This document shows positions 1 to 32,411 of a stretch of DNA of 32,411 nucleotides, one piece after another. The DNA comes from Caldilineales bacterium (GTDB lineage Bacteria; Chloroflexota; Anaerolineae; J102), in contig JAIBAP010000014.1 in NCBI GenBank assembly GCA_019695115.1, positions 1-32,411 of the forward strand. The letters are read 5' to 3'. Position numbers and translations under genes: made by a program. How positions within the stretch are numbered: the first letter of the stretch is position 1; each line of letters starts with the position of its first letter. Below the pieces are notes generated by a model. That model had not been told where the DNA came from and made no database searches. It saw only the letters and a program-made list of their open reading frames with translations.

Positions 1-148
1 CCAGGTGGTATTGGCCGCGACCGGCCAGGTGGTATTGGCCGCGACCGGCCAGGTGGTATTGGCCGCGACCGGCCAGGTGGTATTGGCCGCGACCGGCCAG
101 GTGGTATTGGCCGCGACCGGCCAGGTGGTATTGGCCGCGACCGGCCAG
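1..148. repeat. 24-bp perfect tandem repeat, 6 copies plus 4 nt
   Basis: Six identical 24-bp units fill positions 1-144, with four more matching bases to 148. The array runs off the left edge, so the true copy number is unknown. The period is a multiple of three. On the minus strand the units stay open and read as the octapeptide LAGRGQYH inside the cyclase-like gene. Identical units point to recent expansion, or to an assembly that collapsed or stopped in a repeat. Confidence 0.97.
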
Positions 149-277
149 GTGCAGGGCGATGACGGCCAGGGCGGTGGCGCGAGCCGAGGAGGACAGCCGC
201 CCCACCCAGTGGTTTCCGGCCACCTGCTCTGCCTGCAAGCGTTGCCCAGCCCGGTCGATAGCCGCCGTGATCGTCAT
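1..277 (-). CDS. Terpene cyclase-like protein (squalene/hopene or class II diterpene cyclase family), N-terminal fragment
   Basis: The reading frame starts with ATG at 277 (minus strand) and stays open to the window edge, giving 92 residues. Residues 5-43 (AIDRAGQRL...[10 protein letters not shown]...ATALAVIAL) resemble the first alpha-barrel helices of squalene-hopene cyclase-type and prenyltransferase/squalene oxidase repeat proteins, whose usual opening is an Ala-rich helix, a GxW-type turn and an SSS/TA helix. From residue 44 the sequence is only the octapeptide LAGRGQYH repeated six times. The ATG lies 10 nt past the stop of the polyprenyl synthase gene, so it is the fourth gene of the terpenoid operon. 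The diagnostic DxDD catalytic motif would lie beyond the edge, so squalene cyclase, class II diterpene cyclase and a non-catalytic relative cannot be separated. The repeat could also make it non-functional. Confidence 0.6.
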
Positions 278-287
278 GTCTCAGCTC

Positions 288-1277
288 TCAGGCCAGGCGC
301 AGATAGAGTCTGTCGACCAGGTGGTGCAGCCGCCGGCGGGCAGGAGAATCGGGCAGGAGAACCAGGTGCTGCTGACTGCACCGGCTGAAGTGCAAAGCCC
401 TGGCTCTGGCTTCGTCCAGGGCGCCGACCTCGGTCAGAATCGCCTTCATCTCGGCATAGCGGCCGGCAGCCGGGGCATCGCTTGCGGTCAGATCATCGAG
501 CAGGGAACGCAGGTCGAGGCCGGCGGACTGGCGGGCAAGGATGAGCGGCAGGGTGATGCGGCAGTTGCGGAGGTCGGAGGACAACGGTTTGCCCAACGTC
601 CGGGGGTCGCCCTCGTAGGCCAGAATGTCATCGACGATCTGAAAGGCGACGCCCAGGTTTTCGCCATAGGCAGCCAGCGCCGCCGTCGCCTCGGCGCCTC
701 CCCCGCCCAGGCAGGCGCCGATCTGACAGGCGCTGGCGCAGGCGCTGGCCGTCTTCAGCCGCACCATGCCCAGGTAATCTGCCTCGCTGACGTCCGGCTG
801 GCAGGATAGCGCTGCTTCCAGCGCCTGGCCTTTGGCCATGTCGATGCCCATCTGGCTGAGAAGCCGGATGGCCTGGAGCACGTGTGCGGCGCTGACCCCG
901 CCCTGATGCGCCTGCACCAGACCGAAGAAGCTGTAAAAGATGAAGAGGTCGCCGGTGATCAGGGCGGCGGGAAGGTCGAAACGGGCGTGCAGCGAGGGTT
1001 GCCCTCGGCGCAGGTCGTCGCCATCGACGATGTCGTCGTGGATCAGGCTGGCAACATGGGCGGCTTCGAGGCCCGCCGCGGCAGAAATGACCCGATCCGG
1101 GTCGCCTCCGACGGCCTGGCAGGCGTCTAGAAGCAGCAGGGGGCGCAGGAGCTTGCCGGGGACGGACAGGGCATAGGCGCTGGTCGCGGCCAGATAGCCG
1201 GCGGAGTCGCCCAGAGCCTCTCCGTTCTGTTGGCCCAGCCAGGCCCACACCTGCTCCGCGTCTTCAGGCTGCCACAT
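288..1277 (-). CDS. Trans-polyprenyl diphosphate synthase (GGPP synthase-like)
   Basis: 329 residues. It condenses isopentenyl diphosphate with allylic diphosphates and should supply the substrate for the terpene synthase next door. The first aspartate-rich motif is DDIVD at residues 81-85, followed by the usual LRRG (89-92). The second is DDILA at 216-220, followed by GKPLSSDL (229-236), so its last Asp is replaced by Ala. The residues before the first motif (AHVASLIH) are small or non-aromatic at positions -4 and -5. In this family that usually permits products longer than farnesyl diphosphate, so GGPP is the best guess. The ATG at 1277 is chosen because homology begins there and it overlaps the upstream gene by 14 nt. 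A longer open frame to 1547 lies wholly inside that gene and lacks homology. Confidence 0.9.
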   Translation of the reverse strand: MWQPEDAEQVWAWLGQQNGEALGDSAGYLAATSAYALSVPGKLLRPLLLLDACQAVGGDPDRVISAAAGLEAAHVASLIHDDIVDGDDLRRGQPSLHARFDLPAALITGDLFIFYSFFGLVQAHQGGVSAAHVLQAIRLLSQMGIDMAKGQALEAALSCQPDVSEADYLGMVRLKTASACASACQIGACLGGGGAEATAALAAYGENLGVAFQIVDDILAYEGDPRTLGKPLSSDLRNCRITLPLILARQSAGLDLRSLLDDLTASDAPAAGRYAEMKAILTEVGALDEARARALHFSRCSQQHLVLLPDSPARRRLHHLVDRLYLRLA

Positions 1278-2160
1278 GGAAGTCGCGACGGTGGTAGAAA
1301 CGGCAGCCGGTCTCGGCCATGCCCAGGATGGCGGCGGACGGGAGGTCGCAGCTTGCTGCCAGGGCCTGGCGCTGCCGCCGGAGGGATGCCAGCCCGGCCT
1401 CGATCTCGGCAACGATGTGTTCCTCGGCCTGCCGTTGCGCGGCTTCCGCCACTGCCGTCCAGCTGAGGATGACGATGGCGTTGATCTTGCCCTCGGCCAA
1501 CTCGCGCTCGTAGCTCCGTATGTCATTGGCCAGACGCAGGCAGACACCGGCCGTCACTGCCATTTCCTCCAGGCCGGCCAGATGGGCAGGGGCGGTGGGG
1601 TCGCTGAAGGCGATCAGAAATGTCCAGGGGATGAGGGGGAAGCCGATGGTGTGGCAGCCCACGGCCAGGTAGTCGGCGTAGGAGGGCAGCGAAGCGGGGT
1701 TCTGGCGATAGTCCGACCGCCAGCCATGCTCCTGCAGGTGGCCGTGCAGGTGGTCGCGCAGGGCCTGTCGCCAGGGTGCGGCCAGAGATGGGAATAGAGG
1801 CTGGCGGGAGAGCTCGAGATAGGTCTCGTGCAGCATGGCGGCCAGGTCGTCGCCATCGCCCAGGCTGGCGGCGGGGTCTTCGTAGCTGCGCAGTCGCCCG
1901 GCGATGGCGGCGGCGTCGGCCTGGCCTTCGTCCAGCAGGTCATCCAGGGCGGCGATCCAGAGGCCGACCTGGAGGGTGAGGCTCAGGGTTTGGGGCAAGG
2001 CAAAGGGGGCGGAAGCGGCCATCTGCATGGCCACAGGTTCGATGCGGCCGCGACGGATGCTGGGGTGCGGCTCGGTCCAGGCCGCCAGGCGCGCTGCCGT
2101 TTGTTGCGCCAGCGCCTGGGGGTTGGTCGTTTGCTGGGGGGACAGCGTTGGCTCGGTCAT
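1264..2160 (-). CDS. Class I terpene synthase
   Basis: 298 residues, compact like single-domain bacterial class I terpene synthases. Both metal-binding motifs are present: the aspartate-rich DDLLDE at residues 73-78, and the NSE triad as NDIRSYERE at 212-220 (N, S and E at the expected spacing). These bind the Mg2+ cluster that ionises a prenyl diphosphate before cyclisation or quenching. The start overlaps the P450 stop as ATGA, and the end overlaps the synthase start by 14 nt, so the three genes are translationally coupled. With a P450 upstream and a cyclase-like gene downstream, a diterpene role (processing a class II product, or GGPP directly) fits best. Sesquiterpene or longer substrates are not excluded, and the product cannot be read from the sequence. 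Confidence 0.88.
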   Translation of the reverse strand: MTEPTLSPQQTTNPQALAQQTAARLAAWTEPHPSIRRGRIEPVAMQMAASAPFALPQTLSLTLQVGLWIAALDDLLDEGQADAAAIAGRLRSYEDPAASLGDGDDLAAMLHETYLELSRQPLFPSLAAPWRQALRDHLHGHLQEHGWRSDYRQNPASLPSYADYLAVGCHTIGFPLIPWTFLIAFSDPTAPAHLAGLEEMAVTAGVCLRLANDIRSYERELAEGKINAIVILSWTAVAEAAQRQAEEHIVAEIEAGLASLRRQRQALAASCDLPSAAILGMAETGCRFYHRRDFHVAA

Positions 2161-3560
2161 CGTGGCTCGATGGTCATCCAGATTTCTTCTTCGGGGGTGA
2201 GGAACATGTCCAAGTGGGCGCGCACGTTCTGGCCTGGAACCAGGCGTAGGCGAAAGCGCTGGGCCAGCGTGGTCAGGGCCAGGGTGATCTCCAGTAGGGC
2301 GAAGTGTTTGCCGATGCAGACATGGGGGCCGCCGCCGAAGGGGAAGTAGCCCTCGACCAGCCGCGGCTCGCGGCCAGCGGCGAAGCGTTCGGGCCGGAAT
2401 TGCTCTGGGTCATCCCAAAAGGCCGGGTGACGGTGGGTGATGTAGGGGCTGAGCATGATGGCGCTGCCGGCCGGGATGCGGAAGCCGCCCATGCTGTCAT
2501 CTGCGACGGTCTCGCGCGCATACATGGGCGCGGGCGGGTACAGGCGCAGGGCCTCGTCGATGACCATTTTGGTGTAGCTGAGTTTAGGGAGGTCGGCAAG
2601 GGTGGCCGGGTGGCCGTGCAAGATGCTTTCCAGTTCGGCGTGGAGTTGTTGCTCGACTTCGGGATGGGTGGCCAGGATGTACCAGAGCCAGGTGAGCACC
2701 TGGGCCGAAGTCTCGTGCCCGGCGATGAAGATGGTCAGGAGTTCATCGTGGACTTGTTGGTCGCTCATGCCGCCGCCGTCGGTGTCGGTGTCGCGGGCGC
2801 GCAGGAGCAGGGAGAGGAGGTCGTCGGGGGTCTGTTCCTGGCCTTGTTCCATAGCCCGGCGGTGGGCGATAGTGGCTTCGATGAAGGCGTCGATGGTCTG
2901 CATCGAGCGGTGAAAGCGCAGGTTGGTGGGGACAGGCAGGAACAAGGGCAGGTTGAGGAGGGCGGTCGCGCGTTTGCGGATGAGCCGGGGGATGTAGGAA
3001 AGCGCCTCGCCGACCTCCTGCAACTGTTGGTCCATATTGATGCTGAACATCGCCTCGGTGATGACCCCGCGGGTGAGGTCCATCATCTCGGCGTTCAGGG
3101 GGATGGGCTGGGCCTGGGGCCGGTCTTGCCAATCGGCGACCACGCCTGCGGCGGCAGCGAGCATGATCTGGGCGAAACGGGGGACGGTAGTGGGCTGGAA
3201 GATGGGTTGCATCAATCGGCGCTGGCGCATCCACAGCTCGCCTTCGCTGGTCAGCAGGCCGGCGCCGAAGAGGACGCGCACCCGCCGCACCAGGATGCCG
3301 CGGGCGTAGTTCTCGCGATTGCGCACCAACACGTTGTGCACATGCTCAGGATGAACGATGAGGTGGGTGTCGATGGGGCCCATCTTGACATGGGCCACAT
3401 CGCCGTGTTCGCGCCAAACGCCGGTCCAGAATTTCAGCATTCCCTGCCAGCGCATGGGCGCCCAACTCCCCAAAAGGGGGATGCCGCGAGGTCCGGGCGC
3501 TGCGCGGCCCCTGGCCTGAAGCTGTGGTTGGCCGGGACCGGCTATCAAGTTGTCAGTCAT
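2157..3560 (-). CDS. Cytochrome P450
   Basis: 467 residues of soluble bacterial P450. The oxygen-binding I-helix motif is AGHETS at 280-285, the K-helix ExxR is EALR at 336-339, and the heme loop is FPFGGGPHVCIG at 407-418 with Cys415 as axial ligand. No membrane anchor is evident. As first gene of the terpenoid operon it probably hydroxylates or oxidises the terpene made by the downstream enzymes. That is inference from context, since fatty acid or other hydrophobic substrates would use the same fold. The ATG at 3560 has an AGGGAG ribosome site about 8 nt upstream. The open frame extends to 3668, but that stretch holds the predicted promoter and lacks P450 homology. No ferredoxin or reductase gene is nearby, so redox partners must be encoded elsewhere. 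Confidence 0.93.
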   Translation of the reverse strand: MTDNLIAGPGQPQLQARGRAAPGPRGIPLLGSWAPMRWQGMLKFWTGVWREHGDVAHVKMGPIDTHLIVHPEHVHNVLVRNRENYARGILVRRVRVLFGAGLLTSEGELWMRQRRLMQPIFQPTTVPRFAQIMLAAAAGVVADWQDRPQAQPIPLNAEMMDLTRGVITEAMFSINMDQQLQEVGEALSYIPRLIRKRATALLNLPLFLPVPTNLRFHRSMQTIDAFIEATIAHRRAMEQGQEQTPDDLLSLLLRARDTDTDGGGMSDQQVHDELLTIFIAGHETSAQVLTWLWYILATHPEVEQQLHAELESILHGHPATLADLPKLSYTKMVIDEALRLYPPAPMYARETVADDSMGGFRIPAGSAIMLSPYITHRHPAFWDDPEQFRPERFAAGREPRLVEGYFPFGGGPHVCIGKHFALLEITLALTTLAQRFRLRLVPGQNVRAHLDMFLTPEEEIWMTIEPR

Positions 3561-3606
3561 GGTGTGCTCCCTGTGCGTCGAAACGAATGGGGGGGGAACG
3601 GGCGGG

Positions 3607-3636
3607 ATTATACGCGGCGCGTCCAGGTGTTGACAA
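3607..3636 (-). promoter_or_regulatory. Predicted sigma70 promoter of the terpenoid operon
   Basis: Minus strand: -35 TTGTCA (3636-3631), an 18-nt spacer, then a perfect -10 TATAAT (3612-3607). Transcription would start near 3600, about 40 nt before the P450 ATG. Its -35 overlaps that of the divergent ppk2 promoter. Confidence 0.65.
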
Positions 3637-3659
3637 GCCCATGACGGCGGACTTAAAAT
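3630..3659 (+). promoter_or_regulatory. Predicted sigma70 promoter of ppk2
   Basis: Plus strand: perfect -35 TTGACA (3630-3635), an 18-nt spacer, then -10 TAAAAT (3654-3659). Transcription would start near 3666, giving a leader of about 47 nt with a GGAGGG ribosome site at 3703-3708. Confidence 0.6.
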
Positions 3660-3712
3660 CAAAGCCATTACGCGTCGCTTTCTCTCTACTCTACATCGTT
3701 TTGGAGGGTGCC

Positions 3713-4669
3713 ATGGCGGACAAAAAGAACAAGAAGAAAGGCCAGGAGACCGCGCCTCCTTCCTCGTCGCTGGCAGTGGTTGAGGACGACCATGCTCACG
3801 CCGACGACCAACTCATCCTGCCGCACGGCGATCGGGGCAGCGATGACGACCTGGTGCATGACGAACCGGCGCCGGCAAAGCAAGGCAAAACCAAGCGCCT
3901 GGATCGGATTTTCTATGAACAGGAACTCAAGCGGCTGTACGTCGAATTGGTCAAGCTGCAGGAATGGGTCAAGTACAAAGGCTTGAAAGTGGTGATCCTG
4001 TTCGAAGGCCGCGATGCCGCCGGCAAGGGCGGGACGATCAAGCGCCTCATCGAACCGCTCAACCCGCGTTTTGCCCGTGTGGTGGCTTTGGGCGTGCCCA
4101 CGGAGCGCGAGAAGACGCAATGGTACTTCCAGCGATACATCGCCCATTTGCCGGCTGCAGGCGAAATGGTCTTCTTCGACCGCAGTTGGTACAACCGGGC
4201 GGGCGTCGAGCGGGTGATGGGCTTCTGCTCGGACGAAGATTATTGGGAATTCCTGCGCTCCTGCCCATCGTTCGAGCGCATGTTGGTGCGTTCGGGGACG
4301 ATCCTGGTCAAGTATTGGTTCTCGGTCAGCGATGACGAGCAGGAGCGACGCTTCCAGGCCCGGCTGAGCGACCCCACCAAACGCTGGAAGCTCAGCCCGA
4401 TGGACGTGGAATCGCGCTCGCGTTGGGTCGAATATTCCAAGGCCAAGGACGACATGTTCGCCTACACCGACATCAAGCAGGCCCCCTGGTATGTGGTCAA
4501 CGCCGACGACAAGCGCCGCGCCCATCTCAACACCATCACCCACCTGCTCGGCCTCGTCCCCTACGAAGACCTGACCCCCGAACCGATCACCCTGCCCCCG
4601 CGCAGCGACCGCACCGGTTATGTCCGCCCGCCGATGGAATACCAGACCTTCGTGCCCGAAGTGTATTGA
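3713..4669 (+). CDS. ppk2: Polyphosphate kinase 2 family protein
   Basis: 318 residues. PPK2 enzymes transfer phosphate between polyphosphate and nucleoside mono- or diphosphates. The P-loop is GRDAAGKGG at residues 99-107 and the second signature is FFDRSWYNR at 154-162; both are intact. The core from about residue 60 is collinear with single-domain PPK2. The first 55 residues are a charged, low-complexity extension (KKNKKKG, then Asp/His-rich) that is not part of the catalytic fold. The start at 3713 has GGAGGG 4 nt upstream. It stands alone, divergent from the terpenoid operon. Whether it prefers AMP, ADP or GDP cannot be told from the motifs visible here. Confidence 0.95.
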   Translation: MADKKNKKKGQETAPPSSSLAVVEDDHAHADDQLILPHGDRGSDDDLVHDEPAPAKQGKTKRLDRIFYEQELKRLYVELVKLQEWVKYKGLKVVILFEGRDAAGKGGTIKRLIEPLNPRFARVVALGVPTEREKTQWYFQRYIAHLPAAGEMVFFDRSWYNRAGVERVMGFCSDEDYWEFLRSCPSFERMLVRSGTILVKYWFSVSDDEQERRFQARLSDPTKRWKLSPMDVESRSRWVEYSKAKDDMFAYTDIKQAPWYVVNADDKRRAHLNTITHLLGLVPYEDLTPEPITLPPRSDRTGYVRPPMEYQTFVPEVY

Positions 4670-4740
4670 GACAACCGCGTAGCAGCGAGTGAGGCAACTG
4701 GCGCCTGAGGAGGCTGGCCGAGGCGCACAGAGGCCCTGAC

Positions 4741-4774
4741 AAAACCCGCCGGGGACGGTGACGGGTGGGGTTTC
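4741..4774 (+). terminator. Imperfect hairpin after ppk2, possible terminator
   Basis: AAACCCGCC (4742-4750) can pair with GGTGGGGTTT (4764-4773) with one bulge. No T-run follows, so this is weak as an intrinsic terminator. It lies 72 nt past the ppk2 stop. Confidence 0.2.
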
Positions 4775-4808
4775 CGTCTGGGCGGCGCCGCAATCGGTGA
4801 ACAGGCGC

Positions 4809-4839
4809 TTGCCCCACCCGCCCATCTTGTGAGTATAAT
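4809..4839 (+). promoter_or_regulatory. Possible promoter of the zinc-ribbon/LysM gene
   Basis: A perfect TATAAT lies at 4834-4839. The best -35 partner, TTGCCC at 4809-4814, matches poorly and sits at a long 19-nt spacing. A start near 4846 would give a leader of about 67 nt before the ATG at 4913. Confidence 0.35.
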
Positions 4840-4912
4840 AGCCTGGCCTTCAGCCGGGCCGCGCCTGCGACCCGGCCCGGCTCCGTCGCTTTATCTCTCA
4901 CCCTACCCCACC

Positions 4913-6331
4913 ATGCCCTACACCTGCCGGCGCTGCCGACTTGAGGTGCCGCAAGGTCTCGACGTTTGCCCGAACTGCGGCGCCGCCGCCCAACGGCCCG
5001 ACGCCGTCATCCGCTGCCGTCATTGTCATCGCCGCGTCCGCTCGCACCTGGCGGTCTGCCCCCATTGCGGCCGCTCCGTCCAGCCCTGGCGCCCCGATCT
5101 GCCCCTGGCGGCAGTTGCCCTCTTCATCCTGGCCGTGCTGTGGCTTGGCCTCGGCAATGGCGATGGCCTCCTTGAGCGCACGCGCTCCCGACTGGTCGCC
5201 CTCCTGCCGCCGCCCGTCACCCCTGCCCCCCTCATCGTCGTCCTCGACACCCCCACCCCCGAAGACATTGGCAGCATCCCCGACGCCGATCTGGTCGAAC
5301 AGCCGGAAGTGATCGAGATCGCCCCGCTGGAACCGATCACCGATGTCGAGGGACTGGAATCGCTGCAGCCACTGACCCTCACCGGCGCGATCACCGTCAC
5401 CGAACCGCTGACCGGCGCCCAAACGATCACCGCCACGGCGGTTATCACGCCCGCGCTTGCCATCGAGACGCCCACCCCGACCGCGCCGCCCCCCTCGGCC
5501 ACACCTTCGCCTTCGGCCACCGCCTCGTCTACGACAGCGCCAAGCCGCACCCCCACCCCGCTACCCACCGCCCGCACAAGCCCCACCCCTTCGGCGACGC
5601 TCCTGGCGAGGGCCACGGCCACGGCCAGCCCCACGACCAGGGCCACGGCCAGCCCCACGACCAGGGCCACGGCTTCGCCCACCTCCCGCCCCACCCAAAC
5701 CCCCACCAGTCCACCGCCCGCCACGGCCACGCCGACGGCGACGACCGCCCCCACCTCCGCCGACACCTACACCGTGCGCGTCGGCGACACCCTGCTCAGC
5801 ATTGCCCAAACCGTCGGGCGGTCGGTCGCGGCCCTGACTGCCTTCAACAACATCACCGACCCGCGCACCTTGCGCGTGGGTCAGGTGCTGCGGATCCCGC
5901 CGGCCGACTACGTCCCACCCACGGCGCCGACGCCGACGCCCGCACCCACCCGCACCCGCACCCCCACGCCGCCGCCTGCCGCCACCCCCACGCCTGCCAT
6001 CGCCCTCGCCGCCCCCGTCCTCGTCGGGCCGGGCGACAATGCCGGCTTCAAGGGCGCCGATGCCATCATCGAACTGGCCTGGCAGAACACGGGCGGCCTG
6101 CCCGAAGGCGTGGTCAACATGCTCCACATCGGCGTCCTCGCCGGCCCCGATACGGTCGAGTGGCGCTTCGTCGAGCCGCAGGGGCAGGCCACCAGCTTCA
6201 GAGTCCCCACCTGGCTCTTCGGCCAGGCCCCGCAAGAATACGGACGCACCTACATCTGGTTTGTCCAGGCCGCCAGCGGCGAGGCGCCCGTCTCGCCGCC
6301 CAGCCAGCAACGCCGCTTCTTGTGGGACTAA
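4913..6331 (+). CDS. Zinc-ribbon, membrane-anchored LysM protein with Pro/Thr-rich linkers
   Basis: 472 residues. Two CxxC...CxxC zinc ribbons come first: C5/C8/C19/C22 (CRRC, CPNC) and C35/C38/C49/C52 (CRHC, CPHC). One membrane segment follows at about 63-80. Then come an acidic stretch, a Pro/Thr-rich linker (about 180-283), a LysM domain (about 284-330, with VGDTLLSIA and LRVGQVLRIP), a second Pro/Thr linker, and a C-terminal beta-rich domain of about 110 residues. LysM binds peptidoglycan GlcNAc, so the C-terminal part should face the wall while the ribbons stay in the cytoplasm. No enzymatic motif is visible. A linking or sensing role is inference. An in-frame ATG at 4829 would overlap the putative promoter, so 4913 is preferred. 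Confidence 0.85.
   Translation: MPYTCRRCRLEVPQGLDVCPNCGAAAQRPDAVIRCRHCHRRVRSHLAVCPHCGRSVQPWRPDLPLAAVALFILAVLWLGLGNGDGLLERTRSRLVALLPPPVTPAPLIVVLDTPTPEDIGSIPDADLVEQPEVIEIAPLEPITDVEGLESLQPLTLTGAITVTEPLTGAQTITATAVITPALAIETPTPTAPPPSATPSPSATASSTTAPSRTPTPLPTARTSPTPSATLLARATATASPTTRATASPTTRATASPTSRPTQTPTSPPPATATPTATTAPTSADTYTVRVGDTLLSIAQTVGRSVAALTAFNNITDPRTLRVGQVLRIPPADYVPPTAPTPTPAPTRTRTPTPPPAATPTPAIALAAPVLVGPGDNAGFKGADAIIELAWQNTGGLPEGVVNMLHIGVLAGPDTVEWRFVEPQGQATSFRVPTWLFGQAPQEYGRTYIWFVQAASGEAPVSPPSQQRRFLWD
5617..5673 (+). repeat. 24-bp tandem repeat inside the Pro/Thr linker
   Basis: Two exact 24-bp copies (5617-5640, 5641-5664) plus a 9-bp partial, encoding TASPTTRA-type octapeptides. It marks repeat expansion within the linker. 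Confidence 0.85.
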
Positions 6332-6336
6332 CTCGC

Positions 6337-6591
6337 CGCTCGCTGACGCTTGCACGCGCCGCTCGCTCACGCTTGCGGTTCCAATCGCCGCTCGCTCACG
6401 CTTGCGGTTCCAATCGCCGCTCGCTCACGCTTGCGGTTCCAATCGCCGCTCGCTCACGCTTGCGCGCACCGCTCGCTGACGCTTGCGGTTCCAATCACCG
6501 CTCGCTGACGCTTGCGCGCACCGCTCGCTCACGCTTGCGGTTCCAATCGCCGCTCGCTGACGCTTGCGCGCACCGCTCGCTGACGCTTGCG
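6337..6591. repeat. Ten-copy GC-rich repeat array in the intergenic leader
   Basis: Ten copies of an 18-bp core, CGCTCGCTSACGCTTGCG (S is C or G), fill almost the whole gap between the LysM and HEAT genes. Cores are separated by one of two spacers: an 11-bp GTTCCAATCRC or a 5-bp CGCAC, with slight variation at the first copy. This gives periods of 29 and 23 bp. The array ends 16 bp before the HEAT gene ATG. It stays open in several frames, but the translations look like shadow peptides and it is taken as non-coding. Confidence 0.93.
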
Positions 6592-6607
6592 GTTCTGCTT
6601 CCATCCT

Positions 6608-7639
6608 ATGACCCGCAAACTCACCGACCTTCTCTTTGCCATCGGCGACAGCCAGACTAAACTGAGCCGCAAATCGTTGGCGCCTCTTTCCGACCTCAAC
6701 AATCAGGAATTGAGCCAGTTCCAGGAAGCCTGGGCGCGCTTCAGCCCGGCGCGGCGGCTGGAATTGTTGAACGCCCTCGTCGATCTGGCCGAGGAGCAGA
6801 TCGAATACGACTATCGCACCATCCTGCGCTGGACGCTGCACGATGCCGACGCCCGCATCCGCGTCCGCTCGATCCAGGGCCTGTGGGAAGACGAGCGTCC
6901 CCGCCTCATCCCCGCCTTCCAGAACCTGCTCTTGCACGACGCCGTGCCCGAAGTACGCGCGGCCGCAGCCACGGCCCTGGGGCGATTCGTCTACTGGGGC
7001 GAGGTGGGGGCGGTCGAATCACCCCTGCTGGCCGACGCCGCCCAGGCACTGTGGGATAGCTACTACAACGAACGCGAGCACCTGCCCGTCCGCCAGCGCG
7101 CCCTCGAGGCCCTGGCCGCATCGAGCGAAGCCAGCGTCACCCGCGCCATCGAGAACGCCATCTTCAGCGACGAACCTGAACTGCAGCTCAGCGCCCTGGC
7201 CGCGATGGGCCGCAACGCCGACCCGCGCTGGATCGCCTACCTGCTGCCCGAGCTGGCGGAGGACGACCCTGCCCTCCGTCTCGAGGCCGTGCGTTCGCTG
7301 GGCGAACTCGAAGCCCGCGCGGCGGTGCGCCCGATCATCCAGATGATCGCCCAGGAGACCAACGCCCAGGTGCGGCTGGCGGCGCTGGCGGCGTTAGGGC
7401 AAATCGGCGGCGAGGAGGCTCGCCGCGCCCTGAAAGCCGCGTCCGAATGGGATGACGAAGCCACCGTCGCCGCAGCCGAAGAGGCTCTGACCGAGATCAT
7501 GGCCAGCGACGGCAACACTTACGACCTCATCAACCAGATCCTCGGCTACGACGAGAGCGAAGACGGGCCAGACGCCGACTATTACGACGACAGCCTTGAC
7601 GAAGAACTGCGCGACCTGCTGGACGAAGGAGAACGCTAA
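6608..7639 (+). CDS. HEAT-repeat protein
   Basis: 343 residues, no signal peptide or membrane segment. From about residue 70 it is built of HEAT/PBS-lyase-type helical repeats. Typical units are DARIRVRSIQGL, PEVRAAAATALGRF, PALRLEAVRSLGEL and AQVRLAALAALGQIGG, each with the D/E-x-x-V/L-R-x-x-A pattern. The C-terminal 40 residues are very acidic (DESEDGPDADYYDDS). Such proteins are protein-binding scaffolds, and the partner is unknown. The start at 6608 follows the repeat array with no clear ribosome site. The stop is 5 nt before the AEC transporter gene, so the two are probably co-transcribed. Confidence 0.85.
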   Translation: MTRKLTDLLFAIGDSQTKLSRKSLAPLSDLNNQELSQFQEAWARFSPARRLELLNALVDLAEEQIEYDYRTILRWTLHDADARIRVRSIQGLWEDERPRLIPAFQNLLLHDAVPEVRAAAATALGRFVYWGEVGAVESPLLADAAQALWDSYYNEREHLPVRQRALEALAASSEASVTRAIENAIFSDEPELQLSALAAMGRNADPRWIAYLLPELAEDDPALRLEAVRSLGELEARAAVRPIIQMIAQETNAQVRLAALAALGQIGGEEARRALKAASEWDDEATVAAAEEALTEIMASDGNTYDLINQILGYDESEDGPDADYYDDSLDEELRDLLDEGER

Positions 7640-7644
7640 CCAGG

Positions 7645-8571
7645 GTGGGCGACGCCGGCGGGCCGGGTTCCCTGGCCCACATTCTCTTGCAGGTGCTAGG
7701 GCCGATTGCCGCCCTGACCGGGGTGGGCTTTGTCCTCCAAAGCCGTCTCCACCTCGATGTCCGCTCGCTCAGTCGCGTCGTCTTCTACGTCCTCACCCCT
7801 TGTCTGATCTACGATTCCATCGTCCATCTCACCATCGACGCCGCCACCATCGGCCGCACCCTGAGCTTTGCCGGGCTGTACATGCTGCTGATGGGCCTGA
7901 TCGCCTTGATCGTGGCCCGGCGCTCCGGCTACAACGGCGGTCTGGCCAGCGCCTTCATCGTCGCCGCCATCCTGATAAACGATGGCAACTACGGCCTGCC
8001 GCTCAACCTCTTTGCCTTTGGCGAGGCCGGTTTCGCGTACGCCGTCGTCATGTTCATCTTCAACAACCTCGTTGGCAACGTCATCAGCATCTTCTTGCTG
8101 GCGCATGGCAATCATGGCGCCGCCGTAGCCCTGCGCCGCACCCTCACGGCCCCGGTCGTGTGGGCGATGGCGGCCGGCTTTCTCAGCCGGGCCACCGGGC
8201 TGGCCCCCACTGGCTCGTTCGCCGACATGATCCAGATGGCCGGCCGCGCCGCCATCCCCGTCTTCCTCCTCATCCTGGGCATGACCCTGGCCCAAGCCCG
8301 CACCCACAGCCAACGGGGCGCCATCACTCGCCTCACGGCCCTGCGGATGGCAGGCGGTCCGGCCCTGGCCATCGCCTTGACCGGGGTCATGGGGCTGACC
8401 GGCCTCAACCATGCGGTGGCAATCATGCAGTCCTCTATGCCCACTGCCGTCAACTCGATCGTCCTCAGCAATGAATTCGAGTCCGCCCCTGATTTCGTCG
8501 CCGGGGCTGTCTTCCTCACCACCCTCGTCAGCGTCGTCACCCTCCCGGCCTTGCTCTTGTGGTTGAAATAG
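7645..8571 (+). CDS. AEC (auxin efflux carrier) family transporter
   Basis: 308 residues with about ten hydrophobic segments in two five-helix halves, as in the AEC family (Pfam Mem_trans). In the middle, NDGNYGLPLNLFAFG carries the N-x-G-x-x-x-x-P helix break typical of the first half. The second half has the matching SSMPTAVNSIVLSNEF. Family members export organic anions such as malate, or amphipathic carboxylates; the substrate here is unknown. The GTG start at 7645 lies 5 nt after the HEAT gene. Its end overlaps nothing and the TPR gene follows 11 nt later, so the three form an operon. Confidence 0.88.
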   Translation: MGDAGGPGSLAHILLQVLGPIAALTGVGFVLQSRLHLDVRSLSRVVFYVLTPCLIYDSIVHLTIDAATIGRTLSFAGLYMLLMGLIALIVARRSGYNGGLASAFIVAAILINDGNYGLPLNLFAFGEAGFAYAVVMFIFNNLVGNVISIFLLAHGNHGAAVALRRTLTAPVVWAMAAGFLSRATGLAPTGSFADMIQMAGRAAIPVFLLILGMTLAQARTHSQRGAITRLTALRMAGGPALAIALTGVMGLTGLNHAVAIMQSSMPTAVNSIVLSNEFESAPDFVAGAVFLTTLVSVVTLPALLLWLK

Positions 8572-8582
8572 GTCACGCGGCC

Positions 8583-9071
8583 ATGACTTCTGACACGATC
8601 ACCCACCTGCTCAACGAAGGCGCCCGCCTGCTCCATTCCCAGCGCCCGGCCGAGGCCCTGGAACCCCTCCGCCGCGCCCAGACCCTGGCCCCTGACGACC
8701 CCGATGTGGCCATCAACCTGGGCGGCGCCTTGATCATGACCACCCAATGGCGGCAGGCAGTCCGAGTTCTGGAAGCCGCCGTCGCCAAACACCCCGACAA
8801 CTCCCGCCTCTGGCTCAACCTGGCCGCGGCCTACCTGGGCCGACTTGAGACAGCCTCGTTGGCCGCCCAGGACAAAGCCATCGCCGCCTATCAGCGCGCC
8901 CTGGCCCTCGACCCCGTTGCCCACAGTGCTCACTACAACATCGCCCTCATCTACGCCGAGCGCGGCGACCTGAACTCGGCCCTGACCTGGTTCACCGCTG
9001 CCCTGCAGTCCAACCCAAACGACCGCGACGCCGCCCTCTGGTTGCGCCGGCTTGAAGCGGTGAAGAGGTGA
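8583..9071 (+). CDS. Tetratricopeptide repeat protein
   Basis: 162 residues, predicted soluble. At least three TPR units are visible: residues about 5-38 (LLNEGARLLHSQRPAEALEP), about 39-75 (NLGGALIMTTQWRQAVRVLE) and about 110-150 (HYNIALIYAERGDLNSALTW, with the usual A8, G11, A20 pattern and a closing NP). TPR proteins mediate protein contacts and there is no catalytic signature. The start at 8583 is the ATG 11 nt after the transporter stop. A slightly earlier in-frame start would overlap that gene. It ends the HEAT-AEC-TPR cluster. Confidence 0.82.
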   Translation: MTSDTITHLLNEGARLLHSQRPAEALEPLRRAQTLAPDDPDVAINLGGALIMTTQWRQAVRVLEAAVAKHPDNSRLWLNLAAAYLGRLETASLAAQDKAIAAYQRALALDPVAHSAHYNIALIYAERGDLNSALTWFTAALQSNPNDRDAALWLRRLEAVKR

Positions 9072-9082
9072 GGTGGCAGGTG

Positions 9083-9154
9083 GCAGAGCTTGTCCTGAGT
9101 GAAACGAAGGATCGCAGGTCGCAGAGCTTGTCGTGAGTGAAACGAAGGATCGCA
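9083..9154. repeat. Two 34-bp direct repeats, period 38 bp
   Basis: Positions 9083-9116 and 9121-9154 are identical except for one base. Both contain GAGCTTGTC and GAAACGAAGGATCGCA. They follow the TPR stop directly and look like an intergenic interspersed repeat. Confidence 0.9.
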
Positions 9155-9161
9155 ATCTCCC

Positions 9162-9283
9162 GTCGAATGAATTCGGCGTCTGATAACAGAAACCCGTTGA
9201 AACGGGTTGCAGGCAACCATTCCCCGCCAAGATAACCTGCTTCAGCAGGTTTGCATTGCCAGACCGTGAATTCATTCGCGGAG
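9162..9283. mobile_element. MITE-like palindromic element with internal hairpins
   Basis: About 120 bp bounded by inverted termini CGAATGAATTC (9164-9174) and GAATTCATTCG (9268-9278). Inside are two perfect 8-bp stems with 2-nt loops: AACCCGTT/AACGGGTT at 9191-9208 and AACCTGCT/AGCAGGTT at 9234-9251. There is also a smaller GTTGC/GCAAC stem near 9206-9217. It has no coding capacity. Terminal inversion plus internal stems suggests a non-autonomous element or a structured interspersed repeat. No target-site duplication could be confirmed by eye. Confidence 0.6.
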
Positions 9284-9292
9284 GCCCTATTC

Positions 9293-9320
9293 CGCAATTC
9301 GCAATCCGCAATTCGCAATC
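9293..9320. repeat. Alternating heptamer repeat before acyP
   Basis: Four perfect heptamers alternate CGCAATT, CGCAATC, CGCAATT, CGCAATC and end 3 nt before the acylphosphatase ATG. They occupy the place where a ribosome site would be. The pattern recalls the heptanucleotide STRR repeats of cyanobacteria. Confidence 0.9.
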
Positions 9321-9323
9321 CCC

Positions 9324-9599
9324 ATGCTCCGTCTTCACGCCATCATCAACGGTCGCGTCCAGGGCGTTGGCTTTCGGGCCTTCGTGCTGCGGCACGCCGC
9401 CGCCCTGGAACTGACGGGGACCGTGCGCAACCTTTACTTTCCCCGCCGGCAGGTCGAGGTCATCGCCGAAGGCCCCGAAACCGCCCTTCGGCAACTGCTC
9501 GACCTGCTCGGCGCCGGCCCGTCGATGGCCGGCGTCGCCAATATCAGCGCCAACTGGGAGCCTGCCAGTGGTGAATTCCCCGACTTCAGCATCATCTGA
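9324..9599 (+). CDS. acyP: Acylphosphatase
   Basis: 91 residues, the normal length. It hydrolyses the carboxyl-phosphate bond of acylphosphates in the cytoplasm. The signature GRVQGVGFR (residues 10-18) ends in the phosphate-binding Arg18, and GTVRN (32-36) supplies the catalytic Asn36, so both key residues are present. The C-terminus departs somewhat from the usual GF-x-I-x-Y ending. The upstream region is the heptamer repeat, with no Shine-Dalgarno sequence. Its last 32 nt overlap the start of the FecR-domain gene in another frame. Confidence 0.92.
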   Translation: MLRLHAIINGRVQGVGFRAFVLRHAAALELTGTVRNLYFPRRQVEVIAEGPETALRQLLDLLGAGPSMAGVANISANWEPASGEFPDFSII

Positions 9600-10863
9600 G
9601 CCGCCCTCCGGCCCGGTCACCGCCGCCACCCTCGGCTCGTATGAGCGCGTGGGGCGCCAGGCCTGGGTGCTGCTCTGGGTCGCTTTTGGCATCCTGGTGC
9701 TTTCGTGCAGCGGCGCCCCCCTGGTTGGGCGCTGGTATCTGCAGAACGCCACGCGGCCTCACCTGGCCCAGGTGCAAACCATCCGTGGGGCGGCGATGGT
9801 CGAGGACGGGCGGTCGGGTGAGGTCACGGCGGTGGTGGCGACCATGCCTATCCGGACCGGCGACGTGGTGCGCACCGACGAAGTATCGCGCGCCAACGTC
9901 ACCATCTTCACGCAGGCCGATGCGCCATCGGACCTGGTCACCCTCCAGCTACGCAACAACGGCGATCTGGAGATCGAACGCGCCCGCGCCCCGCGCTTCG
10001 CCTACAGCTCGGCCCCGCACCAGGTCGACATCCGGCTCTACCTGGGCACGGCGCGGGTGACGGCCAACACCCTCGACGACCGTCCGGTGCAGATCAGCGT
10101 CAGGACGCCGCACGCCGTGATCAGCTTGGCCGATGGCGACGACGTCGCCATCACCGTCAGCAACGAGCGCACCGAGGTCAGCGACCGCAACGGCGCCGTA
10201 CGGGTCGAGGCGCAGGGACAGATGGTCGAGCTTGAGGGTGGCCAACGCGTGAGCGTGGACCTAGGCAAACCGCTCTCGTTGCCCGAAGCCGGCCAGGTCA
10301 ACCTGGTGAAGAACGGCGACTTCACTGCCCCGATCGAAGGAACGTGGGGGGTGGAGGCCATCGTCGACGCCGGCGACCCCAGCAGTGTGGCCTATGGTAC
10401 GGTCGAGATTGTCCAAAGCGGCGAACGCATGGCAGCCTCGATCGAGCGCAAAGGCGAGAGCGGCATCCACACCGAAACCGCCCTGACACAAACGATCGAC
10501 GCCGATGTGCTCGACTTCGACAGCCTCATCCTGCGCCTGGATGTCCGCGTCATCAACCAGAGCCTACCCGGCGGCGGCCAGCAATCCTCCGAATTCCCCC
10601 TCATCGCCCGCATCGATTTCATCGATATCGACGGCAACCCCCGTTTCTGGACTTGGGGCTTCTATTCGGTCGATCCGGTGGCGAACTGGCCCATTCGCGA
10701 CGGCGAAAAGATCCCCTCCCTTGTCTGGTACGACTACGAGTCGCCCGACTTCCTGAAAAGCCCCACCTTTCCCCGCCCCCAAAAGGTCACCGGCATCCGC
10801 ATTTACGGCAGCGGCCACAACTATCACAGCATGGTCAGCGGCATTGGCCTCCTTGCCCAATAG
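9568..10863 (+). CDS. Membrane-anchored FecR-domain protein
   Basis: 431 residues from a GTG at 9568, inside the 3' end of acyP. One membrane segment (about 32-52, WVLLWVAFGILVLS) follows a short cytoplasmic head. Residues about 75-235 form a FecR-like beta domain, with RTGDVVRTDEVSRANV, then VRTPHAVISL and a DRNGAVRVEAQG stretch that recalls FecR/anti-sigma periplasmic domains. From about 243 (VNLVKNGDFTAP) a beta-sandwich like carbohydrate-binding modules runs to the end. No sigma factor gene is adjacent, so an anti-sigma role is unlikely. A cell-surface sensing or binding role is inferred. Confidence 0.75.
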   Translation: MVNSPTSASSEPPSGPVTAATLGSYERVGRQAWVLLWVAFGILVLSCSGAPLVGRWYLQNATRPHLAQVQTIRGAAMVEDGRSGEVTAVVATMPIRTGDVVRTDEVSRANVTIFTQADAPSDLVTLQLRNNGDLEIERARAPRFAYSSAPHQVDIRLYLGTARVTANTLDDRPVQISVRTPHAVISLADGDDVAITVSNERTEVSDRNGAVRVEAQGQMVELEGGQRVSVDLGKPLSLPEAGQVNLVKNGDFTAPIEGTWGVEAIVDAGDPSSVAYGTVEIVQSGERMAASIERKGESGIHTETALTQTIDADVLDFDSLILRLDVRVINQSLPGGGQQSSEFPLIARIDFIDIDGNPRFWTWGFYSVDPVANWPIRDGEKIPSLVWYDYESPDFLKSPTFPRPQKVTGIRIYGSGHNYHSMVSGIGLLAQ

Positions 10864-10903
10864 CCATCACCAGCCCGAACACGCCAAGAGGAGCTACAAA
10901 CCG

Positions 10904-11401
10904 ATGACGATCACCATCCGGCGAGCCGAACCCAGCGACGCTGAGGCCTATCAGAAGATCTTCGTTGGCGCCAAAGTCGTTTGGGGCACGCTGCAACTGC
11001 CCTACCCATCCGTCGAGATGTGGCGCCAGCGCCTGTCCGAGCCGGCGGAGGGAGCCTACAAACTGGCGGCCTGCGCCGATGAGGAGGTGGTGGGCCAACT
11101 CACCCTTTACACCTTCCCCAACCGGCCACGGCGACGGCATATCGGGCAGATCGGCATGGCCGTGCGCGACGATTGGCAGGGTCGCGGGGTGGGCGCGGCG
11201 CTGATGCAGGCGGCGGTGGACATGGCCGACAACTGGCTCAACCTCGTGCGGCTGGAATTGGAGGTGTATGTGGATAACGAGCCGGCGCTGCGGCTGTACC
11301 AGAAATTCGGCTTTGCGATCGAAGGCAGGCACATCGGCGCCGCCTTCCGCGCTGGCGAATTCGTGGATGTGTTCTCGATGGCCCGCTTGAAAGGCGACTG
11401 A
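10904..11401 (+). CDS. GNAT N-acetyltransferase, YhhY-like
   Basis: 165 residues covering one GNAT domain. The acetyl-CoA loop is seen as DDWQGRGVGAALM (Q/R-x-x-G-x-G/A pattern). The early part (GTLQLPYPSVEMWRQRL), the middle (DNWLNLVRLELEVYVDNEPA) and the end (YQKFGFAIEGRH) follow the E. coli YhhY layout closely. YhhY (AaaT) acetylates some amino acids such as phenylalanine and methionine, so a similar small-molecule target is likely but unproven. The ATG at 10904 has GAGGAG at 10888-10893. It follows the FecR gene by 40 nt and faces the toxin-antitoxin genes tail to tail. Confidence 0.85.
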   Translation: MTITIRRAEPSDAEAYQKIFVGAKVVWGTLQLPYPSVEMWRQRLSEPAEGAYKLAACADEEVVGQLTLYTFPNRPRRRHIGQIGMAVRDDWQGRGVGAALMQAAVDMADNWLNLVRLELEVYVDNEPALRLYQKFGFAIEGRHIGAAFRAGEFVDVFSMARLKGD

Positions 11402-11422
11402 TTGCCTGCGTCCCCCGGAAGC

Positions 11423-11821
11423 CTATTCCTCATCCAGCCTGAGCAACTTCACCGGATAGTGTTGAAAAACTGGATCCACTGTAACGAGCAAGCACTGTTC
11501 CACCTTGGCCTGTGCGATAAGAAGCCGATCGAAAGGATCCTTATGATAGGCAGGGAGACTCTGTAGCGCCCACACATGTCGTTCGACAATTGGCAGAGAC
11601 CGTATAGTCGCCAGGCTACGTTGCGAGGCTACAAATGCTTCGACCGGCATCCCAAGGTCGAGCTTACCGATTTGTGTCTTAATCTGCATTTCCCAGACGC
11701 TGGCCGTGCTCAGGTACAAGACGTTGTCTGAGGAGCGGAGAGTCGAACGAATATTCTCGTGCAGCCTCTCAGGATGCGCAAAAGCCCAGAGAAAAACGTG
11801 AGTATCCAGTAGCAGTCTCAT
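11423..11821 (-). CDS. PIN-domain toxin (VapC-like ribonuclease)
   Basis: 132 residues. It carries the acidic PIN-domain residues: Asp6 in LLLDTHVFLW, Glu44 in SVWEM, Asp95 and Asp98 in HKDPFDRLLIAQA, and Asp116 in VTVDPVF. The HxDPFDR motif is typical of the COG3744 (Sll0205-like) branch. These are Mg2+-dependent RNases that act as toxins of type II modules. The ATG overlaps the upstream antitoxin stop by 4 nt (ATGA), giving the classical antitoxin-toxin order. The locus is visibly less GC-rich than its neighbours, which suggests horizontal gain. All active-site residues are intact. Confidence 0.9.
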   Translation of the reverse strand: MRLLLDTHVFLWAFAHPERLHENIRSTLRSSDNVLYLSTASVWEMQIKTQIGKLDLGMPVEAFVASQRSLATIRSLPIVERHVWALQSLPAYHKDPFDRLLIAQAKVEQCLLVTVDPVFQHYPVKLLRLDEE

Positions 11822-12210
11822 CGCTCCAAACTGACCCCATACTCATCAGTGTAAATCCCTTCGAAAGCATCCTCGTCAGGCAGAGGCGCGTCGAAATCGT
11901 CGGCGATGTGCACAAACTCCCTGAAAAGCCCCAGTTCGCGCGGCTCGTGCGAGCCTTGCCGTTTCCTGAGCAGTGCCTTCAATCGCATATATGCCTCCCT
12001 CTGCCGAGATGAGAAATCAGATATATCCAGCGACCAAAAAAGATCGAGACCCTGCTCCAGGTCTTCGTCCGGCGAAATGGACGCTGGTATGAAGGCCGAT
12101 GACGTCGCCGGCTTGACAATCACCTCGGCGTTGCCAGCAGGAAAATCGTCTGGCAGATAAATGACTACTTTGCGATCCTTGATCGGCAGCACTTGATGGA
12201 TAGCATGCAC
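11818..12210 (-). CDS. Putative antitoxin partner of the PIN toxin, unrecognised family
   Basis: 130 residues if translated from GTG at 12210, which has GGAGG (12220-12216) 5 nt upstream. A longer frame begins with ATG at 12339, but it would start upstream of the predicted promoter at 12257-12285, so the GTG is preferred. Residues 1-35 (VLPIKDRKVVIYLPDDFP...AEVIVKPA) look like the short beta-stranded N-terminus seen in small antitoxins of PIN toxins. The remainder is charged: a Glu/Asp-rich centre, a basic helix (MRLKALLRKRQ, 75-85), and an acidic tail that could wrap the toxin. It is longer than the usual 70-90 residue antitoxins. I do not recognise a known DNA-binding fold. The role is inferred from position and coupling. 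Confidence 0.65.
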   Translation of the reverse strand: MHAIHQVLPIKDRKVVIYLPDDFPAGNAEVIVKPATSSAFIPASISPDEDLEQGLDLFWSLDISDFSSRQREAYMRLKALLRKRQGSHEPRELGLFREFVHIADDFDAPLPDEDAFEGIYTDEYGVSLER

Positions 12211-12254
12211 GAAGGCCTCCAATGGCACAGCAGAAAATCTGGTGGGGTCCAACT

Positions 12255-12285
12255 CTATTGTACAATAGCTGTTCACCGCCGCCAA
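12255..12285 (-). promoter_or_regulatory. Toxin-antitoxin promoter with a 14-bp palindromic operator
   Basis: Minus strand: -35 TTGGCG (12285-12280), a 17-nt spacer, then -10 TACAAT (12262-12257). The perfect palindrome CTATTGTACAATAG (12255-12268) covers the -10, a typical site for autorepression by an antitoxin-toxin complex. The transcript would start near 12250, 40 nt before the GTG start. Confidence 0.6.
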
Positions 12286-12341
12286 CACACCGCCCGGCGA
12301 CCTGCACCGATCCTCCATCCACTGCCGTTCTCCATCCATCC

Positions 12342-12719
12342 ATGTACACCCTCTCCCTCCAGCGCGACTTCATCGCCCAACACTACCTCATCGGCGGCGA
12401 TTGGGGCGCCGAGAACCAACCGCACTCGCACCACTACAAGATCGAAGTCATGATCGAAGGCGAGGAACTCGACAGTCACGGCTACCTGATCGATAGCGTC
12501 GATTTCCAGGCCCAACTCAACGACCTGGTGACCGCCTACGCCGACAAAACCCTCAACGACCTGCCCGGCTTCGAGGGCCTGAACCCCAGCCTGGAACGCT
12601 TCTGCCGCCAACTCTGCGAAGAGATGGACGAGAAGCTGTACGCGCCCGCCATCACCGCCATCAGCGTCAAGCTGTGGGAAAACCCGACAACCTGGGCGGC
12701 GTATGATCTGGAACGATAG
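12342..12719 (+). CDS. 6-pyruvoyltetrahydropterin synthase/QueD-family protein with Glu replacing the catalytic Cys
   Basis: 125 residues, the normal length for the T-fold PTPS family. Zinc ligands are His14 (AQHYL), His28 and His30 (PHSHHY). Canonical QueD and PTPS have C-x3-H-G-H; here the same spacing reads E24-x3-H28-S-H30. Glu at that place is the mark of the PTPS-III group, known to replace dihydroneopterin aldolase (FolB) in folate synthesis in some bacteria. The catalytic-triad region near the end (LWENP) keeps the usual Glu. A 7,8-dihydroneopterin triphosphate-type substrate is likely. The exact product, folate or queuosine precursor, is uncertain, and no folate or queuosine gene is adjacent. 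The start at 12342 is chosen where homology begins; the gene is divergent from the toxin-antitoxin pair. Confidence 0.82.
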   Translation: MYTLSLQRDFIAQHYLIGGDWGAENQPHSHHYKIEVMIEGEELDSHGYLIDSVDFQAQLNDLVTAYADKTLNDLPGFEGLNPSLERFCRQLCEEMDEKLYAPAITAISVKLWENPTTWAAYDLER

Positions 12720-12727
12720 GCGATTGC

Positions 12728-12766
12728 GCTCGTAGTTTACGCTCGTAGTTTACGCTCGTAGTAACG
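12728..12766. repeat. 13-bp direct repeat, three copies
   Basis: GCTCGTAGTTTAC occurs at 12728 and 12741. A diverged third copy at 12754-12766 runs into the left arm of the REP-like hairpin. Confidence 0.85.
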
Positions 12767-12811
12767 ACTTCAGTCGTTCATGTTTGCATGAACGACTAAA
12801 GTCGTTACTAC
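12758..12811. repeat. REP-like hairpin, 25-bp stem
   Basis: Arms 12758-12782 and 12787-12811 are complementary over 25 bp with a single mismatch, closed by a TTTG loop. The arms contain GTAGTAACGACTT and AGTCGTTCATG. It lies between the PTPS and dehydrogenase genes, ending 23 nt before the next ATG. It lacks a T-run, so a mobile REP-type repeat is more likely than a terminator, though it may still shape mRNA ends. Confidence 0.9.
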
Positions 12812-12834
12812 GTCGGCACTACCATGATTTCGGC

Positions 12835-14457
12835 ATGACAAACTCCCCTCGTCCTGCTGTCGCCGTCGTCGGCGCCGGCTATTGGGGCAAGAACCTGGTG
12901 CGCAACTTCGCCCAGATGCAGGCGCTGCGCACCATTTGCGACGCCGGCCAGTCCACGCTCCAGACCCAGGCGGCGCTCTATCCCGGCGTCCGCACCACCA
13001 CCAGGCTGGAAGACGTCCTGGCCGACCCGGAGATCGACGGCGTGGTGCTGGCCACGCCCGCCGTCCACCATGCCGCCCACGCCGAACAGGCCCTGCGGGC
13101 GGGTAAACACGTTTTCGTCGAGAAACCGTTGGCGCTGGAGTTCAGCCAGGGGAGGGCGCTGGTCGAGTTGGCCGAGGCGCGGGGGTTGACGCTGATGGTC
13201 GGGCACATCCTGGAATATCATCCGGCAGTCAGACTGCTGCACGAGTTGATCCAGGCGGGCGAGCTGGGGCGCTTGCTCTATCTCTACTCCAACCGGCTGA
13301 ACCTGGGCAAGGTGCGCACCGAAGAGAACATCCTTTGGAGCTTCGCCCCGCACGACATCGCCATCCTCACCCGGCTGGTGGGGGCCGAACCGATCGCGGT
13401 GACAGCCGCCGGCCAGAGCTATCTGCAAGCAGGCATCCCCGATGTCACCCTCACCAGCCTGACCTTCGCCGATGAGGTGCGCGGGCACATCTTCGTCAGC
13501 TGGCTCCACCCCTCCAAAGAGCAGAAAATGGTGGTCATCGGCGACCGCAAGATGGCCGTGTTCGATGACACGGCCCGCGAGGGCAAGCTCAAGCTGTACG
13601 ACAAGGGCATCGAATGGCGGGCCGGGCTGCCCGTGCCGCGGCAGTCGGCCGAAACCACCCTCTATTTCGACGAGACCGAGCCGATGCGCCTGGAGTGCGA
13701 GCATTTCCTGACCTGCATCCGCAGCGGCCAGACGCCGCTGACCGATGGGCGCAGTGGCTTGCGCGTGCTCAAGGTATTGCAGGCCAGCCAACGCTCGCTC
13801 GACCGCGGGGGCGCGCCCGTGCTGCTGGCCGAGATCAACACCAGCGGGCCGGAGGTCCGCCCGGTTGCGCAGCCCGGCTTTTATGCTCACCCCACCGCCG
13901 TCATCGACGAGGGCGCCCGCATCGGCGACGGCAGCAAGATCTGGCACTTCTGCCACCTCATGCCCCGCAGCAGCATCGGTCGCGGGTGCAGCCTGGGCCA
14001 GAACGTCTTCGTGGCCGCGGAGGTGAGGATCGGCGACAACGTCAAAATCCAGAACAACGTCTCGCTCTACACCGGCGTCGTGGTCGAGGAGGATGTCTTT
14101 CTCGGCCCGTCGATGGTTTTCACCAATGTCATCAACCCGCGCAGCCATGTCAGCCGCAAGGATGAATACAAAACGACGCTGGTGCGGCGCGGGGCCTCGG
14201 TGGGGGCCAACGCCGTCATCGTCTGTGGCGTGACGTTGGGCGAGTACAGCTTCGTGGGCGCAGGCGCGGTGGTCACCAAAGATGTCCCGGCCTTCGCCGT
14301 CGTCTACGGCAACCCGGCCCGCATCCACGGCTGGATGTGCCGTTGCGGCCAAAAACTGACGTTCGACCGCTCGGGACAGGCTGTATGCGGGGTTTGCCGG
14401 TCGCGTTATCAGCAAGATGGCGTGACTGTGCGCCTGTTGCCAGTCGACGGTGCATGA
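12835..14457 (+). CDS. Fusion of Gfo/Idh/MocA sugar dehydrogenase and left-handed beta-helix acetyltransferase, with zinc ribbon tail
   Basis: 540 residues. Residues 8-335 are a Gfo/Idh/MocA oxidoreductase: Rossmann start VVGAGYWGKN (11-20), EKPLA (96-100) with Lys97, and the catalytic-type His173 in SFAPHDI. It resembles WlbA/WbpB, which oxidises C3 of UDP-GlcNAcA. Residues about 350-500 are hexapeptide repeats of a left-handed beta-helix like the WlbB/WbpD N-acetyltransferases (IGDGSKIW, GDNVKIQNNVSLYTG, VGAGAVVTKDVP, YGNPARIHGW). The tail holds CxC (502, 504) and CxxC (518, 521), probably a zinc ribbon. Both steps belong to UDP-diacetamido-uronic acid synthesis for surface polysaccharide. 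The intermediate aminotransferase is not in the window. The ATGA overlap with the flippase gene couples the two. Confidence 0.88.
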   Translation: MTNSPRPAVAVVGAGYWGKNLVRNFAQMQALRTICDAGQSTLQTQAALYPGVRTTTRLEDVLADPEIDGVVLATPAVHHAAHAEQALRAGKHVFVEKPLALEFSQGRALVELAEARGLTLMVGHILEYHPAVRLLHELIQAGELGRLLYLYSNRLNLGKVRTEENILWSFAPHDIAILTRLVGAEPIAVTAAGQSYLQAGIPDVTLTSLTFADEVRGHIFVSWLHPSKEQKMVVIGDRKMAVFDDTAREGKLKLYDKGIEWRAGLPVPRQSAETTLYFDETEPMRLECEHFLTCIRSGQTPLTDGRSGLRVLKVLQASQRSLDRGGAPVLLAEINTSGPEVRPVAQPGFYAHPTAVIDEGARIGDGSKIWHFCHLMPRSSIGRGCSLGQNVFVAAEVRIGDNVKIQNNVSLYTGVVVEEDVFLGPSMVFTNVINPRSHVSRKDEYKTTLVRRGASVGANAVIVCGVTLGEYSFVGAGAVVTKDVPAFAVVYGNPARIHGWMCRCGQKLTFDRSGQAVCGVCRSRYQQDGVTVRLLPVDGA

Positions 14458-15770
14458 AGACGGCGTCGATCGTAAGCACACTGCGGCGCGGCCTGCCCAT
14501 CTTGCGCCAGCGGGTCGCCGTGCGTGGGACTTTCAGCCGTCATGTCGGCAGCACGTTCCTGGTGCAAATTCTGACCCTGGTCATTTCTTTGCTCAACACC
14601 GCCATCATCGCCCGCCGTTTGGGGCCGGCGGGCAAGGGGACGATCGCGTTGGCCTTGTTGGTTCCGGCGATGCTGGCGCTGTTTTTCGGGCTGGGCGTGA
14701 GTGCGTCCAATGTCTTCTTCGCCGGCTCGCGGCGGTTGAGCGTGGCCGAACTGGCGGGGCACTCGCTGAGCTTCGCCCTTCTCGGCACGGTGGGGGCCGG
14801 GATCACGGCCTGGGTGCTGGCAGCCAACGGCTGGCTGGGCCAGTTACTGCCGGGGGTCCCGGTTTGGCTGGTGGCCCTGGCCATGCTGAGTCTGCCGGCG
14901 GCGCTGCTCAATGGTTTTTTCGGCGCCATCCTGCAGGGCTTGCAGCAGATCATCACCGCCAACGCCGTGGCGTTGGGGCAAGGTGCGTCGGGGCTGTTGC
15001 TGACGGTGCTCTTGGTGGTGGGGCTTGGCTGGGGTGTGGAAGGCGCGGTGCTGGCGGCGGTGGGGGCGACGCTGGTGGGTCTGGTTGTCCTGGTGGTGCT
15101 GGTGCAACGGGAGGGGGGACGGCTGCGGCCACGCTGGCAGCGACAGACGGTCAGGGCCATCCTGAACTTCGGACTGCGCGGCTATGTGGGCAATGTCCTG
15201 CAATTCTTCAACTACCGGCTCGACGCCTTCATCGTCAATGCTTTTTTGGGCGCGGCCCCGGTCGGCATCTACGGGGCGGCCGTCTCGCTGGCCGAACTGC
15301 TCTGGTATCTGCCCAACGCCGTCGGTTTCGCCATTTTCCCCAAATCGGCTGCGTCCACGGCTGCCGAGATGAACCGTTTCACCCCGCGCGTCTTTCGGCT
15401 GACCCTGGCGCTGACTGCGGCCGGGGCGGTGGCGCTGGCGCTGACCGGCGGGTTGCTCGTCCGGCTGGTCTTTGGGCCGGCCTTTGCCGCCGCCCAGGCG
15501 CCGTTGTTGGTGCTGCTGCCGGGCGTGGTGTTGTTGGGCGGGAGCAAGGTCCTGACCAACGAGATGGCCGGGCGGGGCTACGTCCACTACAATTCGCTGA
15601 ACGCCGGCCTGGCCCTGGCCCTGACTATCAGCCTCGACCTGTTGCTCATCCCCCGCCTGGGTGTAACCGGCGCCGCCCTGGCCTCGACGCTGGCCTACGC
15701 CGCCACCTTCGCCGCCGCCCTCGTCTTCTATCGCGCGGTCAGTCGCGGTGCGCCGGCGGCAGGGTCGTGA
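14454..15770 (+). CDS. Polysaccharide flippase (Wzx/MOP superfamily)
   Basis: 438 residues, with about 12-14 hydrophobic segments spread over the whole length. The N-terminal GSTFLVQILTLVISLLNT and IIARRLGPAGKGTIAL match the opening of the oligosaccharide flippase/polysaccharide synthase family, which moves lipid-linked sugar units across the inner membrane. It starts inside the stop of the sugar-dehydrogenase fusion (ATGA), so the two probably serve the same glycan pathway. Its last 32 nt overlap the 3' end of the convergent histidine kinase gene. No glycosyltransferase or polymerase lies nearby. Confidence 0.88.
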   Translation: MKTASIVSTLRRGLPILRQRVAVRGTFSRHVGSTFLVQILTLVISLLNTAIIARRLGPAGKGTIALALLVPAMLALFFGLGVSASNVFFAGSRRLSVAELAGHSLSFALLGTVGAGITAWVLAANGWLGQLLPGVPVWLVALAMLSLPAALLNGFFGAILQGLQQIITANAVALGQGASGLLLTVLLVVGLGWGVEGAVLAAVGATLVGLVVLVVLVQREGGRLRPRWQRQTVRAILNFGLRGYVGNVLQFFNYRLDAFIVNAFLGAAPVGIYGAAVSLAELLWYLPNAVGFAIFPKSAASTAAEMNRFTPRVFRLTLALTAAGAVALALTGGLLVRLVFGPAFAAAQAPLLVLLPGVVLLGGSKVLTNEMAGRGYVHYNSLNAGLALALTISLDLLLIPRLGVTGAALASTLAYAATFAAALVFYRAVSRGAPAAGS

Positions 15771-17934
15771 AATCCAGAGAACCCACTTCCGAAGACTGGA
15801 GACGACGCGAGAGTGTGAAGCTGAAGGTGGCGCCCTTGCCGTACTCACTCCTCACCCAGATGCGCCCGCCGTGGTGTTCGACAATGTGGCGGCAGATGGT
15901 GAGACCCAGGCCAGTGCCTTTATAAAGCCGGTTGGCGCCGCTATCGATTTGGTAGAAACGGTCGAAGATGCGTTCGCCCTCGCCGGGAGGGATGCCGATG
16001 CCGGTGTCGGCGACGTTGACTTGCACGAAATCATCGTTTTCGACGGCGCTGATAGTGACAACGCCCCCTGGCGGGGTGAATTTGATGGCGTTGTCGACCA
16101 GATTGGTCACGACCTGTTCCAGCCGCCAGGGGTCGGCCGAGAGGGGGGCCAGGGTTTCGGGCGCCTGGTTGACCAGGGTCACTTCGGACGAATCGGCCAG
16201 CGGGGTCAGCTTGTCAATGGCTGCTTCGATCACAACCGAGACATCGACCGCCTGCAGACGCAAGGTCACGCGGCCTGACTCCAGTCGCGAGAATTCCAGC
16301 AGGTCGTCGATCATGCGTTGGAGATGGTCGGTTTGCTGCTTCACCGTCTCCAGGAAGTCGCGCTGGATCTCGGTGACGGGGCCGGTTTTGCCCATGAGGA
16401 TGATGTCGACAAAGCCCTTGACCGAGTGCAACGGCGTCTTCAGTTCGTGCGAGACCACCGAGAGGAAGTTGGATTTCATCCGCTCCAGTTCTTTCTGGGT
16501 GGTGACGTCGCGCAGCACGGTGGCGATGCCTTGCAGGTCGTCGCCGACCACCAGCGGCGCCGCCAGGGCCTGGTAGATGGCCATCTCGTTGGCGCCGGCG
16601 GGGCGTTTGCGTTCGAGGTCTCGGGTCTGGGTCAAGAAAGGCGGGTTTTTGACAGCCTCCAGAAGGGCGACGAAGTCATCGTCGGCGATGAACCGTTGCA
16701 CGGGCAGGCCGGCGGGCGGTGGGACCTCCAGGCCGAAGATATGGGCGGCGACGGGGTTCATCAACACCAGGTGGAGGTCGCTGTCCACCACCACCACGCC
16801 ATCGCCGATCCCGGCCAGGATGGCTTCCAGCTCGCGACTTTTATCGGCCACAGCCTGATAGAGGCGGGCGTTTTCGATGGCGGCGGCGGCAAAGTAGGAG
16901 AAAGAATCGAGCAGCTGGCGCTGTGGCTCGCTGTCCAGGTCGGGGCTGGTGTCGGCCAGATAGAGGGCGCCAAGCGGTCGCCCGCGCCAGAGGAGAGGGA
17001 GGCAGAGGAAGTGCTCCAGGCGCCATCGTTGGCGGAGTTGGTCGAAACCCAGGTGTTCCCCGGTTGGGGTGGGGGTGGCAGCCAGGATTACGCCCGAGGC
17101 CAGGAGCCGGAGGTCGGCAGGGCGACGGGAGAGATCGAGCTCGAACGAGTGAAAGGAACTGGAATCTTCAGCACCCGAAACGGCCGCCCCGCGCAGGACA
17201 TCGCCGTCGTTGTCGATGAGGGCAATGGCGGCATAGCGGGCCGCAGAGAGGAGGGCCAGCCGGTCGACAAGCACCTGGAGGGTGGCGGGCAGGTCGAGGG
17301 TGGCGGCCAGGGCGCGGGCAAGTTCCTGGATCGAGCGCAGTTGCAGGACGCGGGCGCCAAGATCGGCGGCGGTGCGCTGCATACGTTTGGCCTGTGCGTC
17401 CAGGTCGACTTCGCGGGTGGCCAGCGTTTGTTCCAGGCTGCGCAGCCGTTGGTCGGCCTGGCGCAGATGGTCGGCGGCCACCGCGCCGGCGAGGGTGGCC
17501 AGGAAGAGCATGATATAGCGGGCGATGAAAAGGGCGTCGGTCAGAAAGGCCAGGTTGCCCGCATTCACCCAGAGGGCGACGACGTAGAGCGGCCCGGCCG
17601 CAAACGCGCCCAGCCAGATGGGAAGCGACCACGGCAGATAGAAGGCCGGCAGGATGACCTGAAGCAGGAGGAGGGGCCAGTAGGGTGAGGCAAGGCCGCC
17701 GCTGGCAGTGAGCAGATAGAGGATCAAAGCCAGGTCGAGGGCAAAGACGCCGGTCGCGGCTGGCCGCGGGCGCGCTCGCAATCCCAACCACAGGCCGGCG
17801 GTCAACACCGCCCAACCACCCGCCACCCACGCCGCCGTCGTCCAATTGCGCAAGCCCATCAGCCACAGGCCGCCCGCAAAGGTGAGCAGCAAGATGAGCT
17901 TGTGGAGGAGGAAGAGCGAGCGCGCGGTGGGCAT
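15739..17934 (-). CDS. Membrane sensor histidine kinase with GAF and PAS domains
   Basis: 731 residues. About five or six membrane segments fill residues 6-155 (MASE-like, unassigned). A short coiled linker (160-198) leads to a GAF domain (about 200-360), a PAS domain (about 365-480), and then HisKA and HATPase. The H-box is SVVSHELKTPLHS with His496. The N-box is NLVDNAIKF (611-619), G1 is DTGIGIP (643-649) and G2 is GTGLGL (673-678). All catalytic elements are intact, so it should autophosphorylate. The start at 17934 lies 2 nt after the propeller gene stop, making it third in a TPR-propeller-kinase operon. Its likely partner is the OmpR-type regulator at 25536-26222 on the same strand. The signal is unknown. 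Confidence 0.93.
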   Translation of the reverse strand: MPTARSLFLLHKLILLLTFAGGLWLMGLRNWTTAAWVAGGWAVLTAGLWLGLRARPRPAATGVFALDLALILYLLTASGGLASPYWPLLLLQVILPAFYLPWSLPIWLGAFAAGPLYVVALWVNAGNLAFLTDALFIARYIMLFLATLAGAVAADHLRQADQRLRSLEQTLATREVDLDAQAKRMQRTAADLGARVLQLRSIQELARALAATLDLPATLQVLVDRLALLSAARYAAIALIDNDGDVLRGAAVSGAEDSSSFHSFELDLSRRPADLRLLASGVILAATPTPTGEHLGFDQLRQRWRLEHFLCLPLLWRGRPLGALYLADTSPDLDSEPQRQLLDSFSYFAAAAIENARLYQAVADKSRELEAILAGIGDGVVVVDSDLHLVLMNPVAAHIFGLEVPPPAGLPVQRFIADDDFVALLEAVKNPPFLTQTRDLERKRPAGANEMAIYQALAAPLVVGDDLQGIATVLRDVTTQKELERMKSNFLSVVSHELKTPLHSVKGFVDIILMGKTGPVTEIQRDFLETVKQQTDHLQRMIDDLLEFSRLESGRVTLRLQAVDVSVVIEAAIDKLTPLADSSEVTLVNQAPETLAPLSADPWRLEQVVTNLVDNAIKFTPPGGVVTISAVENDDFVQVNVADTGIGIPPGEGERIFDRFYQIDSGANRLYKGTGLGLTICRHIVEHHGGRIWVRSEYGKGATFSFTLSRRLQSSEVGSLDFTTLPPAHRD

Positions 17935-17936
17935 GG

Positions 17937-19406
17937 TCAGCGGTAGCTGGTGGCTGTGGGGATGGGGGTGGGCGGCGAGGTTGGGATCGGGGAAGGGGTG
18001 AGGGGCGGTGGGGTGGGCGTATCGGTTGGGGGAACAGACGGGGGCAGCGGGCTGGTAGGAGCCGGGGGCGGAACCGCTGGCGTCGCCGCCGATGGGCGGG
18101 TGGCCGTCGCCGCTGGTGTGCCGATGACCCGCAGTGGTGTTGGCGATACCGGCGGGGGCGTGGCCGCAGGCGTCTCGCTGGGGCCAGGCGTCGCCGAAGG
18201 GGTGGCGGTGGCAGTCGCGCTTGCAGTCGGGGTGGAGGTGAAGGTGGGGGTGGCGGTGGGGGTCGCAGTTGGCGTGGGTTGGAGGGAGGGGAGCAGTAGC
18301 CACCACAGCTCGAAGCCGGCCACGGCCAGCAGGAGATCGCTGTCGTCGGGCGTCTGGAAGACGGCGATGGCGCCACGGATGGCCCCACCGGGGGGCAGGG
18401 GCAGAGGTCGCCACGAGGCTCCGGCGTCGTCGCTGCGCCACAGATTGCCGCCGTCATCGGGCAAGATCAGGGTCTGCCAGACGATCGGGTCGAGGAGCAG
18501 AGTCTGGGGAGGGAGGCGGCCGGGTAGAGGCAAGGGTTGCCAGCTGCGGCCTTCATCGCTGCTGCTCGACAAGCCGGTGGCATGGCCCAGATAGAGATGC
18601 ACCGGCCCCCGCTCGGCCCCGACCAGGAAACGAGGCTGCAAATCGGCAGGGAGCGGATACAGTTGCCATTGCTCGTCCAGCGCAGCCGGGTTGCCGCCGT
18701 TGGCGGCGTAGGCCACCCAGCCCAGTTCGCCGCTGTTGCCGGCCCCAGCGATTCCCATCGCCCACAGGCCGTGTTCGGTCATGGTCAGGGCCTGGATGGG
18801 GCCAGGAGCGCCGAAGCTGCGCCACCCCGAACCGCCGTCCCGGCCGAGCACCAGCGTCTCATCGCCGGCCAGCGCCACCAGGTCGCCGGCGGTGGTGGGC
18901 TGCACTGCCAGCAGGACGGGATCGAAGTTGAGCGGCCGGTAGAGGAGGTCGAAGCGGGCGCCGCTGTCGGTCGAGCGGTAGAGGCCGCGACGTCCGACCG
19001 GCCCGGCCAGGGCATAGAGGGTGTGGATGCCGCCGGCCTGCAGGTCGAGCAAGGTCAGGGCGCCGGTGGCTGTGGTGGGCAGCCCGGCGCCGATGATGCT
19101 CCAGGTGCGCCCGCGGTCGACGCTGCGCCAAAGAGCCTGCACCGACCAATGATAGAGGGTGGTCAGGCCCTGACCGCTGGCGAAGGCGACGCCCTCGACG
19201 AGTGTCCCATTCTCGCCGCTCTGGGCAGGGCCGCGGTTGGCACCGGATTGCGCTCGCGCCAGTTGCCAGGTCTGGCCGCTGTCCATGGCAGTGGCAAAGG
19301 GCGACCACTGCCTTGCCGCCGGCGATAGCAAAGCGAGCAAGGGGAAGAAGAAGAGGAGCAGGCCAAGCCCCCACAACAGCCAGCGACGCCCCAGATCGGT
19401 GCTCAT
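17937..19406 (-). CDS. Membrane-anchored BNR/VPS10-like beta-propeller protein with Pro/Thr-rich tail
   Basis: 489 residues. A hydrophobic segment at about 9-28 (LLWGLGLLLFFFPLLALL) acts as signal anchor. Residues about 40-370 carry Asp-box (BNR) motifs such as SVDRGRTWSI, STDSGARFDL, SSDEGRSWQP and SDDAGASWRP, seen in sialidase and photosystem-assembly-type propellers. The catalytic Arg triad and Tyr/Glu of true sialidases are not recognisable, so a binding role is more likely. The last 115 residues are a Pro/Thr/Ala-rich tail ending in TATSYR. The start at 19406 follows the TPR gene by 16 nt, and a longer open frame upstream reads through that gene out of frame. It is probably a surface or periplasmic partner of the kinase. 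Confidence 0.8.
   Translation of the reverse strand: MSTDLGRRWLLWGLGLLLFFFPLLALLSPAARQWSPFATAMDSGQTWQLARAQSGANRGPAQSGENGTLVEGVAFASGQGLTTLYHWSVQALWRSVDRGRTWSIIGAGLPTTATGALTLLDLQAGGIHTLYALAGPVGRRGLYRSTDSGARFDLLYRPLNFDPVLLAVQPTTAGDLVALAGDETLVLGRDGGSGWRSFGAPGPIQALTMTEHGLWAMGIAGAGNSGELGWVAYAANGGNPAALDEQWQLYPLPADLQPRFLVGAERGPVHLYLGHATGLSSSSDEGRSWQPLPLPGRLPPQTLLLDPIVWQTLILPDDGGNLWRSDDAGASWRPLPLPPGGAIRGAIAVFQTPDDSDLLLAVAGFELWWLLLPSLQPTPTATPTATPTFTSTPTASATATATPSATPGPSETPAATPPPVSPTPLRVIGTPAATATRPSAATPAVPPPAPTSPLPPSVPPTDTPTPPPLTPSPIPTSPPTPIPTATSYR
17940..18290. repeat. Low-complexity Pro/Thr-coding tract
   Basis: Irregular GGNGTNGG-type repeats on the plus strand, encoding the Pro/Thr tail of the propeller protein on the minus strand. 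The G-runs lie on the template strand. Confidence 0.75.
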
Positions 19407-19422
19407 AATCCCGCTTTCCTCC

Positions 19423-20964
19423 TCAACGATACGGCGTCGGGGTGGGGGAAGGTGGTTCGGGCGTGGGGGTGGCGGTGGGTGGTTCAGGGGTGGGGGTGGG
19501 CGGTTCGGGCGTGGAGGTGGGCGGCGGCAAGGGGGTGGGGGTGGGGGTGGCCGTGGGCAGGGGGGTGGGGGTGGGGGTGGCCGTGGGCAGGGGGGTGGAG
19601 GTGGGGGTGGCCGTGGCGGTGCTGGTGGGGGTGGCCGTGGCCAGCGCCAATAAGACGGCCTGTTCGATGGTGCGCGCTTCGCCGTCCTCGCTACAAGGTG
19701 GATCGAGGGCGAGGGCGGCCTGGGCGTGCTCAAGGGCAGTCTGGTAGCTGCCCGCCCGCATAGCGGCCCTGGCCAGGGCGGTGTAGGCCTGGTAAAGCAA
19801 GCAGGTGATCTGTCCGCCGTAGCCTGGGTTGACACGATAGACCGGCGCCAGGCTGTCGCGCACGTCCGCCCAATCCTGCCGTTGCGCGGCCCGCATCCCG
19901 GCTTCATACAGGTTGGCCAGTCGCCGACCCTCGGCAGCGCGCTGGTTGTCAGGGTGGATGACAAGGGCGGCATTGAAACGCTGGATGGCCTGGCGAACGG
20001 CCTCGAGGTCGTTGCCGCGCTGTTCGATGAGGGTCGCGCCTTCTTCGAGATAGCTGACGAACAGCGATTCCTGGACGGCGTCGCTGCGGTAGGTGGCGTC
20101 CTGGTCGCGGATCGTCTCGAACAGGCGGATGGCCTCGGTCCATTGGCTGGCGTTGTAGGCATCGGTGGCTTGCCGGAAAAGGGTTTCCAGTTGCTGCTGC
20201 CGCTGCACAAAGGCCAGCAAGGATTCGGTGTCTTCGTAGGTGGGGTAAACGGCGATGATCGACTCCAACTGGGCGCGGGCCGTGGCCCAATCGTTGTTTT
20301 CGATGGCCTGCTGAGCGGCGGCGTAGTTCGCCGCCAGGTCGCGCAGCCGGCGCGCCTGATTGAGACCTGCCTGGGCGCCGATGTCGCCAGGGTCGAGGAC
20401 AAGGATACGCTCGAAGGCGCGAATGGCGCCCTCGTAGTTGCCTATGGCCAGCTGTGACTGCCCTTCGTTATAAAGCCCCACCAATTCGGGATCGGGACCG
20501 CTGGCCGGAAGGCCCAATAGGCGGTCGCCGGCTGCCAGGTAGACGATGATGGCGGCCACGACGAGGATGAGCAGGCTGATCAGCCAGGGCAACCACCGCC
20601 ACCTGCTCGTCGTTGGATGCTCGACAACAGCAGTCTGGTTCGGTTTCGCTGCCGCCTCTTCGAGTTGCAGAAACCAATTGATCTCGTCGATCAGGTCGGC
20701 CACACCCTGGCGCTGAGGTTGGATGGCCTGCAGGCGCGTAAAAACCGCCAGGGCCTGTCGCCACTGGCGGCGTTGATACTGAGCCATGCCTTCAGCATAG
20801 AGCTTGTCTGCCTGGTCGCCGCTCCCGGATGACGCGTCTCGGCTGACAGCGGGAGGAGCAGACGCCTCCCCGTTGTCTTCGGCTACAGCCGGATGGGCTG
20901 CGTGGCCGGACTGGGCGCCAGACAGCGGAAGGGGCGCAGAATACTGCGCTTGCGAAGATGACAT
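19423..20964 (-). CDS. Membrane TPR protein with Pro/Thr-rich C-terminal tail
   Basis: 513 residues. A hydrophilic head includes one TPR-like unit (about 52-83, LYAEGMAQYQRRQWRQALAV). A membrane helix follows at about 124-146 (LPWLISLLILVVAAIIVYLA). Extracytoplasmic TPR repeats occupy about 160-445 (GLYNEGQSQLAIGNYEGAIR, QATDAYNASQWTEAIRLFE). The last 65 residues are an almost pure (T/P/A/E/L) tail ending in TPTPYR. TPRs bind proteins and the tail probably spans the wall. It is first in the operon with the propeller protein and histidine kinase. The ATG at 20964 sits only about 3 nt from the predicted transcription start, so the message may be leaderless. A later start at Met60 would remove the head. 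Confidence 0.82.
   Translation of the reverse strand: MSSSQAQYSAPLPLSGAQSGHAAHPAVAEDNGEASAPPAVSRDASSGSGDQADKLYAEGMAQYQRRQWRQALAVFTRLQAIQPQRQGVADLIDEINWFLQLEEAAAKPNQTAVVEHPTTSRWRWLPWLISLLILVVAAIIVYLAAGDRLLGLPASGPDPELVGLYNEGQSQLAIGNYEGAIRAFERILVLDPGDIGAQAGLNQARRLRDLAANYAAAQQAIENNDWATARAQLESIIAVYPTYEDTESLLAFVQRQQQLETLFRQATDAYNASQWTEAIRLFETIRDQDATYRSDAVQESLFVSYLEEGATLIEQRGNDLEAVRQAIQRFNAALVIHPDNQRAAEGRRLANLYEAGMRAAQRQDWADVRDSLAPVYRVNPGYGGQITCLLYQAYTALARAAMRAGSYQTALEHAQAALALDPPCSEDGEARTIEQAVLLALATATPTSTATATPTSTPLPTATPTPTPLPTATPTPTPLPPPTSTPEPPTPTPEPPTATPTPEPPSPTPTPYR
19440..19640. repeat. G-rich minisatellite encoding a Pro/Thr tail
   Basis: Runs of GGGGGTGGGGGTGG and related units on the plus strand, including near-exact repeats of about 36 bp around 19537-19608. 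They encode TPLPTATPTP-type repeats of the TPR protein on the minus strand. Confidence 0.85.
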
Positions 20965-20973
20965 GCAACCACA

Positions 20974-21002
20974 AGTTTAGTCGGGCGGTGCATCCGTGAC
21001 AA
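20974..21002 (-). promoter_or_regulatory. Predicted promoter of the TPR-propeller-kinase operon
   Basis: Minus strand: -35 TTGTCA (21002-20997), a 17-nt spacer, then -10 TAAACT (20979-20974). The expected start near 20967 is about 3 nt from the ATG at 20964, implying a leaderless mRNA. Confidence 0.5.
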
Positions 21003-21010
21003 GTGGGGGG

Positions 21011-21090
21011 GTGAGGCGCGAGGCGTGAAACGTGAGGCGTGAAACGTGAGGCGTGAAACGTGAGGCGTGAGGCGTGAAACGTGAGGCGTG
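21011..21090. repeat. Alternating heptamer repeat GTGAGGC/GTGAAAC
   Basis: About eleven heptamers, mostly alternating GTGAGGC with GTGAAAC, lie between the giant secreted protein gene and the TPR gene promoter. The organisation matches the CGCAATY heptamers at 9293-9320, with a different sequence. Confidence 0.9.
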
Positions 21091-21100
21091 GATGCGGAGT

Positions 21101-21118
21101 TCGCACGCCTGCGTGCGA
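21101..21118 (-). terminator. Perfect hairpin just past the giant surface protein gene
   Basis: TCGCACGC/GCGTGCGA is an 8-bp perfect stem with a 2-nt CT loop, 10 nt after the stop at 21129. No T-run follows on the minus strand, so termination is possible but unproven. It may instead be an interspersed repeat. Confidence 0.35.
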
Positions 21119-21128
21119 GGACGAGGGT

Positions 21129-24100
21129 TCAGCGCAGGGCGGTCGGGTCGGGCGCTGGGACAGGGCCGGCAGGGGCTGCGAGCGAGGCCGCCAGTGAGGA
21201 GGTCGCCTGCTGAAGCAACGGCAGGTGCAGGCGGTATGGCTCCCACACTCGCACATCGGCGACATAGCTCCAGGTGTTGAGACGGCCGTCATTGCGGTTC
21301 CAGTTTTCGATGCTGAGGGTGGCCGTCGTCCCTCGCCAGGCCGGCGGGATGTCGATGGAAAGGTAGCGCCAACCCAGATCGGCCAACTGGCCTTCCTGCC
21401 ATTGCGATACGGGCAAACCATCACGGAGGGCCAGCCACTCGCCGCCGGCGTTGAACAGGCGGACGTCGAGGGTATCGAACCATTTCTGGTGATTCTCGCT
21501 GTATTTGGTGTCGTAGGTGAAGATACGATACCAAAGCGTCAAGGTGGGGTAGTCCAAGGTGTCGGCGCCGGGGATGCGGATCAGTTGCCTGACGTGGCCA
21601 TCGCCAATGGGTACATCGCCGGGGTCGCCGGGAAGGATGTCAAGGCCAGGGACATTGGGGCCATAGTCCGGGCTGCCCAGCTGGATTACCTGTCCCACGC
21701 CTCCGGCCGGCGGAGGCTCGGCAGTCACACTCTGCATCATGTTGCCGCCGGGTTGCCAGGCCCCCCAACCGCCAGCGAAATCGCCGTTGGCCACGGTGTC
21801 GATGTACACGCCCCAGGGGAGTTCCACCCAACCGGAACGGTTTCCGGCCAGATCGTAGGCGCGCAGGCGGAAGAAGTAGCGATGGCCCAAGTTGCCGAAG
21901 AAGCGCCCGGTGACGTCGGGCACATTCACCGCCCCCCAGGCCGTCCAGGCGCTGTTGCGTCCATCCTTCGATTGCAGCTCGAAGCCGTCCAGTCCGCTGC
22001 CGGTGGGCTGGTCAGCGCCGTACCAGTTCAGGTCGAAGGAAATCTGGCGCTGGTAGCGAGTGACCGGCAGAAAGGCCGGATGGGGCGGCGCCGAATCGAT
22101 CTTGATCGGCAGTTGGCGCAGGCTCTCGATGTTGTTGGCAGCGTCGAGGGCCTGATACTCCAGCAGGTGCTGGCCCAGGCCGGCGACGATGACCTGGCTG
22201 GTGGCGCCGGCGTTTTGCCACGGGCCGCCGTCGATTCGCCACCGCACCTGCGCCACCCCCGATGCCAGATCGGTGGCGGTCAACTGGACGATCACGTTGG
22301 TCGTGTACCAGCCATGTTGCCCAAGCGCGCCCTGAATGACATTGGCGGCAGTGGTGGGCGGGCTGCCGTCGTAGCGCAGGGCGCTGGCGCGGGTCACGCG
22401 CCGGCTCGGATCGCCGTTCCCGGCCTGATCGACCAGCCAGAAATGGATGTCCCAGGCGCCTTCGCCGGGCACGGTGATGCCGCGCGCGGTTCCGGTGGGC
22501 GGCACGGCGATGCCATCTTTGAGATGGGTGGGCGGGTCGCCGATCTTGTAGTAGCCTATGGCAATGCCGGAGGTGTCGGGCGGGTTGGTCCAGGTCAGGC
22601 TGAAGGAGTTGGTCTGCGCCCATCCCTGCGGGCTGGTGCTCACCCCCTGCGGGCTGGGCGGCGCGTCCGGGTCGATGCGCACGGTCACGAGTTGCGAGTC
22701 TTCGACATTGCCGGCGGCGTCGTCGCTGTGGAAGAGCAAGGTGTGTTTGTCGGCGCTGGAGAGGGTGAAAGTGGTAGTGGTGACGGGGGCGGCGCCGTCG
22801 ATGCTGACTTGCGTCTGCACGACGCCGGCAAGCGTGTCGGTGGCCACCAGGCTGACGCGCACAGGCGAGGTGAACCAGCCGCGCTCGCCGGCTGCGCCCT
22901 CCAGTTCGGCTTCGGTGTGCGGTGGGGTGGCGTCATAGGCCAACGATAGCTCGGCGTCCCAGATGCCACGCCGGCCGATGTCGGTGTTTCCGGCCACGTC
23001 CTTCAGCCAGACATAGGCGGTGTAGCGGCCCTCGGCCGGCGTGTGGACATCGCTGAGGATGCTGCCGCCGCCGGGCCGCCAAACACCATCGCTGGTCGAG
23101 AGAGGCGGGGCGCCAACCTTGACATAGGCCCCGGCAATGCCGCTCAGGTCAGGCGGCACCGCCAGGGTGAGGGCGAAGGAGTTGCGATTGGTCCAACCAC
23201 GCGGCTGGGTGTCCAGGGGGACGGGGGCGCGGGGAGCCTCGCGGTCGATGCGGATGCCGCCAGGAATCCGATAGGGGGTCTCTGCCTGGCCGAGGTGATC
23301 GACCGAGTAGAATTCGACGACGTGCTCGCCGTTTTCGGCCACGATAAAGGTCGTACCGGTCATCCAATCGCTTCCGTCCACCCGGTAATGAGTGGCTGCT
23401 ACGCCGGCGCCATCATCAGCCGGCACCAGGGTGATGCTGACGGGTTGGGTGTACCAGCCGCCAGTTGTGCCGGTAGGCAACAGGGCATAGGAGGTGACCG
23501 GCGGCGCCAGATCGATGCCCACCACTCGCGTCCGCACCGGCTCGGCATTGCCGGCCAGGTCGGCGGAGCGATAGGAAAGGGTGTGCGGGCCTTCGGCGCT
23601 GACCTGGGCGGTGGCTTGTCGCTGCCAGGCGCCGCCATCCAGCTGCCATTCCACATAGTCGGGGCCAGAGACCACATCGGTGGGCGTGAAGACGGCCGTG
23701 ACAGGCCCGTCGTACCAGGTCTGATAGCCGGGCGTGCGGTTCAGGGCGATGACTGTTTGTGGGGCCTGGCTGTCAACGGGGAAGGGAGCCGGCGCCGTCT
23801 GCCTGACGTTGCCGGCAACGTCGGTGGCGCGGGCGATCAGGGTGTGGTTGCCCTCGCTGCCGATCTGCGCCTGGCTGCCGGTCTGCCAGGCGCCGCCATC
23901 GAGACTGTATTGCACGCCTGCCAGACCGGACCCCACATCGGTGGCGATGAGGGTGATGTTCACGGCGCCGCGATACCAGCCGTTGGCGCCGGACGGGCCA
24001 GTGGCGTCGATGAAGATCTCCGGCGCGACTGCATCCCAACGGATGGCGTCGAGTGCGACCCCGCGGTGGTCTTTGTTCCGGTTGCCGGCGGTATCCTGCA

Positions 24101-25382
24101 GCCAGAGGAAGAAGTGGTAGGTTCCAGGCGCAGGTGGGGCGATGCCGGTGATCTGCTGGATGCCGGCCCCGGTCACGCAGACGCCATCGGCATTGTGCAG
24201 CGGCGCCGTTCCCAGTTTGTAGCAGGCGGCGGCGATGCCGCTGAGGTCGGCGGGGTTCTGCCAGGTGGCGGTGAAGGTGGCGGTGGCCGAGGTCTGCCAA
24301 CCGCCAGGGAGGACGACGGGGACGGCCAGGGGCGCGGGCGGTGGGGTGGTATCCAGCCGTAAGCTGACGGCCACGGCGGTGAGGGCGGCGTTGCCGGCGC
24401 CGTCCACCGGCCACAGATAGAGGTTGTGCTCGCCCTCGGCGCCGCCGGGGATGGTGAAATCGTCGAAGCTGCCGATGGCGCCGGGCCAGAAAGCGCCGTC
24501 GGCAGGATGCAGGGGCGGGGCGTCGAGTTTGTAGCGCACGCCGCCGATGCCGCTGGGGTCGATGGGCAGTGACCAGTCGAGATCGAAGCTGTTGATGTTG
24601 GTCCAGTCGGCAGGGGCGATGGCGGCGTTGGTCAGGGCGGCCGGTGGGGTGGCGTCGTAGAGGAGGGTGACGCTGACGGCGCTGGCCTGGTCGGTGTGGC
24701 CGAGCTTGTCGGCCAGCCAGAACCAGAGGGTGTGGCTGCCGTCGCCGGCGACGCTCACCCCGCTCAGGCTGCTGAGTCCATCGCCGGCCACGAAGATGCC
24801 ATCGTTGGCGGCGGTTGGAGCAGTGTCGAGTTTGTACCAGGCGCCACCGATGCCGCTGAGGTCGGATGGATTGGTCCAGACGGCGCCAAAGGAGTTGAGG
24901 TTCGTCCAGCCTGGCGGTTGGGGGGCAGGAGTGAGGGGTGAGCTCGGGGGCTGGGTATCGACATTGAGCAGGTAGGCAGGGCTGCGCTCGTTGTCGCCGC
25001 CGCCGTCTTCGATGCGGAATTGGATGAAGTTGGCGCCCTCGGCCAGGGCAAGCGCGGCGACGGTGAGTCGGCGGCGATTGGCGTCGAGCGTCTCGACAGT
25101 CAGATTGGCGTTGCTCCAGGTCGACCAGGTCAGGCCGCCATCGGTGGAGAGTCTGTAGACGGCGGTGGCCGTGAGTCCGTCGCCATCGCTGACGGTGACG
25201 GCAGCGGTGGCCGGCAGCGTGCCGATCCAGGCGCCGCCGCCGGGGCTGAAATCGGCCCAGGTCGCCGCCTCGGTCGGGGCCAGGGCCAGAACCGGGCCGA
25301 CCAGGAGCGCCAGCAGGGCCAGCAGGCCAAAGACGAGGCCGGGGAGGCGGGCAGCGAGCAGAAGTGAGCGTGGGTGAATCAT
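21129..25382 (-). CDS. Giant secreted Ig-like/OmpL47-type repeat protein
   Basis: 1417 residues with a signal peptide (about 1-34, ending ALAPTEA). After an N-terminal domain come eleven beta-sandwich units, each opening with a D-x(2-3)-PP/AP linker (DTQPP, DATPP, DTTPP, DAVAP, DSQAP, DLAPP, DREAP, DATPP, DPDAP, DGSPP, DSAPP). Five are of a GWTNxNSF...DLSGI...YK type. Five are of the OmpL47 type (GWYxxPV, then DG..W, then HTL..R..D.AGN). The eleventh is fibronectin-like. A C-terminal jelly-roll-like region covers about 1210-1380. Near the end, YRLHLPLL (1383-1390) is followed by a 27-residue Ala/Pro tail. This is a structural or adhesive surface protein without visible catalytic site. The ATG at 25382 starts the signal peptide; the ribosome site is weak (GAGGA 11 nt upstream). 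Confidence 0.85.
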   Translation of the reverse strand: MIHPRSLLLAARLPGLVFGLLALLALLVGPVLALAPTEAATWADFSPGGGAWIGTLPATAAVTVSDGDGLTATAVYRLSTDGGLTWSTWSNANLTVETLDANRRRLTVAALALAEGANFIQFRIEDGGGDNERSPAYLLNVDTQPPSSPLTPAPQPPGWTNLNSFGAVWTNPSDLSGIGGAWYKLDTAPTAANDGIFVAGDGLSSLSGVSVAGDGSHTLWFWLADKLGHTDQASAVSVTLLYDATPPAALTNAAIAPADWTNINSFDLDWSLPIDPSGIGGVRYKLDAPPLHPADGAFWPGAIGSFDDFTIPGGAEGEHNLYLWPVDGAGNAALTAVAVSLRLDTTPPPAPLAVPVVLPGGWQTSATATFTATWQNPADLSGIAAACYKLGTAPLHNADGVCVTGAGIQQITGIAPPAPGTYHFFLWLQDTAGNRNKDHRGVALDAIRWDAVAPEIFIDATGPSGANGWYRGAVNITLIATDVGSGLAGVQYSLDGGAWQTGSQAQIGSEGNHTLIARATDVAGNVRQTAPAPFPVDSQAPQTVIALNRTPGYQTWYDGPVTAVFTPTDVVSGPDYVEWQLDGGAWQRQATAQVSAEGPHTLSYRSADLAGNAEPVRTRVVGIDLAPPVTSYALLPTGTTGGWYTQPVSITLVPADDGAGVAATHYRVDGSDWMTGTTFIVAENGEHVVEFYSVDHLGQAETPYRIPGGIRIDREAPRAPVPLDTQPRGWTNRNSFALTLAVPPDLSGIAGAYVKVGAPPLSTSDGVWRPGGGSILSDVHTPAEGRYTAYVWLKDVAGNTDIGRRGIWDAELSLAYDATPPHTEAELEGAAGERGWFTSPVRVSLVATDTLAGVVQTQVSIDGAAPVTTTTFTLSSADKHTLLFHSDDAAGNVEDSQLVTVRIDPDAPPSPQGVSTSPQGWAQTNSFSLTWTNPPDTSGIAIGYYKIGDPPTHLKDGIAVPPTGTARGITVPGEGAWDIHFWLVDQAGNGDPSRRVTRASALRYDGSPPTTAANVIQGALGQHGWYTTNVIVQLTATDLASGVAQVRWRIDGGPWQNAGATSQVIVAGLGQHLLEYQALDAANNIESLRQLPIKIDSAPPHPAFLPVTRYQRQISFDLNWYGADQPTGSGLDGFELQSKDGRNSAWTAWGAVNVPDVTGRFFGNLGHRYFFRLRAYDLAGNRSGWVELPWGVYIDTVANGDFAGGWGAWQPGGNMMQSVTAEPPPAGGVGQVIQLGSPDYGPNVPGLDILPGDPGDVPIGDGHVRQLIRIPGADTLDYPTLTLWYRIFTYDTKYSENHQKWFDTLDVRLFNAGGEWLALRDGLPVSQWQEGQLADLGWRYLSIDIPPAWRGTTATLSIENWNRNDGRLNTWSYVADVRVWEPYRLHLPLLQQATSSLAASLAAPAGPVPAPDPTALR

Positions 25383-25535
25383 GGCGGGTCTTGTTCCTCA
25401 CGACCTGTCCGATCGTGGGAACGGACGGGTCTGTGTGTTGAGACGTAGAAAAAGGGGAAGTCGGTGCGACCGGCGGCAGCATGCAAACCTGCTTGGTCAC
25501 TCCAACTCCCCCTTCGATGGCGTTTGCTGTCTCGA

Positions 25536-26222
25536 TTAGTCCAGGTCGAAGCGGTAGCCGATCCCGCGCACCGTGACGACATATTGTGGATTGTCGGGGT
25601 CTTTTTCGATCTTGGTGCGCAGACGGCGTACATAGACAGCGATCTGGTTGGGATAGCCACCGTAGTTGCTCCCCCAGACGCTGTCGAGTAGTTGGTCGTG
25701 GGTGAGGACGCGGCCGGCATTGCGCATGACGCAGTGGAGCAGGCGGCATTCGATGGGCGTGAGATCGACGATCTTGCCGCCGGGCAGTTCGACGCGGTTG
25801 GTGAGTGGGTCGAGCCGGAGGCCGCGCGCTTCGATCCGATCCGAAGGGTCGCCCAGGGCATAGGCCTCGGTGCGCCGCAAGACAGCCTTGACGCGGGCCA
25901 GGAGTTCGGCCGGCTCGAAGGGTTTGGCCAGGTAGTCGTCTGCGCCCAACTCGAGTCCAGCCACACGGTCGGCCGTTTCCCCTTTGGCCGAGAGGAAGAT
26001 GACCGGGATGTGATGCCGCGAGCGGATGCCGCGCAGGGTCTCGAAGCCGTCCAGCCCAGGCATCATCACGTCCAAGAGCACCAGATCTGGTTTTTCACGC
26101 TCCAACAGCCGCAAGGCGTCGCGGCCATTGCCGGCGGCCAGGACTTCGTATCCTTCCTCTCGCAACAGGAAGGCGGTCATCTTGACGCTGGGAGGGTCGT
26201 CGTCGACCACAAGAATGCGCAT
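25536..26222 (-). CDS. OmpR/PhoB-family response regulator
   Basis: 228 residues. The receiver domain (1-118) has the acidic pocket D8/D9, phosphoacceptor D51 (LLDVMMPGLDG), Ser78 (FLSAK) and Lys100 (LAKPF). The C-terminal winged helix (about 128-226) shows LTPIECRLLHCVMRNAG, then HDQLLDSVWG, the recognition-helix stretch VYVRRLRTKIEKDP and VRGIGYRF. All switch residues are intact. The ATG at 26222 begins the MRILVVDDD strand. A longer open frame to 26582 spans the promoter and is rejected. Its kinase is probably the one at 15739-17934. The nearest likely targets are the surface-protein genes on either side. Confidence 0.95.
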   Translation of the reverse strand: MRILVVDDDPPSVKMTAFLLREEGYEVLAAGNGRDALRLLEREKPDLVLLDVMMPGLDGFETLRGIRSRHHIPVIFLSAKGETADRVAGLELGADDYLAKPFEPAELLARVKAVLRRTEAYALGDPSDRIEARGLRLDPLTNRVELPGGKIVDLTPIECRLLHCVMRNAGRVLTHDQLLDSVWGSNYGGYPNQIAVYVRRLRTKIEKDPDNPQYVVTVRGIGYRFDLD

Positions 26223-26282
26223 GGTGGGGTTCCCTGTCTCTGGCGGCGCCGCGGCCACAGCGGGCCTGTCGACGATGGCGGC

Positions 26283-26311
26283 ATTATACCAGCGCGCCAT
26301 GCTGCGTGCAA
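26283..26311 (-). promoter_or_regulatory. Near-consensus sigma70 promoter of the response regulator
   Basis: Minus strand: -35 TTGCAC (26311-26306), a 17-nt spacer, then a perfect -10 TATAAT (26288-26283). Transcription should start near 26276, giving a leader of about 54 nt before the ATG at 26222. Confidence 0.7.
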
Positions 26312-26425
26312 GCGATCTGGGAACGGCGGGGGGATCGGCAAGCGCCGGCCGGGGACGGGAAGCGGAGGGAAGGGACGGTGACGAGGCGGATGGCATAGCG
26401 CAGGATGAGTGAGGCGTCTGGCCCG

Positions 26426-27892
26426 CTATTGGGGTTGGCGCAGGAGGGGCAGGAAGTGCGAGAAGGGGAAGGGGTGGGTGGGGGCCAGGCCCAGTTGGGC
26501 CTCGGTCGTGGCGCCGGGCGCCACTGCAACCATGACCGGGTGGGCCGTGGAGGGGATGGAACCCAGGGGATAGCTTACCCACAGGCTGTAGGCTCCCGAT
26601 GGCATCCGGCTGAAGGCTGCCAGTCCTTCGGCATTGGTGGTGGCGAGGCCGCGGATGTTGTTCTGGCTGTCGCGCAGGGTGACGCCAAGTCCCGACCAGG
26701 GGTTCTCGCCCTCGTCCCTGGCGCCGTCGGCGTCGTCATCATGGAAGACGAGCAGGCGAATGCCGCCGGCGACGAGGGTGGCCGTGGCGGTGGGCGAGGG
26801 GGTGGCCGTGGCAGTGGGGGTGGCCGTGGCGACGGGGGTGGGGGTGGGGCTGGGGGTGGTGGTGACGGTGGGGGTGAGGGTGGGGGTGCGAGTGGCTGTG
26901 GGGCTGGGGGTGAAGGTGGCCGTGGGGGTGGGGGTGGGGGCGGGGTTCTGCCAACGCACGATCACGCCCGACTGGCCGGCCACCCAGGCGCGGGCCGCGG
27001 TGGGGAAGCCGACGGCGTGGAGGTCGAAGCCCGAACCGGTGTTGTCGGGCTGCCACGAGACGCCGCCGTTGCTGGTGTACAGCACCGCGCCGCCGTCGCC
27101 AACGATCCAGCCGTGCTGGGCGTCGCTGAAGGCGATGTCGTGCAGGTCCTGGCTGAGGCCGCTGGTCTGCAAGGCCCAAACCCCGCCGCCGTTGGTGGTG
27201 CGGAGGATGACGCCGCCGGCGCCCACGGCCCAGCCTTGGTTGGCATCGACGAAGGCCAAAGCCTCGATGACGGCGGTCGCGCCCGCCGTCTGGCTGACCC
27301 ATGAGCCGCCGCCGTTGGTGGTGTGCAGGATGACGCCGCCCTCGCCGGCAAGCCAGCCCTGTTGTGCGTTCAGGAAGGAGAGGGCATGGATGTCGAGGGG
27401 GAGGGGGAGGGTTTGCGGCGTCCAGGCGCTGCCGTCGAAGCGGTAGAGGATGCCGTCATCGCCGCCGGCCCAGCCGAGTGTGGGGCCGGCAAAGGCCAGG
27501 GCGTGCAGATCGGTGGGGAAGAGGGTGGCATAGCTGTGCCAGGCGCCACCGCCATCGTCGGTGTAGCGCAAGAAGCCGCCCTTGCCCGCCAGCCAGCCTG
27601 TGTTGCCGTCGAAGAAGTGCATGGCCTCCACATCGGCGCTGAAGTCGGTGGGGACGCGCACCCAGTTGGCGCCACCCAGGGTGGTGAAAAGCAAGACGCC
27701 GTCATCGCCGGCGGCAAAACCGGTTTGGGTATCGAAAAACTGGATGTCGTGAAGGGTGACGCTGGTATGGCTGGCCTGCGGCGTCCAGTCGCCCACGGCC
27801 TCGGGCGCAGCAGGGGAGGCGAGAGAGGCGCCGGCAAGGGCGGAGAGGCTGAGAACAAGAACGGCCAGGGCCAGGAGGATGAGTGGGCGCAT
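26426..27892 (-). CDS. Secreted Ycf48-like beta-propeller protein with Pro/Thr linker and SdrD-type B domain
   Basis: 488 residues. Signal peptide at 1-25 (ILLALAVLVLSLSALAGASLA). Residues about 36-315 form a propeller of Ycf48-like units repeating G-W-x-A/V-G-x-x-G-x-I/L followed by T-x-x-G-G-x-x-W (GWLAGEGGVILHTTNGGGSW, GWAVGAGGVILRTTNGGGVW). A Pro/Thr linker covers about 316-376. A beta-sandwich at about 380-470 starts FHDDDADGARDEGE, the calcium-loop style of SdrD/Cna-B domains. The protein ends FSHFLPLLRQPQ. Ycf48 itself assembles photosystem II, but no photosynthesis gene is here, so only the fold is claimed. The gene begins 12 nt after the CBM9/DNRLRE gene, and the two are probably co-transcribed. 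Confidence 0.85.
   Translation of the reverse strand: MRPLILLALAVLVLSLSALAGASLASPAAPEAVGDWTPQASHTSVTLHDIQFFDTQTGFAAGDDGVLLFTTLGGANWVRVPTDFSADVEAMHFFDGNTGWLAGKGGFLRYTDDGGGAWHSYATLFPTDLHALAFAGPTLGWAGGDDGILYRFDGSAWTPQTLPLPLDIHALSFLNAQQGWLAGEGGVILHTTNGGGSWVSQTAGATAVIEALAFVDANQGWAVGAGGVILRTTNGGGVWALQTSGLSQDLHDIAFSDAQHGWIVGDGGAVLYTSNGGVSWQPDNTGSGFDLHAVGFPTAARAWVAGQSGVIVRWQNPAPTPTPTATFTPSPTATRTPTLTPTVTTTPSPTPTPVATATPTATATPSPTATATLVAGGIRLLVFHDDDADGARDEGENPWSGLGVTLRDSQNNIRGLATTNAEGLAAFSRMPSGAYSLWVSYPLGSIPSTAHPVMVAVAPGATTEAQLGLAPTHPFPFSHFLPLLRQPQ
26765..26945. repeat. Low-complexity Pro/Thr-coding tract (propeller protein linker)
   Basis: G-rich GGGGGTGG/GTGGCCGTGG repeats on the plus strand encoding TPTPTAT-type repeats on the minus strand. 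Confidence 0.8.
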
Positions 27893-27904
27893 AGGGCGGC
27901 GGCG

Positions 27905-29815
27905 TCAGGAGCGGATGAGGAGGGGGAGGTAATGGCGAAAGATGGCGCTGGCCGAGCAATCCAGCTGCAGACGGTAGGGGGCGGCGCCTCCCTGGTAGCC
28001 ATCGATGACGAGGAAGTAGCTGCCGGCGGCCAGGTCGGTGCGCACGATGGCGGCGTCTTCGCCGGCCAGACAGGTTTCCGGGGCGGCGCCAGTCAGCAGG
28101 AAGAGGTCGAGGTCGGCGACGGCGGCATCGTAGGTGATTTGGGCGTTGAGGTCGGAGGCCTGGGCAAGGGTGAGCGAGTAGATGGCTTCGGGGCCAGTTT
28201 CGGGCCAGCCGCTGCGACAGGCGTAACGGCTGATGCGTCCAGGCCAGCCGCGGGTGTCGCCGGTGTAGCTCTGGCCGCAGGCGGCGGCAATGGCCAACTC
28301 GGTGGCCAGGACCATGGGGGTGGGGCTGGGGGTGACGGTGGGGGTGGCCGTGACGCTGGGGCTGGGGGTGGGGGTTTCGGTGGGCAGGAGGGTGGGCGTG
28401 GGGGTGGGGCTAGGGGTGGGTTTGGGGGTGGGCGTCTCTGTGACAAAGACGGGCGTTTTGGTGATGGTGGGGGTGGCGGTGGCGGTGGGGGTGGCCGTGG
28501 CGGTGGGGGTGCCGGTGAAGGTGGGGGTGGCGGTGGGCGTAATCGGCAGCAGCACGTAGTCGATGAGCAGCTTGGGGCGACGGTCCAGACTGGTGGATTG
28601 GGCGGAGTGGACGGCGTAGGCCGTCTGCGGGCCGTTCTGGCCAGCCAACAGGAGGCCATCGTTCGATTCGGGGTGGCTGTACCAATCACGGGCGGCCGAG
28701 GTGACATCCCATTCGTAGGTGACGAAAAGGGATGCAACCTGGACGGAACTGATCAGGGCCGGGTCGCGGTCGAGGGGGCCGGCGCCGCCGGGGCTTTGCC
28801 AGGGGTCGCCGGGGGCGGCTTGCAGCCAGGTCACGGCCTCGGGCTGCCAGGGCCGGCGCAGACGGTAGGCGGCGACGACCAGCGGGCTGGCGTTGGCGCG
28901 TTGCTGGGTGTCCAGGCTCAGGGTGGCATTTTGGATGAAGGCATGGGCGGGCAGGCGTCCGAGGTCGAAGCGCAGCAGGCTGCTGGCTTGACCGCTGGCG
29001 CGGATCTCCAGCAGGTCGTCGTTGCCGAAGTTGGCCGATGGCTGAGCGGCGTCGATCCAGGAATCGACCGCGCCCGCAAAGCCGTTGACGCCATAGCTGA
29101 GCACCAGGGTGTAGCTAGGCAGCCCGCTGACGAAGCGCAGCCGCCCAAACTGCTCCCAATGGTCGATGATGGCTGTGCCCTGCCAGATCATCTTCTGGTC
29201 CCAGGTGCCGCCGTCATCGTCGTCGCGCAGCCCAAAGTTGAAGCCGATAATCTTGCCGGGGGTGACGGGTTCGGCGGTGAAGGCGCTGAGCGGCAGGACA
29301 GCCTCGACCACCCAGCCGTCGGCCAGAGGGAGGATAGTGGCGTTGAGGGGGGTGGGGACGGCGAAATCGGTGGTGCGCCCGTCGGGGTTGAAAGTGAATT
29401 GGTGGTCGCTGGTGTCGGGACCGGTGAAGTTGTGGTTGCCGTCGAAGCCGGTCTCGATCTCGTCGTCTTTCCAGACCTCGGCGCCGGAGTCGTTGACGAG
29501 GATGTCATCGAAGACCCGCGCCGCCAGATAGAGGTTGTTGTCGTCCCAGGCCAGTTGCAGCCGCAGTGAGGCGTCGGCCGGAGAGGGGTAGGGCGGCACA
29601 CCCTCCTGGAAGGCGGCGGTGGTGGCGTCGAGGACGATGGTGGGGACGGCCGACCACTCTTGCAGGTTGCCATCGAGGGTGGGGGCGATCTCGGTGCGCG
29701 GGACATCGATGAGGGCGCCGTATCCGGCGGGGCCGGAAGCCGCGCCAGGACGGGTGGCAAGCCAGGCTGTCGCCGCGAGGCTCAGGGCCAGGATGAGGGG
29801 AGGCGTTCGTCGCAT
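27905..29815 (-). CDS. Secreted CBM9-like/DNRLRE/PPC-type multidomain surface protein
   Basis: 636 residues with a signal peptide (1-27, [21 protein letters not shown]). Residues about 36-230 resemble a CBM9-like sugar-binding domain ([35 protein letters not shown]). Residues about 236-425 match a DNRLRE domain ([25 protein letters not shown], then LLIDYV). A Pro/Thr linker follows (about 428-497). A domain like bacterial pre-peptidase C-terminal folds (about 503-620, [21 protein letters not shown]) precedes the end [11 protein letters not shown]. No protease or glycosidase active site is present, so binding or adhesion is inferred. The ATG at 29815 starts the signal peptide; the open frame upstream to 29977 has no homology. 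Confidence 0.83.
28313..28538. repeat. Low-complexity Pro/Thr-coding tract (CBM9/DNRLRE protein linker)
   Basis: Repeated GGGGGTGGSSGTG-type units on the plus strand encoding a TPTATPT linker on the minus strand; many G-runs of four or five. Confidence 0.8.
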
Positions 29816-30029
29816 AGGCCAATAGCGAGCAGGTCGGGTGAATGTCAGGACAAGTATAAAGGCTTCCGGTGAAAAGGAGATGAAGCCTGCCGCCATCGAA
29901 CATGACAATTCTTTCACAGTCAGGCAGCAGAACCTCCTGATCGTGTCCTTGTCTGCGTGTGTCCTTGTCCACTCCACTACGCTATACTTGGCCGCATCAA
30001 CTCGAACTTACCCCTGGAGAGGCACAATC

Positions 30030-30713
30030 ATGACCGAATTGAACCAAGAAGTCATCGCCGTCATCGGCGGCACCGGAGCAGAAGGGTCGGGCTTTGCCTG
30101 GCGCTGGGCGCAGGCCGGTCTGCAGGTGATCATCGGCTCGCGCGCGGCCGAGAAAGGTCAGGCCGCCGCCGATGAGATCAACCGGCGGCTGGGCCGGACG
30201 GCCGCGCGCGGGGCCGACAACCTGGCCGCCAGCCAGCAGGCCAGCATCGTCGTGCTTTCGGTGCCCTACGAATCGCAGGCCGCCATCCTCGATTCCATCC
30301 GGCCGGGGTTGGCCGGCAAGCTGTTGGTGACAGTGGTGGCGCCGCTGCTGGGCGAGAAGAAGGGCCGCTACACGCCGCCGCCGGGCGGTGCGGCCGCGCT
30401 GGAGGCGCAGGCGCAGGTGGGACCAGAGACGAGGGTGGTGGCGGCGTTCCAGAATGTGGGCGCGCACCATCTGACCAACGACGACCATGCCATCGATTGC
30501 GATGTGCTGGTGTGCGGCGATGCCCGCGCCGACCGCGCCCTGGCCGTAGAACTGGCCGCCGCCGCCGGGTTGCGCGGCGTCCATTCCGGTGTTCTGGCCA
30601 ATGCCGCCGTCGCTGAGGGGATGACGGCCGTCCTGGTGAGCATCAACGCCGCCTACAAGGTTCGGAGCGCCGGGATTCGCATCACCGGCTTGCCGGCGGA
30701 GGAAGCGGCGTGA
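30030..30713 (+). CDS. npdG: NADPH-dependent F420 reductase (F420H2:NADP+ oxidoreductase)
   Basis: 227 residues, normal length. It transfers hydride between F420H2 and NADP+. The N-terminal Rossmann motif VIGGTGAEGSGFAWRWAQAG carries the GxGxxG variant typical of this family, and IGSR (about 34-37) binds the NADP 2'-phosphate. The middle stretch VVAAFQNVGAHHL and the C-terminal helices follow NpdG proteins. The ATG at 30030 has GGAGAGG at 30016-30022. A TATACT at 29983-29988 may be the -10, but no good -35 was found. The stop overlaps the cofE start (GTGA), so the two F420 genes are translationally coupled. Confidence 0.92.
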   Translation: MTELNQEVIAVIGGTGAEGSGFAWRWAQAGLQVIIGSRAAEKGQAAADEINRRLGRTAARGADNLAASQQASIVVLSVPYESQAAILDSIRPGLAGKLLVTVVAPLLGEKKGRYTPPPGGAAALEAQAQVGPETRVVAAFQNVGAHHLTNDDHAIDCDVLVCGDARADRALAVELAAAAGLRGVHSGVLANAAVAEGMTAVLVSINAAYKVRSAGIRITGLPAEEAA

Positions 30714-31468
30714 ACCAGCTGGTGGCGACGGCGCTGCCAGGGCTGCCGCTGGTGACGCCAGGGGATGACCTGGCCGACCTCATTCTGGCCGGGTTGCGGG
30801 CAGCGGGCATTGTCCTGGCCGCTGGCGATGTGCTGGTCGTGGCCTCGAAGGTCGTCTCCAAGACCGAGGGCCGGATGCGCCGGCTGAGTGAGGTCAGGCC
30901 GTCGCCGGCCGCATGTGAGATCGCCCAGGTCTGCAACAAAGACCCGCGGCTGGTAGAGTTGATCCTGGCCGAATCCAACCAGGTGCTGCGGCTGCGGCGG
31001 GATTTGATCGTGGTCGAGCACCGGCTGGGTTTCGTCTGCGCCAACGCTGGCATCGACCATTCCAACGCCAACCCCGACGATGACATCGTCCTCCTGCTCC
31101 CGCTCGACCCCGATGCCTCGGCCCAGGCCTTGCGTGCAACCCTGCTTGCGGCCACCAGCGCCGAAGTGGCCGTCATCATCGACGACAGCCACGGCCGCGC
31201 CTGGCGGTTGGGCACGGTGGGCGTCGCCATCGGCGTGGCCGGTCTGCTCCCGCTCACCGACCTGCGCGGCCAGCCGGATTTGTTCGACCGCGCCTTGCAG
31301 GTGACGGTGCTGGGCACGGCCGATGAGTTGGCGGCGGCGGCTTCGCTCTTGCAGGGCGCCGCAGACGAACGCTCGCCCGTCGTCCACCTGCGGGGAGCGC
31401 CCCACCGGCCGGGCGAGGGCCGGCTGCCCGATCTGCTGCGCCCGCGCAGCCTTGACACCTTCCGATGA
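30710..31468 (+). CDS. cofE: Coenzyme F420-0:L-glutamate ligase
   Basis: 252 residues from a GTG overlapping the npdG stop by 4 nt, with GGAGGAAG (30698-30705) upstream. CofE adds gamma-linked glutamates to F420-0 using GTP. Family marks seen are VLVVASKVVSKTEGR (about 45-59), the central VEHRLGFVCANAGIDHSN, and IIDDSHGRAWRLGTVGVAIG with the metal- and GTP-binding Asp/Ser cluster. Length matches single-domain CofE; the FMN-reductase-like FbiB extension is absent. Other F420 biosynthesis genes (cofC, cofD, cofG/H) are not in the window. Confidence 0.92.
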   Translation: MNQLVATALPGLPLVTPGDDLADLILAGLRAAGIVLAAGDVLVVASKVVSKTEGRMRRLSEVRPSPAACEIAQVCNKDPRLVELILAESNQVLRLRRDLIVVEHRLGFVCANAGIDHSNANPDDDIVLLLPLDPDASAQALRATLLAATSAEVAVIIDDSHGRAWRLGTVGVAIGVAGLLPLTDLRGQPDLFDRALQVTVLGTADELAAAASLLQGAADERSPVVHLRGAPHRPGEGRLPDLLRPRSLDTFR

Positions 31469-32411
31469 TGACAAACTCCACCCCACCCCTCACATCTCCC
31501 CCCGCCGGCCGTCGCGAAGGCGGCTGCGCCTGGGCTTTGGTCATCGGCTTGTTGCTGTGGTCGCTGTCGGTCACACTCGCCGCCCAGGGCGGCTCGCTCA
31601 TGGCAGCCTGGTTCGCACAGATGAGCGCCACGGGCCGAAGTCTCCAGCAGATCCTGGCCGCGGGCTTGTTGCAGCCGCTCTTGGTGGGCGCGCCGGCGCT
31701 GCTGCTGCTGGCGGTGCGCGGGCCGCGACAGGGCGCCGTCGTGCGCACCATCTTGCTCGCCACCCTGGCCGCCAGTCTGCTCTTGACCCCGCGCGTCCTC
31801 CTCGCCCCCGACCAGACCTACGCCGCCGGGCTGGCCCGCGCCGGGATCGGGGCCGGGCTGGGGCTGATCTTGCTAGTCTGGGCCAGGGCGCAGGGCCGCT
31901 TGCAGATGCGACCCGGCGCCGGGTTGGGACTGATGGCCCTGTTAGCCGTGGTGTTCCTCGTCCCCTGGCTGCTCTTCGGCGCCCTGGGCGATGGCCTGGA
32001 CGTGCTGCTGGCGATGGCTCAGGCGGCGGGGTTGGCCCTGATGGCAGCCAGCTTGGCGGCCCTCCTCATGCCGCAGCTGGCCGCAACTTCTGACCAGGTT
32101 GTGAGCAACCATTGGCTGGGAGGCGTTGCGCTGGCGGTGGCGCTGGCGGCCATCGGCGGCGCCTGGGGCCAGATGGATTACCAGGCTTTCTTGCTTGGCC
32201 TCCTTCCCGTCCTGGCCTTCCCCCTGGCCTGGCTGGGCGCAGATAGGCGTCGCTTCCCCCTTTCCGGCGCCCTGCTGCTGGTATTCGTCGCCGCTTGCGG
32301 CCCCTTTGCCTTCGCCGACCCACGCGAAACCCACTTGATCGGTCTCTACAGCGGCGATACGGTCGTTTGGACGCTGCGGGCGCTGGGATGGGATTTGCTG
32401 CTGGGCCTGGC
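31465..32411 (+). CDS. Polytopic membrane protein, partial (runs off the window)
   Basis: Open from ATG at 31465 (or the next codon, 31468) to the edge, 315 residues so far. It overlaps the cofE stop by 4 nt, so it is coupled to it. After a short Pro/Thr-rich head, about nine hydrophobic segments are visible, for example CAWALVIGLLLWSLSVTLAA, VGAPALLLLAV, LGLMALLAVVFLVPWLLFG and SGALLLVFVAACGPFAF. No family motif is recognised. The C-terminus is missing, so a glycosyltransferase, transporter or other membrane enzyme cannot be told apart. Coupling to cofE does not prove an F420 role. Confidence 0.75.
   Translation, partial: MMTNSTPPLTSPPAGRREGGCAWALVIGLLLWSLSVTLAAQGGSLMAAWFAQMSATGRSLQQILAAGLLQPLLVGAPALLLLAVRGPRQGAVVRTILLATLAASLLLTPRVLLAPDQTYAAGLARAGIGAGLGLILLVWARAQGRLQMRPGAGLGLMALLAVVFLVPWLLFGALGDGLDVLLAMAQAAGLALMAASLAALLMPQLAATSDQVVSNHWLGGVALAVALAAIGGAWGQMDYQAFLLGLLPVLAFPLAWLGADRRRFPLSGALLLVFVAACGPFAFADPRETHLIGLYSGDTVVWTLRALGWDLLLGL

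Follow-up and report, generated by a model that had tools for sequence, protein, structure and literature searches.

The analysed window is a stretch of 32,411 nucleotides at the start of contig C14, which belongs to a 5.99-Mb Chloroflexota genome assembled in 135 contigs. At its left end, four genes on the minus strand encode, in this order, a cytochrome P450, a class I terpene synthase, a prenyl diphosphate synthase and a class II cyclase (Table 1). All four open reading frames postulated for this terpenoid locus in the initial annotation are present and were assigned to their families with Pfam. The junctions are also exactly as described there, namely, an ATGA overlap between the P450 and class I synthase genes (2157–2160), a 14-nt overlap between the class I and prenyl diphosphate synthase genes (1264–1277) and a 10-nt gap in front of the cyclase gene (278–287). 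Such tight junctions support a single operon. Its candidate promoter is located 47 nt upstream of the P450 start codon and is one of two divergent, overlapping sigma-70-like sites (3607–3659; two observed versus 0.4 expected) between the operon and the plus-strand gene ppk2 for polyphosphate kinase 2. The GC content of the operon is 0.67 compared to 0.665 in the remainder of the window, and the composition thus gives no sign of recent transfer.

Table 1. Features of the terpenoid operon in the window.
Feature	Position	Strand	Basis or remark
Perfect 24-bp tandem repeat, in-frame (8 aa, HLAGRGQY), inside the cyclase gene	1..151		6.3 copies in the window
Class II cyclase gene, 5' part; rest on contig C41, 54571 down to about 52939	1..277	(-)	In-frame join; SQHop_cyclase_C and _N; DADD versus DVDD of SHC
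Short-chain prenyl diphosphate synthase, 329 aa, FARM DDIVD	288..1277	(-)	Pfam polyprenyl_synt 4.7e-57
Class I terpene synthase, 298 aa, DDLLDE and NDIRSYERE	1264..2160	(-)	Pfam Terpene_syn_C_2 1.7e-16; AF2 fold
Cytochrome P450, 467 aa, first operon gene	2157..3560	(-)	Pfam p450 1.7e-88; motifs
Candidate sigma-70 promoter TTGTCA-18-TATAAT for the operon	3607..3636	(-)	Consensus match only

Class I synthase, prenyl diphosphate synthase and P450

Both metal-binding motifs of the class I synthase are intact, as had been noted before, with DDLLDE at residue 73 and NDIRSYERE at residue 212. They occurred jointly in 0.055% of shuffled versions of this protein. The AF2 model (pLDDT 87) has an all-alpha fold which, together with the DDxxD/E and NSE/DTE motifs, identifies the protein as a class I terpene synthase. 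The best matching folds were Sat1646 with a Z of 32.0, followed by tolypothrichol synthase (9kgb) with 31.5, Stt4548 with 27.5 and LrdC with 27.3, at a general background of about 26. The substrate of Sat1646, Stt4548 and LrdC is copalyl diphosphate (PMC9814573). In sequence and fold together, the class I enzyme is closest to these three and resembles synthases acting on copalyl diphosphate. Sat1646 has a helix-H sensor arginine three residues ahead of the NDxxS of the NSE motif, and this residue is retained as R209. Given the likeness to these enzymes and the gene pairing observed in its relatives (see below), the class I enzyme would accept a copalyl-type diphosphate.

The prenyl diphosphate synthase matched the NCBIfam models for GGPP, GFPP, FPP and longer-chain synthases, each below its cut-off. 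The residue five positions before the FARM is alanine both in the window enzyme and in each of the four relatives described below. In prenyl diphosphate synthases, alanine at this position disfavours a stop at FPP. It thus argues against FPP, and the product is predicted to be C20 or longer. The P450 carries FGGGPHVCIG, ExxR and AGHETS (AGxET of the I-helix) and is by these motifs a genuine member of its family. Among the NCBIfam models, albaflavenone monooxygenase came nearest with 278 bits, ahead of pentalenene oxygenase with 263 bits; neither score came close to the cut-off.

The class II cyclase and its clade

Position 1 of the window falls within the 24-bp tandem repeat, which the initial annotation had not noted. 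Elsewhere in the genome, this repeat was strongly matched only by the end of contig C41 (54442–54571). When C41 and C14 were joined through the repeat, the reading frame was kept and a whole class II cyclase was obtained; this join is based on the common repeat and the open frame and not on reads. The joined cyclase comprises 550 aa with the repeat collapsed to one copy, plus at least five extra HLAGRGQY units. As the assembly breaks within the repeat, the copy number can only be given as at least six. The array is absent from related cyclases, whose length corresponds to the collapsed, single-copy form. Any change in copy number would shift the length of the cyclase by 8 aa without a frameshift. 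A pseudogene start isolated at the window edge was ruled out, since C41 supplies the remainder in frame. Past the cyclase, C41 carries genes for homocysteine S-methyltransferase/MTHFR, Maf, RsgA and UvrD. These appear to be housekeeping genes, so the cyclase is probably the last gene of the operon.

The initial annotation had tied the identity of this last gene to sequence left of position 1. The part supplied by C41 supports a class II cyclase, as the joined gene contains DxDD in the form of DADD as well as QW motifs (two strict and three degenerate). DADD aligns with the catalytic-acid DVDD of the Alicyclobacillus SHC, and Pfam assigned SQHop_cyclase C (1.8e-41) and N (1.3e-23). With DxDD, a double barrel and QW motifs, the protein is a class II terpene cyclase of the gamma-beta type. 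Its AF2 model (pLDDT 76) showed the SHC fold across 486 residues with a Z of 34.4 to hopene cyclase and about 32 to the drimenyl diphosphate synthase SsDMS, followed by the bacterial diterpene cyclases PtmT2 (26.1), Tpn2 (24.6) and Rv3377c (24.1).

In a maximum-likelihood tree, the cyclase formed a fully supported clade with those of the genomes G225, G356, G240 and G084 (45–57% identical). The clade is set apart from nine Chloroflexota cyclases of the DTC type (YDTAW) with 100/100 support and also from the hopene-type cyclases of Chloroflexota. A second tree, to which the Alicyclobacillus SHC and a partial row for SsDMS had been added, recovered these three groups again, with SsDMS on a long branch that was not placed with any of them. 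A squalene-hopene cyclase was ruled out by the clade, by the length of ∼550 compared to 630–700 aa and by the score against TIGR01507 (hopene_cyclase) of 149 bits at a cut-off of 431. An ordinary bacterial diterpene cyclase of the CPS/YDTAW type was ruled out as well, because YDTAW is absent and the clade is separate. The clade is apparently an uncharacterised branch of its own within Chloroflexota; a literature search among open-licence papers found no description of it. As the enzyme falls outside the usual bacterial diterpene cyclases, chain length and skeleton of its product cannot be read from homology, and the labels 'GGPP-type' and 'labdane or clerodane' of the initial annotation are tentative.

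The four full relatives of the window cyclase are invariant at 220 positions; it deviates from them at 52 of these, several of which are arginines. The same analysis yielded zero to eight changes for G225, G356 and G240, whereas the distant G084 had 58 of 226. In the window cyclase, the changed positions show mild clustering (p 0.02; G084, p 0.37). This divergence could reflect a different substrate or product, or else relaxed constraint. Together with the long repeat insertion, it indicates that the enzyme may use another substrate or be impaired.

Relatives in other genomes

The cyclase gene adjoins a prenyl diphosphate synthase gene in G225, G356, G240 and G307 as well, and these synthases are 43–50% identical to that of the window. 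A protein with Terpene_syn_C_2 was not found in whole-genome searches of these four drafts (79–89% complete). In G240 (L098, 2308–5823), the prenyl diphosphate synthase and the related cyclase are followed by a UbiA prenyltransferase, and this row is possibly a meroterpenoid or cyclic-lipid pathway. In G084, a DXS gene is located downstream of the cyclase.

The class I synthase has relatives in other Chloroflexota that are 31–40% identical. In six of the seven closer ones with downstream sequence (L047, L048, L050, L059, L062 and L063), the next gene encodes a class II cyclase of the YDTAW type, the exception being L107 on a short contig. In five of these six loci, genes for a response regulator and a histidine kinase come next. 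Together with the class I synthase and class II cyclase genes, these make up a recurring unit in several Chloroflexota (L048, L050, L059, L062 and L063), which suggests that diterpenoid synthesis is linked to a two-component system. The YDTAW-type cyclases of L059, L062 and L063 (two Caldilineaceae and one unclassified bacterium) carry DADE (PDADETAVAL) and not DxDD, an unusual change of the catalytic acid motif. No P450 or prenyl diphosphate synthase homologues were present in the stretches around the class I relatives.

Among the genomes searched, only that of the window combines the class I synthase and this type of cyclase in one operon, while G084 has both kinds of genes on different contigs. 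Close copies of either were absent from the same genus and from the sampled family members. Searched plasmids gave only distant SHC-type matches to the cyclase, and searched viral contigs contained no relative of the class I synthase. The operon is probably a recombined pathway, in which a module of prenyl diphosphate synthase and cyclase would have been joined to a P450 and a class I synthase whose relatives have a different class II partner.

Proposed pathway and its alternatives

Starting from the order of the genes, the cyclase frame that is complete across the assembly gap, the motifs and the folds predicted by AF2, we infer substrate, order of steps and product as follows. The prenyl diphosphate synthase would form a linear C20 (possibly longer) diphosphate, which the DxDD cyclase would protonate at the far end to give a bicyclic, copalyl-type diphosphate. 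The class I synthase would ionise the latter and then close or quench it, before the P450 would oxidise the resulting product. The best guess for the final compound is an oxidised labdane-type diterpenoid. We regard a four-gene operon with these steps as the rather likely reading. It is favoured by the presence of DADD and QW motifs in the full cyclase, the likeness of the class I enzyme to users of copalyl diphosphate, its R209, the pairing with class II cyclases in six of seven class I relatives, the tight junctions, the promoter match, the alanine at position -5 of the FARM and the adjacency of prenyl diphosphate synthase and cyclase in four genomes. Against it count the fold of the cyclase, which is nearer to hopene cyclase and drimenyl diphosphate synthase than to copalyl-type synthases, as well as its divergence at conserved positions, its repeat insertion and its assembly from two contigs across the repeat.

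The same pathway might run on a chain of another length, with C15 (drimane) or at least C25 in place of C20. The fold near SsDMS fits such a variant, and for this prenyl diphosphate synthase the NCBIfam models did not tell GGPP, GFPP and longer-chain enzymes apart. Still, it appears rather unlikely, as the alanine before the FARM speaks against C15 and the nearest structures of known substrate to the class I enzyme are diterpene synthases. In the C35 sesquarterpene route of Bacillus, a class I enzyme acts first and its hydrocarbon product is cyclised by a class II enzyme afterwards. A reversed order of this kind, with the cyclase protonating and cyclising a hydrocarbon, would suit its likeness to hopene cyclase and the loss of several arginines conserved in the relatives, which might have held a diphosphate. 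It is nonetheless improbable, given that the closest likeness of the class I family is to enzymes acting after a class II cyclase and that the partners of its relatives are class II cyclases of the conventional type.

The divergence and the at least six perfect 24-bp copies could also mark a decaying or dead operon, in which the cyclase is losing its function through repeat expansion and loss of conserved residues. This is very improbable, as the frame is open throughout, the repeat is in frame, DxDD and QW motifs are intact and so are the other three genes. In addition, the cyclase of G084 is similarly changed, and the changes in the window may just reflect distance.

A set with a P450 is not without precedent. 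The terp1/sat cluster of Salinispora, with SaDTS, SaCPS and CYP1051A1, leads to isopimara-8,15-dien-19-ol and likewise combines class I, class II and P450 genes, while a Streptomyces cluster (stt) contains Stt4548, Stt4542 and the GGPP synthase Stt4543 (PMC9814573). The class I enzyme of terp1/sat is homologous to that of the window (Sat1646, 1.9e-12, Z 32), but only about 22% identical; the cluster is actinobacterial and has a CPP synthase as its class II enzyme, while that of the window belongs to a clade apart from diterpene cyclases. The stt cluster shares the grouping of prenyl diphosphate synthase, class II and class I genes, but a P450 is not mentioned for it (PMC9814573) and the class I enzymes are only about 20% identical.

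Within Chloroflexota, the combination of class II and class I enzymes resembles Herpetosiphon, whose class II cyclase Haur_2145 belongs to O-methylkolavelool chemistry (PMC5704754). A locus taken as Herpetosiphon-like (G358, L054) contains only distant homologues (class I 28%, class II 33% identical over a part), and no homologue of the P450 or the prenyl diphosphate synthase was found in its 18 kb. SsDMS and CavC are class II cyclases with DxDD and a fold near hopene cyclase too, but use FPP and are partnered by a Nudix hydrolase; the cav cluster also holds a class I cyclase and P450s (PMC11035983). Squalene-hopene cyclase shares fold, DxDD and QW motifs, but differs in length and clade, and the cyclase gene of the window, unlike it, adjoins one for a prenyl diphosphate synthase. 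While the gene set is already known from other bacteria, the new elements are the clade of the cyclase, the pairing of this enzyme and the repeat in its frame.

A 2024 survey retained only proteins for which known diterpene cyclases were nearer than hopene cyclases (PMC11469919). As the trees place the cyclase off the diterpene-cyclase side, surveys may have missed its clade. In a paper that covers the secondary metabolites of Ktedonobacteria, terpenes are not mentioned. Tentatively, the cyclase and its relatives may represent a third kind of bacterial class II cyclase with a dedicated prenyl diphosphate synthase, whose cyclic prenyl diphosphates go to differing partners across Chloroflexota (class I synthase and P450 here, possibly UbiA in G240) and give skeletons undescribed so far. 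With its four genes complete, the operon lends itself to heterologous expression and comes from a phylum in which few terpenoids have been characterised, and the apparent exchange of the class II partner would show the modularity of bacterial diterpenoid pathways.

Follow-up and report, generated by a model that had tools for sequence, protein, structure and literature searches.

The window analysed here, the whole stretch of 32,411 nucleotides from the genome of a Caldilineales bacterium, begins with base 1 of contig C14 (JAIBAP010000014.1) in an assembly of 5.99 Mb distributed over 135 contigs. The first gene at this contig end is the 5′ part of a predicted class II terpene cyclase gene (positions 2–277, minus strand), which starts with the ATG at position 277 and continues on a second contig, C41 (L009 12940–14571, minus strand). 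Directly upstream of the cyclase lies a polyprenyl diphosphate synthase-like gene (288–1277, minus strand; Pfam PF00348, E 4.7e-57), the end of which is found 10 bp ahead of the cyclase start codon. It is accompanied on the same strand by a class I terpene synthase-like gene (1264–2160; Pfam Terpene_syn_C_2, E 1.7e-16, with sequence relatives in the PDB) and a cytochrome P450 gene (2157–3668; Pfam p450, E 2.2e-88). The order of prenyl diphosphate synthase and cyclase was the same in both orthologous loci examined for order, L042 and L065. In two orthologous loci, L040 and L041, a UbiA-family prenyltransferase gene follows the cyclase. On C41 the large frame that comes next on the minus strand (L009 11007–13064) resembles, by eye, a fusion of homocysteine methyltransferase and methylenetetrahydrofolate reductase. 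Elsewhere in the window, positions 6333–6595 hold a dense mixed tandem array with periods of 52, 29 and 23 bp, just downstream of the open frame 4829–6331.

Tandem-repeat analysis revealed that window positions 1–151 consist of a perfect coding array with a period of 24 bp, 6.3 copies, 100% match and no indels. Within it 127 consecutive bases are identical to the base 24 positions away, which places the array beyond chance. Read on the minus strand from the ATG at position 277, this part of the gene encodes 42 ordinary residues (152–277), which align with four orthologues at 40–56% identity, and then H(LAGRGQYH)n as far as the edge of the window; the open frame 2–277 thus reads ...VIALH, then six LAGRGQYH units, and continues past the edge. 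A sequence-only reading of this DNA had described six identical in-frame 24-bp units at a contig end, and the perfect periodicity, the frame and the position at base 1 of C14 all bear this description out. The coordinates 1–277 given there hold for the open frame, whereas the array itself spans 1–151. The copies are identical at all positions, synonymous ones included, which on this sequence evidence means that the expansion is recent or that homogenisation is ongoing; the very recent expansion proposed in that reading agrees with this identity. The features are those of a coding minisatellite: the unit is longer than 10 bp (24 bp), identity is high (100%), a single open frame runs through the array and has homologous coding sequence to either side of it, and the unit length is a multiple of three. 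For the last reason the array does not belong to the frameshifting phase-variable repeats and is indeed frame-neutral, as had been suggested.

A pattern search of the genome found the other exact matches of the array in the last bases of C41. This contig closes with 127 bases of the same array, identically oriented (L009 14446–14572), so that the periodic bases at the two ends amount to 127 for C41 and 151, that is 127 + 24, for C14. The phases of the two ends are compatible and permit only total array lengths of 21 + 24n. As 151 periodic bases are present on C14 alone, the true array, which runs off the contig end, is at least 165 bp long, corresponding to an n of at least 6 extra units and at least 48 residues.

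C41 carries the remainder of the cyclase in the same frame on its minus strand as an intact frame of 543 residues, of which some 475 lie beyond the segment adjoining the array. This part matched the Pfam families SQHop_cyclase_C (E 2.2e-38) and SQHop_cyclase_N (E 7.4e-17), with scores above the gathering cut-offs (PF13243, 132.5 bits versus 26.1; PF13249, 61.9 bits versus 26.2). The 92-residue window part alone gave no Pfam family match; its N-terminus still aligns with the N-termini of the orthologues. The best sequence relatives of the C41 part in the PDB were squalene-hopene cyclases, followed by drimenyl diphosphate synthase. The cyclase retains an intact DADDTA motif of the DxDD type, and DxDD is named as the type II terpene cyclase motif in PMC9814783. 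With the squalene-hopene cyclase equivalog TIGR01507 the C41 part, which was the part scored, reached 126.7 bits and remained below the cut-off of 431.1. Because of this score the gene is placed as a predicted class II (squalene-hopene-type) terpene cyclase and not as a squalene-hopene cyclase proper. The gene had earlier been called terpene cyclase-like, with the resumption of cyclase homology beyond the array proposed as a check; both SQHop domains are found on the far side, in the same frame. Because the flanks encode two parts of one cyclase and the order of prenyl diphosphate synthase and cyclase is conserved, there is little doubt from these sequences that C41 and C14 represent two halves of one locus, with the array between them in the assembly. 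The gene is split between two contigs that both end in the same array, and therefore the array almost certainly is real and interrupts the assembly, not the gene.

The ends of other contigs were also compared. Among the sampled ends 17 groups of two shared terminal 127-mers, one of these groups being a masked contig with itself, and no shared 141-mers were observed among them except for the masked contig. Perfect tandem repeats were found at 31 of 159 unmasked sampled contig ends, out of approximately 270 ends in the assembly and including the two ends of the cyclase array, compared to 1 of 1000 random internal cut points. In 19 of the 31 repeat-bearing ends the repeat had a length of exactly 127 or 127 plus one period. 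The lengths at the two cyclase ends and the behaviour of the other contig ends fit a de Bruijn assembler which stalled at tandem arrays at k = 127. The perfect arrays at contig ends have periods of 16 to 180 bp (for example C4R/C23L, C36R/C19L, C105R/C22L and C38L), and many of them look intergenic; the C38L array, with a period of 120 bp, encodes by eye a TPR-like repeat of 40 residues.

Close orthologues of the cyclase (E below 1e-50) were detected in 5 of 399 other genomes of the phylum, sampled from a larger group. No additional close orthologue came from 47 genomes of the class to which one of the orthologues belongs. Two genomes of the same genus gave no close orthologue either, with a weak match of 22 bits in G001 and none in G002, which is 79% complete. 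The N-terminal motif was scanned in 30 loci and was present in 10; it was absent from the 20 more distant loci scanned, L045–L064. Two fragmentary orthologues were left out of the scan, L043, whose locus ends short of the loop, and L044, a C-terminal fragment; genome G293 was represented by L065. The spacing from LSxSA to DGGW was 31 residues in six of the ten homologues (L040, L041, L042, L065, L029 and L030) and 37, 40, 44 and 47 residues in L032, L031, L028 and L033, respectively. The extra residues of these four longer homologues align at the position of the array and represent unrelated insertions of 6–16 residues. The repeat itself was absent from this loop in all ten homologues read, including four orthologues whose N-terminus could be read.

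With zero extra copies, the cyclase would have a spacing of 31 residues from LSSSA to DGGW in a gap-free alignment. In the predicted model of L029 the array position corresponds to the loop D50–F54 between helices 36–49 and 55–67, in a block with a pLDDT of 95; this model has a mean pLDDT of 79.9, was built on an alignment of 6 sequences and describes a protein approximately 30% identical to the cyclase under study. Structure comparison matched its fold to 1sqc (E 6.6e-20). The zero-copy protein keeps the spacing of six of the ten homologues, and therefore the array, judged from the alignment and the predicted model, is a pure insertion that lengthens a short loop between two helices. The earlier proposal that the units replace conserved helices could not be upheld, since the sequence of both flanking helices is present and the zero-copy spacing is the common one.

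One copy of the unit (LAGRGQ-H) corresponds to the native loop and aligns with the loops of orthologues, for example LADAAR-F and LVDETQ-Y. With up to 2 mismatches allowed, the 24-bp unit had 11 matches in the genome and none was found away from the array: the 10 listed all lay in the array ends of C14 and C41, and from the C41 sequence we place the eleventh at the first unit on that contig. It was also not found, again at up to 2 mismatches, in 395 other genomes of the class, drawn from a larger group. Each unit contains a hairpin sequence, TGGCCG-CGAC-CGGCCA, the first copy at positions 12–27, which recurs every 24 bp. The 151-nt strand folds into six hairpins with a z score of −4.49; for a 48-nt piece alone hairpin folding was unexceptional (z −0.61 and −0.15). 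In the 2.06 Mb sampled, TGGCCG-N4-CGGCCA occurred 4 further times outside the array, with 0.8 occurrences expected from base composition. Polymerase slippage on a hairpin template in vitro is reported in PMC4134008. Hairpin-aided slippage is plausible here, and no more.

Tandem Repeats Finder reported 77 rows in the 2.06 Mb sample, which is enriched for contig ends, when at least 3 copies, at least 95% match and a period of at least 10 were demanded; 23 of these were perfect. Eight of the 77 arrays lay inside frames with coding-like codons on both sides, coding status being judged by codon use alone. The period was a multiple of three in all eight, compared to 22 of the 69 others, among which the two ends of the cyclase array were counted because of their position at contig ends. 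Fisher's test gave p = 2.8e-4 for this difference, a fairer null by our own arithmetic being approximately 0.01–0.04, as the test is biased towards such periods: a frame-breaking array rarely fits within one open frame. For at least one of the eight, C6_L 6179–6219, the opposite strand had been given in an earlier count. A looser count of 54 of 77 arrays within genes was discarded, as it included frames merely running upstream into intergenic arrays. In-frame arrays in coding-like frames were seen at C33_R 12505–12547 (GAGH), C28_R 18663–18714 (STLA), C22_R 6981–7029 (RAGS), C36_L 8279–8392 (DLAQGGRG) and C27_L 3655–3757 (GGGDAGTQ). By their codon use, the cyclase array is probably not the sole in-frame coding array of this genome.

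The view that this genome is rich in arrays rests on the comparison of contig ends with random points of the same genome and on the counts obtained for two repeat families in relatives. A density control of 12 loci from other genomes contained 2 arrays in 112,447 bases, against the 77 rows in 2.06 Mb; this control is small and gave no clear difference. The first of the two families, a 14-bp repeat built from two related heptamers (GGTTATT GGAGATT), had 249 matches on many contigs of the genome. It had 0 matches in G001 and 2 in G002 (79% complete), both of the same genus, 3, 2 and 1 matches in G003, G004 and G005, and 0 matches in the remaining 15 genomes of the search. A reversed control of this repeat gave 30 matches in the genome, perhaps because the unit itself is simple. 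Its heptamer structure is reminiscent of the STRR repeats of cyanobacteria. The second family had 72 matches in the genome and none in the other 20 genomes, with 0 matches for its control. Loss of SbcD, MutS, MutL or RecJ was considered as a cause of the repeat burst and rejected, since all four families match over their curated cut-offs in the genome.

Several other explanations of the array were weighed. An assembler looping at the contig end of a genome with one or very few copies would account for the location of the array, for its length of 151 = 127 + 24, which is dictated by the assembler and not by biology, and for its perfect identity, which is expected of a collapsed cycle. Following from the workings of the assembler, however, a cycle of 24 at k = 127 should require reads with a periodic run longer than k, and given the 151 periodic bases in the window the permitted totals begin at 165 bp. 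Moreover, a second contig with a different unique flank ends in the same array at a compatible phase, and the two flanks are halves of one gene. The artefact that the sequence-only reading had left as an alternative is thereby largely excluded, and we regard it as highly improbable. Still more remote is the insertion of a dispersed repeat element of the REP or MITE type. This genome does contain dispersed tandem-repeat families, but such an origin entails copies at several genomic sites, and a search allowing up to 2 mismatches found the 24-bp unit nowhere outside the array ends; the residues that it encodes also fit the loop native to the gene.

Other alternatives concern the consequence of the expansion. 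The array could have disabled the cyclase in a gene that is being lost, as at least 48 extra residues and the patchy occurrence of the gene (5 of 399 other phylum genomes) would suggest. On the other hand, the open frame is unbroken to either side of the array, with 543 residues on C41, the DADDTA motif is preserved, and each of the upstream frames, for prenyl synthase, terpene synthase and P450, matches its family. Decay is consequently considered unlikely. Alternatively, the array might be a contingency device, in which selection acts on the copy number so as to adjust or switch, reversibly, what the cyclase makes or how active it is. The frame-neutral repeats inside a gene for a catalyst and the many perfect arrays across the genome are in line with this, and copy-number change of tandem repeats within isogenic bacterial populations is reported in PMC12817950, there for promoter repeats. 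But the repeat was seen at the loop in 0 of 10 homologues, and the abundance of arrays, 69 of 77 of which failed the inside-gene test, points to a general process; selection for such a device appears very unlikely. It is also unlikely, although conceivable, that a lineage-specific burst of perfect tandem duplication across the genome, filtered for whole codons inside genes, is under way and that the cyclase loop is hypervariable, so that cells of a single population differ in the octapeptide number of their protein, which alters the behaviour of the enzyme or its contacts with partners.

The array is in our judgement very probably a real and recent in-frame minisatellite expansion within a class II cyclase gene, born by slippage and probably tolerated. 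Its unit would have been taken from the gene's own sequence, at a point where a helix ends and a short loop follows, and replication slippage or unequal recombination would have amplified it, perhaps with the help of the 6-bp hairpin in each unit. Each copy would add 8 residues to a loop of already variable length in the family, so that copy number could change without frameshift and the enzyme would probably still fold. The resulting array broke the assembly into C41 and C14. As far as sequence comparison allows, a longer, tolerated loop is probably the consequence. The copy number of the array may vary, an insert of at least 48 residues could harm folding or activity, and tuning of or damage to the enzyme, both raised in the sequence-only reading, is possible.

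A literature search, with most subscription journals outside its coverage, found no description of this array. It is another member of the known class of in-frame coding minisatellites and one of many arrays in its genome. As in the minisatellites reviewed in PMC3899988, units of more than 10 bp and of whole codons lie within a gene, with identical copies suggesting recent turnover. Those are described there mainly for extracellular and cell-surface proteins, whereas the host here is a terpene cyclase, and the array was read in one assembly. The phase-variable CTCTT coding repeats of Neisseria, covered in the same review, share with this array that copy number in a gene could change at replication; unlike them, the 24-bp unit causes no frameshift and hence no on/off switching. 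According to PMC12817950, Mycobacterium tuberculosis similarly has longer tandem repeats whose copy number is hidden from short reads, and its pe/ppe genes show a bias towards in-frame structural variants. The phase-variable repeats given there lie in promoters, in contrast to the present array, which is located within an enzyme gene and was read in one assembly. Among class II cyclases, 1sqc (squalene-hopene cyclase), 7xq4 (drimenyl diphosphate synthase) and 7xkx (Tpn2) share the fold of the homologue L029 and the DxDD-type motif of the cyclase studied here, which differs from the ten homologues read by the repeat in its loop. Repeats longer than the k-mer that a de Bruijn assembler leaves unresolved, as here, are dealt with in PMC6868369; at the present locus both broken ends were identified and matched.

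This locus demonstrates how a perfect coding minisatellite can hide in a short-k assembly, with the gene split over two contigs and each half resembling a truncated or odd protein. The case is a clean one and its ancestral state can be read: eight residues at a time, the loop of a predicted enzyme would have grown by at least 48 residues. The repeat burst in the lineage as a whole is a more interesting lead than the cyclase array itself, and a genome with 31 of 159 unmasked sampled contig ends in perfect arrays would be well suited to studies of what sets off a burst of this kind in one lineage.
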